Below are positions 1 through 59,606 of a stretch of DNA of 59,606 bases, piece by piece. The first letter of the stretch is position 1. Every line of letters starts with the position of its first letter. Position numbers and translations under genes: made by a program. This DNA comes from an uncultured Crocinitomix sp. (GTDB lineage: Bacteria; Bacteroidota; Bacteroidia; Flavobacteriales_D; Crocinitomicaceae): assembly GCA_905478225.1 (NCBI GenBank), contig CAJQHR010000052.1:1-59606 (forward strand), in the 5' to 3' direction. Below the pieces are notes generated by a model. That model had not been told where the DNA came from. It searched no databases and saw nothing but the letters and a program-made list of their open reading frames with translations.

Positions 1-2
1 TC

Positions 3-95
3 AACCCACAAGTCTTTGAATCTGTAGATAGGGATGGGTTTACGGTAATAGAATGTGGCGGAAGTGAATTAAAATTAGATCCAATTCAATTATGA
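3..95 (+). CDS. Partial KPVIYLY-family secreted protein (C-terminal end only)
   Basis: This is the last ~30 residues of a gene that begins outside the window. Its ending, with FTVIECGGSEL near the stop, matches the endings of the next two genes (FTLLEWGGSEL and FTAIEWGGSEF), so it is a third copy of the same family. Its TGA stop overlaps the ATG of the next gene (ATGA), which indicates one transcription unit. The function of the family is unknown. Confidence 0.75.
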   Translation, partial: NPQVFESVDRDGFTVIECGGSELKLDPIQL

Positions 96-1081
96 AATTA
101 TTCTACCTTCTTTTAATACTAGGATTTTCTGTAAACGTTAGTGCAGCAAAAGATGCTTCGTTTAAAGCAATCGCACCGTATACTGTTATCTCTGATGCCT
201 ATACTAATGATTTATTAACGGGTCAAGTTCGGGTAAAAGGTTTTATAATGGATGCAACGGGTGTATTAATGGCAGGTGCTTTAGTCAGCACAATTGACGA
301 ACGCATTTCAGCATATACTGATCAAACACGGGCTTTTGAAATGATTATTCATGACTCTGACACTTCGATTTACGTCTTTATAAAGGGCTATAAGGAAGTG
401 GCAATGGATCGATATGATTTTTTGCCTGGGCATACTGTAGTCGTAAACTTCTTCCCACTTGCTGAAAGTACTAGGAGCGGTATCAATGAATTTATTTCGT
501 ATAAACCAGTTATTTATCTTTATTCAACTGCATCTTTGCAAGTTTCATTGGCATTGGATTATTTGAGAGAATTAACTTTTACCTATCCTGAGTATAAAGA
601 AGGTTGGAATGTCAATGTAGATGGAAATGGCATTCATTCAGCTAATTATGATAAATCATTTCCTTATCTTTTTTGGGAAGGTAAAATGGAAGGTCTAAGC
701 TATGAGGAGGAAGAAGGAAAGCTGTTAGGTCAATTAGTGGCAACTGATACTTTAGTTGAATTCTTGGAAATGCAATTAACCGCAATTGGGTTGAATAGGA
801 CCGAACAAGCAGATTTTATTACTTTTTGGGCACCAAAAATGATATGCAAAAAATATGTATTTGTGCAGTTTTTACTAGATGATTTATACACGAGTAAAGT
901 GGCTAGTTTAACTGTCAGTAATGAGCCAGATGCTCAAAAACGAGTCTACCTATTATTTTCCGGGTACGATCAGTTGCCAACATTTGAAAGAACTTCACAA
1001 ACATTCATACCGTTTGAGCGAAAAGAATTTACCTTGCTAGAGTGGGGTGGATCTGAATTAACACCATTAAAATCATTCTAA
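92..1081 (+). CDS. Secreted KPVIYLY-motif protein, tandem paralogue 1
   Basis: A 329-residue protein of unknown function. Residues 1-18 form a clear signal peptide, so it is exported. Residues ~47-105 look like a carboxypeptidase-regulatory-like beta sandwich (VRVKGFIMDATG). A conserved core follows: KPVIYLYS at 138-145, a TYPEYKEGWNVNV stretch near 165-176 and PYLFWEG at 191-197, ending in EWGGSEL. The KPVIYLYP-type motif recurs in uncharacterised bacterial secreted proteins. The start overlaps the stop of the upstream paralogue by 4 nt, and the next paralogue starts 2 nt after this stop, so the genes are probably cotranscribed. Family membership is clear; biochemical role is not. Confidence 0.85.
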   Translation: MKLFYLLLILGFSVNVSAAKDASFKAIAPYTVISDAYTNDLLTGQVRVKGFIMDATGVLMAGALVSTIDERISAYTDQTRAFEMIIHDSDTSIYVFIKGYKEVAMDRYDFLPGHTVVVNFFPLAESTRSGINEFISYKPVIYLYSTASLQVSLALDYLRELTFTYPEYKEGWNVNVDGNGIHSANYDKSFPYLFWEGKMEGLSYEEEEGKLLGQLVATDTLVEFLEMQLTAIGLNRTEQADFITFWAPKMICKKYVFVQFLLDDLYTSKVASLTVSNEPDAQKRVYLLFSGYDQLPTFERTSQTFIPFERKEFTLLEWGGSELTPLKSF

Positions 1082-1083
1082 TT

Positions 1084-2088
1084 ATGAAATTATTCACCGT
1101 AATCGCTTTAAGTTTAATCGGAATTAGCAACCTGCATGCAGAGTTGGAACTTCCAGGGTATTACAAGGTTATCTCTGATGTCTATTCTGAAACAGTGCCC
1201 GCTGGCATGTGCATTTTGAAAGGAAACGCAATTGATCAAAATTCGCAAGAGCCCATTGTTGGTGGAATTGTGGGAGAAACAAGCCGTGTACGCTATACAA
1301 CAACTGATGAAAAAGGGAAATTTAAGGTAAAACTAAGCGCTAAAGATACAACGTTCTATTTTTATCACGAAAACTACAACGAAATTGTTTGCTGGAATTA
1401 TGATCTTAAAAGTCAACACATTATAACAGTTGAATTTGTGGTATTGCAACGTCAGGTTTATCCAGGCGATTTAGATCCTGTGGCGGAAAAGCCAGTCATG
1501 TATCTTTATTCGGATGTTGAAATTGCTGCAGAAATTTCGCTAAAACCTAAAGGCAATTTCACGTTTACTTATCCTGCGTATGATGATGGCTGGAATGTCA
1601 ACGTTTCTGCAAATGGACTTACGGTTAATGATGTTAAATACCCTTATTTGTTTTGGGAAGGTGAGATTCAAGACCTTGAGTTTAACAGCAAGAATGGTGA
1701 AACTTCGGGTTATTTTATAAACACCGATTCTACCATTCAATTTTTAGAATCAACATTGACAGCCTTAGGACTCAATCGAACTGAAATAACAGATTTCATA
1801 ACATTTTGGGGTCCTAGAATCAAGGTGCACAATTTTGTCACCATTCAATTTTTAGTTGATGAAGAATATCATAATCAAGTGGCTTCATTGAATGTCACTC
1901 CAAAACCAGATTCGCAATTGCGGGTCTATTTGCTTTTTCAGGGCACAGATAATCCTACACTAACAAGAAAATTCACCGTTCCTGAATTACCAAAGTTTGA
2001 ACGGCAAGGATTTACTGCGATAGAATGGGGTGGAAGCGAGTTTATGCCAGTTCAATACAAGGCCGTTTTATCGCTTCTAAGTGACTAA
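1084..2088 (+). CDS. Secreted KPVIYLY-motif protein, tandem paralogue 2
   Basis: A 334-residue paralogue of the preceding gene, with the same order: signal peptide (residues 1-19), a carboxypeptidase-regulatory-like domain (~44-120, with a TTDEKGKF turn), KPVMYLYS at 136-143, a TYPAYDDGWNVNV stretch, PYLFWEG, and an EWGGSEF ending. It starts 2 nt after the previous stop and appears to close the array; about 220 nt without a gene follow. Divergence between copies is substantial, so the duplication is old. No catalytic motif is visible. A binding or cell-surface role is possible but unproven. Confidence 0.85.
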   Translation: MKLFTVIALSLIGISNLHAELELPGYYKVISDVYSETVPAGMCILKGNAIDQNSQEPIVGGIVGETSRVRYTTTDEKGKFKVKLSAKDTTFYFYHENYNEIVCWNYDLKSQHIITVEFVVLQRQVYPGDLDPVAEKPVMYLYSDVEIAAEISLKPKGNFTFTYPAYDDGWNVNVSANGLTVNDVKYPYLFWEGEIQDLEFNSKNGETSGYFINTDSTIQFLESTLTALGLNRTEITDFITFWGPRIKVHNFVTIQFLVDEEYHNQVASLNVTPKPDSQLRVYLLFQGTDNPTLTRKFTVPELPKFERQGFTAIEWGGSEFMPVQYKAVLSLLSD

Positions 2089-2307
2089 ATGTACCAGAGC
2101 GATCACACTTTTATAGAATTGAGCTGTAATCTTGCATTTGTTACACCAAATTAGTAAGCTAGAAATAGATATTCTGAGTCGTCTATAGATTACCAAATGT
2201 GCAAGAGGTCTCTGCAAGATATCGCAATTATTCAGTAAATTGTTACGCATTAGTGAACTTTACACGGATGCGAGAAAGTAATTCTAAAGAAAACATAAGA
2301 GAAATCT

Positions 2308-3570
2308 ATGCAACATAGAGAAGAGGTATACATTATTGGTGCAGGAATCAGCGGATTGATTGCGGCATATGAACTAGAACAAGAAGGCCACCGGACGATT
2401 ATCATTGAGCAAACTGATGAAGTAGGCGGAAGGGTTAAGACGATTCATGAAAAGGGATATGCATTAGACCTTGGGTTTCAGGTGCTGCTTAGTGCGTATC
2501 CGTTAGCTAATAAGTATCTTGATATGGATAAACTTCAGTTGAGCAAATTAGAGTCAGGCGCATTGGTTTATACCAACCAAAAATCCTATCTAATTGGAGA
2601 CCCATTTAGGAATTGGAAAGTACTGATTCCAACGCTAATGTCAGATATTGGATCCATTTGGGATAAGTTGAAAATCTTAAAATTGAACAGAAGCTTAAAG
2701 AATAAATCCCTAGAAGAAATTTTCGAATCCCCTGAAAGAACAACGCGAGAATTCCTAGTTGAATTTGGTTTCTCCTCCAAGATTATTGATCGATTTTTCA
2801 AGCCGTTTTTTGCAGGTATATTTTTAGAGCCTGATCTAAGAACATCAAGCAGAATGTTTGAATTTGTTTACAAGATGTTTGGCGAAGAATATGCAACCAT
2901 CCCTAAATTTGGTATTGGAGAAATTAGCAAACAATTGAAAAATAAATTGCTTCACACTGAGTTCATTTTTAACTGCGAAGTCGAAGAGGTTACAAGTGAC
3001 CATATCTTAATTCATTCCGGTGAAAAAAAACCACACAAAGGGGTGATCATAACTGGTAATGCATCTTCTTTGTTACCTAGCCTTAAAGACCAGGAAATAG
3101 TATGGAAAGGTTGTATGTGTTTGTATTTTGAAGTGGATCAAACAAACATCCCCAAAAACACTATCGCACTAATCACGGAATCCGGTAATTATGCCAATAA
3201 TCTTTACGCTTATACAGATGAGAGTTCGGGAAAAACCATACTATCCGTTACAACCCTCAGGCATAGCAGCAAGTCTGACAAGGAGATCATTGATACGATT
3301 ATTGCTGAAGTCAAGAAATACGCAGGATCCTCCGAGGTAAGCTACATCCAGAATTATAGAATTAATCAAGCGCTACCTGATGTTAAAGACCTTAGAATGT
3401 CAGCAGAACTCGGTGAAATTCAAGTGATGGAAAATGTATTTCTTGCTGGGGACTATCTATTTAATGGTTCATTAAATGCGGCAATGGAATCCGGACGTTT
3501 GGCCGCACAGGGAATCACGCAAAGAAAAAGGAAGCAAGGAGATTCAGTTTTTAGAATACAAAATCAATAA
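2308..3570 (+). CDS. NAD(P)/FAD-dependent amine-oxidase-type oxidoreductase
   Basis: A 420-residue flavoprotein of the protoporphyrinogen oxidase/phytoene desaturase superfamily (COG1232-like). The N-terminal dinucleotide-binding signature IIGAGISGLIAAYELEQEG (residues 9-27) is followed by an E at the end of the second strand and the GGR motif (VGGRVKT). The C-terminal FAD-contacting segment FLAGDYLFNGSLNAAMESG is also present. The substrate cannot be read from the sequence; homologues are loosely annotated as amine oxidase or protoporphyrinogen oxidase. It stands alone, with non-coding sequence on both sides, and no membrane segment is evident. Confidence 0.85.
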   Translation: MQHREEVYIIGAGISGLIAAYELEQEGHRTIIIEQTDEVGGRVKTIHEKGYALDLGFQVLLSAYPLANKYLDMDKLQLSKLESGALVYTNQKSYLIGDPFRNWKVLIPTLMSDIGSIWDKLKILKLNRSLKNKSLEEIFESPERTTREFLVEFGFSSKIIDRFFKPFFAGIFLEPDLRTSSRMFEFVYKMFGEEYATIPKFGIGEISKQLKNKLLHTEFIFNCEVEEVTSDHILIHSGEKKPHKGVIITGNASSLLPSLKDQEIVWKGCMCLYFEVDQTNIPKNTIALITESGNYANNLYAYTDESSGKTILSVTTLRHSSKSDKEIIDTIIAEVKKYAGSSEVSYIQNYRINQALPDVKDLRMSAELGEIQVMENVFLAGDYLFNGSLNAAMESGRLAAQGITQRKRKQGDSVFRIQNQ

Positions 3571-3685
3571 GTTATTTACAGGGTTTACAAAAAAATTGAA
3601 TCTGAATGAAAAGATACAAATAGCTGGAATATTGAATAAAATTGGAAACTAATAAATGACGAGACACGGCACATTTTAGAGTTAA

Positions 3686-3934
3686 TCTACTTTATGCAAT
3701 TGCAATTCCGCCTCTGGATATAACGATTGGTATTTACCAGATGTGGGTGAGTTAAAACAGATGTATACAAAACTCCGTAAAAGAGGGCGCGGCAATTTCT
3801 CGAATGATTATTATTGGTCGTCAACTGAAGGGACAGCTGACAATAACGTACAGCGTATTTTGTTCATGGGTGGAACCATTGGAGCGATTACTAAAAGTAA
3901 TACACATAAAGTGCGGCCTGTAAGGAATTTTTGA
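3686..3934 (+). pseudogene. C-terminal fragment of an Lcl/DUF1566-type protein
   Basis: An open frame of ~82 codons reads SGYNDWYLPD..ELKQMY, then YYWSSTEGT and KVRPVRNF. This is the typical C-terminal end of Lcl/DUF1566 domains (W-Y-L-P, YWSST, R-P-V-R). No start codon or signal peptide precedes it: the frame is closed by TAA at 3683 and only an internal GTG is available. The intact relative at 40007-40882 shows the same WYLP and YWSST landmarks. It is best read as the remnant of a deleted gene. Confidence 0.7.
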
Positions 3935-4036
3935 TTTGAATCAGAGCACATTTCTGTAATATTTATTTTGATCTAGCAGCGAAGCAATCTAAAATTTATG
4001 CTCTAAGAGAGTAATAAAAATAATTTTTTTTACGGT

Positions 4037-4606
4037 CTATTTAATCCCTAAATAAACAAAGGCCGGGGGAATATTTATCGCTACAAATCCCATTTTTAAT
4101 TTGCCAAATTTCTTTTCAATGAGCTTTTTGGCATTTAACGAATACTGATATTGGACATAAATGCCGCCTTCTCTCAATGCGTCATATGATTTTATAATGA
4201 TTCTTTTTCTAATTTGGTCCGGAATCACAGCCAATGGGAGTGATGATAATATCGCATCCGCTTTCTCTGCGCCGTGACTCGCTAAAATAGCATCCAGATT
4301 GTCGGCGCTTTCTTTTAACAACACAATTCGAGGATCGCTGAATTTTTTCGATAAAAAGTTGTAAAATTCTTCGTTTAGTTCAATTACAAAAATTCGACAA
4401 TCTTTTGATGCACGTTTAAGTAATTCGGTTGTGAACACTCCAGTTCCAGGGCCTAATTCAACAATGTTTTTTGCAGTTTCGAAATCAATTTTATCGCACA
4501 TTTTTTTCACCAAAAAACGTGAACTTGGTGCAAGCGCTCCAACTTGTTTGCGCTCCTTAAAGTAAGTTTTAAGGAAATTTCCTTTATGTGCTTTTGCTTC
4601 TTTCAA
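4037..4606 (-). CDS. Class I SAM methyltransferase, phospholipid N-methyltransferase-like
   Basis: A 189-residue protein with a Rossmann methyltransferase core. Motif I is VELGPGTGVFTTELL (residues 49-63), the acidic residue after strand 2 is in FVIELN (E77), and a SSLPL motif stands where PmtA-type enzymes have a similar loop. The leader with GALAPSS before motif I is characteristic of the PmtA/rRNA adenine methyltransferase-like group (COG3963). A likely role is methylation of phosphatidylethanolamine at the membrane, but rRNA methyltransferases share the fold. It starts 4 nt after the stop of the dihydroorotase homologue and is probably cotranscribed with it. Confidence 0.75.
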   Translation of the reverse strand: MKEAKAHKGNFLKTYFKERKQVGALAPSSRFLVKKMCDKIDFETAKNIVELGPGTGVFTTELLKRASKDCRIFVIELNEEFYNFLSKKFSDPRIVLLKESADNLDAILASHGAEKADAILSSLPLAVIPDQIRKRIIIKSYDALREGGIYVQYQYSLNAKKLIEKKFGKLKMGFVAINIPPAFVYLGIK

Positions 4607-4610
4607 ACTA

Positions 4611-5864
4611 TTATTTTAGAGATAAAACACCTTCACTAATTAATCCGTAAACATTACCCATCAACGTTTTCCCGATCAGCGGAGTGTTTTTGGATTTTGA
4701 CAGCAACATATCGGCATCAAATTTCACTTCCTCAGAAGGATTAAAGAGTGTTAGATCTGCAATGTTGCCCACTTTCACGGAATTATCAAGCAATCCGAAA
4801 ATTGCACGTGGATTTTTACTAATTAACGCTATTTTTTCATTTAGATCTAATTCAGAAACTTCGTTTAGTAGAGGGAATAAGGTTTGCACACCAATCATTC
4901 CAAATGCTGCTCCGTCAAACTCTACTTCTTTACATTCGACATCCTCAGGGGTGTGATCTGAACAAACAAAGTCAATTGTGCCATCTTTTAAACCCCCTAT
5001 AAGCGCCTTACGATCTTCTTCAGCACGAAAGGGGGGCAATACTTTATAAGTAGAGTCAAAGCCCATTAAATCATCTTCAGTAAATACGAGGTTTTGAACG
5101 TAAACATCAGCTGTTACAGCCAACCCTTCGGCTTTAGCTTTTCGAATGAGCTCAACACTTTCTTTCGTTGAAATACCTGTAAAATGGATAGAACCTTCTG
5201 TGTATCGCACTAAGTTTAAATCGCGTTCAATCGTCATGTATTCCGCAAGTGAGGGGATAGATTTTAACCCAGTCATCACACTCAACTTTCCTTCATGCAC
5301 AAATCCTTCGCCAAAAATGCTGTGGTCGAGTGGGAAAGAGACAACCTTGCCATTAAAATTTTTTGCATATAAAAGTGCGCGGTATAAAATCCCTCCGCTA
5401 ACTGGTTCGTGCATATCCGTAAATCCAATTGCACCTGCTTTGGATAAATCATACATTTCAGCCAAGTTCTTTCCCTCCATTTTTGAGGTTAATGTGGCGA
5501 ATGGGTGAACACGAACAGGGGAGAAGGCCCCTTTCATTTTTAAATATTCGATTTGTGATTTATTAGAAACCGCAGGGGCTGTATTTGGCGTAACACCTAC
5601 AGCCGTCATTCCGCCAGCTTCGGCAGATTTAAGACCTGAAAACAAATCTTCTTTTACCTCATTGCCCGGGTCGCAAAAATTGACACGCGCATCAAACCAT
5701 CCGGCTGATACATGTAAATTTTCTCGTTCAATAACGTGATCAGCCTGATCTGAAATTTTTGGTGCAATTGCTGCAATCGCTCCATTTTCTATTAAAATAT
5801 CTTGCTTGCCGTCATACTGTTCTGACGTTGATACGATTGTACATGATTTTAGAATTACCTTCAT
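4611..5864 (-). CDS. Dihydroorotase-like protein lacking metal ligands (pseudo-dihydroorotase)
   Basis: An amidohydrolase-fold protein of ~417 residues that aligns along its length with type I dihydroorotase. The start is taken at the Met of MKVILKS rather than five codons upstream. The catalytic metal site is gone: the usual D-x-H-x-H is DARVN (58-62), the H in the HLST region is replaced (GIST, about 229-232), and the PHH motif reads VQN (about 256-258). Only the D of SDH (302-304) remains. In other organisms non-catalytic homologues (PyrC') support aspartate transcarbamoylase, so a structural role in pyrimidine synthesis is plausible. It lies between the BatA-like and PmtA-like genes on one strand with short gaps. 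Confidence 0.85.
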   Translation of the reverse strand: MKVILKSCTIVSTSEQYDGKQDILIENGAIAAIAPKISDQADHVIERENLHVSAGWFDARVNFCDPGNEVKEDLFSGLKSAEAGGMTAVGVTPNTAPAVSNKSQIEYLKMKGAFSPVRVHPFATLTSKMEGKNLAEMYDLSKAGAIGFTDMHEPVSGGILYRALLYAKNFNGKVVSFPLDHSIFGEGFVHEGKLSVMTGLKSIPSLAEYMTIERDLNLVRYTEGSIHFTGISTKESVELIRKAKAEGLAVTADVYVQNLVFTEDDLMGFDSTYKVLPPFRAEEDRKALIGGLKDGTIDFVCSDHTPEDVECKEVEFDGAAFGMIGVQTLFPLLNEVSELDLNEKIALISKNPRAIFGLLDNSVKVGNIADLTLFNPSEEVKFDADMLLSKSKNTPLIGKTLMGNVYGLISEGVLSLK

Positions 5865-5880
5865 AGTCAAATAGTGCACA

Positions 5881-7923
5881 TTAGCGTTTCCAAAGTTTTA
5901 AGAGAAGTATTTCAACTCCTACAAAAATCAAGGCCAAAATTAGTAGAATTCTCCAGTATTCTGTCGCTTTTAGTTGATTAATTTGAACCTTTCCTTGTGC
6001 ATTTAATTCAAAAGCCTTTGCGTTTGTCCAGCCTGCATTCAAAAACTGCTCATCCACTTCTTCGGCTGAAAATGGGTCAACGTATGATTCGGCACGGCTA
6101 TAATTCAAACCTACCGTTTCAGTAAATTCATTTTGGTCGGTTAATTCATAAAACCCTGCTGCGGAAATTGTATTTTCAAGATGACTGAATGAAATGGCCC
6201 GTGCATTAGCAACATTAATGAGTAGAGGAATCACATCTACTTTTAAGGCTTCATTTATTAAATGAATGGGATCTTTTTCTGAAACAGCCGTTTGTAACGG
6301 GAAATTATTCATTTTACCAATTGTCATATACAACGGTTTTTGAAAGGACGCTGTTTCAGCCACTCTTAAAAAAGTAGCAGCAAATAAGGCATGGTTTTGA
6401 AAGTTGGTGAAAGCCGGGTCTAAAGGGGCAGATAACAGGACAATTTTCCCGTTCCCGCGTTGCCCGTATAGCATGAAAGGTGAAGTAGGGCTAGTTCCAA
6501 ATAAAGTGATGAATTGTTGGCTATTACTTAATCCTAGGCGGTATTTTGAAAACACTTTTGGATGTTTGTAGTTTTCTGGTTTACTTTCAAATACACCGGT
6601 ATAGAGTGGGTCGTCTGAATTAAAATAAGATAACTCCGTCCGGCTCGTGTCCAAACCGTTTAAACTGGGGAGCTGTTGTTTTCCTAAATACGAGTTCCAG
6701 CTTGTGGCGTCAATGTTTTTGCCGGGAATCAAAACAACTGTGCCGCCGTTTTTCATTCCTTGATCCAAAAGCTCCATGATTCCGCTTGGTATCTTATCAA
6801 TGTTTTGCAATACAATCAATTCTTTGTCTTCAAAATCCTCAGGAACGAGACTTTCAATATTGACATTAGAGGCGTTATAATAATCTTCTAAACCATAGAG
6901 TTGGGTTAAATTATTGCCAGATTGGTCGCGGTTATCAACTAATAAAATATCAACAGATTCTTTAATGGTATAGGTAAAAAAGAAATCATCATCAAAAAAC
7001 AATTGTCCTGTTTCAATACTCAATTTCGCCTCTTTAATTCCTGGAGATCTGTCTGTAAAGGTTATTTTGTCCTCTATAAATGAGTTTGCCGGAATCGACA
7101 GTCGTTTTGGTCCCGGCTCATTTCCGTTAATGGAGAGCCGAATAATTAAATCGGTCAAATCGGCGGGTGAATTGTTTTGAACTCTAAAATGGACTTCAAC
7201 AGGACTATTTACTCTGTGCACCGGACTTTCAAACCAAACGCTATCAATAAATATGTTTTCAACATTCACGGCATTTGCTTTATAATAGTAAGTTAGAATT
7301 TCAGGTAAGTCAAGTTCAGTTAAATCATTGGTTTCTTTTTGGAAATCACTTAAAATGAAAATCCGTCTATTGCCTTCTTCGGCGGCATTATTCAAAATGT
7401 CGGTTTGCATGCGCAAGGCGGCCTTTAAATCCGTTGATTTGGCGGAATAATTCACTTCCTTAATCCGATCAATAATCTCTGATTTCGAATAAAACCGTTG
7501 ATCAATTGAATTCAAATCTGTTGTTAATAAATTAACCCGTTCATTCTCTGCAAAAGATTTTACAATTTCAATCGCTTGGTTCTTAACTTCATTCAACAAA
7601 TCACCATCCGTCCCTTCAGACTGCATGCTATAACTATTGTCTAGGTAAATTGAAGTTAAATTCTCAGTCATTTCGCCTTCCTCAGCAGGTATATAAGGTT
7701 GAGCAAATGCAAGCACTAAACAAGACAGTAACAAAAGCCGAGAAAGTAAGACAAGCAGATGTTTTAACTTGGCGCCTGATTTAGAATCCTCAACAACTTC
7801 TTGTAAAAATTTTACGCGTGAAAAATAAATGGTTTTGTAGCGCCGAAAATTGAACAGATGCACAATCATTGGAATCAGTAAAATGAAAAATGCCCATAGA
7901 AAATTAGGGTATACAAAACTCAT
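5881..7923 (-). CDS. BatA-domain membrane protein with VWA-like domain
   Basis: About 680 residues, starting at the Met of MSFVYPNFLW. The N-terminus has two membrane helices around the NFRRYKTIYFS segment, the signature of the BatA/aerotolerance N-terminal domain of Bacteroidetes. A von Willebrand A-like domain follows with a MIDAS-like D-x-S-x-S (DNSYSM), then a long extracytoplasmic region, and a single C-terminal helix ending in LLKLWKR. Related proteins occur beside MoxR-type ATPases, but none lies next to this gene. It ends 16 nt before the dihydroorotase homologue and is probably cotranscribed with it. The role is likely envelope-related; the molecular function is unknown. Confidence 0.85.
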   Translation of the reverse strand: MSFVYPNFLWAFFILLIPMIVHLFNFRRYKTIYFSRVKFLQEVVEDSKSGAKLKHLLVLLSRLLLLSCLVLAFAQPYIPAEEGEMTENLTSIYLDNSYSMQSEGTDGDLLNEVKNQAIEIVKSFAENERVNLLTTDLNSIDQRFYSKSEIIDRIKEVNYSAKSTDLKAALRMQTDILNNAAEEGNRRIFILSDFQKETNDLTELDLPEILTYYYKANAVNVENIFIDSVWFESPVHRVNSPVEVHFRVQNNSPADLTDLIIRLSINGNEPGPKRLSIPANSFIEDKITFTDRSPGIKEAKLSIETGQLFFDDDFFFTYTIKESVDILLVDNRDQSGNNLTQLYGLEDYYNASNVNIESLVPEDFEDKELIVLQNIDKIPSGIMELLDQGMKNGGTVVLIPGKNIDATSWNSYLGKQQLPSLNGLDTSRTELSYFNSDDPLYTGVFESKPENYKHPKVFSKYRLGLSNSQQFITLFGTSPTSPFMLYGQRGNGKIVLLSAPLDPAFTNFQNHALFAATFLRVAETASFQKPLYMTIGKMNNFPLQTAVSEKDPIHLINEALKVDVIPLLINVANARAISFSHLENTISAAGFYELTDQNEFTETVGLNYSRAESYVDPFSAEEVDEQFLNAGWTNAKAFELNAQGKVQINQLKATEYWRILLILALIFVGVEILLLKLWKR

Positions 7924-7986
7924 GTTACAAATATGCAAAATCGGATTTGATTTACCTTGGAATGAGACTCTGAATTAATGAGTTTT

Positions 7987-8889
7987 TTAGAAGTATTTAA
8001 TATCTCTAGTAATATAAGATACAACCACGGTTTGTTCATAAGCCGTTCGTTTAATCCAATTCCCTTTGTCATCAAACTCATACCGATAGGTTCGTGTGCG
8101 TTCTAGGCCGCCTTCTTCGTCATAATTATGGACTGTCTCTGTTGCCAAATTCCTGGCAGAATCGGATTCATATAAATATTCGAAAGTCACGCGCTCCGTA
8201 TTCATGTCTGCATATCGCGTGCGTCGATTTTGATCATCATATTCAAAGAGACTAATCGTTGTAAAACCCCAATGAGGATTTATTTTTTTTGAATAGTCAC
8301 ATTTCCAAATGCATCAAATCCTAAACTGTCGCTCATCATAAAAGCGTTCAAAAAAATCACGGCTGCGAGTCATCCAGATTTCCCCCGATTCATTATAATA
8401 ATGGATTTTGTTAATTTTCGCGGCTCGGCCCTTAAACTCATAGCTTACGCAAGCTGAATCTTGAGAGTTCCGGTCTACTATTTCTTGCTTTTCTACCAGA
8501 TTAGAATCGCTATCATAGCGTTCCAATTTTATCATTTCTCCACCCTTGTCTAACTTTATATAATTGATAAATTGATCTGAACTTCTTTCCTCTTTACAAA
8601 TAACTGATAGATTGTCTTTGTCCCAAGTATACGTCCTTATTCCTGGCGCGCCTGATCCTCCGTTTGAACCATGAAGAAAAAGAATGTGCCCCAAAGAATC
8701 AAAGTTGGATTTAAGTTCATACCTTTTTTCTTCTACCCCTGCGGACAAGGTAATTTCAGCTTCAAAGACGGATTGAACAGGCCCTTTTAAATCGTGCCCT
8801 TTTGCAGTTAATGCGGGCTTTATTCGTAATCCTTCTTGCTGTGCTAAACCATTAAATGAGAACAATAATACGAGAATGAGTAAACGCAT
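7987..8889 (-). pseudogene. Secreted RHS/YD-like repeat protein interrupted by two indels
   Basis: The gene begins at ATG 8889 with a signal peptide (MRLLILVLLFSFNGLAQ). It carries tyrosine- and aspartate-rich strands typical of the YD/RHS-like proteins of this phylum (YTWDKDNL, IHYYNESGEIW, YRYEFDDKGNWIKRT). The reading frame hits TGA at 8314-8316. In the +1 frame the same DNA reads DSLGFDAFGNVTIQK, a good family match, and an A8 run (8283-8290, complement) returns it to the first frame. Two compensating single-base indels about 45 bp apart explain this. The rest (to TAA at 7987) is intact, so this may be recent inactivation or sequence error. Confidence 0.7.
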
Positions 8890-8947
8890 ACACAATAATT
8901 TTAAAATGTAAATTAGATCCTACCCGACAGTCCAAATACTAATATAG

Positions 8948-9703
8948 TTAAATTTCACCTGTCACACCCAAGCCAAACAAAGCATAGTCGTATTTGCAGG
9001 GGTCCTTTGGATCAAAATTACGGACAACGACCATTAACTCTTCTAGCGCTTTCCAGTCATTGGCTTTGCGCTTAATTAGTCCAAGTTTTCTGGCAACGTT
9101 TCCAGTATGCACGTCCAATGGAATATATAATTCTGAAGGACTGATTCCGCTCCAAATACCAAAATCAACTCCTTTATTATCGTTACGCACCATCCAGCGC
9201 AAGTACATGTTAATTCGTTTTGAAGCCGAGCCACTTAAGGGATTTGAAATGTGTTTTTCACTACGCTTATCATGAGCGGTTTCAAGCATTGCTTGACGAA
9301 AAAAATAAATTCTTTCTCCCATACTTTTCCCAGTATTGAAAGCCTCCTCCAAACCATTATTAGACTTTTCATAGATCGATCTTAAGCCGAGAATGAAAAA
9401 TCGTAAGTCGTCTGTATTAAAGGTTCTATGTACAAAGTGAAAAGAATCCAAGTCCTTGGAACTCGCGTTCATTATAAAGTCAAAAGGCGAGTGCCCCATA
9501 AGATCAACTAATTGATGCCCGTTTTTAATGATTGTTTTTCGTTGCCCCCAAGAAATGGTTGCCATAATCAACCCAATGCTCTCAATGTCTTCTTTTTTGC
9601 TGAATAAATGAGGAATAGAGATGGTATCATCTATGATGAAAGCGGCATTGTTAAATTCTTCGCTCTTAAAATCTAAATACTCTTTTAGTTCTTGTTGGTT
9701 CAA
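8948..9703 (-). CDS. TIGR02757/DUF2400 family protein
   Basis: A 251-residue protein of the TIGR02757 family, which is widespread in Bacteroidetes and has a helix-hairpin-helix-like architecture recalling DNA glycosylases. Diagnostic segments are IPLDVHTGNVARKLGL, the YLRWMVRND stretch and the KYDYALFGLGV ending. The start is a TTG at 9701-9703: an in-frame TGA lies just upstream and no suitable ATG exists. Biochemical function has not been established for the family. The gene lies about 77 nt from the ABC ATPase on the same strand. Confidence 0.85.
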   Translation of the reverse strand: MNQQELKEYLDFKSEEFNNAAFIIDDTISIPHLFSKKEDIESIGLIMATISWGQRKTIIKNGHQLVDLMGHSPFDFIMNASSKDLDSFHFVHRTFNTDDLRFFILGLRSIYEKSNNGLEEAFNTGKSMGERIYFFRQAMLETAHDKRSEKHISNPLSGSASKRINMYLRWMVRNDNKGVDFGIWSGISPSELYIPLDVHTGNVARKLGLIKRKANDWKALEELMVVVRNFDPKDPCKYDYALFGLGVTGEI

Positions 9704-9780
9704 GGTTCAATGATTTAATATGAGAATATTTTATCTATGGGGAAGCGATTCTTTGTCTAACATCTTATGAGGCCAGCGGT

Positions 9781-10431
9781 CTAAATTATAACGCCATCTC
9801 GCATCTCAAGTGTACGATCAGACATCTCTGCTAACTCACGATTGTGTGTCACAATGACAAATGTTTGCGCCATTTCATCTTTCAACTTAAAAAATAGTTC
9901 ATGGAGTTCGCGTGAATTAACCGAATCTAGATTTCCAGAAGGTTCATCTGCGAAGATGATGTCAGGATCATTTATTAGGGCGCGTGCCACTGCCACACGC
10001 TGTTGTTCACCACCCGAAAGTTCCGAAGGTTTATGCATTAAGCGATCGCCAAGTCCAAGAAAGTTCAAGAGTTCACTTCCTTTTTCGGCAGATAAACTTT
10101 TAGATCTATTTCCTAAAAGTGCCGGAATAATCACATTTTCCAAAGCCGTGAACTCAGGCAATAGCTGGTGAAACTGAAATATAAAACCAAGTCGATCATT
10201 TCTAAATCGCGCCAAATTATTCCCCTTTAAACCAATCACGTCTTGCTCGGCAATGATGAGTTCACCGCGGTCAGGCGTATCCAATGTCCCCAAAATTTGA
10301 AGAAGTGTTGTTTTTCCAGCTCCTGAAGCCCCAACAATAGAAACGACCTCTTGTTTTTTTATCGCTAAATCTATCCCCTTTAAAATTGGTAGATCGCCAT
10401 AATTTTTATATATTCCTTTTGCTGTCAACAT
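9781..10431 (-). CDS. lolD: ABC transporter ATP-binding protein, LolD-like
   Basis: A 216-residue ATPase with all nucleotide-binding motifs: Walker A GASGAGKTTL near residue 35, Q-loop in FIFQFHQ, signature LSGGEQQRVAVARAL, Walker B IIFADEPSGNLD and H-loop VTHN. Length and motif spacing fit the MacB/LolD/FtsE class. LolD works with LolC/E to release lipoproteins from the inner membrane, but no permease gene is adjacent here, so the exact partner is uncertain. The gene diverges from the M50 protease gene, with about 50 nt between start codons. Confidence 0.8.
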   Translation of the reverse strand: MLTAKGIYKNYGDLPILKGIDLAIKKQEVVSIVGASGAGKTTLLQILGTLDTPDRGELIIAEQDVIGLKGNNLARFRNDRLGFIFQFHQLLPEFTALENVIIPALLGNRSKSLSAEKGSELLNFLGLGDRLMHKPSELSGGEQQRVAVARALINDPDIIFADEPSGNLDSVNSRELHELFFKLKDEMAQTFVIVTHNRELAEMSDRTLEMRDGVII

Positions 10432-10482
10432 AGGTCGATAAAAATAACTAGTTTTGCCTTCTAAAACAGCATTTTTGTAAAA

Positions 10483-11448
10483 GTGTTTGAAGAAAGTGAA
10501 AATATCTATCCTGTAAAGCCCAAGCTTCTAGCAGGAACAATGGGCAAAAATCGCAATGGAATTATCCTGTTTGCTCTTGTTTTTCTATTTGTTGTAATAA
10601 ACTATCTTGCAGATTCTTACATTATTTTAATTGAAGTGTTAATTGTACTCGCTTTACACGAGTTAGGTCATTTTGCTATGATGCGTTTTTATAAAGTAAA
10701 AGCGCAAGGCATGTTTATCATGTCTTATTTTGGAAATTCCATATCAAAACTTGGTTTTAGCAATTCACAACGCCAACAAACATTCATCAATTTAATGGGA
10801 CCATTGCCGGGCATACTTATAGGAACAGCAACTTTTCTTTACGCCATAAATGCGGAACCCAATATTTATGTCATTGAAGTAGCAGTGCTATTAATTGCAA
10901 TAAACATTCTGAATTTATTACCGATTGATCCGTTTGACGGAGGTAGGATAGTGGGCTCGTTTTTCTTTAATCGAAATGATCATCTCAAAATGATCTTTAC
11001 CTTGTCCTCTTCAATATTAATGATTGGTGTGGGTGTTTACTTCGGTTTAATTCCATTAATTGTTTTTGGATTTTTAATGGGCTTAAAGGTGAGAGCCTTC
11101 CAAAAAAGCAAAGATTTGCATGAGCAATTGGAAGAAACCAATGTAAATTATAAAAAGGAGTATAAAGATTTAACCGACGGTGAATATTGGAAAATTCGAA
11201 GCATTTTTCTTTTAAACAACCCTAAATTAAAAGAAATGATTCCGTCTGGCTATACCCTTTGGGATAATGAAAGACTCTTAGTAGAGCAGGTGCGACAAGT
11301 ACTTCGGATTGATTTGAAACCAGATTTAACCCTTTCGAGCAAAATCTTAATTTTGCTCTTTATGGCCGCATTGATAGTGATTCCCGCTGTATTGGTGTTT
11401 TCAAATCTAGAATTGATTGAATGGTATTTTGAGAATGCAAACATTTAA
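10483..11448 (+). CDS. Site-2 protease family (M50) membrane metalloprotease
   Basis: A 321-residue multi-pass membrane protein with a zinc-protease HELGH motif at residues 59-63 and the second-ligand segment PIDPFDGGR (about 147-155), both characteristic of M50 intramembrane proteases. Hydrophobic helices surround these motifs and another lies at the C-terminus. GTG at 10483 is the best start because TAA closes the frame at 10462 and no ATG is available. The substrate is unknown; the family cleaves membrane-anchored regulators or processes membrane proteins. Its end overlaps the start of the Smr gene by 14 nt, implying translational coupling. Confidence 0.8.
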   Translation: MFEESENIYPVKPKLLAGTMGKNRNGIILFALVFLFVVINYLADSYIILIEVLIVLALHELGHFAMMRFYKVKAQGMFIMSYFGNSISKLGFSNSQRQQTFINLMGPLPGILIGTATFLYAINAEPNIYVIEVAVLLIAINILNLLPIDPFDGGRIVGSFFFNRNDHLKMIFTLSSSILMIGVGVYFGLIPLIVFGFLMGLKVRAFQKSKDLHEQLEETNVNYKKEYKDLTDGEYWKIRSIFLLNNPKLKEMIPSGYTLWDNERLLVEQVRQVLRIDLKPDLTLSSKILILLFMAALIVIPAVLVFSNLELIEWYFENANI

Positions 11449-11983
11449 AGTAGGTGATTCTGTAGCGGTGCTGCACGACACCATTAAGGGGAAGATAGTA
11501 GAATTAGGAACTGCATCTGTTAAAATTGAAGATGAAGATGGATTTATTAGGCCTTATCCATTCCATAAAATCGTCTTACAACAATCGAAAAAGGATTATA
11601 AAATTGAATCGGACTTCATCCATAAAGACAAAATAATCAAACCGCTCTTGACTAAGAATGCTGTCATCAAAAACAAAGCAACAGTGCGCTCTGAAATTGA
11701 TTTGCATATTGAAGAGCTTATGGATTACACAACACATTTACCCAATTTTAAAATTGTTCAAATACAAATGACCGCCTGTCGTGCTTTTATTCAGGAAGCT
11801 TTGGCCGCGCGTTTAAAAAAAATAGTGGTGATTCATGGCAAAGGTCAAGGAGTATTAAAATCTGAAATTCACCAATATTTAGATCGTCTCTCTAGCAATC
11901 AAGGCGTTCAACTAGACTATTACGACGCGCCATTTAACCGATATGGTATGGGTGGCGCAACGACAATTTCGTTCAAAGGTTAA
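11435..11983 (+). CDS. Smr/MutS2-type domain protein
   Basis: About 182 residues, with the start taken at ATG 11435 (MQTFKVGD). An N-terminal SH3/KOW-like stretch (KVGDSVAVLHDTIKGKIVEL) is followed by a linker and a C-terminal Smr domain with IDLHIEEL and the HGKGQGVLKSEI motif (LDxH and HGxGxG classes). Smr domains bind or cut branched nucleic acid or collided-ribosome mRNA. Stand-alone Smr proteins with this N-terminal domain are common in Bacteroidetes, but their substrate is not settled. The gene is translationally coupled to the M50 protease. Confidence 0.8.
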   Translation: MQTFKVGDSVAVLHDTIKGKIVELGTASVKIEDEDGFIRPYPFHKIVLQQSKKDYKIESDFIHKDKIIKPLLTKNAVIKNKATVRSEIDLHIEELMDYTTHLPNFKIVQIQMTACRAFIQEALAARLKKIVVIHGKGQGVLKSEIHQYLDRLSSNQGVQLDYYDAPFNRYGMGGATTISFKG

Positions 11984-12313
11984 ATTTAAACTCTGAGATT
12001 GCACTTTTTGCGAACCGTTTCTTAAATTCAATTTGGATTTAAATTTATATCGAAAATTACGACGTAAAAGCCTCAATTATAACTCCGTACAAATACGGAA
12101 AAATGGGCAACTTATCCACAATCCAAAATTACCCCAACTAATTGTTTTTCTTGACTTTATCCCTTTAAATGAGGAAACGTTCTACAGTCCGAATTCAAGC
12201 GGGTTTAGAAGGCAGTTATTTTTTTTGTGTTTTAGCGTTGTAAACTACGTTCAAATGACTGGATTGTTGGTGGTTAACAAACTGAATAGTCAATTGGACA
12301 AACGCTTAAATAA
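11984..12313 (+). other. Intergenic stretch, no supported gene
   Basis: About 330 nt between the Smr gene and the NHL remnant. A 94-codon frame opening at TTG 12033 exists, but it has no recognisable domain, signal peptide or convincing start, so I do not call it a gene. One perfect DnaA-box-like 9-mer (TTATCCACA) lies near 12112; a single copy is expected by chance. Confidence 0.5.
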
Positions 12314-13349
12314 ATGAAAAAACTTCGCATTTTTAGGGTTTTTCCAAATAGGTCACTCACAGCATTGGTCAATAATGAATATTGCCGGTAATGGTTCATC
12401 AACCTTTACCCCAGGAGAACCGCCATTTGATAATGGATTTATAAAACCTGGAGCACTTGCAAAGGATTCTGAAAACAATGTTTATTTCAGTGTGGCTGAT
12501 GGGTTTTCAGGCAGCGCGCAAGGCGATATCTATAAATTAAGTGCTGATTATTCTACCTTAGAAGTGATTGTACCTGATGTGTACTCAGTAAATGGAATTG
12601 CTTTTGACCAAAATGATAACCTCTATTTCTCAAAGGGAGGCAGTGTGGCTACTGACGGCTATACTTTAGAATATATTTATGTCTTACTTGCTGGTGAAAC
12701 AACGCCAATAGAGTTTGCTGGAAATAGTTTCCATGGTATTCCTTCCTATCAGTGGAATGCCGGCTGATGAGCAGTCAATTGGAAATGCGGGCTCTTTGAA
12801 AGTAATAACGGATAATACTGATGGTAAGGAATATCTCTACTATGTGTCTGTGTTGGATGCGACCAACTATATTTAGTGAATTAATATTGAAACAGGTATT
12901 ACCGAGAGAGTAGCTGGAATAGCTTTTGATTTTGATGCGGTACTTATGAAGCTTTCGATAATGGAGCTGTTGCTACCGATCCTGATGCTGATAATTATAT
13001 TGCAGAAGCAGATACGGAAAACAATAGTTGTCAATATGGAATTGATTTAACATTGTATATGGCCGATTCAACGGCTGAACGCTTAATGTCTGAAGGTGCC
13101 GTTCCGCCGTTATTATATTATATAGGCTCTACGGATGTAGCCATTCAGACTGCGGCAATAATTAACTGGGATACTGATTCAACTTCTAATATTGCACCAG
13201 ATTGTGGCGCAAATGGACCGCATGTTTATCACTATAGATTTAAAGATTTCACCAAAGGTTTAAGTTCGGTTTATTTCAAAGGATCTTATAATGGAGGAAG
13301 CATTCAGTATGGCACAAGGTCATGCTGGGTGATGGACGTTGTGCTATAA
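12314..13349 (+). pseudogene. Decayed NHL-repeat secreted protein
   Basis: A likely original start is ATG 12314 (MKKLRIF). After a frame change the sequence reads IAGNGSSTFTPGEPPFDNGF, then NNVYFSVADG and GIAFDQNDNLYFSK, which are NHL-type beta-propeller blades. The frame is lost again near 12760 (GMPADEQSIGNAGSL in another frame) and stops at TAG/TGA around 12872-12880 before ETGITERVAGIAF. It shifts once more near 12940 before AFDNGAVATDPDADNY and a cysteine-containing C-terminal part ending in TGCTATAA. At least three frame changes plus stops make this a true pseudogene, not a single sequencing slip. No T9SS domain remains. Confidence 0.7.
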
Positions 13350-13405
13350 TCCGAATGTGAATCCGACCTTATTAAGGGTCCAAAACACATATAAATATAA
13401 GGCAT

Positions 13406-13452
13406 AAAAAACCCGTAATTACATTGAGGTTCTCGAAATGCACTTCTGGTTA
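13406..13452 (-). terminator. clpC terminator containing the shared 23-nt hairpin
   Basis: Read on the minus strand, outer arms AACC/GGTT enclose a hairpin of TGCATT and AATGTA with an inner GAG/CTC stem, followed by six T. It lies 23 nt past the clpC stop. The 23-nt core (13420-13442) recurs, as its reverse complement on the plus strand, inside the terminator at 21634-21683. Confidence 0.65.
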
Positions 13453-13475
13453 TACTATTCTTAAAAGGAAATAAT

Positions 13476-16040
13476 TTAATCCTCTTTTTTAGATTCTTTT
13501 TTCTTAGGCGGTTTTTTGCCTTTTTCAATTTTGATGATGATCTCTTCTTTCTTTTTATCAAAACTGATTGCAATCGTATCACCTTCAGCCAGTTTAGCGT
13601 TAATTATTTCCTCTGCTAACGGATCTTCAATGTATTTCTGGATCGCACGGTTTAAGGGACGCGCTCCATACTTTTCATCATATCCTTTATTGGCAATATA
13701 ATCCTTCGCCTCATCCGTAATCTTCATTGTATACCCCAAGTCATTCACTCTACCATACAATTTTTTCAACTCAATGTCGATAATTTTATGAATATCAGTA
13801 TTCGTTAATGAGTTAAAGATGATCATATCATCAATACGGTTTAAGAATTCAGGAGAGAACGCTTTTTTCAATGCATTTTGAATGATTTTTTGCGAATTCT
13901 CTTCAGCTTGATCAGCTTGCGACTTCGTTCCAAAACCAACCCCAGTTCCAAAATCCTGCAATTGACGCACACCAATATTTGATGTCATTACAATCACCGT
14001 GTTTTTAAAATCTATTTTACGACCTAAACCATCGGTCATATGTCCATCATCCAACACTTGTAATAAGATGTTAAACACATCAGGATGCGCTTTTTCAATC
14101 TCATCTAACAAGATAATAGAGTAGGGCTTCCGTCTTACTTTTTCAGTTAATTGTCCACCTTCTTCATATCCGACATATCCCGGAGGTGCTCCTACCAATC
14201 TTGAGATCGAGAATTTCTCCATATATTCTGACATATCCACACGAATCAACGCTTCTTCAGAGTCGAACATAGTACGAGCTAACACTTTAGCCAACTGTGT
14301 TTTACCAACACCAGTTGGCCCTAGGAAGAAGAATGAACCAATTGGCTTATTCGGATCTTTTAAACCTGCGCGGTTACGCTGAATCGCTTTAACAACTTTC
14401 GCTACCGCCGCATCTTGTCCGATTACATGCCCCTTGATAGTCTCGCCCAAATGTTGGATTTTACCATTTTCAGATTCTGAAACCTTACGCAAAGGAATTC
14501 CCGTCATCATTGAAACCACTTCGGCCACATTGTCTTCAGAAACCATTACGCGATTTTCTTTCGCATCTGCCTCCCAACGCGCTTGTGCGTTTTCAAATTC
14601 AATCTGTAGATTCTTCTCAGTATCTCTTAATTCTGCAGCTTTTTCATATTGCTGACTCTTAATGACATTACCTTTTTCATCCTTAATAGCCTCAATCTTC
14701 TTCTCTAATTCGGTAATCTCTTTAGGTACATTAATATTCGTAATGTGTACACGAGATCCTACTTCATCCATAGCGTCAATCGCTTTGTCTGGCAAATTAC
14801 GGTCAGACATATAACGTTCCGTCAATTTAACACAAGCATGAATGGCTTCCTCTGTATATGTAACATTATGATGATCTTCGTAACGCTCCTTAATATTGTT
14901 CAATATTTCAATTGACTCTACAATATTAGTAGGCTCAATTAATACCTTTTGGAAACGACGTTCCAAAGCACCATCTTTTTCTACATATTGTCTAAACTCA
15001 TCTAAGGTAGTGGCTCCAATTACTTGAATTTCACCTCTTGCCAATGCCGGTTTAAACATATTGGAAGCATCTAAAGAGCCTGAAGCTCCACCTGCACCTA
15101 TAATGGTGTGAATCTCATCTATAAACAAAATAATGTCTCTAGACTTCTCTAATTCATTCATAACGGCTTTCATTCGCTCTTCAAACTGACCACGGTATTT
15201 GGTCCCAGCAACTAATGCAGCTAAATCTAAAGAGATAATCCGTTTGCCAAATAAAACACGCGAAACCTTCTTTTGAACAATTCTTAATGCCAAACCTTCA
15301 GCAATTGCAGATTTTCCAACTCCAGGTTCACCAATTAAAATTGGATTGTTTTTCTTTCTTCTCGATAGAATTTGAGAAACACGCTCAATTTCTAATTTTC
15401 TACCAACAATAGGATCCAATTTATTTTCTTCTGCCATAGCAGTTAAATCACGTCCAAAATTGTCTAAAACTGGTGTTTTTGATTTACCATCAGATGCGCG
15501 CTTAGCGCCTGTTTCACCCTTATTGCCGTAACCGGACCCTTCATTACCCTGATCATCATTATCGTCTGTGTTGCCAGGAAATTCGGCTTTTGGGTAATTT
15601 TGTTCTTCAATCATTGCTTCTAGTTCTTCTTTTATATTTTCGTAAATAACGCCATATTTGTTCAATATACGCGTAGCTAAATTATTTTCTTCTCTTAAAA
15701 TTGCTAACAAGATATGCTCCGTTCCAACTTTGCTGCTTTTAAAGAGTTTTGCCTCTAAATAAGTAATTTTCAATACCTTTTCAGCTTGTCGCACTAAAGG
15801 TATGTTGTTGGCGGTTATGCTTTTGACCCTGTTTTCTTTTAAAGTTTTCTCCAGTTCTAATCGAATGCGCTTCAAATCAACTTGGAACTCTAATAATAAT
15901 TTAATTGCTAACCCTTCGCCCTCTCGAAGGATTCCCAAAAGGATGTGTTCAACACCCAAATAGTCATTCCCTAGGCGCAAGGCCTCCTCTCGACTGAATG
16001 ATATGACATCTTTTGCTCTTGCAGAAAAATTTGCATCCAT
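13476..16040 (-). CDS. clpC: ATP-dependent Clp protease ATPase subunit ClpC
   Basis: An 854-residue Hsp100 ATPase. Two Clp_N repeats (about 4-145) are followed by a low-complexity linker (~155-190). AAA domain 1 has Walker A GEPGVGKSA (237-245) and Walker B LFIDEIHT. A UVR-like/coiled-coil middle domain follows (KSQQYEKAAELRD). AAA domain 2 has GPTGVGKTQL and the ISRLVGAPPGYVG pore region. The C-terminal domain ends in a lysine-rich tail. ClpC unfolds proteins for ClpP and acts in heat-stress proteostasis. No mcsA/mcsB or ctsR lies nearby, so the regulation known from Firmicutes cannot be inferred. It is divergent from gyrA. Confidence 0.97.
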   Translation of the reverse strand: MDANFSARAKDVISFSREEALRLGNDYLGVEHILLGILREGEGLAIKLLLEFQVDLKRIRLELEKTLKENRVKSITANNIPLVRQAEKVLKITYLEAKLFKSSKVGTEHILLAILREENNLATRILNKYGVIYENIKEELEAMIEEQNYPKAEFPGNTDDNDDQGNEGSGYGNKGETGAKRASDGKSKTPVLDNFGRDLTAMAEENKLDPIVGRKLEIERVSQILSRRKKNNPILIGEPGVGKSAIAEGLALRIVQKKVSRVLFGKRIISLDLAALVAGTKYRGQFEERMKAVMNELEKSRDIILFIDEIHTIIGAGGASGSLDASNMFKPALARGEIQVIGATTLDEFRQYVEKDGALERRFQKVLIEPTNIVESIEILNNIKERYEDHHNVTYTEEAIHACVKLTERYMSDRNLPDKAIDAMDEVGSRVHITNINVPKEITELEKKIEAIKDEKGNVIKSQQYEKAAELRDTEKNLQIEFENAQARWEADAKENRVMVSEDNVAEVVSMMTGIPLRKVSESENGKIQHLGETIKGHVIGQDAAVAKVVKAIQRNRAGLKDPNKPIGSFFFLGPTGVGKTQLAKVLARTMFDSEEALIRVDMSEYMEKFSISRLVGAPPGYVGYEEGGQLTEKVRRKPYSIILLDEIEKAHPDVFNILLQVLDDGHMTDGLGRKIDFKNTVIVMTSNIGVRQLQDFGTGVGFGTKSQADQAEENSQKIIQNALKKAFSPEFLNRIDDMIIFNSLTNTDIHKIIDIELKKLYGRVNDLGYTMKITDEAKDYIANKGYDEKYGARPLNRAIQKYIEDPLAEEIINAKLAEGDTIAISFDKKKEEIIIKIEKGKKPPKKKESKKED

Positions 16041-16379
16041 AGTTTTTCAATTATCTTACCAGTTATAACACTTAAACTGACGTATAGATTTTAATTAGTA
16101 TGAGGATTTGTGCCTTTAATTTACTCAATTTTAGTTACGCAACTGCCATTAAGACGGACAAAATCATTCAAAATTTCAATTTTTTAAATTATTGTTTCGG
16201 TTGATCCCAAAATAACCCAATAATTTTGGATTGTCAAAATACGAACAACAAATTTTGTACCGATTGTTAATAAACAATATTTTCCTGCCATTTTTGTTAA
16301 TAAGTCGCCATTCTGACATGGATTTTATAGGGAAAAAATGTCTATTTTCGACCTTTAAAACTAAAAAGAAATATACTAT
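16041..16379. other. Divergent clpC/gyrA intergenic region
   Basis: 339 nt, very AT-rich, which must hold both promoters. For gyrA, TATTTTCG at 16343-16350 matches the Bacteroidetes -7 box TAnnTTTG at all but one base, but no well-placed -33 TTTG is seen. A short inverted repeat (CCAAAAT/ATTTTGG) lies near 16207-16230. No small gene or RNA is recognised. Confidence 0.4.
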
Positions 16380-18950
16380 ATGGCCGAAGGAGAAAATATC
16401 ATTAAAATAGACATTGATGAGGAGATGAGATCAGCCTACATTGATTATTCAATGTCGGTAATTGTATCAAGAGCTTTACCAGATGTAAGAGATGGTTTGA
16501 AGCCTGTTCATAGAAGGGTGTTATACGGAATGCAAGATTTGGGTGTTTATTCAAATCGACCACATAAAAAGTCTGCAAGAATAGTAGGGGATGTCCTGGG
16601 TAAGTACCATCCGCATGGAGATTCTTCTGTATATGACACCATGGTGCGTATGGCGCAGCCATGGTCATTGCGATATCCAATGGTTGATGGACAAGGAAAC
16701 TTTGGATCGGTAGATGGTGATAGCCCTGCTGCCATGAGGTACACTGAGTCTCGTTTGCAAAAAATAGCTGAAGAGTTATTGGCCGATTTGGATAAAGAAA
16801 CGGTTGACTTTGCGTTGAACTTTGATGACTCTTTGACAGAGCCTACAGTTTTACCCACTAAAATACCTAACCTTTTATGTAATGGTGCTAGTGGTATTGC
16901 GGTTGGAATGGCGACGAATATGCCTCCACATAACTTAACAGAATGTGTTGATGGTATTACAGCATATATCGACAATAGAGATATTGACATTGAAGGCTTA
17001 ATGGAATACATTAAGGCTCCTGATTTCCCAACTGGCGGTATTATTTATGGCTATGAAGGGGTTAAGGATGCTTTCAACACTGGTCGAGGTCGCGTCATCA
17101 TGCGCGCCAAAGCTGTGATTGAAGAGATTCGGGAAGGTAGAGAAGCGATTATAGTAACTGAAATACCTTATCAAGTGAACAAGGCTGAAATGATCAAGAA
17201 AACAGCTGACTTGGTCAATGATGGGAAAATTTCTGGAATCTCTGATTTAAGAGATGAGTCTGATAGAAATGGAATGCGCGTCGTTTATGAGTTGAAGAGA
17301 GATGCCATACCAAATGTTGTGTTAAATAAATTATTTAAATACACAGCGCTACAAACCTCATTTTCAGTAAATAACATTGCCTTAGTTAAAGGTCGTCCTG
17401 AAGTTTTGAATTTAAAGGATATGATTGTTCACTTTGTGGACCATAGACATGAAGTTGTCGTAAGAAGAACTCAATTCGAATTGCGTAAAGCTGAAGAGCG
17501 TGCTCACATCTTGGAAGGTTTAATCATTGCTTCGGATAATATTGATGAAGTAATTAAGTTAATTAGAGGATCTAAAAGCCCTGAAGAAGCGAGAGAAAAG
17601 TTAATGACTCGTTTTGAGTTAAGTGATATTCAGTCGAGAGCAATTGTAGAAATGCGATTAAGACAGTTAACTGGACTAGAGCAAGACAAGTTAAGAACAG
17701 AGTATGATGCATTAATGATTACCATTGCTGATTTGAAGGATATTTTATCAAATGAGGATCGTAGAATGCAAATCATCAAAGATGAATTACAGTATGTAAG
17801 AGATAAATATGGTGATGAGCGCCGTTCTATCATTGAATATTCTGCGAATGAAATGAGTATTGAGGATTTAATTCCTAATACTGAAGTTGTAATTACCATT
17901 TCTCACGCAGGCTATATTAAACGTACTTCATTAGATGAGTACCGTGTTCAAACTAGAGGTGGAGTCGGAGCAAAAGGATCTGCAACAAGAGATAAAGATT
18001 TCTTAGAGCATTTATTTGTAGCGACTAACCACAACTGGTTATTGATCTTTACTGAAAAAGGAAAATGTTTCTGGATGCGAATTTTTGAAGTTCCAGAAGG
18101 AAGTAAAGGAGCGAAGGGAAGAGCATTGCAAAACTTAATTAATATCGAACAAGATGATTCTATTAAAGCATTCATCAATGTAAAAGATATTAAGGATCCT
18201 GAATACATTGAAGACAAGTACATTGTAATGTGCACTAAGAAAGGGGTAATCAAGAAAACGAAGCTTGAGGCTTATTCTAGACCACGTACAAATGGTATTA
18301 ACGCTATTGGTATTCGTGAAGGAGATGAGTTGTTAGAAGCGAAGCTGACAAACGGTACAAATGAGATCATGCTTTCTTTAAGGTCTGGTAAAGCCATTCG
18401 ATTTAATGAAGAAAAGGTTCGATTCATGGGCCGTACAGCTTCAGGTGTTCGCGGAATTACCTTACAGAATGACAAGGATGAAGTTGTTGGAATGATTGCT
18501 GTTGAAAATGATGAAGCCAACGTATTAGTTGTTTCGAGCAATGGATATGGTAAACGTTCATCAGTTTCTGACTATAGAATTACGAATCGTGGTGGTAAAG
18601 GTGTTAAAACCATTAACGTAACTGATAAAACAGGATCGTTAATTTCCATGAAAAACGTAACGGATGATGATGATTTGATGATCATTACACGTAAAGGAAT
18701 CACAATTCGAATGCACGTTGATGTATTACGTGTTATGGGTAGAGCAACACAAGGCGTGAAGCTGATTAGCATAAGAGGTGGTGATGAAATCGCTGCTGTT
18801 GCTAAGGTTTACCGTGACAGAGACACTGAAGAGGATGAAGTTGAATTAGATGAAGAAGGAAATCCAATTATTGTAGAAAACGCTGAAGGAACTGATGTAA
18901 CGAACGAAGCTGAAGGAGCTGCAGATGATACAGGTTCTGACGAAGAATAG
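16380..18950 (+). CDS. gyrA: DNA gyrase subunit A
   Basis: An 856-residue type II topoisomerase subunit that breaks and rejoins DNA with GyrB to introduce negative supercoils. The N-terminal winged-helix domain contains [10 protein letters not shown] and the catalytic tyrosine Y121 (AAMRYTE). The quinolone-resistance region reads [14 protein letters not shown]82 and D86, equivalent to E. coli S83 and D87, are the usual susceptible residues. The C-terminal half contains the beta-pinwheel repeats and a GyrA box-like [10 protein letters not shown]. The tail is acidic ([14 protein letters not shown] to the end). A strong terminator follows immediately. Confidence 0.97.
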
Positions 18951-18970
18951 ATTCTGATTTATAATAATCT

Positions 18971-19004
18971 AAAAGGAGTGCTTTTGGTAGCACTCCTTTT
19001 TTTA
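18971..19004 (+). terminator. Rho-independent terminator after gyrA
   Basis: A perfect 10-bp stem (AAAGGAGTGC at 18972-18981 with GCACTCCTTT at 18990-18999), an 8-nt loop and a T7 tract. It begins about 20 nt after the gyrA stop. The A-run on the other side means it could also terminate the convergent gene that ends at 19002. Confidence 0.9.
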
Positions 19005-20183
19005 TTTCTTAATGATTCTACTATAAAAACTTTTTCCTTGTTTATTCTGGAAGTGTAGGATATATGAACCAGATTCAATCGAACTGACATCAATTGGGTC
19101 GCCATTCCATTCCTGTTTGAAAATGATTTCGCCAGTTAGACTATGAATTGTGATATGACATGGGCCTAGTTCTGCAGTAAGTTGCAAATCACTTATTGTA
19201 GGGTTAGGATAAACAATAATTTCCTTTGGCGCTTCGCTTTCAATCCCCAATTCAGGCAATAAGCAATAATGCGTGGCAAATCCAGGAAAATAATGCAGCT
19301 CAATATATTGAATTAAAGATAAGGCCAAGCTATCCGCCAATTGGTTTCTTAGCGTCTCATCCCAGCGGACATCTGAATTAAACTCTAGCTGAATAGCATC
19401 CACCAAACCTCCATTTTTTGAACCATGTAAAACGGTATTATGACCTCCGTTAAAATAAGGTTCTTCATCTAAGGGAAAAGGAATCGCTGCACTTGGAACA
19501 GATGGAAACCCTTTTACTTGAAGCATTTCGCCTAAACTGTGTTCGCTTCTTATCATTTCTGAACACGTTAATTCGCCGCTATTATCTGTCACCAATTGTT
19601 TAATCGCCGTTTCATCAATCAAATCCGCTGTGTTCAATTCTTCATCACTTAATTGAAGTTCACTTCTTGTAAACAAATATCCTAATTCAATCCTTTCAAT
19701 ATCGTGCGCATGTCCATGCATATCAAGAAATAATCCTCTTCCATAATTTTCAATTATTGTAGCCTTAGCCGTGTCAATAAAGGCATGATAAGTATACCAT
19801 GACTCTTCCACATCAGTATTTCCATCCGCAGCTGTCTCAATAGAACGATTGGCATCAAACTTCTTTCTGTGTAAAAGGTTGATAACCGTGTAAGGATAGC
19901 AACCTGTGATATTATAAATCTCTTCTCGCAGCGCCATTGTTAATTCTTGGGTATAACTGTCCCTGGCATAAACGCATCCATCACAATCTCTATCTGGTAT
20001 AGAATCGGGTTCTATATAACCACCATGGGGAGAAGATAGTACAATGGGGATATTGCCCGGAAGATATTGTACATAATTATTTGAATCCAAATAACTTTCT
20101 CCAGATTCAAATCCTTGCGCCCTCGCAAATGAAGAATTCATAACAAGGACGACTCCTAATACAAAAGGCAGGATATACTTCAT
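19002..20183 (-). CDS. T9SS-secreted N-formylglutamate amidohydrolase-like protein
   Basis: A 393-residue protein. A signal peptide (1-22) is followed by a domain with SSPHGG, RDSYTQEL, NLLHRKKFDANR and LDMHGHAH, in the order found in the N-formylglutamate amidohydrolase/zinc-peptidase-like fold. Histidines and acidic residues in these motifs are probable metal ligands. The final ~70 residues form a type A T9SS sorting domain (VYPNPTISDLQL near the start, final FYSRIIKK). It is therefore probably exported across both membranes and attached to the surface or released. The substrate is unknown. It converges on gyrA and shares its terminator. Confidence 0.8.
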   Translation of the reverse strand: MKYILPFVLGVVLVMNSSFARAQGFESGESYLDSNNYVQYLPGNIPIVLSSPHGGYIEPDSIPDRDCDGCVYARDSYTQELTMALREEIYNITGCYPYTVINLLHRKKFDANRSIETAADGNTDVEESWYTYHAFIDTAKATIIENYGRGLFLDMHGHAHDIERIELGYLFTRSELQLSDEELNTADLIDETAIKQLVTDNSGELTCSEMIRSEHSLGEMLQVKGFPSVPSAAIPFPLDEEPYFNGGHNTVLHGSKNGGLVDAIQLEFNSDVRWDETLRNQLADSLALSLIQYIELHYFPGFATHYCLLPELGIESEAPKEIIVYPNPTISDLQLTAELGPCHITIHSLTGEIIFKQEWNGDPIDVSSIESGSYILHFQNKQGKSFYSRIIKK

Positions 20184-20286
20184 CTTGTCAAATTACAACT
20201 TATATCAGACTTCGTTTTCCGTTTAGTCAAAATTGAATACAAAATGTACAAAACTCGACGAGTTTTAATCAATACATCCTATGATC

Positions 20287-20318
20287 TTTGAAATTCTCAT
20301 TGTCTTTAAGTATTTTTG
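20287..20318 (+). promoter_or_regulatory. Bacteroidetes-type promoter for the TPR gene
   Basis: TTTG (20287-20290), a 20-nt spacer and TATTTTTG (20311-20318) match the sigma-ABfr consensus TTTG-N19-21-TAnnTTTG exactly. Initiation would be near 20325, about 60-75 nt before the start codon of the TPR protein. Confidence 0.7.
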
Positions 20319-20382
20319 CATTATGGCACAACTTTTGGATTGTGTCGTGTGGAATCGAAAGCGATTCTGCATCTATTAAAAA

Positions 20383-21612
20383 ATGATAAACAAAATAAAA
20401 ATGAAACAAATCGTATTTACGCTAAGTCTTGCCTTTATCGCGGCAACTGGGTTTAGCCAGAAAAGTAATGTTACAAATGCTGCATTAGCATACAAGTCTT
20501 ACGAAGGTAGCCTGATCGACCAAGATCAGGAACAAGCGGTTAAAGATATTCTGGAAGCAAAAGGATATATTGACAAAGCAGCTGTGCATGCCGACACGAA
20601 GGATGACGCTAAATGTTTAATGTATTTAGGTAAAATAAATATCGGTGTTGGTTTTGGATACGCAATGGATAGTTCGGCATTTACTGGAATTGACGTGGAG
20701 AAAACGTTTAAGGCAGGATTTGCAGCACTAAAACGCTCTAAAGAAGTAGATAAAAAAGAACGCTATGTTGATGATGTTAACGGTTACGCCAATTATTGGA
20801 GATCAATGATGGCAAACCAAGGAATTACGGCATATGGTGAACAACAATATGAGGTTGCCATGGCAGGACTTTTAGGAGCTGCTGAATATGGAGACGTAAT
20901 TGGTATTGAAGATTCAATGTATTTATTCTTTGGCGCTCAAGCGGCATTAATGGAGAAAGAATATGAAACTGCAGAGGAAGCATTTAAAAAATGTGTTGCA
21001 CTTAACTATAACACGGCTGAAAGTGTTGGATTCCTTTCAACAGCAATGAAGGAGCAAGGTAAAATGGAAGAAGCCGAGAAAGAATTGGCTGCTGCAGTTG
21101 CTTTATATCCAGACAACTTGGACATCTTAATTCAGGCCGTTAACTTCTATATCGATCAAGGTAAAAATGAAGAAGCTGAAAAATCGTTATCTGCTGCAAT
21201 TAAATTAGCACCGGATAATACAGCTTTAGTTTATACTTCAGGAATTATTTATGAAAAAATGGGACGTATGGAGGATGCGGAGACGGCTTATAACAAAACG
21301 TTAGAACTTGACCCTAAGCATACCAATGCAAAGTACTCATTAGGCGTTTTCTTTTTCAATAAAGGAGCAGATGCGAATAATGAAGCTAATACTTATGATT
21401 TCAACGATCCGCAATACAATGCGAAGTATGATGCTAAAATCAAGGAGTCAAAAGAACATTTTGCGAAATCAGTTGATTATCTAGAAAAAGCAGAGGTTGA
21501 AGAGCCAAAAGATGTTCAGGTTTTAGAAGCACTTAAATCTGCATATGGTAAAGCCGGAATGGTTGACAAATTCAAAGAAACAAAAGCAAAAATTGCTGCT
21601 TTAAAAGGATAA
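20383..21612 (+). CDS. Exported TPR-repeat protein
   Basis: A 409-residue protein. The signal peptide is clearest from the second Met (MKQIVFTLSLAF, start at 20401), which may be the true start. Several tetratricopeptide repeats are visible: YETAEEAFKKCVALN, KMEEAEKELAAAVALYP, KNEEAEKSLSAAIKLAP and RMEDAETAYNKTLELDP, covering about residues 190-320, with more degenerate helices on either side. TPRs form protein-interaction scaffolds, here probably in the periplasm. No catalytic domain is present. A good promoter precedes it and a strong terminator follows, so it looks monocistronic and well expressed. Confidence 0.85.
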   Translation: MINKIKMKQIVFTLSLAFIAATGFSQKSNVTNAALAYKSYEGSLIDQDQEQAVKDILEAKGYIDKAAVHADTKDDAKCLMYLGKINIGVGFGYAMDSSAFTGIDVEKTFKAGFAALKRSKEVDKKERYVDDVNGYANYWRSMMANQGITAYGEQQYEVAMAGLLGAAEYGDVIGIEDSMYLFFGAQAALMEKEYETAEEAFKKCVALNYNTAESVGFLSTAMKEQGKMEEAEKELAAAVALYPDNLDILIQAVNFYIDQGKNEEAEKSLSAAIKLAPDNTALVYTSGIIYEKMGRMEDAETAYNKTLELDPKHTNAKYSLGVFFFNKGADANNEANTYDFNDPQYNAKYDAKIKESKEHFAKSVDYLEKAEVEEPKDVQVLEALKSAYGKAGMVDKFKETKAKIAALKG

Positions 21613-21633
21613 TAATCAAATAGAACAACATTT

Positions 21634-21683
21634 AAATCCCTACCATGCATTTCGAGAACCTCAATGTACGGTAGGGATTTTTT
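21634..21683 (+). terminator. Terminator with shared 23-nt internal hairpin
   Basis: Outer arms AAATCCCTACC (21634-21644) and GGTAGGGATTT (21670-21680) pair perfectly, followed by a T-run. The loop (21646-21668) is itself a hairpin and is identical to the reverse complement of 13420-13442 in the clpC terminator. Confidence 0.85.
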
Positions 21684-21694
21684 ATTTTCAGTAC

Positions 21695-22225
21695 ATGCTA
21701 AGAATCCAACTCGCAAACGAAACCAACGTAACGCTTGAAAACCGCAAACAATTGCATGAAATATTGCGCATTGCTTATGCTTTAACTGAGATAGAAGTGT
21801 GGGGAGAAAATTACGTTCGTATTACCTTTGAGGAATATAATGAACTCATTGATAAGGGAGAAATTTTAATTGCTTATTTGGAAAACCAAGTGGTTGGCGG
21901 CATTCACTTTTATGAGCGTAAAAAAGGCTTGTACAGTTTTAGTTTACTCTGTGCTGACTTTGATAAAAGCGGCTTAGGAATTGGCAGGGCATTGGTTGAT
22001 TGGGTTGAAGCAGAAGCTTTGAAAAACGAAGCAACCGCAATTCAACTAGAAATTTTACGACCAAAAGGAATTGAGGTACCGTTTAAAAAACAAATTAGTG
22101 ATTGGTATCAGCGCATGGGATACAATTATACTGGTTCTCAAAACTTTGCTGAAGTGAAACCTGTTAAGGCGAGAAACCTAATAAATCCAAGTGATTTTGA
22201 TTATTACCTTAAAACCTTGTCGTAA
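21695..22225 (+). CDS. GNAT-family N-acetyltransferase
   Basis: A 176-residue protein with the GNAT order of strands and helices. The acetyl-CoA-binding loop lies around DKSGLGIGRALVDWVEAEA (residues ~89-107), matching the Q/RxxGxG/A signature with K-S-G-L-G-I-G. A final strand contains YQRMGYNYTG. The acceptor substrate cannot be predicted. It starts a few nucleotides after the preceding terminator and converges on the pseudouridine synthase gene, overlapping its 3' end by 17 nt. Confidence 0.8.
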   Translation: MLRIQLANETNVTLENRKQLHEILRIAYALTEIEVWGENYVRITFEEYNELIDKGEILIAYLENQVVGGIHFYERKKGLYSFSLLCADFDKSGLGIGRALVDWVEAEALKNEATAIQLEILRPKGIEVPFKKQISDWYQRMGYNYTGSQNFAEVKPVKARNLINPSDFDYYLKTLS

Positions 22226-22907
22226 AACCAAGTTTCTCTAGCGCTAAATTCCACGCTACCGAAGGGGAAGCTTGAAATTGAATAAACTCACCAGTTTTAG
22301 GATGCTCCACGGCAAGTTGGTAAGCGTGTAAAAACATCAAATCAAAACCCAACTCCTCTTTAAACATCTTATTATGATGACGATTTCCATATTTATGATC
22401 GCCAATTATGGGATGACTGATTTTATTTGCATGGATGCGTAATTGATGCATACGACCAGTCTCTGGGTAGAATTCGACCAAACTATAGCGACTTTTGTCA
22501 TAAGGTTGAACAGCAATATCCACCTCAATAGATTCAAACTTTTCGTAATGTGTTTTCGCTTCCTTATACTTTCCGTTTTCAGGATTTTTCACTGGAGTTT
22601 CAATTATACCTTCCTCAGCAACAAATCCGCGCAATAAGGCGATATACGTTTTTTTAATTGTTTGATTTTCAAATTGCTTTTGTAGTTGCCCTGCCATTTC
22701 TGAAGATTTGGCTAAGACAATGATTCCTGAGGTTTTATAATCTAGACGGTGAGCAGGATACAGCTTTGTATTCACCTGTTCCTTTAAACGATCTATTAAT
22801 GATGGTTCTTTGATATTTCGAGCATAATATGACGCATGTACCAATAGGTTATTGGGCTTGTTTACTACGATTAATGATTCATCCTCGAAAACCACTTCTA
22901 TATTCAT
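22209..22907 (-). CDS. RluA-family pseudouridine synthase
   Basis: A 232-residue enzyme converting uridine to pseudouridine in rRNA or tRNA. The catalytic motif HRLDYKTSGIIVLAKS contains the active Asp (D56). Later motifs typical of the family are YPETGRMHQLRIH and HPIIGDHKYG. It lacks an N-terminal S4 domain, so it resembles the shorter, TruC/RluA-like proteins; the target site cannot be assigned. It is divergent from the dihydrouridine synthase gene downstream on the map, with about 87 nt between starts. Confidence 0.9.
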   Translation of the reverse strand: MNIEVVFEDESLIVVNKPNNLLVHASYYARNIKEPSLIDRLKEQVNTKLYPAHRLDYKTSGIIVLAKSSEMAGQLQKQFENQTIKKTYIALLRGFVAEEGIIETPVKNPENGKYKEAKTHYEKFESIEVDIAVQPYDKSRYSLVEFYPETGRMHQLRIHANKISHPIIGDHKYGNRHHNKMFKEELGFDLMFLHAYQLAVEHPKTGEFIQFQASPSVAWNLALEKLGFTTRF

Positions 22908-22994
22908 GCGTCAAAATTAAAGTTTTTGTTCTATTTCAGACCGAAAACCATTAAGGATGACTTATTTTTGAGCTTTGCTAATAAATTCAATTGA

Positions 22995-23951
22995 ATGTCA
23001 ACTGTCTTGCTTTCTTCACCATTGCAAAGTTTTACCGAATTCCGGTTTAGAAATGCTTTAGATAAATATTTCGGAGGAATTGACACTTATTACGCACCTT
23101 ATATTCGTTTAAACGGTAAAATGGTCATAAAACCAAATTACGAACGTGACTTATTGCCTAAAAACAATACCGTTAAAGAGTTAATTCCACAAGTAATGAC
23201 CAATGACGCAGATGAATTTTTATTCGTTGTTAAATATGTGCAAAGCCTAGGATATAATGAACTCAATTGGAATTTAGGCTGTCCTTATCCTATGGTGACG
23301 AAGCGTTGCATGGGATCAGGATTGATTAATGATCCAGCCCGAATTGATGCTGTGTTGGAGCGTGTGCATAATGAATCAGACATCATAGTCTCCATGAAAA
23401 TGCGAATGGGCTATGACGAACCAACTGAGATCTTAGATGTTTTGCCTGTTCTGGATAAATATCCAATTAAAAACATAGCCATTCATGCCCGAATTGGCAA
23501 ACAATTATACAAAGGAGGAGTAGACCTTGAATCCTTCACGAATTGTTTTAATACTCGCCATAAAATCTACTATAATGGCGACATTACATCTGTTGAAAGC
23601 TTTCGGACCATGCAAGAAAAATTTCCACAAGTGGATCATTGGATGATTGGGCGTGGATTAATTACAGACCCATTTTTGCCTTCAATGATTAGAGCGAATA
23701 CCGCCGAATATCCTGAAGATCGAGAAGAACGTTTTCAAAAATTCATTGACACACTTTTTGAAGGATACGCCAGCGCATTATCCGGCAAAAGCCACGTGCT
23801 TACCAAAATGACATCCTTTTGGGAATATTTTTCCCATACATTTCCAAATCCGCATAAAACGTTCAAGAAAATTAAAAAAGCAAAAAGCATTGAGGCATAT
23901 CACGAAGCTGTGGAAATAATAATGGGAGAGGGGTTCGGTACTAGTCTTTAG
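22995..23951 (+). CDS. tRNA-dihydrouridine synthase
   Basis: A 318-residue FMN enzyme of the Dus family that reduces uridines in tRNA D-loops. The active-site segment NWNLGCPYPMVTKRCMGSGL includes the conserved Cys of the GCP motif. Further family marks are the FMN/RNA-binding SMKMRMGYD, the AIHARIGKQLYKG segment, NGDITS and WMIGRGLITDPFLP. Length fits DusB/DusC-type proteins. Its pairing beside a pseudouridine synthase makes this a small RNA-modification cluster, though the two genes are divergent. Confidence 0.9.
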   Translation: MSTVLLSSPLQSFTEFRFRNALDKYFGGIDTYYAPYIRLNGKMVIKPNYERDLLPKNNTVKELIPQVMTNDADEFLFVVKYVQSLGYNELNWNLGCPYPMVTKRCMGSGLINDPARIDAVLERVHNESDIIVSMKMRMGYDEPTEILDVLPVLDKYPIKNIAIHARIGKQLYKGGVDLESFTNCFNTRHKIYYNGDITSVESFRTMQEKFPQVDHWMIGRGLITDPFLPSMIRANTAEYPEDREERFQKFIDTLFEGYASALSGKSHVLTKMTSFWEYFSHTFPNPHKTFKKIKKAKSIEAYHEAVEIIMGEGFGTSL

Positions 23952-23998
23952 TCACTAGTATTGAGTATTGAGTCATTAGTACTTTGTTTTTTTTGGTT
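23938..23998 (+). terminator. Possible terminator after the dus gene
   Basis: A GTACTA/TAGTAC pair (near 23938 and 23978) separated by AT-rich sequence containing short TATTGAG repeats is followed by a T8 run (23988-23995 region). The stem is imperfect and the loop long, so confidence is modest. Confidence 0.35.
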
Positions 23999-24003
23999 TT
24001 AAA

Positions 24004-24510
24004 CTAGAGTTTGGTAAATAAAATTTCATTATCCAAATTCGTATAAAGCTGTAGTTGTTGATCTGTAAATCCTATTCGATACATATTTACGCGGAAGCTT
24101 CTTTCCCTAGCGGTCCCCAATGCACTATTGATTAGTAAAACAATGTCCCAACGTGTCTTTAAAAAGTCATTTTGCAAATTGATCAAACATTCCATTTGAT
24201 CTTGATAGAGTTTTATATATTCAGGCGATTCTTTAATTGATCTTTCGTAACTCATGATTAACTTTTCATATTTCTGATTTAGTAGACTATCAGACACAAG
24301 AAAACATTCATAAGAACAAACATTAATGTCAGTTGTGGTATCCGCAGTATCTAAACAGGGGAGTTCCCAAAGCTTTTTCTGAATTGTATCTTCCGAATTT
24401 ATGTAAACTGTATCCGTGTGGTAAATATGTTCGACAATAGTTTCTGGAGGGATGGTATTGCTTATGCAGCTAACTAATGAGCAGATTAAAAGAATAGGAA
24501 AGATTTTCAT
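24004..24510 (-). CDS. Lipoprotein with LprI/DUF1311-like domain
   Basis: A 168-residue protein with a lipoprotein signal peptide: the lipobox LVSC places the lipidated Cys at residue 15. The mature part contains CSYECFLVSDSLLNQKYEKL followed by a helix (YIKLYQDQMECL). This resembles the cysteine-containing DUF1311/LprI domain, known in some proteins as a lysozyme inhibitor. The match is partial (spacing of the later cysteines differs), so the domain call is tentative. It would sit in the periplasm or on the outer membrane. Confidence 0.6.
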   Translation of the reverse strand: MKIFPILLICSLVSCISNTIPPETIVEHIYHTDTVYINSEDTIQKKLWELPCLDTADTTTDINVCSYECFLVSDSLLNQKYEKLIMSYERSIKESPEYIKLYQDQMECLINLQNDFLKTRWDIVLLINSALGTARERSFRVNMYRIGFTDQQLQLYTNLDNEILFTKL

Positions 24511-24811
24511 AATCCCAATTTATTCAGATGTAAGCCAAAAGTCATAAAACATTAAGCAATTCCGCCTAGTTTTTATTATCCGTCTAATTATGATAGAAAT
24601 ATGATGTTTGGAATTTGATAACCTCCACAATGTTTCAGTTATTGAAATGTACGGTGTTATGTTTTATGTGTTATGTGTTTGGGATTTGGGATTTGGGATT
24701 TGTGATTTAAAAAAGTGCTTTTATAAAACAAAAAAAGGAGGTCCAAAATTGAACCTCCTTGACATTAATTAAAATTTCTTTTGCCTTTTGCCTATCTGCC
24801 TAATTCAGAAC
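24511..24811. other. Intergenic region with short tandem repeats
   Basis: About 300 nt. It holds TTATGTG-like repeats followed by four 7-bp units (GGGATTT three times, GTGATTT once, 24681-24708), and then the terminator of the FG-GAP gene. No ORF or RNA is recognised. Confidence 0.5.
24731..24760 (-). terminator. Terminator of the FG-GAP/CUB gene
   Basis: AAGGAGGT (24735-24742) pairs with ACCTCCTT (24753-24760). On the minus strand the stem is followed by a T-rich run (the A7 at 24728-24736 on the plus strand). It lies about 50 nt past the stop of the minus-strand gene. Confidence 0.75.
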
Positions 24812-27800
24812 CTATTGTATAACAAATCGTTGATACGCTATTTTTCCATTATTAGTGATTTTCGCAATATAAATGCCGCGTGCAACATTTGGTAGGCTAA
24901 TTTCATTTGAACTGCCCGTAAATAAAGCCGTGTAGACAACTTGGCCTAACTCGTTAATGATTTCCAGATTCGAGTAACCTGATTGTTGATTCTGAGAAAT
25001 TGTGAATGTTCCAGTATTCGGGTTTGGATAGATTGAAACATTGCCATCAAATAACAATTCATCTACACCAGAATCATCAATCTCGTCGCTACAAGTCCAA
25101 TCAATTTCAAATCCTTCATGAACAAGTATGTCATCCGAATGGAAAACAACTGTCACGGCTCCTCCAGTAGAGGTAAGCGTTGCAGGTGGTAAGTTATCAT
25201 TACAAAATTGCCCTAGAGAAGGCTCAGTGTCATCAGCTCCATCAAAAACCTCTAACCAATCATATGAACAATCCACTTCGCCTTCAACGTCAAAATCAAC
25301 AAAAGTCAATTCTACTGATGTTGCATCTGTTGGTGCAATGGTAATTTGTGAATCTTCTGATATACCATATTCACCTAAAGATCCGCCGCTATCAAATAAA
25401 GTTCCTTCACAATCAATTTGGGTTGGACCAATTCCATCAGTTGGCATTGTTAATTCATCTCCTGGATCATCAATCTCACATTCCCAGAATACTTCGAAGC
25501 CACTTAATGCATCAGCCGCATCAGAATGGAAAACTATTGTTACCGAACCGCCAGTAGAAGAAAGTATAGCTGGAGGTGGATTGTCATTACAATAAATACC
25601 TAATAATGGATCAGTCAAATCATCTCCGTCATAAACGGCCATCCAATCCAACACACAATCAGTACCACCGTCAACATTAAATTCAGCAAAATCTAAATGA
25701 ACCACAGATGCTCCGGTTGGAGAAATCGTTATTTGAGAATCTTCACTGTCCGTATAATCACCACCTGATCCACCGCTATCAAATAAAGTTCCTTCACAAT
25801 CAATTTGGGTTGGACCAGTTCCATCAGTTGGCATAGTTAATTCATCTCCTGGATCATCAATCTCACATTCCCAGAATACTTCGAAACCACTTAGTACATC
25901 AGCCGCATCAGAATGGAAAACTATTGTTACCGAACCGCCGGTAGAAGAAAGTATAGCTGGAGGTGGATTGTCATTACAATAAATACCCAATAATGGATCA
26001 GCCAAATCATCTCCGTCATAAACGGCCATCCAATCCAAAATACAATCGGTACCACCGTCAACATTAAATTCAGCAAAATCTAAATGAACCACAGATGCTC
26101 CAGTTGGAGAAATCGTTATTTGAGAATCTTCACTGTCCGTATAATCACCGCCTGATCCACCGCTATCTAATAAACGTCCTTCACAAGATGTTTGAGTAGG
26201 AGCAGTGCCATCTGTTGGCAAAATTACGGCATCACCATCATCTCCATAAATAAAGCAGTCAGAAGTATCAATACAACCCGTTTCGTTTTCAACAATTACT
26301 AAGTACATACCATCAACTTCCGGTTCGTAGGTGAAAAACGGTTCAAATGGGATTATTTCAAATGGATCGCAAAATGCCCATTGGAAATAAATTCCGCCTT
26401 CAGCTGTAGCCTCTAATACACCGCCTCCTGCATCTATAATTTCATTATCTGGAATTCCGTCCAATACAATTAAATTTGTTTCAACGATACTATCACATCC
26501 GGCATCTGTAGCAAAAACATCCGTATAAGTTCCTGTTTCGTCATATTCAGAATCACCAACTTCGTAAACTTCACCGGCACAAATTTCTACGGTAGAAACA
26601 AATGGATCGTCCGTAATAACAGTTAAATATGTAGTCACAATACTATCACATCCGTCAACAGATGTAAAGGTATTGCTATACGTTCCAGTTTCATCATAAA
26701 CATCACCGTCTACCACAAAAGTCTCTCCCTCACAAATACTTGGTGATTGTGAAGAGAAGACAGTAGGGCAGGCTTCGTCTTCCAAATCTTTAAAGAAATA
26801 AGCGGCTCCGGCATCTTCAAAATATTCATCTCCTTCTGCGTTATAATCTTGTTGGAAAGCACCTACTAGTATTATTCTATCTGAAATAGAAATAGAAATT
26901 CCCATTTGATCTTCAATTGCACGATCGGAAAGGTCAATTTTATCATATTGGGCATAGGTATCACCAACCAATTTATAGATATAGCATGAACCGGCATTTT
27001 CCAAATCATTGTCTGTCGTTTTATCGTGATTGTCTTGATGCGCTCCGGCTACAATATAATTGTCGTCAACCGATACGCTAATTCCAACATGATCTCCTGC
27101 ACTTCGGTCAGCTGCAACTAATTTTTGTAAGAAAGTCCATTCACCAGGACCAGTTCTTGTAAATACAGCGACACCCCCAGCATTTTTTCTATAATTATCT
27201 CCAAATTCATCTGTATCCTCAGTAGATGCGCCCAAAGCGCATGTTGTTCCGTCTATAGAAACTGGTGCAGCTCGGTCTAACCAAGAAATTCCAGGAAAAG
27301 TCAATTGATCAACTTCATCCCAATCACCACCTTCACGTTCAAACATATAAGCTTTAGATGCAAATGGCCCACCAACAATAAGGTAATCGTTCCAAATGCC
27401 AACTGATTCACCAAAGCGATCGTTCCAATCTTCATGCTCTGGGGCAAATTCAAACCCAGGACTTCTATCTGAAGCTACAATCTTTTGAGTTTCGGTCCAT
27501 TCACCGTCAACATCACGATCAAATACATAAGCAGAGCCTGCGTGGTACATATAACCGAGTCCGTCTTCATCTTTATCATCATTATGCGCTCCAACAACAA
27601 CTGTTGTTCCGTGCACGGCTACTGACCAACCAAATTCGTCACCAGCTGCTCGATCTGTAGGGACTAGTTTTTGTACTTCAACCCAAATGCCGTCATCACC
27701 ACGTTCAAAAACATAAGCTGAACCCGCTTTTGACAGGTTATCCTCTCCATCTGCATCATCATCTTCACCATATGCACCGACAACTACTGTTTCACCATCA

Positions 27801-28105
27801 ATTGCTACAGACCAACCAAAACGGTCATAATTCTCTTGATCCGAATTGAAAAGTTTCTGAACAAAGGTCCATTCATCTTCTCCCGTGTTTTGATAGATAT
27901 GTGCCGATCCCATATTTGGGCTTGCACCATAATCATCTGCATATGCACCGACAATAGCAAATTCACCACTAATATCAACAGACCATCCGTACCGATCTTC
28001 GGTATCCCGATCTTCGGCAGTTATTTTTAGAAATTCTAGGATGGGTTGAGAGAAACCCGTCGTTGCTAGTAATAGCACGATAATAAAGAGGAGATTTTTT
28101 TTCAT
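24812..28105 (-). CDS. Large T9SS-secreted FG-GAP / CUB-like repeat protein
   Basis: A 1097-residue protein. Signal peptide at 1-19. About seven FG-GAP-like blades follow (DRYGWSVDI, DRFGWSVAI, DEFGWSVAV, DRFGESVGI, DHVGISVSV, DQMGISISI), roughly residues 25-450, probably a beta-propeller. Two short CDSIV-containing repeats (~465-560) come next, then three CUB-like domains (~630-1015) with paired cysteines (DCEGTLFDSGG, FEVFWECE). A type A T9SS sorting domain (IYPNPNTGTFTI and final IAYQRFVIQ) ends it. Likely a large surface or released adhesive or binding protein. Two of the three CUB units are almost identical (see repeat). A terminator follows. Confidence 0.9.
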   Translation of the reverse strand: MKKNLLFIIVLLLATTGFSQPILEFLKITAEDRDTEDRYGWSVDISGEFAIVGAYADDYGASPNMGSAHIYQNTGEDEWTFVQKLFNSDQENYDRFGWSVAIDGETVVVGAYGEDDDADGEDNLSKAGSAYVFERGDDGIWVEVQKLVPTDRAAGDEFGWSVAVHGTTVVVGAHNDDKDEDGLGYMYHAGSAYVFDRDVDGEWTETQKIVASDRSPGFEFAPEHEDWNDRFGESVGIWNDYLIVGGPFASKAYMFEREGGDWDEVDQLTFPGISWLDRAAPVSIDGTTCALGASTEDTDEFGDNYRKNAGGVAVFTRTGPGEWTFLQKLVAADRSAGDHVGISVSVDDNYIVAGAHQDNHDKTTDNDLENAGSCYIYKLVGDTYAQYDKIDLSDRAIEDQMGISISISDRIILVGAFQQDYNAEGDEYFEDAGAAYFFKDLEDEACPTVFSSQSPSICEGETFVVDGDVYDETGTYSNTFTSVDGCDSIVTTYLTVITDDPFVSTVEICAGEVYEVGDSEYDETGTYTDVFATDAGCDSIVETNLIVLDGIPDNEIIDAGGGVLEATAEGGIYFQWAFCDPFEIIPFEPFFTYEPEVDGMYLVIVENETGCIDTSDCFIYGDDGDAVILPTDGTAPTQTSCEGRLLDSGGSGGDYTDSEDSQITISPTGASVVHLDFAEFNVDGGTDCILDWMAVYDGDDLADPLLGIYCNDNPPPAILSSTGGSVTIVFHSDAADVLSGFEVFWECEIDDPGDELTMPTDGTGPTQIDCEGTLFDSGGSGGDYTDSEDSQITISPTGASVVHLDFAEFNVDGGTDCVLDWMAVYDGDDLTDPLLGIYCNDNPPPAILSSTGGSVTIVFHSDAADALSGFEVFWECEIDDPGDELTMPTDGIGPTQIDCEGTLFDSGGSLGEYGISEDSQITIAPTDATSVELTFVDFDVEGEVDCSYDWLEVFDGADDTEPSLGQFCNDNLPPATLTSTGGAVTVVFHSDDILVHEGFEIDWTCSDEIDDSGVDELLFDGNVSIYPNPNTGTFTISQNQQSGYSNLEIINELGQVVYTALFTGSSNEISLPNVARGIYIAKITNNGKIAYQRFVIQ
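25054..26214 (-). repeat. Three tandem 387-bp CUB-domain repeats
   Basis: The units are 25828-26214, 25441-25827 and about 25054-25440, each 129 codons long. The first two in reading order are nearly identical at DNA level and differ by scattered single bases; the third is clearly diverged. This indicates a recent in-frame duplication of one domain within the secreted protein gene. Confidence 0.85.
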
Positions 28106-28567
28106 AATTTATATTGTTAACCTTATTTTTAATTGGACTATGTTGCGCATATTTTATATGATAACAGCATAATCTATAAATTTAGTTAATTAAAGATTGG
28201 ATTCAAAATTAATAGGGAAATTGATGGAGGGAATTTTTTTTGGCTTTGAAATCGGATTTCATCAAATGCGATAAGCTCGTAACTTTTGAAATATCTCTAA
28301 GAGTTCAAGGGATTTCAAAATAGCAGACTTTCTAAAAAGTAAAAAAGGAGGTTGAAACGTTTTTCACCCCTCCTTTTTTCGCAACCAACTTTAACTATAT
28401 ATGAAAATTTTTAATCTACTTTATATTTGGTTGAAAGGGGGGGCAGAACCTAAGTTTTATCCCCCTTTACCGCAACCAACTTTTTAATATGAAAATCTTC
28501 TACTAATCTTCGGTATGATTACATACAAGTGGTGTTTTTCCCCTAAATAAAAGTGGTTTTTTTTTGA
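28106..28567. other. Structured non-coding region with tandem hairpin units
   Basis: About 460 nt without a gene. Two tandem units are visible: a GC hairpin (28341-28379; then 28434-28468, AAAGGGGG/CCCCCTTT), each followed by CGCAACCAACTTT, an AT stretch and ATGAAAAT (28380-28416 and 28471-28507). TTGGTTG at 28427-28433 can pair with CAACCAA of either copy. Function unknown; see finding. Confidence 0.5.
28341..28379. terminator. Bidirectional terminator-like hairpin
   Basis: AAAAAAGGAGG (28341-28351) pairs with CCTCCTTTTTT (28369-28379), giving a stem flanked by A and T runs usable on either strand. No intact gene ends here, so it may be left from a lost gene or be part of the tandem repeat around it. 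Confidence 0.55.
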
Positions 28568-28762
28568 TTTATTTTTAAACCCTTGATAAACCGTTGGGGA
28601 CGCGAAATTGCGCAACTGAACTCCATCACAGATTCTTGGGATGGAACGGATAAAGGTGGAAACGACGTGCCAGACGGGGTTTATTTCTATACCTACAATG
28701 CCATTTTTACAAATAGTACGGCATTTAATGGTCAAGGCACAGTAACCTTATTGCTTAAATAG
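28568..28762 (+). pseudogene. Orphan type B (gliding-associated) T9SS C-terminal domain
   Basis: The plus-strand frame reads INRWGREIAQLNS, then SWDGTDKGGNDVPDGVYFY and TYNAIFTNSTAF, ending GTVTLLLK and TAG (28760-28762). This is the C-terminal half of the gliding-motility-associated sorting domain (TIGR04131 class: NRWG, W-D-G, G-x-Y-F-Y). TGA at 28565 closes the frame on the 5' side, and no signal peptide or cargo domain is present upstream. It is the scrap end of a large T9SS substrate gene that has otherwise been deleted. Confidence 0.75.
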
Positions 28763-28918
28763 GGCGGGTGGCGCGCATAGTTCTGGCGATTTATTGAAGA
28801 TCGGAAAATTTATTATTACAATGCCTTTATCGAAAAGCACATAAAATGGATCCCCATTTAACATGGAAATCGTAGAGTTGGCGTTTTTGATTGTTTCTAG
28901 CGTGAGAGCTTTAGACAT
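28748..28918 (-). CDS. Possible 56-residue small protein
   Basis: ATG 28918 opens a 56-codon frame (MSKALTLETIKNAN...) with a sensible composition, including DPFYVLFDKGIVIINF, and ends at TAA 28748-28750. It has no recognised domain, no signal peptide and overlaps the orphan sorting domain by 15 nt at its end. It could be a real small gene or a chance frame. I know of no family for it. Confidence 0.3.
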   Translation of the reverse strand: MSKALTLETIKNANSTISMLNGDPFYVLFDKGIVIINFPIFNKSPELCAPPALFKQ

Positions 28919-28990
28919 GTGTCAAAATTGACAATATCTTTTTAGTTCGGATTTTCAAGGCCTGAATTTACTTCATCATCATTTCTATAA

Positions 28991-31072
28991 TTACTTCAAC
29001 TTATGATGCAAATACGCATACATCAAAGCAGAATTAAATGCAGATTGATCAATCGTAGACGAAGCCCCATGACCACCTTCAACAGTTTCATAATAGAAGA
29101 GGGGGTGACCTTGATCAATCATTTTTGCTGCCATTTTACGTGCATGCGCGGGGTGAACACGATCATCTTTTGTAGAGGTCATGAATAAAACCTCCGGATA
29201 CTTTTTGCCTTTATGGACATTGTGATAAGGTGAGTACATCTTGATAAACTCCCAATCATCCGTGTCTGGATCTCCATATTCGCCCATCCAACTTGCGCCT
29301 GCCAACATGTGCGAATAACGTTTCATGTCGAGTAGCGGAGCACCAACAATTACAGCATTAAACAAATCTGGTCGTTGCGTGGCAACAACACCGGCCATTA
29401 AGCCACCATTACTCCAACCAAATGCCCCCAAATGCTCTGGTGAGGTTATTTTCTTATCAATTAAATCCTCACAAACACTATAAAAATCATCATACGCATT
29501 TTGACGTTTTTCTTTTAGTGCGGCTTGGTGCCATGATGGTCCAAATTCGCCGCCGCCTCTAATACATGCCACAACATAAACGTTTCCAGCTTCAATCCAA
29601 CCAATACCAGGATCTGTTTTGTAGCTTGAGCGTTGAGAGATATTGAATCCACCATAAGCATAAACTAACGTCGCATTGGAGCCGTCCAATTTCATTTCAG
29701 GTGGATTACTTTCTTTATACACCATGAAGTAGGGGATCATGGTCCCATCTTTTGATTTGGATTCATGGTATTTTACAACGACACCTGCCGCGTTAAAGCG
29801 ATCTTTTTGCTTTTTAATAACGGTGGAATTTATTCCATCAGAAAAGTAGATGGTCCGAGGGGTATTAAAATTGCTGTAAACGTAATAGAAACCTTTATTT
29901 TCTTTGCTGTATTCTACCAATGATATACTTCCAAACTCAGGCGCTGCGAAATCTATTTTTTTCCATTCCCCATCTTTCAACACCAATTTAGCCACAAAAC
30001 TTTGTACGTTTTTGTAATAATTAATCAAAACAAAATCTTTGCAAGCAGCAACACCATTTACACTTGATCGAGCATCTGGCTCAAACATTTTAACTGGATA
30101 GACTTTACCAGCAAGTAATTGTTTAAAATTCAGACTTACAATTGATCCAATCGGAAAGGTTTCATTGTTAATTTCCCAATCGGACTGTAGCGTGAGAATT
30201 AAATTCCCTTTATAATCATCACTAATCTCAGCGTCTTCAGGAATAGGCAATTCAACCAATTTGTCATCCACCATATAATGCGCGGAGTGTTTATAAAACG
30301 TCTCATATAATATTATGCCATGTAAATACTCGCCATCAGTGAAGTCAGAAAAACCCCAAATCCCCATATAGTTATCAGGTCCTTCAAAAATGGTTACGGC
30401 ATCCTTAAGATCTGTACCACGTTTCCATTTTTTTTCAATTCTAGGATAGCCAGAAGTAGTCAAGCTTCCTGTACCAAAATCTCTTGAGATAATCAGTTCA
30501 TCTTTTGACAACCATCCTACAGAACCTTTGCTAGGAGGGAGGTAGAAGCCATTTTTTACGAATTCCATTTTCTCTAAATCAAATTCGCGTACTTCATTTT
30601 TATCTTTACCACCGTCAGAAAGTCTGATTAAGCAGCGCTTGTTATCTGGCTTGAACATTGTCGCACCTTGAAAAACCCATTTTTTATTCTCCTCAGCAGA
30701 GAGTTCATCTAAATCAAGAATCGTTTTCCATTCGTTCATGTTGTTGTCATAATCTTCCTTGGACATGGTTCGCCAAATTCCGCGAACATGATTTTCGTCT
30801 TGCCAAAAATTATAAATCGTATTCCCTACAAGGTTTGGATAAGTGAGTTTATCCTTATCACTGTACACCTCCTTGTATTTATTGAAGAGCTTATCGAATT
30901 CAGGTGTAGCTGTAATTTTGTCTTTCGTCAGTTTATTTTGGGCCAATACCCAATCCATAGAACTGTCGCTTTCAACTTCTTCAAGCCAGAGGTAAGGATC
31001 GTTTTCCTGCGTATAAGCCTTAGAAGCCAGCACAGATAATAAAGAGAGAGTAATAATGAGGATATTTTTCAT
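28991..31072 (-). CDS. Prolyl oligopeptidase (S9A family)
   Basis: About 693 residues. The start is taken at ATG 31072, where a signal peptide begins (MKNILIITLSLLSVLASKAY); the longer frame upstream has no signal character. NDPYLWLEEVES is the standard start of the S9A propeller domain. The C-terminal alpha/beta-hydrolase domain has the nucleophile in GWSNGGLMAG, the Asp in TSTKDDRVHP and the His in EGGHGASS, a complete Ser-Asp-His triad. It hydrolyses peptides after proline. Export to the periplasm is predicted, which fits peptide scavenging. Confidence 0.92.
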   Translation of the reverse strand: MKNILIITLSLLSVLASKAYTQENDPYLWLEEVESDSSMDWVLAQNKLTKDKITATPEFDKLFNKYKEVYSDKDKLTYPNLVGNTIYNFWQDENHVRGIWRTMSKEDYDNNMNEWKTILDLDELSAEENKKWVFQGATMFKPDNKRCLIRLSDGGKDKNEVREFDLEKMEFVKNGFYLPPSKGSVGWLSKDELIISRDFGTGSLTTSGYPRIEKKWKRGTDLKDAVTIFEGPDNYMGIWGFSDFTDGEYLHGIILYETFYKHSAHYMVDDKLVELPIPEDAEISDDYKGNLILTLQSDWEINNETFPIGSIVSLNFKQLLAGKVYPVKMFEPDARSSVNGVAACKDFVLINYYKNVQSFVAKLVLKDGEWKKIDFAAPEFGSISLVEYSKENKGFYYVYSNFNTPRTIYFSDGINSTVIKKQKDRFNAAGVVVKYHESKSKDGTMIPYFMVYKESNPPEMKLDGSNATLVYAYGGFNISQRSSYKTDPGIGWIEAGNVYVVACIRGGGEFGPSWHQAALKEKRQNAYDDFYSVCEDLIDKKITSPEHLGAFGWSNGGLMAGVVATQRPDLFNAVIVGAPLLDMKRYSHMLAGASWMGEYGDPDTDDWEFIKMYSPYHNVHKGKKYPEVLFMTSTKDDRVHPAHARKMAAKMIDQGHPLFYYETVEGGHGASSTIDQSAFNSALMYAYLHHKLK

Positions 31073-31337
31073 TAGAAATGATTTTGATTTAAAACAAATA
31101 TAAGGTTCGAATCCAATAACACAATTTAATAAATGACAAACGGTTAAAAGAGCTTCTCTGTGTTTTCGCCAAGCTTTAGGATAGCGCAGCGAACACCGCA
31201 ATATTCGTTGATTTTTTTTAAGATCTTTGCTTTGCGATTGGTTGATCTACAATTGGTTTAATCGCTGGTTAGTTTTATATTTATGGCATTCGTTTTTAGT
31301 AATGAATCCAACCCTTAAATTTAATTTGTAAGACACA

Positions 31338-31475
31338 ATGATTGCTCTGATTATATTGGTTTTTGTTCATTTGGCTGTTTTAGGTGTTTGGATACCACGC
31401 TATAAAATGATGCGAGACATGAAACGCATGGACGAACGCGAGGAAATGGATGTTTTGGATAATCTAGCCGATTAA
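31338..31475 (+). CDS. Small single-pass membrane protein (45 aa)
   Basis: ATG 31338 to TAA 31475. The sequence is one hydrophobic helix (MIALIILVFVHLAVLGVWI) followed by a positively charged and then acidic tail (RYKMMRDMKRMDEREEM). This arrangement suits a small inner-membrane protein with a cytoplasmic tail. No family is recognised. It is isolated between the prolyl oligopeptidase gene and the Usp remnant. Confidence 0.5.
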   Translation: MIALIILVFVHLAVLGVWIPRYKMMRDMKRMDEREEMDVLDNLAD

Positions 31476-31673
31476 TTCTAATCGCGCAGAATTGGGTCTA
31501 ATTCCCTATCCACCTAATTTTATAGGCACAATACAGTTCCAAATTTCAACCCTAATTATTGTTTTAACCAGTTATTTGATTTTGGTGAGTAATATCAGTT
31601 TACGCCTTGACGCAACTCATTCATAAAGGACTATTTAATCCCGAAATTTGATGAATAGATAAAAACATACCAA

Positions 31674-32535
31674 ATGAACATCTGATTTCCAACAGATTTT
31701 TCAGAGAATTAAAGAACGGCATTGAAATATGCCAGCAATTTAGTGACACGCCTGAATGGTGCACTAACAATCGTCAAGGCCTATGACGTTCCGGCAATGG
31801 AATCCCTAGGGATAAACGCGAAAGGTACATTTGATACCGGGCCAACAGGACGATTGCAAAAGAGAGTTGCTGAGGATAAAAGGGCAGCTGTTGAGGAAAA
31901 ATTAGCCGAAATGCAACTAGAATCGGGATTGTCCTAAGACCAATGCAAAGTTGTTTCTAAAAGTGGAGTTATAAAAACCGAATTTGACAAAATGCTCCGA
32001 AACGAAAAATATCATTTAATCGTTATGGGAACGCGGGGAGAAGGCACACAAAAAGGGCTTTTTTTTAGCGGAATTGCCAATCATCTCATCAAAACAGCGG
32101 GCTGCCCAGTATTGGCAGTGCCAGAAGACACGAATTATCAACCAATTGAGCGCATACTTTGATTTAGCACATGACGAAACATACAACTTAAAATGGTTAG
32201 TTGGCTATGCAAAGCTTTAGAATGCAGGAATCCATTTATTGCACGTGAATAGTAGTAAAGCAGACAATAGCCAGGAAGAGCTAAATCAACTGATCGACGA
32301 ATTGTAGTAAGATAGAATCACGCATCAAATTATAACAACTAAGGATGACGTTTCGACCATAATACTTGATCATTGTGAAAGTAAAGATGCAAACCTAATT
32401 GCCATGACCACGCATAGCACCAGCTTATTTGATAAACTTTTTCATTTCAGCGTCAGCACAGATATTTTGAAGAAAGTCAACATTCCGTTCATGGGATTCG
32501 CTGACAAGAAAACGGTGTATTATCATTTTGAATAA
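31674..32535 (+). pseudogene. Universal stress protein (tandem Usp) pseudogene
   Basis: From ATG 31674 the sequence reads MNI, stop, FPTDFSEN, stop, RTALKYASNLVTRLNGALTI, the classic Usp N-terminus. After a further TAA near 31935 come HLIVMGTRGEGTQKGLFFSG and CPVLAVPED, the ATP-binding tail of the first Usp domain. A frameshift near 32158 leads into a second Usp domain (ILFDLAHDE, HLLHVNSS, LIAMTTHS) interrupted by TAG and TAG-TAA before ending at 32535. At least six lesions show that it is dead. Intact relatives would have ~280 residues. Confidence 0.85.
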
Positions 32536-32589
32536 TTACGCCTTGTTTTTTTATTGGGCCTAATTGTTAGGGCTTTGCGCATATAGTTA

Positions 32590-32769
32590 ATTGGGCAGAT
32601 GTTCAGAATTTGATATTTGCAGGGAATGGAGCGTTTGGAATATTCTAGGCGATTCTCGGTGATTCAGTATTTGAGGTTTTTGGCGTGTTGTTATTAATTG
32701 GGCTTTTTTCAGAAATTGATATTTACGGGGAAATGGTCGTTTAAAAATTTCTAGGCGATTCTCAGAGCG
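32590..32769. repeat. Pair of diverged 73-bp direct repeats
   Basis: Copies at 32590-32662 and 32697-32769 share ATTGGGC at the start, a TTGATATTT core, GGGAA(A)TGG, CGTTT and CTAGGCGATTCTC at the end. Spacing is 107 bp. Not coding in either copy. Confidence 0.65.
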
Positions 32770-33176
32770 TTAAGTTTTGGCTGATTATAAATTGAGATGA
32801 GCGTGCAAAGATTTGTTCGGCGGTTTTATTTTTTAGCAGAAATTTTGGTTTGAGAGAAGTGGGGCTTTAATGAACAATTGGGCGTTGATGATTGTTACGG
32901 TAGAAATGCTATTTAACATAATATATATTATAGGCTAAAAAGAGCATTTTCTTTAATACGGGAGATTCTTCTCTTTGAGCAACTATAATGTATCTTATGT
33001 CTGCGCTAATTCTGCAGCGCGCACAAAGTCCAAGCAAAATTAGCTTGCTGAAGTAAATAGATTCTTTGATTTGAAATTCTCGCTCTTTTAATGAAATCCG
33101 TTTGGCGTCTATAGTCCAGCCTATAATTCGCCGTTATGTTAAATTGCCTCACAGCCAAACACACTCATTGCTTTGT

Positions 33177-33208
33177 AAATTTTTAATATTTGAAATAATA
33201 TTAAAAAT
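33177..33208. repeat. AT-rich palindrome
   Basis: AATTTTTAATATT (33177-33189) and AATATTAAAAATT (33196-33208) are perfect inverse complements with a 6-nt loop. It lies about 185 nt downstream of the symporter stop, with no T-tract typical of a terminator. Confidence 0.6.
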
Positions 33209-33392
33209 TACACACAATATGCCAACGCTGGCCAACACACAAGTTTTTATTTCTGCCAGACCACAAAAAAAGGTTTATTCTTTCTCTCCCAACGCACACA
33301 TAAGCTATAGCAAATTCTCTCCATTGCATTCCGTTCAGTTTGCCATAACTTATATTACTGCTTGGATCACCAATCGATTGACATTTTTTAAA

Positions 33393-35006
33393 CTACTCCT
33401 CATCAGATGCGAAATTCTTTACATATTCTTCTTTTCTTCGCTCCTTAATTTCTTCAGGCGTGTAATTATAATTGGCAGCAGCATCTATATCTTCGATCAT
33501 TTTTACAGCCTCGGCTTTTGGAGGGTAGATTTTGGAGACAATTATTCCTACAATCATGGCAATGGCAAAGGAGGGTCCTAATACATCCAACTGTTCTAAA
33601 TAGGCCGCAATAGATTCAATTTTAGAAAACACAAACTTGAACAAGATGACCGACGTAAACCCGGTGATCATAGATGCTATGGCGCCCCTTTCAGAATACC
33701 CTTTCCAAAACAACGAAAGAATTATTACAGGACAGAATGTTGCCGCGATTCCAGACCAGCCAAAAATCATTATCCAAAAAACCTTTCGCTCTGGATATAA
33801 ATTATATAATAAAATGGCAATACCAAGAGCCGCCAAAGCCATAGCCACAGTAACTAATCTTGAGAACTTTGTTAAATCCTTGTCCTTTAAATTTGGTCTA
33901 AATATTTTTTGATAAAAGTCACGCGTTATTGCACTTGACGCAAGAATTAGAAGCGAGTCAATTGTTGACATAATTGCAGATAATACGATTGCAATAAAAA
34001 TCGCCACTAGGACAGTTGGTAAGACTTCATGTGTTATCATGCTTAAAACATCTTCTCCTCCTGTACCTAAAATTACCTCAGGATCTTCGCCATGACTTGT
34101 GAAATATATTCTAGCAAGAATACCTATCGTTACAGCTGCAGCATCCGTTAATAGTGTAAAAACCAAGGCCACCCATTTTCCCTTATCAATTTCTTTCTCA
34201 CTTTTAATAGACATGAATCGAACATAGACTTGAGGAGCACCCAAGAAACCTAATCCTATCATTGAAAATCCTAAAATGGTAAAGATATTCATCCATAAAT
34301 CGTTACTTCGGCCCATGACTTGAGTCAAAGTTGGATCTATAGCTTTTAGTCCTTCTGTGATATCGGTGCCGTGATCCATTGAAAACCAAATCACAATCGG
34401 CAGCAGCACTAAACCAAAAAACATTAAAATTCCCTGGAACATATCAGACCAAACTGCGGCGACAAAGCCACCAATAAAAATATAGAGGAGAACAATGACG
34501 AAGCCAATCAACGCACCTAACCTATAGTCGATATTAAGCATTGATTCAAATGCAATGCCTGTTACATCCATCTGTGAGGCCACATAAATGACCACAAAAA
34601 TAACAAGAACAGAAGCCGCAATAATTCGAAGTGTATTGGTAGATGATTTGAAATGACTTTGCAGATAATCCGGGATAGTTATGGCTTTGTAATTATCAGA
34701 TCGCCTTTTAAAACGTTTTGCCATAAATTGCCACGAAAGATAGACACCTAGCAATTCTCCAACAACAACCCAATAGGCCGAATAGCCCGCCATTGCTCCC
34801 ATTCCTGTGAGCCCAATTAACAACCAACCAGATTCTCCCGTTGCTCTTGCCGAAAACGCAACAGCCCAAAACCCCATGTTTTTTCCACCAACGTAGTAAT
34901 CGCTCATGCTCTTAATGCGTCGTGAAGCCAATATTCCTATCAGAAATAAAATTCCGACATAAACAGCAAGTACGGCTACCTTAATTATTAAATTTTCATC
35001 TTGCAT
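33393..35006 (-). CDS. Sodium:solute symporter (SSS family, PutP-like)
   Basis: A 537-residue inner-membrane transporter with about 13 helices. Family marks include the SMSDYYVGGKNMGFWAVAFS start, ARATGESGWLLIGLTG and the sodium-site region SAIMSTIDSLLILASSAITRD. These closely resemble the proline carriers (PutP), but substrate specificity cannot be read from sequence alone. The C-terminal tail is long and charged. It is transcribed away from the cysteine dioxygenase operon, with a 269-nt intergenic region containing a palindrome, so coregulation with sulfur amino acid metabolism is possible but unproven. Confidence 0.9.
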   Translation of the reverse strand: MQDENLIIKVAVLAVYVGILFLIGILASRRIKSMSDYYVGGKNMGFWAVAFSARATGESGWLLIGLTGMGAMAGYSAYWVVVGELLGVYLSWQFMAKRFKRRSDNYKAITIPDYLQSHFKSSTNTLRIIAASVLVIFVVIYVASQMDVTGIAFESMLNIDYRLGALIGFVIVLLYIFIGGFVAAVWSDMFQGILMFFGLVLLPIVIWFSMDHGTDITEGLKAIDPTLTQVMGRSNDLWMNIFTILGFSMIGLGFLGAPQVYVRFMSIKSEKEIDKGKWVALVFTLLTDAAAVTIGILARIYFTSHGEDPEVILGTGGEDVLSMITHEVLPTVLVAIFIAIVLSAIMSTIDSLLILASSAITRDFYQKIFRPNLKDKDLTKFSRLVTVAMALAALGIAILLYNLYPERKVFWIMIFGWSGIAATFCPVIILSLFWKGYSERGAIASMITGFTSVILFKFVFSKIESIAAYLEQLDVLGPSFAIAMIVGIIVSKIYPPKAEAVKMIEDIDAAANYNYTPEEIKERRKEEYVKNFASDEE

Positions 35007-35184
35007 AGTGATTGAAATTTTAGGTTTTGCTTTCGAATTAATGAATCATTCAGAATCGCATGAAACAATTCTGAAATATTGCGCAAAATGCTCAAATAAA
35101 ATGGAATAATCGGCGAATTGTGCAAAAAAATCGATAAAAAATAGTCGAAAACTTATGAAAATGACTAAATTAGTACTACGCTTA

Positions 35185-35209
35185 CGATTGATAAAATTGT
35201 ATCAAATCG
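35185..35209. promoter_or_regulatory. Candidate operator palindrome between symporter and dioxygenase
   Basis: CGATTGATA (35185-35193) and TATCAAATCG (35200-35209) form an inverted repeat with a single-base bulge, 67 nt before the CDO start and 179 nt before the symporter start. It is the only strong palindrome seen in this divergent region and could bind a regulator. No match to a known operator is claimed. Confidence 0.35.
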
Positions 35210-35275
35210 ATTAATTGGGTTTAGGGACTAACCTTGGATTTGTACATTGATTGAACATAAAAAGCAAAAAGTCAC

Positions 35276-35824
35276 TTGAGTTCTACAGAGCAAAATCCCT
35301 TAATATTACAATCATTAGACGAGTTATCCTCTGCTTTATCTGAGGTAGAGAGGACGACTTTTGACAGCATCATACGAGCCATGAAAATACCGCGCAGCGT
35401 TTATGAGAATCGCTGCTCTTGGTCTCAGGAATCGTACACCCGAAATTGCATTATTGAAAACGAGAAATTTGAACTCATCCTACTCTGTTGGGAAAAAGGC
35501 CAATTTACGCCAATTCATGACCACGGCGGTGAGGAATGCTGGGTAAAAGTGATTGAAGGTGAATTTAAAGAAACAATTTACCAAAAAGATGATTCTGGTG
35601 AGTTAAAAATGATAAAGTCGGCCATTTCAAAATCGAATGAGATCACCTATATGATTGATTTCATGGGATATCATAGATTGGAAAACCTGTCAAACGGAAG
35701 AAGCATGACACTTCATCTGTACGCAAAACCTATTCACAGTTGTAATATTCTTAACGAAGATTCGGGAAAGTTTGTGAAGAAGGATATGACCTATGACACA
35801 GAATCTGAAAAAAAAACTATTTAA
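35276..35824 (+). CDS. Cysteine dioxygenase, type I
   Basis: A 182-residue cupin that oxidises cysteine to cysteine sulfinate using Fe(II). Iron ligands are H81 and H83 (HDHGGEECW) and H133 (GYHRLEN). Y54 and R56 of YTRN match rat Y58/R60, which bind the cysteine carboxylate and mark the Arg-type, cysteine-specific class. C88 and Y149 (LHLYAKP) align with rat C93 and Y157, which form the thioether cofactor; many bacterial enzymes have Gly instead of Cys. The start is probably TTG 35276, since no nearby ATG is in frame. The PLP decarboxylase starts 14 nt downstream. Confidence 0.9.
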   Translation: MSSTEQNPLILQSLDELSSALSEVERTTFDSIIRAMKIPRSVYENRCSWSQESYTRNCIIENEKFELILLCWEKGQFTPIHDHGGEECWVKVIEGEFKETIYQKDDSGELKMIKSAISKSNEITYMIDFMGYHRLENLSNGRSMTLHLYAKPIHSCNILNEDSGKFVKKDMTYDTESEKKTI

Positions 35825-35838
35825 AACAATAAAACTGC

Positions 35839-37239
35839 ATGTCCAATATAAGTAATGATTTAGCCCTATTTAACGAGTTAGCTGAAGCTTTAATAAATGA
35901 AGAAGAACAGCATCCAGTTGCTGATCGTATAGATTCTGACAAGCTTTATGATTCCATTGACCTTTCACTGAATGACGGTGGAATGATTGATGATGAGTTT
36001 AAAGCGGTATTGCAAGAAGTTTTGATCGCAACACCAAAAACGGCGACAAATTTATTTTTCAATCAGCTTTTTGGAGGAAGACAAGGAAAAGCGGTTTTAG
36101 GAGATTTATTGGCGGTATTGCTTAATAATAGCATGTATACCTACAAGGTAGCCGGTCCACAAGTAGGAATTGAGCAAGAAATTATAAGACAATCATGCGA
36201 TTTAGTTGGTTATGGTCCAAGGAGTAATGGTACATTTCCAACAGGAGGCTCCATGAGTAATTATATGGCCTTAGTTATGGCACGTGATGCGAAAGATCCG
36301 AATTGCAGATTGACTGGAATGTCTAAACCCTTGGTGGTTTATACTTCAAAAGAATCTCATTACTCAAATGCAAAGAATGTAAGTTTTGCGGGAATTGGTA
36401 AAAACAATATTCGATACATTGGAGCTGATGCAAAAGGTCAAATGATTCCGGAGAAACTGGAAGCACAAATTATTAAAGACATCAATGACGGATTTATTCC
36501 GACATACGTTAATGCAACCGCAGGAACAACGGTTTTAGGAGCTTTTGATCCAATTGATAAAATTGCAGATATCACTGAAAAGTATCAGATTTGGCTCCAT
36601 GTTGATGGCGCATATTCTGGAAGTGTAATTTTTAGCGATAAGTATAAACATTTGGTAAAGGGAGTAGAACGATCAAATTCATTTAGCTACAATGCACACA
36701 AAATGCTTGGAACGCCAATGACGTGTTCAATCATTCTAGTAAATGATAAAAAACAATTGCATGATTCGTTTAGTAATGAAGCGGATTATCTCTACCAAAC
36801 AGATGGTGACGATTTCAACCTTGGCAAAACATCTTTCCAATGCGGAAGAAGAAATGATGCGCTTAAGTTCTGGACCTTATGGAAATCAGTAGGCACGAGT
36901 GGTTTAAAGCAGATTATAGATCAACAATTTGAATTGGCAGATATTGCGCGTGGGTATGTAAGCAATCATCCAGATTATACTTTATATAGTTTTGAAGATT
37001 CAATATCGGTTTGTTTCAATTATAAAAATATTGATCCAATAAAACTTTGCACAGCACTGTATGAGCACCAAATCACTGTGGTTGGTTTTGGGTCATTTAA
37101 TGAAGACACTTTTATTCGCCTCGTTACCATTAATGCCAACAATTTAAAGGCAGATATTTTAAACTTCTTTAACGTTTTGGAAGATTATGCTGCGAATGAG
37201 ATGGAGTTTACCAATGTGAAAGAAAAGATGATGGATTAA
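35839..37239 (+). CDS. PLP-dependent decarboxylase, probably cysteine sulfinate decarboxylase
   Basis: A 466-residue group II decarboxylase (glutamate/cysteine sulfinate/aspartate class). The active-site Lys is K288 in SYNAHKMLG. D256 of HVDGAYSG binds the pyridine nitrogen. FPTGGSMSNYMAL and VNATAGTTVLGAFDP are further family motifs. Sequence alone does not separate cysteine sulfinate, glutamate and aspartate specificity. The adjacent cysteine dioxygenase, 14 nt upstream on the same strand, makes cysteine sulfinate the most likely substrate, with hypotaurine as product. No hypotaurine oxidase is visible here. Confidence 0.85.
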   Translation: MSNISNDLALFNELAEALINEEEQHPVADRIDSDKLYDSIDLSLNDGGMIDDEFKAVLQEVLIATPKTATNLFFNQLFGGRQGKAVLGDLLAVLLNNSMYTYKVAGPQVGIEQEIIRQSCDLVGYGPRSNGTFPTGGSMSNYMALVMARDAKDPNCRLTGMSKPLVVYTSKESHYSNAKNVSFAGIGKNNIRYIGADAKGQMIPEKLEAQIIKDINDGFIPTYVNATAGTTVLGAFDPIDKIADITEKYQIWLHVDGAYSGSVIFSDKYKHLVKGVERSNSFSYNAHKMLGTPMTCSIILVNDKKQLHDSFSNEADYLYQTDGDDFNLGKTSFQCGRRNDALKFWTLWKSVGTSGLKQIIDQQFELADIARGYVSNHPDYTLYSFEDSISVCFNYKNIDPIKLCTALYEHQITVVGFGSFNEDTFIRLVTINANNLKADILNFFNVLEDYAANEMEFTNVKEKMMD

Positions 37240-37328
37240 TTTTTTGGGAACCGCAGCGCATAATCTATTTGCGTTCTGTTAGAATTGCGACGAATCAATT
37301 CCGTATTTTAAAAAGATTAAAATAAAGA

Positions 37329-37961
37329 TTAAGTCGCATATGCATCTTCCATCTCGGATAAAAAATAGGGAATGCCATACTTTATTGATCGATAGTTTCG
37401 CATGACACCCAAACTAACATCTAGTCCCATCCGCGTTTCTTTAAACCCAAAATGACTCCCAATTACTCCACCATACTCATTAAATTCGGAGCTATACCCT
37501 TCTTAAGGAATATTAACATTTGGACCAACGCCATCATAAAACCACTCGTTTTGGCGTCCAAATTTGGTAAGCACATTCAAATAAGGCATTACGGGAGACC
37601 TAAGCCAAGTAAAATAATACCGATAATCAATCAGTACATAGTTTCGATCTCTGATGTCAAACGTACCGTCGTTTTCGTAATAACCTGCCTGGACCGAATA
37701 GCTTTCACGCGAATACGACATATAATAATTAACGTAATCAACACCAATGGAATGGTGATTGAAAAAGCGTGCTTCCCCGCCAATCGTCCACATTCTTCCG
37801 TATCTATTTTCATTTGAAGTTGGTCCGGCGTAAAGCTTTCCACGCACTAAAAGACCATGTAAATAATCATCCGTTTCAAATTGCGCATTTGCAAAACAAG
37901 GCGTGCCCATTAAAAGAAGCAGGACAATTCGTTTCAAACTGGCTCGATTTATTCGTTTCAT
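37329..37961 (-). pseudogene. Outer-membrane beta-barrel-like protein with an in-frame TAA
   Basis: From ATG 37961 a signal peptide (MKRINRASLKRIVLLLLMG) leads into alternating aromatic strands (LHGLLVRGKLYAG, YVLIDYRYYFTW), like a small porin-type barrel. TAA at 37503-37505 stops the frame after VGPNVNIP. The same frame then continues uninterrupted for about 57 codons (EGYSSEFNEYGGVIG, MRNYRSIKYGIPYF) to TAA 37329. One codon change would restore a ~210-residue barrel. Its ATG overlaps the stop of the upstream lipoprotein gene (ATGA), so they form an operon. Confidence 0.7.
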
Positions 37962-38434
37962 ATATTTAACACCACAATCCCATCTTCATAACCCACTTTG
38001 TTCTCACCACTGTCACTTGGTTCATAGTAGGTGATTCGAATTTTGGATTGACTGACATCAAATTCATCACCACAAAAATAGAAAATATTGAAAGGCTTTT
38101 GGGTCTCATAGTTTCGAACTGGAGAAGTAGCTGGGTTCGCATCAATCCATAACATATTATCTTCGGGTATATCGGTAGCACTTACGTACAATTCTCCAGT
38201 ACCTTCACCGATTACTTCTGTCTTCTCACTCATCATTTCAAAACAAACCAATAAGTCCCCTCCTGCATAACCGCCAAGTGTAGAAAAATCAACGCGTATC
38301 TTTACATCCGTCATTGGGCAATAGATTTGCGTGACCTCTTCCCCATTATTGGTCATATAAAAACTTTTACCACTTGACTCGTCACAAGCGTAAACTGTTA
38401 GTAATAGAAATGAAATTAGAATGAGATTTCGCAT
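37958..38434 (-). CDS. Hypothetical lipoprotein
   Basis: A 158-residue protein. The signal peptide ends in the lipobox VYAC with Cys17 as the lipidation site. The mature region is beta-rich with two cysteines (VLVCFEMM-like strand, YFCGDEF) and no recognised family. It precedes and overlaps by 4 nt the broken barrel gene, so the pair may once have formed an outer-membrane unit. Function unknown. Confidence 0.7.
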   Translation of the reverse strand: MRNLILISFLLLTVYACDESSGKSFYMTNNGEEVTQIYCPMTDVKIRVDFSTLGGYAGGDLLVCFEMMSEKTEVIGEGTGELYVSATDIPEDNMLWIDANPATSPVRNYETQKPFNIFYFCGDEFDVSQSKIRITYYEPSDSGENKVGYEDGIVVLNI

Positions 38435-38529
38435 AGTTTTTTTTCTGAAAAGATAGTCTTTTCATAGACTTATTTGCTTTGTTAATTGTCTTTCACGGCG
38501 CTTTTAATATCGGAATCATGTAGATTGAA

Positions 38530-38564
38530 AAAAAAATCCTGCCCGCTTAAGGCGGACAGGATTT
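38530..38564 (-). terminator. Terminator downstream of the small secreted protein
   Basis: AAATCCTG-CCGC pairs with GCGG-CAGGATTT with one mismatch (arms about 38534-38545 and 38551-38563). On the minus strand the stem is followed by a T-run. It ends the 38589-38870 gene. Confidence 0.75.
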
Positions 38565-38588
38565 CAACATATGATAATAAAAACTGGA

Positions 38589-38870
38589 TTAATCTATTTC
38601 AAGACATCCATCTTTAATAATTACTTTTTGTCCATTCTTTACTTCAACCCAACCGCAAGAGGATTTAATTTCACATTTATCGGCACTAGGCAGACAATGC
38701 GCTGTACCAGTTGTACTGACTTTAACTCTTATTTCTCTCGTACTCCCATTAATCTTTACTTCAAAAGTATAATTCTTAGAGGCCTTGTTATAATAAGGAA
38801 CAGAAAAGGCACTTGCAATTCCGGTTATGAAAAATAACACGGCAGTCATCAAAATCAGTTTAGCTTTCAT
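38589..38870 (-). CDS. Small secreted cysteine-containing protein
   Basis: 93 residues. A signal peptide (~1-21, cleavage near ASA) precedes a mature domain with four cysteines (HCLPSADKCEIKSSCGWVE and DGCLEI) that could form two disulfides. It resembles in size and layout small exported proteins common in Flavobacteriia (DUF6520-like), but I cannot assign the family firmly. A terminator follows. Probable location is the periplasm. Confidence 0.65.
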   Translation of the reverse strand: MKAKLILMTAVLFFITGIASAFSVPYYNKASKNYTFEVKINGSTREIRVKVSTTGTAHCLPSADKCEIKSSCGWVEVKNGQKVIIKDGCLEID

Positions 38871-39032
38871 AATTCTTTTTTTTCTTAAACGTAATTAATA
38901 ATAGGCTTCTTGCGCCACTTCACTGATAAATATGTCCATTAATTGTTTAAGTGCTTCAAACTAACTGATAGGTGTAGCTTTTCTTTTATTCGATACAAGT
39001 GTCCAAACCTTCGTTTCAAAAAATTGCACAAA

Positions 39033-39064
39033 AAAAAGGGATCTCAAAAATGAAATCCCTTAGT
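39033..39064 (-). terminator. Terminator of the cold-shock gene
   Basis: AAGGGAT and ATCCCTT arms (near 39037 and 39056) form a stem. Minus-strand transcripts end in a run of T (A8 on the plus strand at 39031-39038). It starts 24 nt past the csp stop. Confidence 0.7.
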
Positions 39065-39087
39065 ATTAAAAACTTATATCGTTGGAA

Positions 39088-39279
39088 TTAAACCACGGAT
39101 ACTTTTACTGCGTTTAATCCTTTTTTTCCTTCTTCTAGTTCGAATTCTACATTGTCACCTTCGTTAATTTCATCAATTAAACCAGATACGTGTACAAAAT
39201 GTTCTTTACCTGTTCCTTCTTCTAAAATGAATCCAAATCCTTTGGTATCATTGAAAAATTTTACTGTTCCTTTATTCAT
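39088..39279 (-). CDS. Cold-shock domain protein (CspA family)
   Basis: A 63-residue single OB-fold RNA chaperone. RNP1 is KGFGFI and RNP2 is HFVHV, with the standard GTVKFFN opening and an FELEEGKKGLNAVKV ending. Such proteins melt mRNA structure and act as antiterminators. The 5' leader is short (about 37 nt from the predicted promoter), shorter than the long cold-box leaders of E. coli cspA. A terminator follows, so it is monocistronic. Confidence 0.95.
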   Translation of the reverse strand: MNKGTVKFFNDTKGFGFILEEGTGKEHFVHVSGLIDEINEGDNVEFELEEGKKGLNAVKVSVV

Positions 39280-39322
39280 TATATTTTATTGTTTCTGCAA
39301 CTTGATTGTTACAATTATACCG

Positions 39323-39351
39323 CAAAAGTACGTTTAAGTTCTAACATACAA
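39323..39351 (-). promoter_or_regulatory. Promoter of the cold-shock gene
   Basis: On the minus strand TTG (39351-39349), an 18-nt spacer and TACTTTTG (39330-39323) fit the Bacteroidetes TTG/TTTG-N-TAnnTTTG promoter, with the -7 box perfect. Initiation would be about 37 nt before the csp start. Confidence 0.55.
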
Positions 39352-39462
39352 TCATAAATGTGAATTATTAATCGATTAAATTAAAAGCATTGCATTTTAG
39401 CTGCTCGATTAATGTGCCCAAACGCGTACCTATAATAATTGAAATGTTGTAGCGAGTAAGGT

Positions 39463-39783
39463 CTATTTAATCACAATCTTAAACTCCTCTATCGATTCAC
39501 CTTCACCTATCTTTAGCAGGTTAATACCAGTGGTTACTTGAACTGCATAATAATTGAATCCATTTTTTAATTCCATTGCTTTAACTAAACGACCATCCAT
39601 TGAATACAATTCAGAGGAATAATTATCGTCGTTTACAACAGTAATGTAAAAATTACCACGATTTGGATTTGGAAAAATGTTTAACTCAAGTTCATTCCCA
39701 TCCGTTTGGGCGGCAACTTGGTTTGTACTTGTAATTGCAAAAAATAATGAGAAAAAGAATGCGAACTTAAATGAAGTGCTCAT
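39463..39783 (-). CDS. Signal peptide plus T9SS sorting domain only
   Basis: A 106-residue protein. After a signal peptide (~1-25, VAAQ) only about 5 residues separate it from a type A T9SS sorting domain (LNIFPNPNRGNFYITV, with SMDGRLVKAMEL and final FKIVIK). There is no cargo domain, so the whole mature protein is the sorting signal. Either it is the residue of a larger gene rejoined in frame, or a small secreted protein in its own right. A (GTT)12 tract lies about 28 nt upstream of its ATG. Confidence 0.75.
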   Translation of the reverse strand: MSTSFKFAFFFSLFFAITSTNQVAAQTDGNELELNIFPNPNRGNFYITVVNDDNYSSELYSMDGRLVKAMELKNGFNYYAVQVTTGINLLKIGEGESIEEFKIVIK

Positions 39784-39811
39784 AAGTGATGGTTTATACG
39801 TTTAAAATTTG

Positions 39812-39848
<37 letters not shown>

Positions 39849-40006
39849 TGTCAGAATTAGCTGATTGGCTGAACTCTTTTCTCTTCTTCTAACGGGGCAA
39901 AAAGAATGGGGTCACATTGAACCACAGGCACATGTAAAAAAAGAATGTTAGAAATAACTTTCTCTACTAGAAAATAAAAGGAAAAAATAGGTTTGTTCGC
40001 CTGACG

Positions 40007-40882
40007 CTAAAACGACCTTATGGCAATGGCTCTTCGTCCGTAATCCTTTAGATAAGTGCCTGATGGAATACCTTCCGATTCATTGGTCCAAAGAAAAATA
40101 GCCCAAGACTTTAAAGTGTCTACAGATTGGGTTGAGCTCCAATAATGACCACCTGGAATAGTTCCTAAAATGTCAAAATTTGTGTCAATTTTTTCTAATT
40201 CGCGGTTACTTGGTAAATACCAATCTGAAAATCCATCTGACTCATAATTATCACACAATGTGGCTGCGGTAACTTCTTCGCCACAAAGGGCAACAATGCT
40301 TGTCGTATTTGTTGTTCCGGTTCCTAACTCCGTGCCCGTTGCTCCACTCACATAGACGGAGTCACAACCCCAATAAATTTCCTCACCAAATATTTCATTG
40401 GCAATGATTAAACCATGTTCCGTGCTCGCATCATAACCAGGATCTCCAGGTTCAAAAAGATAGGCCACCGTTCCCCCACCGAAACTTTCGCCAATTGCAT
40501 GGCCAGTTGAGAATGTGATTTCGTTCCCATAGTGCATTTCATCATTTACAAATGCATACGCTCTAAGGTAATAAGCTGGCGTACTCGGCACAGCACCCGC
40601 GCCTCCTTCTATACGTCCGTCAACGGGAGCGCCACCAGGAATATGAAGCGAATTTTGAAGTGTTGGTTCAGGTTCTGTTCCAAAAAGGAATCCATTCACA
40701 CTGGTCGTTACTCCGTCTATATTCGCCTGCAGTATCACTTTATCGCCTCCATCATCGATTACAGGAAGTGTTTCAACGACAATATTAGCAGGTGCAGGAC
40801 CTTTGTTGCAACTTACAAAAACTAAAATAATAAAACTGAATATGAGCGCAGAGAATCGGATAGTCGTGTTTTTAAATTTCAT
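40007..40882 (-). CDS. Lcl/DUF1566-domain lipoprotein
   Basis: A 291-residue lipoprotein (lipobox FVSC, Cys25). An N-terminal fibronectin-like segment (~35-125) precedes an Lcl/DUF1566 domain with DWYLPSNRELEKI, GGHYWSSTQS and the closing RRAIAIRSF. The domain is common in Bacteroidetes surface proteins, including adhesion-associated ones, with no known catalysis. Related sequence survives as a fragment at 3686-3934. Anchoring in the outer membrane is likely. Confidence 0.8.
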   Translation of the reverse strand: MKFKNTTIRFSALIFSFIILVFVSCNKGPAPANIVVETLPVIDDGGDKVILQANIDGVTTSVNGFLFGTEPEPTLQNSLHIPGGAPVDGRIEGGAGAVPSTPAYYLRAYAFVNDEMHYGNEITFSTGHAIGESFGGGTVAYLFEPGDPGYDASTEHGLIIANEIFGEEIYWGCDSVYVSGATGTELGTGTTNTTSIVALCGEEVTAATLCDNYESDGFSDWYLPSNRELEKIDTNFDILGTIPGGHYWSSTQSVDTLKSWAIFLWTNESEGIPSGTYLKDYGRRAIAIRSF

Positions 40883-41117
40883 TAATTATAAGCATTTATT
40901 GCCTTAATTATTGTTTAAGTGCACAATAGAGCGCTTGGCATTTCAATTGGGGCAACCTTTCAAACGTGAAGTTAATTATAGAAAGTGAGTTTTTCAAGTT
41001 AAAATCAGATCAATTCACTTTTAAATAGGTGGCGTGATTTAAACTTTTAAAATTTAAAATAGACTTCCACCGAATCTTATACCTGCATTCGCGCCTGATT
41101 TTCAAAAAACGAAAATT

Positions 41118-41582
41118 ATGAGAAGGATTAATGCCTACAAAAAAATGTTTAATGTTGAGGGAGATCTTAATCTTAAAGAATTGAAGACGACTTACCGCAG
41201 ATTAGTTAAGAAATGGCATCCCGATAAGTTTCAAGACGGCGATTCTCTAAAAGCTGCGACTGAGGAAAAAAGTCAGGCTATAATTGATGGTTCCCACTTT
41301 TTAGTGAGCATATCACCCGAAACGAAAGAAGCGGATTTGGATTCTTATAAAACTAGAACCACTGTAACTGGCATTTCTGATTTTCAATTTGAAAAAAGCG
41401 TATTAGAGGTTACTTTCATGTATGGCGCGGTTTACGAGTACTTTGGAGTTTCTCCTAAAGTCTTTCAAAAAATGGTAAATACGGACAAATTAATGCGCTT
41501 TTCAAAACGAAATATATTCAATTCGTATTTGGATCGCCAATCTAAAAAAGGAATGGTAAAAGCAGAACCGGTAAACGTTTAA
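41118..41582 (+). CDS. J-domain plus KTSC-domain protein
   Basis: A 154-residue protein. The N-terminal ~65 residues form a J-domain with the HPD motif (RLVKKWHPDKF, about residues 28-38), which stimulates Hsp70 ATPase. The C-terminal ~60 residues are a KTSC domain (SVLEVTFMYGAVYEYFGVSP and FNSYL), an RNA-associated domain of unclear function. The fusion occurs in several Bacteroidetes. It may deliver a KTSC-bound target to DnaK; that is inference. Its stop overlaps that of the convergent broken gene. Confidence 0.85.
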   Translation: MRRINAYKKMFNVEGDLNLKELKTTYRRLVKKWHPDKFQDGDSLKAATEEKSQAIIDGSHFLVSISPETKEADLDSYKTRTTVTGISDFQFEKSVLEVTFMYGAVYEYFGVSPKVFQKMVNTDKLMRFSKRNIFNSYLDRQSKKGMVKAEPVNV

Positions 41583-41893
41583 GCTTTCACTTTGGCTTCA
41601 AAATTAGCCGAAAACTCTTCTGTATTAATATAGTACCTGTGTTTTATTTTGCGCTCAAGAAAAATGTGACGCACTTCAAATTCATTGCCTTCGCCAATTA
41701 CTAATAACTTGCACTTGCCATTATCACTGCAGCTTTTGCTGTTAAACTGCGAATCGGTTTTTAATTGGAAACCAATATTTTCGAACCTAGGTTCCGCCCA
41801 ATCAATTTGGTATTAATTTCCTTTTTCATCTAAAAAGAAAGTTTTTGCCTTTTCATCAATCTCTTTTGTGATTTGCTTAACTAATATTTCCAT
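41579..41893 (-). pseudogene. Hypothetical protein cut by a single in-frame TAA
   Basis: From ATG 41893 the frame reads MEILVKQITKEIDEKAKTF and FLDEKGN, then TAA (41813-41815), and continues in the same frame for 76 codons (YQIDWAEPRFENIGF, two Cys in SCSDNGKCKLL, ERKIKHRYYIN) to TAA at 41579. Everything except one codon is open. No family recognised. This may be recent loss, a sequencing error, or translational readthrough. Confidence 0.6.
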
Positions 41894-41950
41894 AATAAAT
41901 TTCTATTGTCTTAATGCGTTCTGTTATTCTCTTGGCTTAGAATGTGGGAT

Positions 41951-42331
41951 TTAGATTTTGGCTTTCGTTAATAGAACGGTTCCGTTTTCATCCTTTAATG
42001 TAATTGATTGAATTTTAGAATGATCTATTTTGAGAGCTTTTGCTTTTCGTTCTTCTTCGGCGTTTGATTCATCTTGATAAAAAGCAAGATTATTCAATAA
42101 GAAATAGGGCCAAGAAATGACTTCGTTCTTTTTAAAAGCACCACCGTTTTCCATTTCATACACCACTTCAGCGGATTCAAACGGCAATAAAGCACATCCA
42201 ATTTTACTCAACCACTCTCCTCCTACTTCAAGCTCTTCAATTAACTCAATTTCTGCCAACACACCTGGAGAAGTCGCATTCACTTCACGCCAGTACATGG
42301 CATCTTTATTGAAAAAGTCATTTTCATTCAT
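41951..42331 (-). CDS. Hypothetical cytoplasmic protein
   Basis: A 126-residue acidic protein with no signal peptide or membrane segment. Notable segments are WREVNATSPGVLAEIELIEEL and VISWPYFLLNNLAFYQDE. I do not recognise the family. It lies on the same strand as the broken 41579-41893 gene, 58 nt upstream of it, and may share its transcript. Confidence 0.6.
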   Translation of the reverse strand: MNENDFFNKDAMYWREVNATSPGVLAEIELIEELEVGGEWLSKIGCALLPFESAEVVYEMENGGAFKKNEVISWPYFLLNNLAFYQDESNAEEERKAKALKIDHSKIQSITLKDENGTVLLTKAKI

Positions 42332-42425
42332 TTTGCAAAGTTAGTGTTTTTATTGTCTACAATACACCTCTTAATACAAGGATTCAAATATTAATGCACG
42401 AGCACGATTTGATACAAGATCTAAG

Positions 42426-44060
42426 CTACCTTAATATTCTAATGGTCTCCTTATCAATTTTTAAAAGATATATTCCACTAGATAAATGAGACAAGTTTAT
42501 TGAAGATTCAGAAGCATCAAGCGTAAAATTCCCCACTTGATTTCCTAACAGATCGTAAACATAAATGGGTTGCGAATTTGCAATTGTATAGTTCCCGCCA
42601 ACTATAGTAAATATTCCATTTGAACTTGGGTTAGGATAAACGCTATATTGATTCAATGTTGTAACTGGCAAACCGGCATCATCTGTCACATCTACTACTA
42701 CTCCAAGGTCATTAATTCCGTTAGCAGCATCCCAAGTGCCCACATTCGCAAACCGAATAGCATAATAGGTATTGTTTTGCAATGAAGGATAAATATCAGT
42801 CATTTGGAGGTACAGACTATAGGCACCTAAAGGCATATCGCTTGGAAGCGTAATTTCTGCTTCAATTTCATAACTTTCATTCCCGAACAAAAAACGAGTA
42901 TTCACATCCAGATTGAAATAAATACTGGTATCCCCGTTTTTAAATACCAGGTTCACCTCCTTTTCAGCAACAGTTGAAGCAAAACCGATATTATTCAACC
43001 TTAAATCGAAAAGAAAATTGCTGGCTGGAGCTGCAAGCGTATCATAGTTCCCAGATTCCATCACAAAACGATAACCAAGCCTTTTCTGAATTTCTGAATA
43101 GCAACCTTCTTCCTGCCAGCGGTCTAAAACATCTGGATGATAATCGTTATTAATATAGGTCCAGTGTGCGTTTTCTAAATCAATAAGTGCGTTCTCACAA
43201 TTGGCATAAGTTGGGTTATCGCCACATGTTTCGCCGCCCATTATCGTATACTTGCTTTCGGTTTCCCAAAAGGGTTTTTCAGTCGCAATATCACCAAATG
43301 TAAAATCGTTTGCTGCTACTAGAAAACAATCGTTATGATAACCCAACCTGCTCAATACTCCGCCGTTATGAGCTGTTTCAAGCGTCAACGAATCATCTGG
43401 CATAGTGAGTTCATAAAAGTTTGCTTTTAGCTCTGGATACCTTAAAGATATGATTGACTTTTCAGGCATTACTGATAATAAAGTGTCGGTAATCTCCTTT
43501 CGATCGAGCCATTGCGCTGGTGTCACTTCAGCATCTTCGTAATCAGTGCCAAATTCATCACTAAAAAAATTCTCTCCCCAAACTCCCCAAAAACCATTTT
43601 GAAGGGTGAGAATAACATCTGCATTGGCCTGAAGAATTGGACGCAATTGTTCTATATGTTCAAGTATTAATGCTTTACTTGGTGAATCGTTGTAGGGAGG
43701 CTCATCAGGCAAAAAACTAGTATACGCAAAGCGCAGCACCACTTTAAATCCTGCTTTCCGAAGCGTAGAAAAATCCTCTTCTATTGATTCTAAAAAAGAA
43801 GCTGAAATGAGCGTGTCTAAAAATGTATCCATATAAACATATCTAAAAATAATGGAGACACTGTCAGAAACACGACTATTCGCCAGCCATGCCGAATCAA
43901 GTGGATTGGGTGAAGAAGAGTTAGTTCGTGTGTAATTATAAAAACCTCGACTCGGATTTAAGATGAAAGCATCAGATTCAACATAAGTGACAAATTTATC
44001 TTGCCCAAAACTGAGGTTTAAAATTAAGCAAGAGAATACTGTGATCAGAATCGTTTTCAT
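42426..44060 (-). CDS. T9SS-secreted DUF4874/DUF4832 protein
   Basis: A 544-residue secreted protein. The signal peptide (1-19) is followed by an N-terminal domain with NPSRGFYNYT and an FRYVYMDTFLD strand (DUF4874), then a C-terminal domain with FWETESKYTIMGGETC and the HWTYINNDYHPDVLDRW region (DUF4832). These domains have a TIM-barrel, glycosidase-like appearance but no established activity. The C-terminal ~75 residues are a type A T9SS sorting domain (VYPNPSSNGIFTI, ending TIRILR). It is therefore predicted to reach the cell surface, perhaps acting on polysaccharide. Confidence 0.85.
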   Translation of the reverse strand: MKTILITVFSCLILNLSFGQDKFVTYVESDAFILNPSRGFYNYTRTNSSSPNPLDSAWLANSRVSDSVSIIFRYVYMDTFLDTLISASFLESIEEDFSTLRKAGFKVVLRFAYTSFLPDEPPYNDSPSKALILEHIEQLRPILQANADVILTLQNGFWGVWGENFFSDEFGTDYEDAEVTPAQWLDRKEITDTLLSVMPEKSIISLRYPELKANFYELTMPDDSLTLETAHNGGVLSRLGYHNDCFLVAANDFTFGDIATEKPFWETESKYTIMGGETCGDNPTYANCENALIDLENAHWTYINNDYHPDVLDRWQEEGCYSEIQKRLGYRFVMESGNYDTLAAPASNFLFDLRLNNIGFASTVAEKEVNLVFKNGDTSIYFNLDVNTRFLFGNESYEIEAEITLPSDMPLGAYSLYLQMTDIYPSLQNNTYYAIRFANVGTWDAANGINDLGVVVDVTDDAGLPVTTLNQYSVYPNPSSNGIFTIVGGNYTIANSQPIYVYDLLGNQVGNFTLDASESSINLSHLSSGIYLLKIDKETIRILR

Positions 44061-44241
44061 AATTGGGTATGCTTTTGGAATTGGTGTAAAGATAAGTTAT
44101 TAATTTGTACTTCCTTTTTTGAAGTGGAAACTAGGAATATAAATAAGCTTCAGTCGAGATCAGTCTAATTACTTGAGTCGGAAATTCATAGTGGAATTCC
44201 GATCAAAATCATTAGTTTCGAAGAAATTCAAATTAGAACCT

Positions 44242-45192
44242 ATGCGCTTGCTCTTATCCTTTATATCATTATTCCTAGTTCTTGGGGCGAATCAAATCAC
44301 TTATGCGCAAACCAACCCAGTGTTAGAGGACGGCGAAGGATACGTGGCCGTTAATGGTGGCAAACTTTGGTATCGAATCATAGGTGAGGGAAATGAGACA
44401 CCGCTTTTGATGATGCATGGTGGACCAGGTGGAACAAGCCGTTCATTTTATTTATTCGAAAAATTAACAAAAGACCGCCCAATTATATTGTTTGATCAGT
44501 TAGGAACCGGAAGATCGGGACATCATGAAGATACTTCACTATTAAAAGTGAATGAATTTGTAGAACAAGTGGCTGATTTAACGAAGCATTTGAATTTGAA
44601 TTCCGTTTATTTATACGGTCATTCTTGGGGAACAGCATTGGCCTTGGAATATTTCTCGGCTTATTCAAAAGGCGTGGAAGGAATTATTTTCAACAGTCCC
44701 TATTTTAGCACGGCTATTTGGGAAGCTGATGCGGATACACTTATCACGTTTTTGCCTTTAGCTACGCAAAAAGCCATTGCAGAGGGCGAAGCTTCAGGAG
44801 ATTTTTCAGCCAAGAGTTATCAACAAGCAAACAGTGTGTATTTGTCAAATTACGGTTCTAGAGGTAAAAGGCATTCGAGCGATTTAGACACGGCGAAAGC
44901 ACCTGGAAATTATTTCATCTACAACTATATGTGGGGACCAACTGAATTTACCGCAACAGGAACATTAAAAAATTACGACATTATCGATAAGCTAAAAAAA
45001 GTAACCGTACCTACTCTATTTATTACTGGAGAATATGATGAAGCAAGGCCTGCAACCGTTCGTTCTTTTGAAAAAATGGTGCCAGGATCAAGCACAGTTA
45101 TTGTGAAAAGAGCCGGTCATGCCACTATGCATGACAATCTTTGCCAGAATAGAAAAGCCATTCGTAAGTTTTTGAAAAGTTTAGAAAATTAA
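44242..45192 (+). CDS. Alpha/beta hydrolase, proline iminopeptidase-like
   Basis: About 316 residues from ATG 44242, chosen because a signal peptide begins there (MRLLLSFISLFLVLGANQ). The hydrolase domain has the oxyanion-loop motif HGGPGGTS, the nucleophile in YGHSWGTALA, the Asp region FITGEYDEARP and the His in RAGHATMHD, a full triad. HGGPGG and the DQLGTGRSG segment are typical of prolyl aminopeptidases (S33), which remove N-terminal proline. A periplasmic location and proximity to no other peptidase suggest a stand-alone role. Confidence 0.85.
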   Translation: MRLLLSFISLFLVLGANQITYAQTNPVLEDGEGYVAVNGGKLWYRIIGEGNETPLLMMHGGPGGTSRSFYLFEKLTKDRPIILFDQLGTGRSGHHEDTSLLKVNEFVEQVADLTKHLNLNSVYLYGHSWGTALALEYFSAYSKGVEGIIFNSPYFSTAIWEADADTLITFLPLATQKAIAEGEASGDFSAKSYQQANSVYLSNYGSRGKRHSSDLDTAKAPGNYFIYNYMWGPTEFTATGTLKNYDIIDKLKKVTVPTLFITGEYDEARPATVRSFEKMVPGSSTVIVKRAGHATMHDNLCQNRKAIRKFLKSLEN

Positions 45193-45202
45193 AGGATCAT
45201 GG

Positions 45203-45379
45203 ATGATTTTTCGAATGCTGCTCGTGGCTTTAATCTCACTCTTCCTTTGGCAATGTGCGTTGCGGGATCAACCAGTCGAGAAAGATGTTTCAGAAAAGGA
45301 GTGTGAGGTTGAAGACTTAGACCTATCCACCATAGAAGAAGAGACGACATTAATAGCGGAAGAAGCAGAAATCCAATAA
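45203..45379 (+). CDS. Small lipoprotein (58 aa)
   Basis: ATG 45203 encodes a signal peptide (MIFRMLLVALISLFLWQC) with a lipobox-like LWQC, then a very acidic tail (EKECEVEDLDLSTIEEETT). It begins 10 nt after the hydrolase stop on the same strand, so it is probably cotranscribed. Small acidic lipoproteins are easily missed in annotation. Function unknown. Confidence 0.5.
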   Translation: MIFRMLLVALISLFLWQCALRDQPVEKDVSEKECEVEDLDLSTIEEETTLIAEEAEIQ

Positions 45380-45749
45380 GATAAGAATCCAAAAACGTAC
45401 TCCTTCACCTTACTTGAAGCACAGGTATAAATAAACTCCATCCAATGGAGACTTATTAATGTCGATTTGAATTGAGGCATTGTATAATAGTTTTTAAGTT
45501 CAATTTTTCCACTCATCAGTAACTAGCGTAAACAATGAAGTTCTTGATATCTTTTTGAGTTTTAACAATTGAAATTCAAAACTTGGCGGAAGAGACACAT
45601 AACAATGAGTTAAATATATCCAAGATTTCGAGCGGTGTACTTTCTAAAACTTCAGTAAATAAATCGGTTCATTGACAAAAATTATTCTAAATAATTCTAA
45701 TTTACATGTGGTGAATAGAAAGTCGGATGCGAATTTTAGTGCCGATTTA
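45380..45749. other. Intergenic region, no supported gene
   Basis: 370 nt between the small lipoprotein and the desaturase. The minus strand has an 82-codon frame overlapping the lipoprotein gene, without start context or known domain. I see only chance frames here. Confidence 0.45.
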
Positions 45750-46853
45750 TTAAGCCGCCACCTTACCTACTTCATTTCTACCCAGACTTTTTAGCCTGCG
45801 AAGATGAGAACGAAAAGCAGCGAAAGCTGTGTTTTTGCAATGATATGGTTGGTCGTACTCTTTAGCTGTTTGTTCTACGATTTTAGAAATGGCCGGATAA
45901 TGGACATGACTGATATGCGGGAACAGGTGATGTTCCACTTGAAAATTTAAACCGCCTACATACCAGCTAAACAAGCCACTTTTTCTACCGAAATTTGAAG
46001 TCGTTTCCAATTGGTGAACATGATACTGATTTTCAATAATTCCCTCGGCGTTAGGCAACGGTTCTTCCAAACCCTCTACAATATGTGCCATTTGAAAAAC
46101 GGTTCCCATAATTAAAGAGGCCGCAGCGTGCATTACAAAAAAGCCAATCAATACTTGCCACCAAGTGTAATCCGTAAAGATAAATGGCAATACAAAGAAC
46201 ACTGAAATGTAAATGAGTTTTGTTAGAATTAATGAACGCAACGCTTTTTTATAGGTGGTTTTAAATATGGCCAAAGCCCCCATTTCACTGTACATTTTAA
46301 GATGTTTAAAATCCAATAGAAAACGCATCAATGTCATCATGCTATATAAAAATGGCCCGAAAATATGTTGGTATTTAAATATTTTTGTATCACCTTCCCG
46401 ATTCGAAGTTAATCGCAAGGCTTTCGAATCTATGTCATTATCCCATTCGTGAATGTTAGGATATGTATGGTGTAAAACGTTATGCTGAACTTTCCAATTC
46501 AATACATTACTTCCCAAAAGAAACATAGTATTCGTCATTGCGGCATTCAACCATTTTTTTCTCGAAAATGAACCGTGAGCTGCATCATGCATTACACCCA
46601 TTCCAATGCCAGCCTCACCTACACCCACTAGCACCATTAGTATTAATGCGTACCATGCGGGCAAATCAACCAAAAAGACAATGGTCAAGCCTGAAAGATA
46701 AATTCCTAGCATAAAAAATGCCTTCACAATCATTCTAGAATCACCAAAATGAGATGCGTTATTTTCTTTAAAGTAGCCTCTAACGCGCTTTGTTAGTTCT
46801 TTTGAAAAATCGACTTGTTTTTTATTCTGAGCGACAAATTTGATTGAATTCAT
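45750..46853 (-). CDS. Membrane fatty acid desaturase (front-end type)
   Basis: A 367-residue membrane di-iron desaturase. The three histidine boxes are HDAAH (89-93), HNVLHH (124-129) and QVEHH (305-309). The Q in place of the first H of box three is typical of front-end desaturases such as delta-6/linoleoyl-CoA types. Four to six membrane helices surround them. It inserts double bonds into acyl chains, supporting membrane fluidity or polyunsaturated lipid synthesis. No cytochrome b5 domain is fused, so an external electron donor is needed. Confidence 0.9.
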   Translation of the reverse strand: MNSIKFVAQNKKQVDFSKELTKRVRGYFKENNASHFGDSRMIVKAFFMLGIYLSGLTIVFLVDLPAWYALILMVLVGVGEAGIGMGVMHDAAHGSFSRKKWLNAAMTNTMFLLGSNVLNWKVQHNVLHHTYPNIHEWDNDIDSKALRLTSNREGDTKIFKYQHIFGPFLYSMMTLMRFLLDFKHLKMYSEMGALAIFKTTYKKALRSLILTKLIYISVFFVLPFIFTDYTWWQVLIGFFVMHAAASLIMGTVFQMAHIVEGLEEPLPNAEGIIENQYHVHQLETTSNFGRKSGLFSWYVGGLNFQVEHHLFPHISHVHYPAISKIVEQTAKEYDQPYHCKNTAFAAFRSHLRRLKSLGRNEVGKVAA

Positions 46854-47297
46854 AAAATATCAGTAAGTATTGAACCGAGACACTCGTTTTATCTCAATTA
46901 TCGCACAAGATAAGCTTATTTTCAAGAGCAAAGCCCCCCTATTCCATCGTTCACCCGTCCAAATACGCTGTTCTAGGTGTTTAATTGGAGAAACAAGATG
47001 AGTTAGCGATTATCGGAACAAATTGAACCACAACCTGTTGCCTCATAATTAAATCGTTTGAGGAAATTCAATTCGGTTGCTAATTAAAATTGAAAAAAAT
47101 CGCTAAAAAGATTCGATTTCAACGAAACCGGCCATTTACGCCTAAATTTTACTTAATAAAATAACTCTCTATCTTATTCTTAAAAAATTAGATCATTCTA
47201 TTTGATTACTAGAATGAAGAATTTAAAACTTACATTATTAATACGCACCAAATGCACGAAATATTGAAAAACGCGGTTAGCGAAGTTAAGGACGGAA
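46854..47297. other. Intergenic region upstream of the desaturase
   Basis: 444 nt, AT-rich. It must hold the desaturase promoter, but no convincing TAnnTTTG box with a well-spaced TTTG is seen. No RNA gene or ORF is supported. Confidence 0.45.
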
Positions 47298-47702
47298 TTA
47301 ATCCATTTTAGGCTTTTGGCGAAACGTCTTCTTTGCGCTTTGAATCTTTTTACTTTTTTGCTTGCGCAGTTTTGAACCTTTTGAAGGTTTTGTTGCCTTG
47401 CGAATCTTTGGACGAACCAAATTCTCGGTCAATAGATTAAACAACCGCTCGGTTACAAGGGCTTTGTTTCTGAACTGGCTCCTACTCTTTTCGGCGTTAA
47501 TTTGTAAAACGCCCTCTTTGGTTAAACGCTTGGCTAACTTTTTTAATAAAGTCGATTTTTCATGTTCGGTTAATCCTTGCGAATTGGCTAAATCAAAAAA
47601 AGCCATGATTTTTGAAGCGACTTTATTGACATGTTGGCCTCCGGCGCCAGAGCTGCGCGCGGCTTTATAGGTAATTTCGGTACGAATGATCCCTTTTTGC
47701 AT
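47298..47702 (-). CDS. arfB: Alternative ribosome-rescue factor ArfB-like
   Basis: A 134-residue protein with the GGQ peptidyl-tRNA hydrolysis motif at 21-23 (GAGGQHVNKVASK) and no stop-codon recognition domain. The C-terminus is a lysine/arginine-rich tail (KGSKLRKQKSKKIQSAKK) that in ArfB sits in the empty mRNA channel. It releases peptides from ribosomes stalled without a stop codon. Length matches E. coli ArfB (140 residues). Confidence 0.92.
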   Translation of the reverse strand: MQKGIIRTEITYKAARSSGAGGQHVNKVASKIMAFFDLANSQGLTEHEKSTLLKKLAKRLTKEGVLQINAEKSRSQFRNKALVTERLFNLLTENLVRPKIRKATKPSKGSKLRKQKSKKIQSAKKTFRQKPKMD

Positions 47703-48047
47703 TGTGAAAAAAATGTGCTCGGAATTACAATATACAATCTTTTATCGTATTAATATCTTCTGCGCTCAAACAGCCAAAATTAACTGTCAGTTGAGCAATT
47801 AGTAGTTTGAAGATTTTAATTTTAAGAATTAAAATTAATGATTGCAATAGAAAACTGGGCTATAATATGGCGGTTTTATTGTACAAAGGGTCTTACACGT
47901 AATTATTCACAAAGGCAATGATTTAACAAACAAGTAATCATACGCGTAAATGTATCTCAAATTGAGTCTATCTTTGTTTCGTTAACCCTGCTTGGCGTCG
48001 CTGCTCAGATTTCCGCGCTATTTTGATTTAGATGAATAGCTTATTCA
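47703..48047. other. Intergenic region, no supported gene
   Basis: 345 nt, AT-rich. No ORF of significance, terminator or repeat was recognised. Confidence 0.45.
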
Positions 48048-49346
48048 CTACTCAACTGGCAAAGCTTTAGGTGCCGTTTGCACACGCGAAGCCAAATCGG
48101 TTAATGCGCGCACAAAAGTATCTAATTCCTTCGTTGTGGTAAAAACGTTGGGCGTTATTCTGCAACCACGCACATTAGATTGGTTTATGGCAACGGTCCA
48201 AATTTGATAGTCATCCATTAAGCTTTTCGCCATTTTATTCGGGCTCATGTTGTTAATACTGACATTGGCAATGGCACTAGATCGTTCTGTTTGCCAAGGC
48301 GTATTCAGAGAAACATTAGGAATATTTTTGACTTTATCGGTCCAATAGGCTTTCAAATAACGCAAACGCTCTTCTTTTCTTTTAGATCCAATTACGTTGT
48401 GATAATCAATGGCATTAGCAATCGCTAAGTCAACATGTACAGGCTTTGTGCCCGTATGTCCCAATCGATCAATATTATCAACAGGCATTACATTTTCCGC
48501 GAATAAAGGCCAGAGTTTTTCAACTTTGTCCTTTTTCACGTAGAGAAAACCAGCACCTAATGGAGCGCTCAACCATTTGTGTAAACTTGTGCCGTAATAG
48601 TCACAGTTTAAATCTGGTATTTTAAAATCGAGTTGTGCAAAAGCATGTGCCCCATCAACCATCACCTCTACTCCTCTTTCATGCGCCATATCACAGATTT
48701 TTTTAACCGGCAAAACATGCCCATTAATATTAACGATATGGCTAATTAGAATCAATTTCGTTTTCTCAGTAATTTTTTCAGCATAAAGCGATAGAATATC
48801 TTCGTCTGATTCAGGGTGATTGGGCAACGTAACCCGCTTTGTGACAACGCCGTAACGCTCATGCACCTGCCTGAACATATTTCGCATGGCACCGTAATCT
48901 TGTCGTGCCATGATCGCTTCATCACCTTCGGACCATTTATAGCCGCCAATCACCAAATCAAGCGATTCCGTCGTATTCCTTGTTAAAATCAGTTCATCAG
49001 CCTCACAGCCAGCCATTTTTGCAAGTCGCTGGCGAATTTCTTTTTGATTCGCTGCCATTATGGTACGCATATAACGCGAAGCTTGGTAATTAACGTCCTT
49101 TACATGTTTTAAATAATTCGTCAACGTTTCCTCTGGCATCATGCAGTAATAGCCATTTTCAAGGTTAATGTAGTCCGGATTAATGCGGTATCCTTCACGA
49201 ATAGTGCTCCAAAAATATTCATCTGCAGCTAGCTGACCCGGTGGAATATGTTCATATTGGTGAACGATATTTGAAAGAGTTTTAACTCCAGGCATTGTGG
49301 CCATTGAAAGCAAAGAGAAATTCTTGAGGAAAGTACGTTTGTCCAT
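48048..49346 (-). CDS. Class V aminotransferase (isopenicillin-N epimerase/cysteine desulfurase fold)
   Basis: A 432-residue PLP enzyme. The N-terminus MDKRTFLKNFSLLSM resembles a Tat-type or simple export signal with K-R in place of R-R. The core has LTRNTTESLDLVIGG, VDGAHAFAQLDF (Asp binding the cofactor) and YGTSLHKWLSAPLGAG, where the Lys of HKW forms the Schiff base. It resembles the isopenicillin-N epimerase-like group often exported in Bacteroidetes. The substrate cannot be told; epimerase or desulfurase activity are both possible. Confidence 0.85.
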   Translation of the reverse strand: MDKRTFLKNFSLLSMATMPGVKTLSNIVHQYEHIPPGQLAADEYFWSTIREGYRINPDYINLENGYYCMMPEETLTNYLKHVKDVNYQASRYMRTIMAANQKEIRQRLAKMAGCEADELILTRNTTESLDLVIGGYKWSEGDEAIMARQDYGAMRNMFRQVHERYGVVTKRVTLPNHPESDEDILSLYAEKITEKTKLILISHIVNINGHVLPVKKICDMAHERGVEVMVDGAHAFAQLDFKIPDLNCDYYGTSLHKWLSAPLGAGFLYVKKDKVEKLWPLFAENVMPVDNIDRLGHTGTKPVHVDLAIANAIDYHNVIGSKRKEERLRYLKAYWTDKVKNIPNVSLNTPWQTERSSAIANVSINNMSPNKMAKSLMDDYQIWTVAINQSNVRGCRITPNVFTTTKELDTFVRALTDLASRVQTAPKALPVE

Positions 49347-49499
49347 ATCTTATATTTGATCGTTTATAAAGATAATGCGTCGTAGCGTAAAAACAATTTT
49401 TATGGCGCCAAATCGCAGGTTTGCATCCTGATAATGATCAGGACATGCTTAGTCTCATTCAAAAAGTGCGCCATCCTTGAATCTGAGTTGGAAATAATA

Positions 49500-49536
49500 A
49501 GTCCAGCCCCCGCCTTGGGCGGATGGACTGGACTCT
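49500..49536 (-). terminator. GC-rich hairpin after the EF-G-fusion gene
   Basis: AGTCCAG and CTGGACT outer arms with an inner CCGCC/GGCGG stem, read on the minus strand and followed by TTATTATTT. It lies about 24 nt past the stop at 49560. The T-tract is weak, so this could also be a dispersed palindrome. Confidence 0.5.
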
Positions 49537-49559
49537 GCGCATAGCGATTAGTTCATTAT

Positions 49560-50012
49560 TTAACTTGAAACGTGGTTCGGCACGATCTCATAATGCGAAA
49601 GCTTCAAATTAATAGTAGCACGGCCACTGGTGAGTGTTCGTAAATCACTGATATAACCAAACGTTTTGGCTAAAGGAACTTCGACTTGAATAACCTTGCG
49701 GTTTGCTCGCTCTTCAATTCCTACAACAGTTCCACGTGGAAAATGCAGTAGAGTATCGTTTTTCATTCCACCAACGTTCATCATCCACTCGTTCCCTTCG
49801 CTCAGCGCTAGCACTAAACGTCCCCCTGCATCCGTTTTAAATTCTTTGCGGGAAAAAGTCGAAGTCTCAATTAAGACAATTGGCAAATTCGCCTTGGGTC
49901 CTTTTGAGTCATTCACTACAATTGAGTAGTTTAAAGTTCCTTCTTGAGCAAATACTTGGCTGCTTATTAGTAAAAAGCTCAATAGCGTCAGTAATCGTTT
50001 AATTTGTTTCAT
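49560..50012 (-). CDS. Secreted Ig-like protein fused to an EF-G domain V fragment
   Basis: 150 residues in one uninterrupted frame. Residues 1-22 are a signal peptide (MKQIKRLLTLLSFLLISSQV). Residues ~25-90 form an Ig/carboxypeptidase-regulatory-like domain (EFKTDAGGRLVLALSEG). Residues ~92-150 match the second half of elongation factor G domain V: RGTVVGIEERANRKVIQVEV, then PLAKTFGYISDLRTLTSGRA, SHYEIVPN. In EF-G this segment is RRGxIxGMxxR..VI.A.VPL.EMFGY..DLR..T.GRA...HY..VP. A cytosolic translation-factor segment behind a signal peptide is unexpected. It probably arose by illegitimate joining of two genes. Confidence 0.8.
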   Translation of the reverse strand: MKQIKRLLTLLSFLLISSQVFAQEGTLNYSIVVNDSKGPKANLPIVLIETSTFSRKEFKTDAGGRLVLALSEGNEWMMNVGGMKNDTLLHFPRGTVVGIEERANRKVIQVEVPLAKTFGYISDLRTLTSGRATINLKLSHYEIVPNHVSS

Positions 50013-50416
50013 AGCACGGTTTTAATGCGGTTTATTGTTTCTTGAGTATTCATTTAATGTGCGGGGCTTAAATAGGTTACAATTTGATGCAATGTGATAT
50101 GTGTATCGTGTCACTCGTTTAGCTGAAACATGTGAAATTCAGTTTTCAAAAAATTTATTTATTAAAGATAAAAAGGAGATTTTAGATTTCAAATACGGTA
50201 TAAACCCTATTTTTATCTAAGATGTTAGTCCACCCTAGATGCATGGATCTTGATTTAGGCCATTTAATAACACACTGATAACGACCGTTTACAATGATCT
50301 TGAAAATGTTAACTGTTTATTCGAATCTGTGATTCCGTTGTTAGACTTAAGTACTATCATTGATTATTTGAAATCACTAGACTCACCGCCCTTTCAACTC
50401 TTACCTATTATTTAGA
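50013..50416. other. Intergenic region, no supported gene
   Basis: About 400 nt, AT-rich. No ORF, structured RNA or repeat is evident; it should hold the promoter of the EF-G-fusion gene. Confidence 0.45.
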
Positions 50417-51229
50417 TTAATAAAAATAAGGCTCGTCAGAATTTAGTAAAACCACTTTAGTGCCTCCAGGAATGAATTCCTCTAATAACGGAGCTGGTAG
50501 ATCATTGTCTAAATTCAAGACCTCCTCTAATTCTAGAGCAGACTCGATCTTTTCGCCATTTTCATTGCATGATTCTGAATGTTTCGAATGATATCCAGTA
50601 CCATTATTCAAATCATAGGTATAGGTTTCACTATAAACGCAATTTCTAAAGAAAGACAAAGTTGCAGCGGCTAGCTCCCAATTCCCTTCAGAATGCTCGA
50701 ACGTATGAGAATAAGACCATTTATCTGCACTGCCTCCAAAATGAAAGATTTCCAGTTGTCCTTTTCTAATCTCCAACTTCTCGAAAGGATCTCCCATCAC
50801 TCCTCCACTCTCACTTGACAAAATCGGTCCAACAGCCGTGTGCCATAAAGACCATAAGCCTTGATGTTCCGAGTAAATTCTGAGTTCTCTTTCAAATCCC
50901 ATTTCACCTTCACGTCCTGTATTAAAGGCAATTGCCTTTTCATTAATACCGTCACCGTCCAAATCGCCTACGGCTTCACTCAACAAGTCATAATTTTCCG
51001 GAATCTCTACTTGGGGCAACCCACCTAGATTAGATGTATTATTATCACCCTGTCCTTGATCGATTTGTTCAGTATTATCTGCTGAGTCTGCTGAGTCTGC
51101 ATTATCTGCATTCTCAGGCTCTGGATCACTACAGGCAAACATAAATATCATTGAAAAAGTTGCTAGCGCTATTACAGCTCTCTCTCTAATTGGAGCTAAG
51201 GCTTCATATTTTTTGGATAATTTGTACAT
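50417..51229 (-). CDS. Lipoprotein with low-complexity linker and calcium-type DxDxDG motif
   Basis: 270 residues. A lipobox-like MFAC places the lipidated Cys near residue 33 after an unusually long charged leader; a later start is possible. The mature N-terminus is a repetitive acidic linker (ENADNADSADSADNTEQ). The folded part contains DLDGDGINE, a loop that binds calcium in FG-GAP and dockerin-like proteins, and a beta-rich region with two cysteines (RNCVYSE, SESCNENG). No family is identified. An outer-membrane location is likely. Confidence 0.6.
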   Translation of the reverse strand: MYKLSKKYEALAPIRERAVIALATFSMIFMFACSDPEPENADNADSADSADNTEQIDQGQGDNNTSNLGGLPQVEIPENYDLLSEAVGDLDGDGINEKAIAFNTGREGEMGFERELRIYSEHQGLWSLWHTAVGPILSSESGGVMGDPFEKLEIRKGQLEIFHFGGSADKWSYSHTFEHSEGNWELAAATLSFFRNCVYSETYTYDLNNGTGYHSKHSESCNENGEKIESALELEEVLNLDNDLPAPLLEEFIPGGTKVVLLNSDEPYFY

Positions 51230-51484
51230 AGATCAAGGTTTGGTTGCGTATAAACTTCTGTTCGTCAGTTAATTTACAAAAATTATTGGATAATTGATAT
51301 CTCTAGCGAATCAATAGTTGTAAACAATTGCCTGTTTTTGCTCAAACGATTTAGTTTTAGACAGGCGTTTAGAGACAAGAAGCTCAATCAAAACAAACTA
51401 CTCAAAAACAGACTGAACTAGAAGTTAATAGATAAAATGTGATGTTTATTTGATTAAAACCTGGGAACCCTGGAAGTAACTTGC

Positions 51485-51706
51485 TTAAAGAATAAAAGTG
51501 ACGCCAAGAGATGCCCAATGATGCCAGCGTTTGCTCGGGTTTAAGGGCTCTCCTTCAAACGTGTGAAGTAACCCCTCACTTTTATATTCTGGAGACTTCA
51601 TACTGTACCTATAAAAAATATTCATACTTGGAAATTGCAGCCCCAATGTTAGGTTATTGAAGAGCACTGCGCCAGAACATTCCTTTCGTAAGCTTATTGA
51701 AGCCAT
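51485..51706 (-). CDS. Short protein resembling an outer-membrane barrel C-terminus
   Basis: A 73-residue frame starting within the 3' end of the CIA30 gene (13-nt overlap). It has amphipathic strands (LTLGLQFPSMNIFYRY) and ends in HHWASLGVTFIL, like the last strand of an outer-membrane barrel. Without a signal peptide it cannot be a complete barrel. It is either a remnant of a larger gene or a cryptic small protein. Confidence 0.35.
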   Translation of the reverse strand: MASISLRKECSGAVLFNNLTLGLQFPSMNIFYRYSMKSPEYKSEGLLHTFEGEPLNPSKRWHHWASLGVTFIL

Positions 51707-52233
51707 ATTTTGGCAATTTCGAGATTAAAACTTTCATTCTTTTTGTTGCTAATTAGAAAGCCAATTTCACTTAAAATTTCGGCTTCATAATTAGGCAGAT
51801 TTGGTCGCATTCCTCTGAAAGTAGGAACCATTTCGCTTAATGGAATAACTATTGTTTGCCAATTACCAATGGTGGAAAACTCATATTTATAAGCGTGGCG
51901 GTCAGTCAATTGATTTTTAACACGGAATTGATATTTTTTTTTATCGCCTTTTAACTTGATGAGGACTTTTGTTGAGCCGCTAATGTTTTTATTTTGAAAA
52001 CTATAACGGATGGACGTAAAGCCTCCATTGTTTTTTAGTGATACGTCTCCTTTAAATATTGCGGTTCCGTTTTCAGTTGTCTTAAATTTACCCTGTGACT
52101 TACCCCCCATTACCCTATCATTAATAATGGTCCAGTTTTCAATTTCAGACATTTTAGAAAAATCTGATAAAACGTCTTGCGTTTGAGTAATATTAGAATT
52201 GAACATGGCAAGTGATAAAAGTAATGTGATCAT
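51694..52233 (-). CDS. CIA30/NDUFAF1-like domain protein
   Basis: A 179-residue protein matching the CIA30 domain: WTIINDRVMGGKSQG near the start, then GDVSLKNNGGFTSIRYSF and RVKNQLTDRHAYKYEF, with IPLSEMVPTFRG before the end. In mitochondria NDUFAF1 assists complex I assembly. Bacterial members have a galactose-binding-like beta-sandwich and unknown function. A short hydrophobic leader (MITLLLSLAMF) suggests export. It overlaps the start of the barrel-like ORF. Confidence 0.8.
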   Translation of the reverse strand: MITLLLSLAMFNSNITQTQDVLSDFSKMSEIENWTIINDRVMGGKSQGKFKTTENGTAIFKGDVSLKNNGGFTSIRYSFQNKNISGSTKVLIKLKGDKKKYQFRVKNQLTDRHAYKYEFSTIGNWQTIVIPLSEMVPTFRGMRPNLPNYEAEILSEIGFLISNKKNESFNLEIAKIWLQ

Positions 52234-52393
52234 AGTATTATTTTCATTAGAACAACTAGATAAGAGAATGGTTCGCCATTTTGTATTTCAAATGTGGTAA
52301 AGCTCACATCACCCACCCCCGATAACAGTGACATCCTTTTTTAAAGCGTAGCGCAAAAAAAAGATAAAACGAATAGCGGGAAAAGGTGGCCAA

Positions 52394-52432
52394 ACAAAAA
52401 GCCCCCTAAACTAAAATGCTTAGGGGACTTTT
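52394..52432 (-). terminator. Terminator after the thioredoxin remnant
   Basis: AAGTCCCCTAA pairs with TTAGGGGGCTT (one G-U pair), followed on the minus strand by a T5 run. It lies about 20 nt past the thioredoxin stop codon, so the thioredoxin gene was once a functional transcription unit. Confidence 0.75.
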
Positions 52433-52453
52433 AAATGTGTTTTATATTTGGCG

Positions 52454-52757
52454 ATTAGGCTTCAACACCTAATAAATATTTATCTACAATCTCTTTTAAA
52501 TGGGGTTTTTGTAATGCGCCTGGTTGCATCATAAGTTGTTTATCCATGGGTATAAAAAATATTGACGGAATGCTACGGATTTGAAAAACTGCAGAGAGTT
52601 CTTACCCCACCTCTGTATCTACTTTATAAATGACAAGTTGATCGCCATATTCAGCAGCAAGTTCTTCTAAGATAGGAGCAATCATTTTACACGGACCACA
52701 CCAATCGACATAAAAATCTATTAGAGCCGGAACTTTTCCTTTAAACGCCCACTCTTT
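52454..52757 (-). pseudogene. Truncated thioredoxin with an in-frame TAA
   Basis: The minus strand reads [20 protein letters not shown], with the redox motif WCGPCK and [15 protein letters not shown]. Then VDTEVG is followed by TAA at 52602-52604, and the same frame continues ELSAVFQIRSIPSIFFIPM to TAA 52454. These are standard thioredoxin elements, including the cis-Pro region SIPS. The N-terminus is missing: upstream sequence runs into the TonB fragment on the opposite strand. Two independent lesions make it a pseudogene. Confidence 0.8.
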
Positions 52758-52933
52758 TTTCGTTGCCTGACGGCAGTATTACGAACATTAAAATTCGAAA
52801 AGGTGCTTCCGCTTCTTTAAACAAAGAAGCGCTTCGAGTGATTGGAAAAATGTCGAAATGGACGCTGGGGATCAATCATGGCCGCAACAATCCAATTGTT
52901 TTTACCCTGCCGATTCATTTTAGATTAGGATAA
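52754..52933 (+). pseudogene. Orphan TonB C-terminal domain fragment
   Basis: The plus-strand frame reads [17 protein letters not shown], then NKEALRVIGKMSKWTLG, INHGRNNPIVFTLPIHFRLG and TAA (52931-52933). This is the end of the TonB/energy-transducer C-terminal domain (D-G-x-I-x-N-I-x-I-x-K-G, EALRVI..M..W.PG, FTLPI.F.L). No start, signal anchor or periplasmic spacer exists upstream. It abuts the truncated thioredoxin on the other strand, so a rearrangement joined two broken genes here. Confidence 0.8.
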
Positions 52934-52947
52934 AGCCCTGGCTCATT

Positions 52948-53463
52948 TTAAAACGCCAAATACATTTGATGATTTGGGTTACTATGCGTTTCCGAAATCC
53001 TAAAATCATGGCTTCCAATAATTTTAAAGGCCATTTTTTCGTAAAACCGAATGGCGCGTTTATTTTCAATCCACGTAAACAGCCAAATTCCAGCCTGATT
53101 TTTTTCTTTTGCCTGGTTCATGTTAAAATTGAACAGCTCCTCTCCTAAACCCAATCCATGAAAGGCCTCTAGAATATAAATGCGCGCTAACTTTGCTATA
53201 TTTTTAACTTCAACATTGGCCGCGGGTTGATCAAATACAATTTTTGAGTAGCCCACCATCTCGTTTTTATAAAACAAGAGCCGATAGGCCGCATTTGGCT
53301 GATTGATTTCTGCTTTAAAAATATCACGTGTATAATTCGCATCTAAGTAGAGCTGAATATCAGCAGTGTTAGCATTATGTCCGTGCGATTGTATAAATGT
53401 TTCTTTGGCCACTGAGGTGAGTTCGGCTAAATCTTCGTGCCCGACTTTTTCAATTCTAATCAT
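52948..53463 (-). CDS. GNAT-family N-acetyltransferase
   Basis: About 171 residues starting at ATG 53463 (MIRIEKVG). It shows the GNAT order with the acetyl-CoA loop in LEAFHGLGLGEELFNFNM and the late strand FYEKMAFKIIGSHDFRI. Bacteroidetes homologues are called general acetyltransferases; the substrate is unknown. Its stop codon is 14 nt from the TonB fragment on the opposite strand. Confidence 0.85.
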   Translation of the reverse strand: MIRIEKVGHEDLAELTSVAKETFIQSHGHNANTADIQLYLDANYTRDIFKAEINQPNAAYRLLFYKNEMVGYSKIVFDQPAANVEVKNIAKLARIYILEAFHGLGLGEELFNFNMNQAKEKNQAGIWLFTWIENKRAIRFYEKMAFKIIGSHDFRISETHSNPNHQMYLAF

Positions 53464-53719
53464 TCTGGAATCAAAGTTAGAAATACTAAGCAGCATTGAA
53501 AACGGGTTTAAAAATGACTTGTCCGGTTGTTTGAATTACGAATCTCAAGTGTTCGCGAATGTGCTAATTTCTAAAATGAAAGCTAGTCAAAAGGACGCAG
53601 ATGAATCAGATTCAGCTAGAACTCATTTATTTTTCATTACTTGTGCAACACTTGGATTCTCAATTATCAAGGTTATTAAAGGCAAAGGTTCCGAATCCAG
53701 CTGAAGCAGTCTTAACGCT

Positions 53720-54619
53720 TTAATCCAAACCTAGCTGATTTCGATAAGTGCTATCGGCTACCGTATTTTTTGTCCAATAATCTACCCGTATACTTTTAAT
53801 TAGCGTGGCGCTAGTCGTTAATTCTTGGCGGCTGTCTCCCCAGCCACTAAAATAGCTTTCATTCCACCCTATTATTTTGTGTGGAAAAGCAGTTTCATAG
53901 GTAATGGTCACGTTACGTTCTAAACCTGGAAAGTTTAATTCATATTCTGTCTCCTCGCCATTGGGCTGTCTTGTGAGCTCGCAATCATAGGTCTTCAGAT
54001 CTATATGTGCTAGTCTAACATAAAAAAAAGAGGGAATTACTTTCGCGTTGCCAATGGGCAAATTTTCAGGGTTCAATCTAATCACCGACCAAAAATCATC
54101 CTCTAAATAGGTTTTATTCAGTTTTATTTCAGGACTTGATTCACCTTCAAAATAGGAATCGATTCGAACTTCAAACTGTTTCTTATTTCTTAATTCCATA
54201 TAGGTATGCCCGCACCACTCTTGCATTGATGCCGAAACTTTTATGGCATGTTTTCCTTCATTAAATGGGAAAAATGTGCTTAACATCATTGAATAAGGAT
54301 AAATTCCAGTATTAAACTTCTTGGTGAAGTTCAATTTCAAGACTGGTACATCCGCGTTAGTGGGCGTATCAGCTTTTGTCCATGACTCTTTAGAAAAATC
54401 CTCTGTAACAAAAATCATGGAAGCCTGACCTTCATGCATTTCACCGTAGCGAGCTTGTTCCAGTTTATAGCTCGTTATTTCAGCTTTTCCATCATGCCAT
54501 AACTCCTTGGCTAAAGGGTCGGTTGGCACATTAGTCTCAAAAGATTCAGCACCACAAGAAGTGAGCAGCAAAACAGCAATCATTAAACTCAGCATATTTC
54601 GGTTTTTAGTTCTATTCAT
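53720..54619 (-). CDS. Conserved Bacteroidetes lipoprotein
   Basis: A 299-residue lipoprotein. The signal peptide ends in LTSC with Cys22. The mature region includes WHDGKAEITSYKLEQARYGE, FVTEDFS, NTGIYPYSMMLSTFFPF and RVDYWTKNTVADSTYRNQLG. This pattern is shared with Bacteroidetes lipoproteins sometimes misnamed septum formation inhibitor Maf; no Maf nucleotide-binding features are seen. Role unknown. Confidence 0.7.
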   Translation of the reverse strand: MNRTKNRNMLSLMIAVLLLTSCGAESFETNVPTDPLAKELWHDGKAEITSYKLEQARYGEMHEGQASMIFVTEDFSKESWTKADTPTNADVPVLKLNFTKKFNTGIYPYSMMLSTFFPFNEGKHAIKVSASMQEWCGHTYMELRNKKQFEVRIDSYFEGESSPEIKLNKTYLEDDFWSVIRLNPENLPIGNAKVIPSFFYVRLAHIDLKTYDCELTRQPNGEETEYELNFPGLERNVTITYETAFPHKIIGWNESYFSGWGDSRQELTTSATLIKSIRVDYWTKNTVADSTYRNQLGLD

Positions 54620-54736
54620 ATTAAGGAATCATAAATTTTGAAGATATGACTATCCACTTGTTAGACATAAACAACCCATTTACCTTACAAAGCAAATAAA
54701 AAAAATTGAATAGAACTCAAAACCTAAATTTGATTA

Positions 54737-55534
54737 TTAAAACAAAGTTCCTTGTTCATTTAAATCAGGGTAGATATATTCCTTGGTAGCTTCTTCCGAA
54801 TCACCCACACCATTTTTTCCTACGAGGCGTCTAACCGTATGAGCTTTTAATTTTCCATCTGGCAGTGGTTTAATTAATTCTTCTACCTCTCTTCTATTTT
54901 TGGTTGTTAACCATTGCTCAAAATCAGTTGCCTCTAATATTAAAGGCATTCTCGGACCCGTTGCCTTAGGATTGTTGTGGATAGATGTCATTAAGTCGTT
55001 TCCTTTTGTAGTCACAATAGCTGCTGATTGAAATTCGTCACCAGTTGTATGATCCGTCCATTCGCTCCATAACCCGCCAAAAACTAAAGGCTTATCTTTT
55101 TCTTTATATTGAATGAAATTGGGAAATGCTTTGCCTTTATGGTGATGATATTCAAAGAATCCGTTCACAAAAATCAGACAGCGTTTATCCATAGCCGACT
55201 GTTTAAATGACGCTTTTTCAAAAAGCGTTTCTCCTCTCGCATTCAACGTCTTATTTCGAATTTCTAACGCCTGAGTTTTGTCTTTGGTCCATTCAGGGAT
55301 GAGTCCCCAAGTAAATCGTGTGGCGCGCAATTCAACTCCTTTAATTAATGTAAAAAGCTTGGGGTGTTCAAACCCGCTTACAAAGGCCATTGGGCTTTCT
55401 GTGTCTCTTTCAGTCTCATCTTGCTGAGCTTCTTGCCAATCCTGATAAAGTCGTTCTAATTCATCTCCAGGCACTCCATCTTTTAAAGCAGAAAGGTAGG
55501 CATTTCTTTTAGCATGTGAAATACTGTAGCACAT
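54737..55534 (-). CDS. SOS response-associated peptidase (SRAP/HMCES/YedK family)
   Basis: A 265-residue SRAP-domain protein that forms a thiazolidine crosslink to abasic sites in single-stranded DNA. Cys2 (MCYSIS) is the catalytic nucleophile after Met removal. LNARGETLFEK, NGFFEYHHHK (E128) and IHNNPKATGPRMPLIL (H186) are the other family motifs. It protects replication forks from error-prone processing. No SOS operator is recognised upstream. Confidence 0.93.
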   Translation of the reverse strand: MCYSISHAKRNAYLSALKDGVPGDELERLYQDWQEAQQDETERDTESPMAFVSGFEHPKLFTLIKGVELRATRFTWGLIPEWTKDKTQALEIRNKTLNARGETLFEKASFKQSAMDKRCLIFVNGFFEYHHHKGKAFPNFIQYKEKDKPLVFGGLWSEWTDHTTGDEFQSAAIVTTKGNDLMTSIHNNPKATGPRMPLILEATDFEQWLTTKNRREVEELIKPLPDGKLKAHTVRRLVGKNGVGDSEEATKEYIYPDLNEQGTLF

Positions 55535-55750
55535 GCTTTAAAATTAATCAAAAAACGGTTTAATTGTCTCCAACAATACATTCAATTGAATGACTTTTCA
55601 GCTGTGAATGTATCTAAGGTTGAACACTCGACTGAATTTTAGAAGAACGAGTTGTCAATTACCGCCTGTGGCTAAACGCTAAAATGATGCTGGCAATTAA
55701 AGATCCGTACAAACCAATACTCAATAAGTTTAATACATCACTAAAAACCA

Positions 55751-55900
55751 GGTTCTGTCGCATCTGTCTATTTTTTTGCTTTTCTTTAAGATAAATAGAA
55801 TCAGATAAATAACTAAAATGCTAATTTTCAATTGAATTTATTTTGTGACATTTGATTTTATCAGTTGAAAACGGTTAAATTTGGTAGATGCGACAGAACC
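55751..55900. mobile_element. Probable MITE, 150 bp, 15-bp terminal inverted repeats
   Basis: GGTTCTGTCGCATCT (55751-55765) and its exact inverse complement AGATGCGACAGAACC (55886-55900) bound an AT-rich 150-bp interval with no ORF. The 4-bp sequence ACCA directly precedes the left end (55747-55750) and directly follows the right end (55901-55904), as expected for a target-site duplication. No transposase is present, so it would move in trans. Confidence 0.65.
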
Positions 55901-56632
55901 ACCAAACAAACGGAAACATAAACAAAACAAAAGAAGCAATGCAAAAATTGCTAAATGATTAATAAAGCTTCTAACAAATCCTATACGCAATACCCTTCGG
56001 GATACTGCGCATAGCCAAACCGTTATAAACAATAGAAAAATACAAGATTTAAAAATTAATGAGCGAGTAAAACAAAAACACAAAACAAATCAAATTATCA
56101 TCAAACTAAGAAATCTAATCGTTTTTATAAACCGCTGTTATTGTTGGTTTTAATGTGTTTTGGTTGGATTTGGTTGGATATAATTACTTTCCTATACAAA
56201 AAGTAACTTTCTATTGTTTATGGGAACCTTGAGTTGTTGGGGTACAAATAGGGTACAAAAACACCTTGAGAAGTGTTGAAGTTATTTCGGCCTCTGAATA
56301 AACTTATAACTGCAATAGATCTATAATCGACACACTGAGGATTAAAAGAGACTTCTTTTGACAAAAAAATATGAATATTTTTACCTTTCCTTCTTTCTTG
56401 GGATAGAATCTTTTCGTTTTAAGGCCCAGAAAATTCCAATGAAAAAGATCAAAGACCACACGCCTACGGCAATAAAATCAAGTTCTATAGTAATATGCAA
56501 AAATTAGAAAAATAAAGCAGACAATGCAGCTTTTAGCTGTTTAAACTAGTGTTATTCCCTCATAAAAGTAGAGTGATACAAACCAATTCATATTTTCTTT
56601 TGATTTTCATTTTTTATTTTTGAAATAATTTG

Positions 56633-56640
56633 TATTTTTG
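56633..56640 (+). promoter_or_regulatory. -7 box candidate upstream of the dehydrogenase
   Basis: TATTTTTG matches TAnnTTTG perfectly, about 140 nt before the start codon. No TTTG lies 19-21 nt upstream, so the promoter call is tentative. Confidence 0.35.
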
Positions 56641-56779
56641 GTCTTACGAAGTAATGAATCCTCGATAGGTGATTATCGTTACTGGCCCACAATTTCTGCC
56701 AGAAACCACTTTTTTTATATTACTGAATATTACTGGACAACTTGTTATAAGCTGATTTCCAGAAATTAACTTGACTACA

Positions 56780-58246
56780 ATGGAAACGAAAGAGAAAATG
56801 GACGAAGTAAAAAACTTCATCAATGGGAAATTTAAGCGCAATGGACAAAAGACTATGAATGTAGAAAGTCCAATCGACGGAGCTATAATTTCATCGATTC
56901 CACTTTCAAAATATGCCGATGTAGATAAAGCCGTTCAGGCTGCATCCGAAGCCTATAATAGTTGGTCAGCTACCACAATGAAGGAGCGGGCTCAAATATT
57001 TTTTAAATATCGGTCTTTGCTTGAAACACACATGCACGAGCTTACTGAACTAATTGTTCTGGAAAATGGTAAAAGCTATGGCGAATCAAAAGCTGAAGTA
57101 GAAAAAAGCATGGAATTGTGCGAGTTTGCGGTTTCATTACCCCAAATCGTGAGCAATGAAGTACAAGAAGTCAGTTCAGGCGTAGAATGTCGTACTGAAC
57201 GCAGGCCAATTGGAGTCGTAGCGTCGATTGCTCCTTTCAATTTTCCAAATATGGTTCCTCACTGGACGATGCCAAATGCATTAATGCTTGGTAACACGAT
57301 GATAATGAAGCCGTCGGAACTTGTTCCGTTAAGTGTTGTTCGTATGGCAGAACTATTAAAAGAAGCTGGCCTTCCAGATGGCGTTTTTAATGTCGTAAAT
57401 GGTGGGAAAGATGTCGTTGAAGCAATTTGCGATCATCCTGGAATCGAAGCGGTTTCATTCGTTGGTTCTACGAGCGTTGCTAAAATTGTATACAAACGTG
57501 CTACTTCAACTCTCAAGCGTTGCGTTGCTCTAGGTGGGGCAAAAAATCACCTTATTGTATTACCAGATGCGCATATGGATATGACCGCATCAAATGTTGT
57601 TGCCTCAATGTCAGGTTGCGCAGGCCAACGTTGTATGGCGGCCTCAGTTATGGTTGGTGTTGATAAAGTACAGCACATTATAGATAAAATGGTTGAGGAA
57701 GCGAAGAAAATAGTTCCAGGTGAGAATCTTGGGTCTGTTATCAGCGCCGCAGCCAAAGAACGAATTGAAAATTATATTACTGCCGCTGAAAAATCTGGGG
57801 CTACTATTCTTCTTGATGGTCGCGGAGCAACAGTTACAGGTAAAGAAGGTGGATATTACGTTGGGCCGACAATTATTGATCATGTTACTCAAGAAATGAG
57901 TGTTGCTTCTGAAGAAATTTTTGGACCCGTGATTTCTATTATTCGCGCAAAGGATTTAGACGAGGCATTGGACATTGAGAATAGTTCAAACTATGGGAAT
58001 GCTGCTGCTGTTTTTACACAAAGTGGTGGCCTTGCTAAGCAAGTTATGGACCGCGCGAGTGCTGGTATGATTGGCGTGAATATAGGTGTTCCTGTTCCAA
58101 GAGAACCTTTCTCATTTGGCGGATGGAATGAATCCAAATTTGGTGTCAGTGATATTACTGGTAGAAGTTCGATCGAATTCTGGACGCAAAATAAAAAGAC
58201 AACAATTAAGTGGAATCCAGAAGCGCAGACTAACTGGATGAGCTAA
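56780..58246 (+). CDS. mmsA: CoA-acylating methylmalonate-semialdehyde dehydrogenase
   Basis: About 488 residues, starting at ATG 56780 (a TTG lies 9 nt upstream). It converts methylmalonate or malonate semialdehyde with CoA and NAD to propionyl-CoA or acetyl-CoA. The catalytic Cys is in GQRCMA (C285). The NAD-binding and substrate region has FVGSTSVAKIVYKR and IAPFNFPNMVPHW, and the C-terminus has GEEIFGPVIS-type residues and FGGWNESKFG. GQRCM distinguishes this CoA-dependent subfamily from ordinary aldehyde dehydrogenases. It is followed 44 nt later by an aminotransferase, which would supply the semialdehyde. Confidence 0.9.
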   Translation: METKEKMDEVKNFINGKFKRNGQKTMNVESPIDGAIISSIPLSKYADVDKAVQAASEAYNSWSATTMKERAQIFFKYRSLLETHMHELTELIVLENGKSYGESKAEVEKSMELCEFAVSLPQIVSNEVQEVSSGVECRTERRPIGVVASIAPFNFPNMVPHWTMPNALMLGNTMIMKPSELVPLSVVRMAELLKEAGLPDGVFNVVNGGKDVVEAICDHPGIEAVSFVGSTSVAKIVYKRATSTLKRCVALGGAKNHLIVLPDAHMDMTASNVVASMSGCAGQRCMAASVMVGVDKVQHIIDKMVEEAKKIVPGENLGSVISAAAKERIENYITAAEKSGATILLDGRGATVTGKEGGYYVGPTIIDHVTQEMSVASEEIFGPVISIIRAKDLDEALDIENSSNYGNAAAVFTQSGGLAKQVMDRASAGMIGVNIGVPVPREPFSFGGWNESKFGVSDITGRSSIEFWTQNKKTTIKWNPEAQTNWMS

Positions 58247-58290
58247 TTCAATTCGCTAGGCAATATTTCAATAACTAATTAGAAATAATT

Positions 58291-59606
58291 ATGAGTGAGA
58301 AAAACTCTACACAAAGTTCAACCGTCCAAGATTGTATGGATTACACTTTGTTTTCTTGGTCAAAGCAGGGAGGGTTAAGCCCTGTTCATGCAGATCGTGC
58401 AGAAGGTGTGTACGTGTACCCCGTTAAGGGATCTCGTATTATAGACTTCTCATCGCAATTGATGAATGTGAACATTGGACATGGTAACCAGCGAATTACG
58501 AAAGCTGTGTCAGACCAAATGAAAAGCTTGTCTTTTGTCTACCCTGGCATGGCAACTGATGTTCGTGCTAAACTAGGTAAGAAACTAGCTGAAATTACTC
58601 CAGGAAATTTGACAAAAGCATTCTTTACCGTATCAGGTGCCGAAGGAATTGAGAATGCAGTAAAGCTTGCTCGTATTTATACAGGTAGACACAAAATTAT
58701 CGGCCATTACCGCGCTTATCATGGGGCAACTTATGCTGCAATGGCAGTAAGCGGTAGTGATCCACGCAGATTTCCAATCGATGCGCAAGGAGCACCAAAT
58801 TTTGTCCATGTAGAAAACCCATACGCATATCGATGCCCATGGGGAACAAGTTCCGTTGAAGAGTGTGGAGAAATGGCATTGGCAAACTTGGAGCGCATAA
58901 TACAATTCCAAAACCCTGAAAGTGTCGCTGCAATCTTATTCGAAGGAGAATCCGGGTCATCCGGGTGCATAAAATACCCTCCGAACTATTGGAGTAAATT
59001 ACGCGTTATGGCCGATAAATACGGCATTCTGCTAATTGATGATGAGGTGATGAGTGGTTTTGGAAGAACAGGAAAGATGTTTGGAATTGATCATCACGAT
59101 ACAACACCTGACATCATGGTACTTGCGAAAGGACTTACTTCTGCTTACATTCCATTCGGCGCAATGATGGTTACAGATAAAATTGCAAAGCACTTCGACG
59201 ATATTCCAATGGTACTCGGTCTTACTTGTGCTGCACACCCTGTTGCATGCGCCGCTGCTCTTGAAAACATAGCCGTTATTGAAGACGAAAACCTCGTAAA
59301 AAATGCTGCGAAAATGGGCATTTATATGGAAGAACAAATAGCCAAATTAACTGAGCGGCACCCATCCATAGGTGACTTTAGAAATACTGGTTTACTCGGT
59401 TGTATTGAATTAGTGAAGGATCGAGAGACAAAAGAACCATTAACTCCTTGGAATGCTTCTGGGGCAGATATGGAACCAACCCTTCGAATGCAATCGAAAT
59501 TGAAAGAATTAGGCATGCATACATTTGTGCATTGGAACTGGATTTTCATCGCTCCACCATTAATTATAACAAAAGAAGAAATAGACGAGGGAATTAGAAT
59601 CATTTC
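58291..59606 (+). CDS. Class III aminotransferase, partial (window end)
   Basis: The gene starts at ATG 58291 and continues past the window, so at least 438 residues are visible. PLP ligands are K280 (LAKGLTSAY) and D250 (LIDDEVMSGFGRTG); GAEGIENAVKLAR holds the phosphate loop. The opening LFSWSKQGGLSPVHADRAEG and FSSQLMNVNIGHG resemble omega-amino acid:pyruvate or taurine:2-oxoglutarate aminotransferases. Beside the methylmalonate-semialdehyde dehydrogenase, likely substrates are beta-alanine or 3-aminoisobutyrate. The two genes probably form one operon; substrate choice is inference. Confidence 0.85.
   Translation, partial: MSEKNSTQSSTVQDCMDYTLFSWSKQGGLSPVHADRAEGVYVYPVKGSRIIDFSSQLMNVNIGHGNQRITKAVSDQMKSLSFVYPGMATDVRAKLGKKLAEITPGNLTKAFFTVSGAEGIENAVKLARIYTGRHKIIGHYRAYHGATYAAMAVSGSDPRRFPIDAQGAPNFVHVENPYAYRCPWGTSSVEECGEMALANLERIIQFQNPESVAAILFEGESGSSGCIKYPPNYWSKLRVMADKYGILLIDDEVMSGFGRTGKMFGIDHHDTTPDIMVLAKGLTSAYIPFGAMMVTDKIAKHFDDIPMVLGLTCAAHPVACAAALENIAVIEDENLVKNAAKMGIYMEEQIAKLTERHPSIGDFRNTGLLGCIELVKDRETKEPLTPWNASGADMEPTLRMQSKLKELGMHTFVHWNWIFIAPPLIITKEEIDEGIRII

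Follow-up and report, generated by a model that had tools for sequence, protein, structure and literature searches.

A probable deletion scar in an uncultured Crocinitomix joins the start of a secreted VWA-domain protein to the end of an EF-G paralogue

Introduction

How does the later part of a translation elongation factor come to lie behind what looks like a signal peptide? The question is raised by a 150-residue open reading frame (ORF) with an ATG start at 49560-50012, on the minus strand of the window, by which we mean the whole stretch of 59,606 nucleotides analyzed here from an uncultured Crocinitomix sp. An earlier note, made from the sequence alone, offered two readings: an illegitimate fusion that has since taken on a role and been retained, or a by-product without function. 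Among the titles listed in literature searches on gene fusions and deletions, gene remnants and the Bacteroides EF-G2, none is about this locus.

The two halves of the open reading frame

The reading frame is continuous and open over all 150 codons. Its head (residues 1-92; 49737..50012, minus strand) has a signal-peptide-like N-terminus followed by a beta-rich stretch, and its tail (residues 93-150; 49563..49736, minus) corresponds to the later part of EF-G domain V. Comparison with the parent genes described below places the junction at the codons for R-G-T (residues 93-95; 49728..49736, minus). The head has a GC content of 0.401, the tail one of 0.420 and the window one of 0.373, which bears out the remark in the earlier note that the frame is continuous and the composition does not change sharply.

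Residues 92-148 match the Pfam family EFG_C (PF00679) with an E-value of 6.4e-14 and 52.2 bits against a cut-off of 27.9, so the identification of the last 58 or so residues as EF-G domain V stands. The match spans profile positions 28-85 of 89, and the domain is thus incomplete in the tail; unlike a genuine EF-G (FusA), the fusion has none of domains I-IV, and its domain V is without the initial strand and helix. Among PDB sequences, 48 distinct entries match about the same stretch at E up to 0.01 (best 6.8e-10), most of them named EF-G or EF-2 and the others relatives such as mitochondrial ribosome-releasing factor 2 and TetQ. Neither of the outcomes that had been named as speaking against an EF-G origin, the lack of any EF-G match or the occurrence of this tail in some large family unrelated to EF-G, was found.

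Head and tail were each searched against 59 genomes, the window's own genome included. The tail matched 54 of them, and its best matches outside the window, at 81-82% identity, come from the final part of a second EF-G gene that three genomes of the same genus carry (G001, G004 and G006); other EF-G matches reach at most 51%, among the matches listed. Identity to FusA of the same genome is 42%, and the cell's own fusA, which the earlier note had raised as a possible source, is therefore ruled out. Of 20 positions invariant among 14 EF-Gs the tail keeps 18 (counted by eye), the two changes being A46V and M72L in A2 numbering.

The second EF-G is present in three of nine genus genomes (100, 95 and 88% identity to the G004 query). 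In the other genus genomes only ordinary FusA is seen at E 1e-100, with 50-52% identity, and G002, which is 84% complete, has no EF-G match at that threshold. The paralogue passes the models TIGR00484 (852.4 against 659.4) and NF009381 (706.7 against 583) and fails the Bacteroides EF-G2 model NF058620, with 456 bits against a cut-off of 1000. Two of these genes, L055:4966-7038 and L052:11667-13739, are about 52% identical to FusA and by score are not Bacteroides EF-G2.

The head is less easily named. Its N-terminus is hydrophobic and, read from the sequence, resembles the signal peptide that the earlier note had called clear. The Ig-like domain seen there is weakly supported: beta strands are modeled in the region, but the head alone (residues 1-93) matched no Pfam family up to E 10, so that we reject its assignment to a named Pfam domain, and a Foldseek search with the whole low-confidence fusion model found nothing in the PDB at E 0.001 or better. 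The head matched 14 of the 59 genomes at E 0.01 or better, several weakly. The strongest matches outside the window lie again in the same genus (G001 73%, G006 69%, G004 69% identity), where they form the starts of proteins of 762-763 residues. In the 763-residue secreted protein of G004 a von Willebrand factor A (VWA) domain occupies residues 411-557; that part of the parent was not retained, and the fusion ORF has no VWA domain.

Scanning contigs of named genomes with the head gave four loci. Three, from Crocinitomix metagenome-assembled genomes, are probably the same as G006, G001 and G004 and add no evidence of their own; the fourth, from a Chloroflexi metagenome-assembled genome, matches residues 79-149 only, at 37% identity. 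As a separate observation, a 34% match to the VWA-protein head in another congener, G007 (L009, G007:C3:181264-181521), has an internal TAA and an open frame of 176 residues, and this stop suggests that the VWA-protein gene is decaying in that genome too.

An AlphaFold2 model of the fusion, built on 20 aligned rows of which 5 were head-only and 14 tail-only, has a mean pLDDT of 55.9, a figure that such mixed rows may themselves lower. Within the model, ten-residue blocks from 31 to 80 in the head reach pLDDT 71-85 with beta strands, and those from 101 to 150 in the tail stay at 35-43. For comparison, domain V of the G004 paralogue was modeled in full with the same 14 loci and reached a mean pLDDT of 91.9; the first strand (residues 3-13) and helix (15-27) of this control have no counterpart in the fusion tail. 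The earlier note had asked whether the half-domain can fold, and by this comparison it is not predicted to do so.

Gene order in related genomes

The parents of both halves are neighbors in two of the related genomes, where they are intact and have the order and strand of the two parts of the fusion. At the place of the fusion, G004 and G006 carry the gene for the 763-residue secreted VWA-domain protein, a gene for a 340-residue protein on the opposite strand, and the second EF-G paralogue; the window has the single fusion ORF in place of these three. The order in G004 (L052) begins with orthologues of window genes 53720-54619 and 52948-53496, and continues through several genes to the orthologue of 50417-51229. 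There follow a small gene, the VWA gene, the opposite-strand 340-residue gene and the EF-G paralogue, then a 666-residue gene on the opposite strand and the orthologue of 48048-49346. In G006 (L053) the core of this order, beginning with the 50417-51229 orthologue and ending with the 48048-49346 orthologue, recurs with extra small genes; upstream, its contig covers the 270-residue gene only and the stretch ends before the other two orthologues.

The genes flanking the fusion are conserved on both sides in comparison with G004 and G006, while the window differs from them in some genes between the shared landmarks. The upstream flank is a gene for a 270-residue protein (50417..51229, minus); G001, G004 and G006 have its orthologue (71-73%) upstream of the VWA gene, separated from it by small genes. 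Downstream is a class V aminotransferase gene (48048..49346, minus), with an orthologue at 84-85% downstream of the EF-G paralogue in the same three genomes and other genes between. The G006 aminotransferase gene (L053:2563-3861) carries a single TAG stop but is 84% identical over the rest. In G001 the VWA and EF-G parents are both present but on different contigs, with other neighbor genes. Horizontal capture is not needed as an explanation, since both halves match one syntenic region.

The junction

The window ORF corresponds to roughly the first 95 residues of the VWA protein and the last 60 or so of the EF-G paralogue. In both G004 and G006 the two parents have R-G-T in register at the join, at VWA residue 94 and EF-G residue 629, and share 10 of 11 bases there. 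Among all position pairs, matches of this quality have frequencies of 2.2e-5 and 3.2e-5, and among the pairs that are in register, 3.8e-5 and 5.2e-5. The two R-G-T sites are 5,470 bp apart in G004 and 5,486 bp apart in G006, from which we would put the deletion in the ancestor at about 5.5 kb. The VWA parent of G001 has Q-G-T at the join, Q in place of R; because the G001 parents are also not adjacent, parent adjacency and the shared bases rest on two of the three carriers.

Taken with the synteny, the junction supports the part of the earlier note that spoke of an illegitimate fusion: comparison with the relatives gives good support to a joining of the two halves by a deletion.

What was lost and what remains

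The window's own genome is a draft in 75 contigs, 98.52% complete. The rest of the VWA protein has no match in it apart from two matches of 30% to the VWA region, elsewhere in the genome. Nor was the 340-residue protein found there, a blank that is weak alone because the search had no positive control. The EF-G paralogue, used as a query, recovered of itself only the tail (73% over query residues 625-690), along with FusA at 52% and weaker matches to other GTPases; the EFG_C profile has four matches in the genome.

Beyond the TAA of the fusion ORF, the match to the EF-G paralogue runs on to that gene's true end, and the fusion therefore stops four codons short of it. Next comes a stretch resembling the 3' flank of the paralogue (49500..49549, minus; AATCGCTATGCGCAGAG here and AAGCGCTTTGCGCAGAG in G001), which runs into a GC-rich hairpin at about 49500-49534 (63-nt fold, -26.5 kcal/mol, z -3.68). 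On the other side, the upstream region (50013..50220, minus) has blocks, recognized by eye, in common with the region upstream of the VWA gene in G001, G004 and G006. A consensus scan was uninformative for promoters (4 promoter-like sites against 3.0 expected), and its lone terminator-like site falls within the ORF. Elsewhere in the window, 47298-47702 encodes a small protein with an RF-1 domain (PF00472) and a GGQ motif, which we take to resemble the ribosome-rescue hydrolase ArfB.

Selection on head and tail

We fitted a codon model to four genomes, with 90 codons of the head and 52 of the tail. To keep the alignment in register, one additional glycine codon was taken out of the heads of G004 and G006; the codons surrounding the junction and those at the very end of the tail were also left out. 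For the tail, omega is 0.80 on the branch of the window's genome (G000) against 0.03 elsewhere. The two-ratio model improves on the one-ratio model (lnL -413.40 against -418.04; twice the difference is 9.3), and the fit is just as good when the tail branch is neutral (-413.41). Constraint on the tail thus looks relaxed on the window branch. For the head, omega is 0.06 on the G000 branch and 0.08 elsewhere, with no difference between them, and making the head branch neutral costs 6.1 lnL units (-874.32 against -868.19).

These values would suit a fusion that has been kept, in which a single event turned the signal peptide and first beta domain of the VWA protein into a new small secreted protein on which selection acts, the EF-G tail being an extension that is tolerated and drifts. 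The conserved upstream blocks and the model of the head, moderately confident in part, would fit as well. We nevertheless consider this unlikely. The branch on which the omega values of head and tail were estimated includes time before the deletion, and synonymous sites are saturated (head branch t about 7.5). Amino-acid changes unique to the window branch, counted in G000, G001 and G004 with G006 left out, number 12 of 22 in the head and 7 of 12 in the tail, against 50 of 130 in the two flanking genes; columns differing in all three genomes were dropped (9 in the head, 1 in the tail, 17 and 31 in the controls). The shares do not differ significantly from those of the flanking genes, whether for the head (p 0.17), the tail (p 0.22) or both together (p 0.08). 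Finally, among the nine genomes examined of its genus the fusion is found in the window's alone. Should the head be kept after all, the ORF would be a chimeric gene of very recent origin, whose two parents can still be seen in sister species.

An artefact of assembly or binning would be conceivable in a draft of this many contigs, but we judge it very improbable, as both flanks match a single syntenic region of G004, head and tail have diverged from their counterparts in relatives (69-73% and 81-82%) about as far as the neighboring genes have from theirs (71-73% and 84-85%), and the missing pieces do not turn up elsewhere in the assembly. A new periplasmic role for the EF-G tail itself seems hardly credible, despite the open frame and the invariant positions kept, given the missing strand and helix, the truncated end, the low confidence of its model and its raised omega.

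A deletion scar and its meaning

We are left with a reading that we hold to be very probable: the ORF is a deletion scar joining the start of a VWA gene to the end of an EF-G paralogue, and its product is most likely non-functional and decaying. The ancestor, like the two congeners, would have had three genes within about 6 kb: one for a secreted VWA protein, one on the opposite strand for the 340-residue protein, and the second EF-G. Loss of some 5.5 kb between two short stretches of matching sequence would have removed about 670 codons of the VWA gene, the whole of the 340-residue gene and about 628 codons of the EF-G paralogue, and the join would have fallen in frame by chance, at odds of one in three. 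Transcription would presumably start from the upstream region of the VWA gene and end at the 3' end of the EF-G paralogue. If made, the product should be secreted, as a short head with an unfolded EF-G tail, heading for decay; we do not expect it to act as EF-G in the periplasm, and the fusion product is likely to have no role. Between the two readings of the earlier note, the by-product is therefore favored over a kept new role, because the domain is partly missing, is not predicted to fold and has its end shortened by a stop.

There are likenesses elsewhere. Amiri, Davids and Andersson reportedly described Rickettsia orphan genes in which a deletion leaves a short ORF built from pieces of older genes. 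The present ORF likewise appears to have been put together from pieces of older genes after a deletion, although here two genes join in frame, with a signal-peptide-like start. In a study of spontaneous bacterial deletions at short repeats, a cut-off of 8 bp or more is deduced for true deletions (PMC3411829). As in those deletions, the junction here lies at a short match, but this match, 10 of 11 bases with one mismatch, is deduced from the parents in relatives and not from the ancestor itself.

The ORF is best read as an ordinary deletion remnant, of the kind that genome decay commonly leaves. To find part of a translation factor following a signal peptide is startling at first sight and calls for caution, yet the same gene order in two relatives points to a simple deletion. 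With both parents at hand, the locus offers a clear example of how in-frame chimeric ORFs may arise and can mimic domain fusions.
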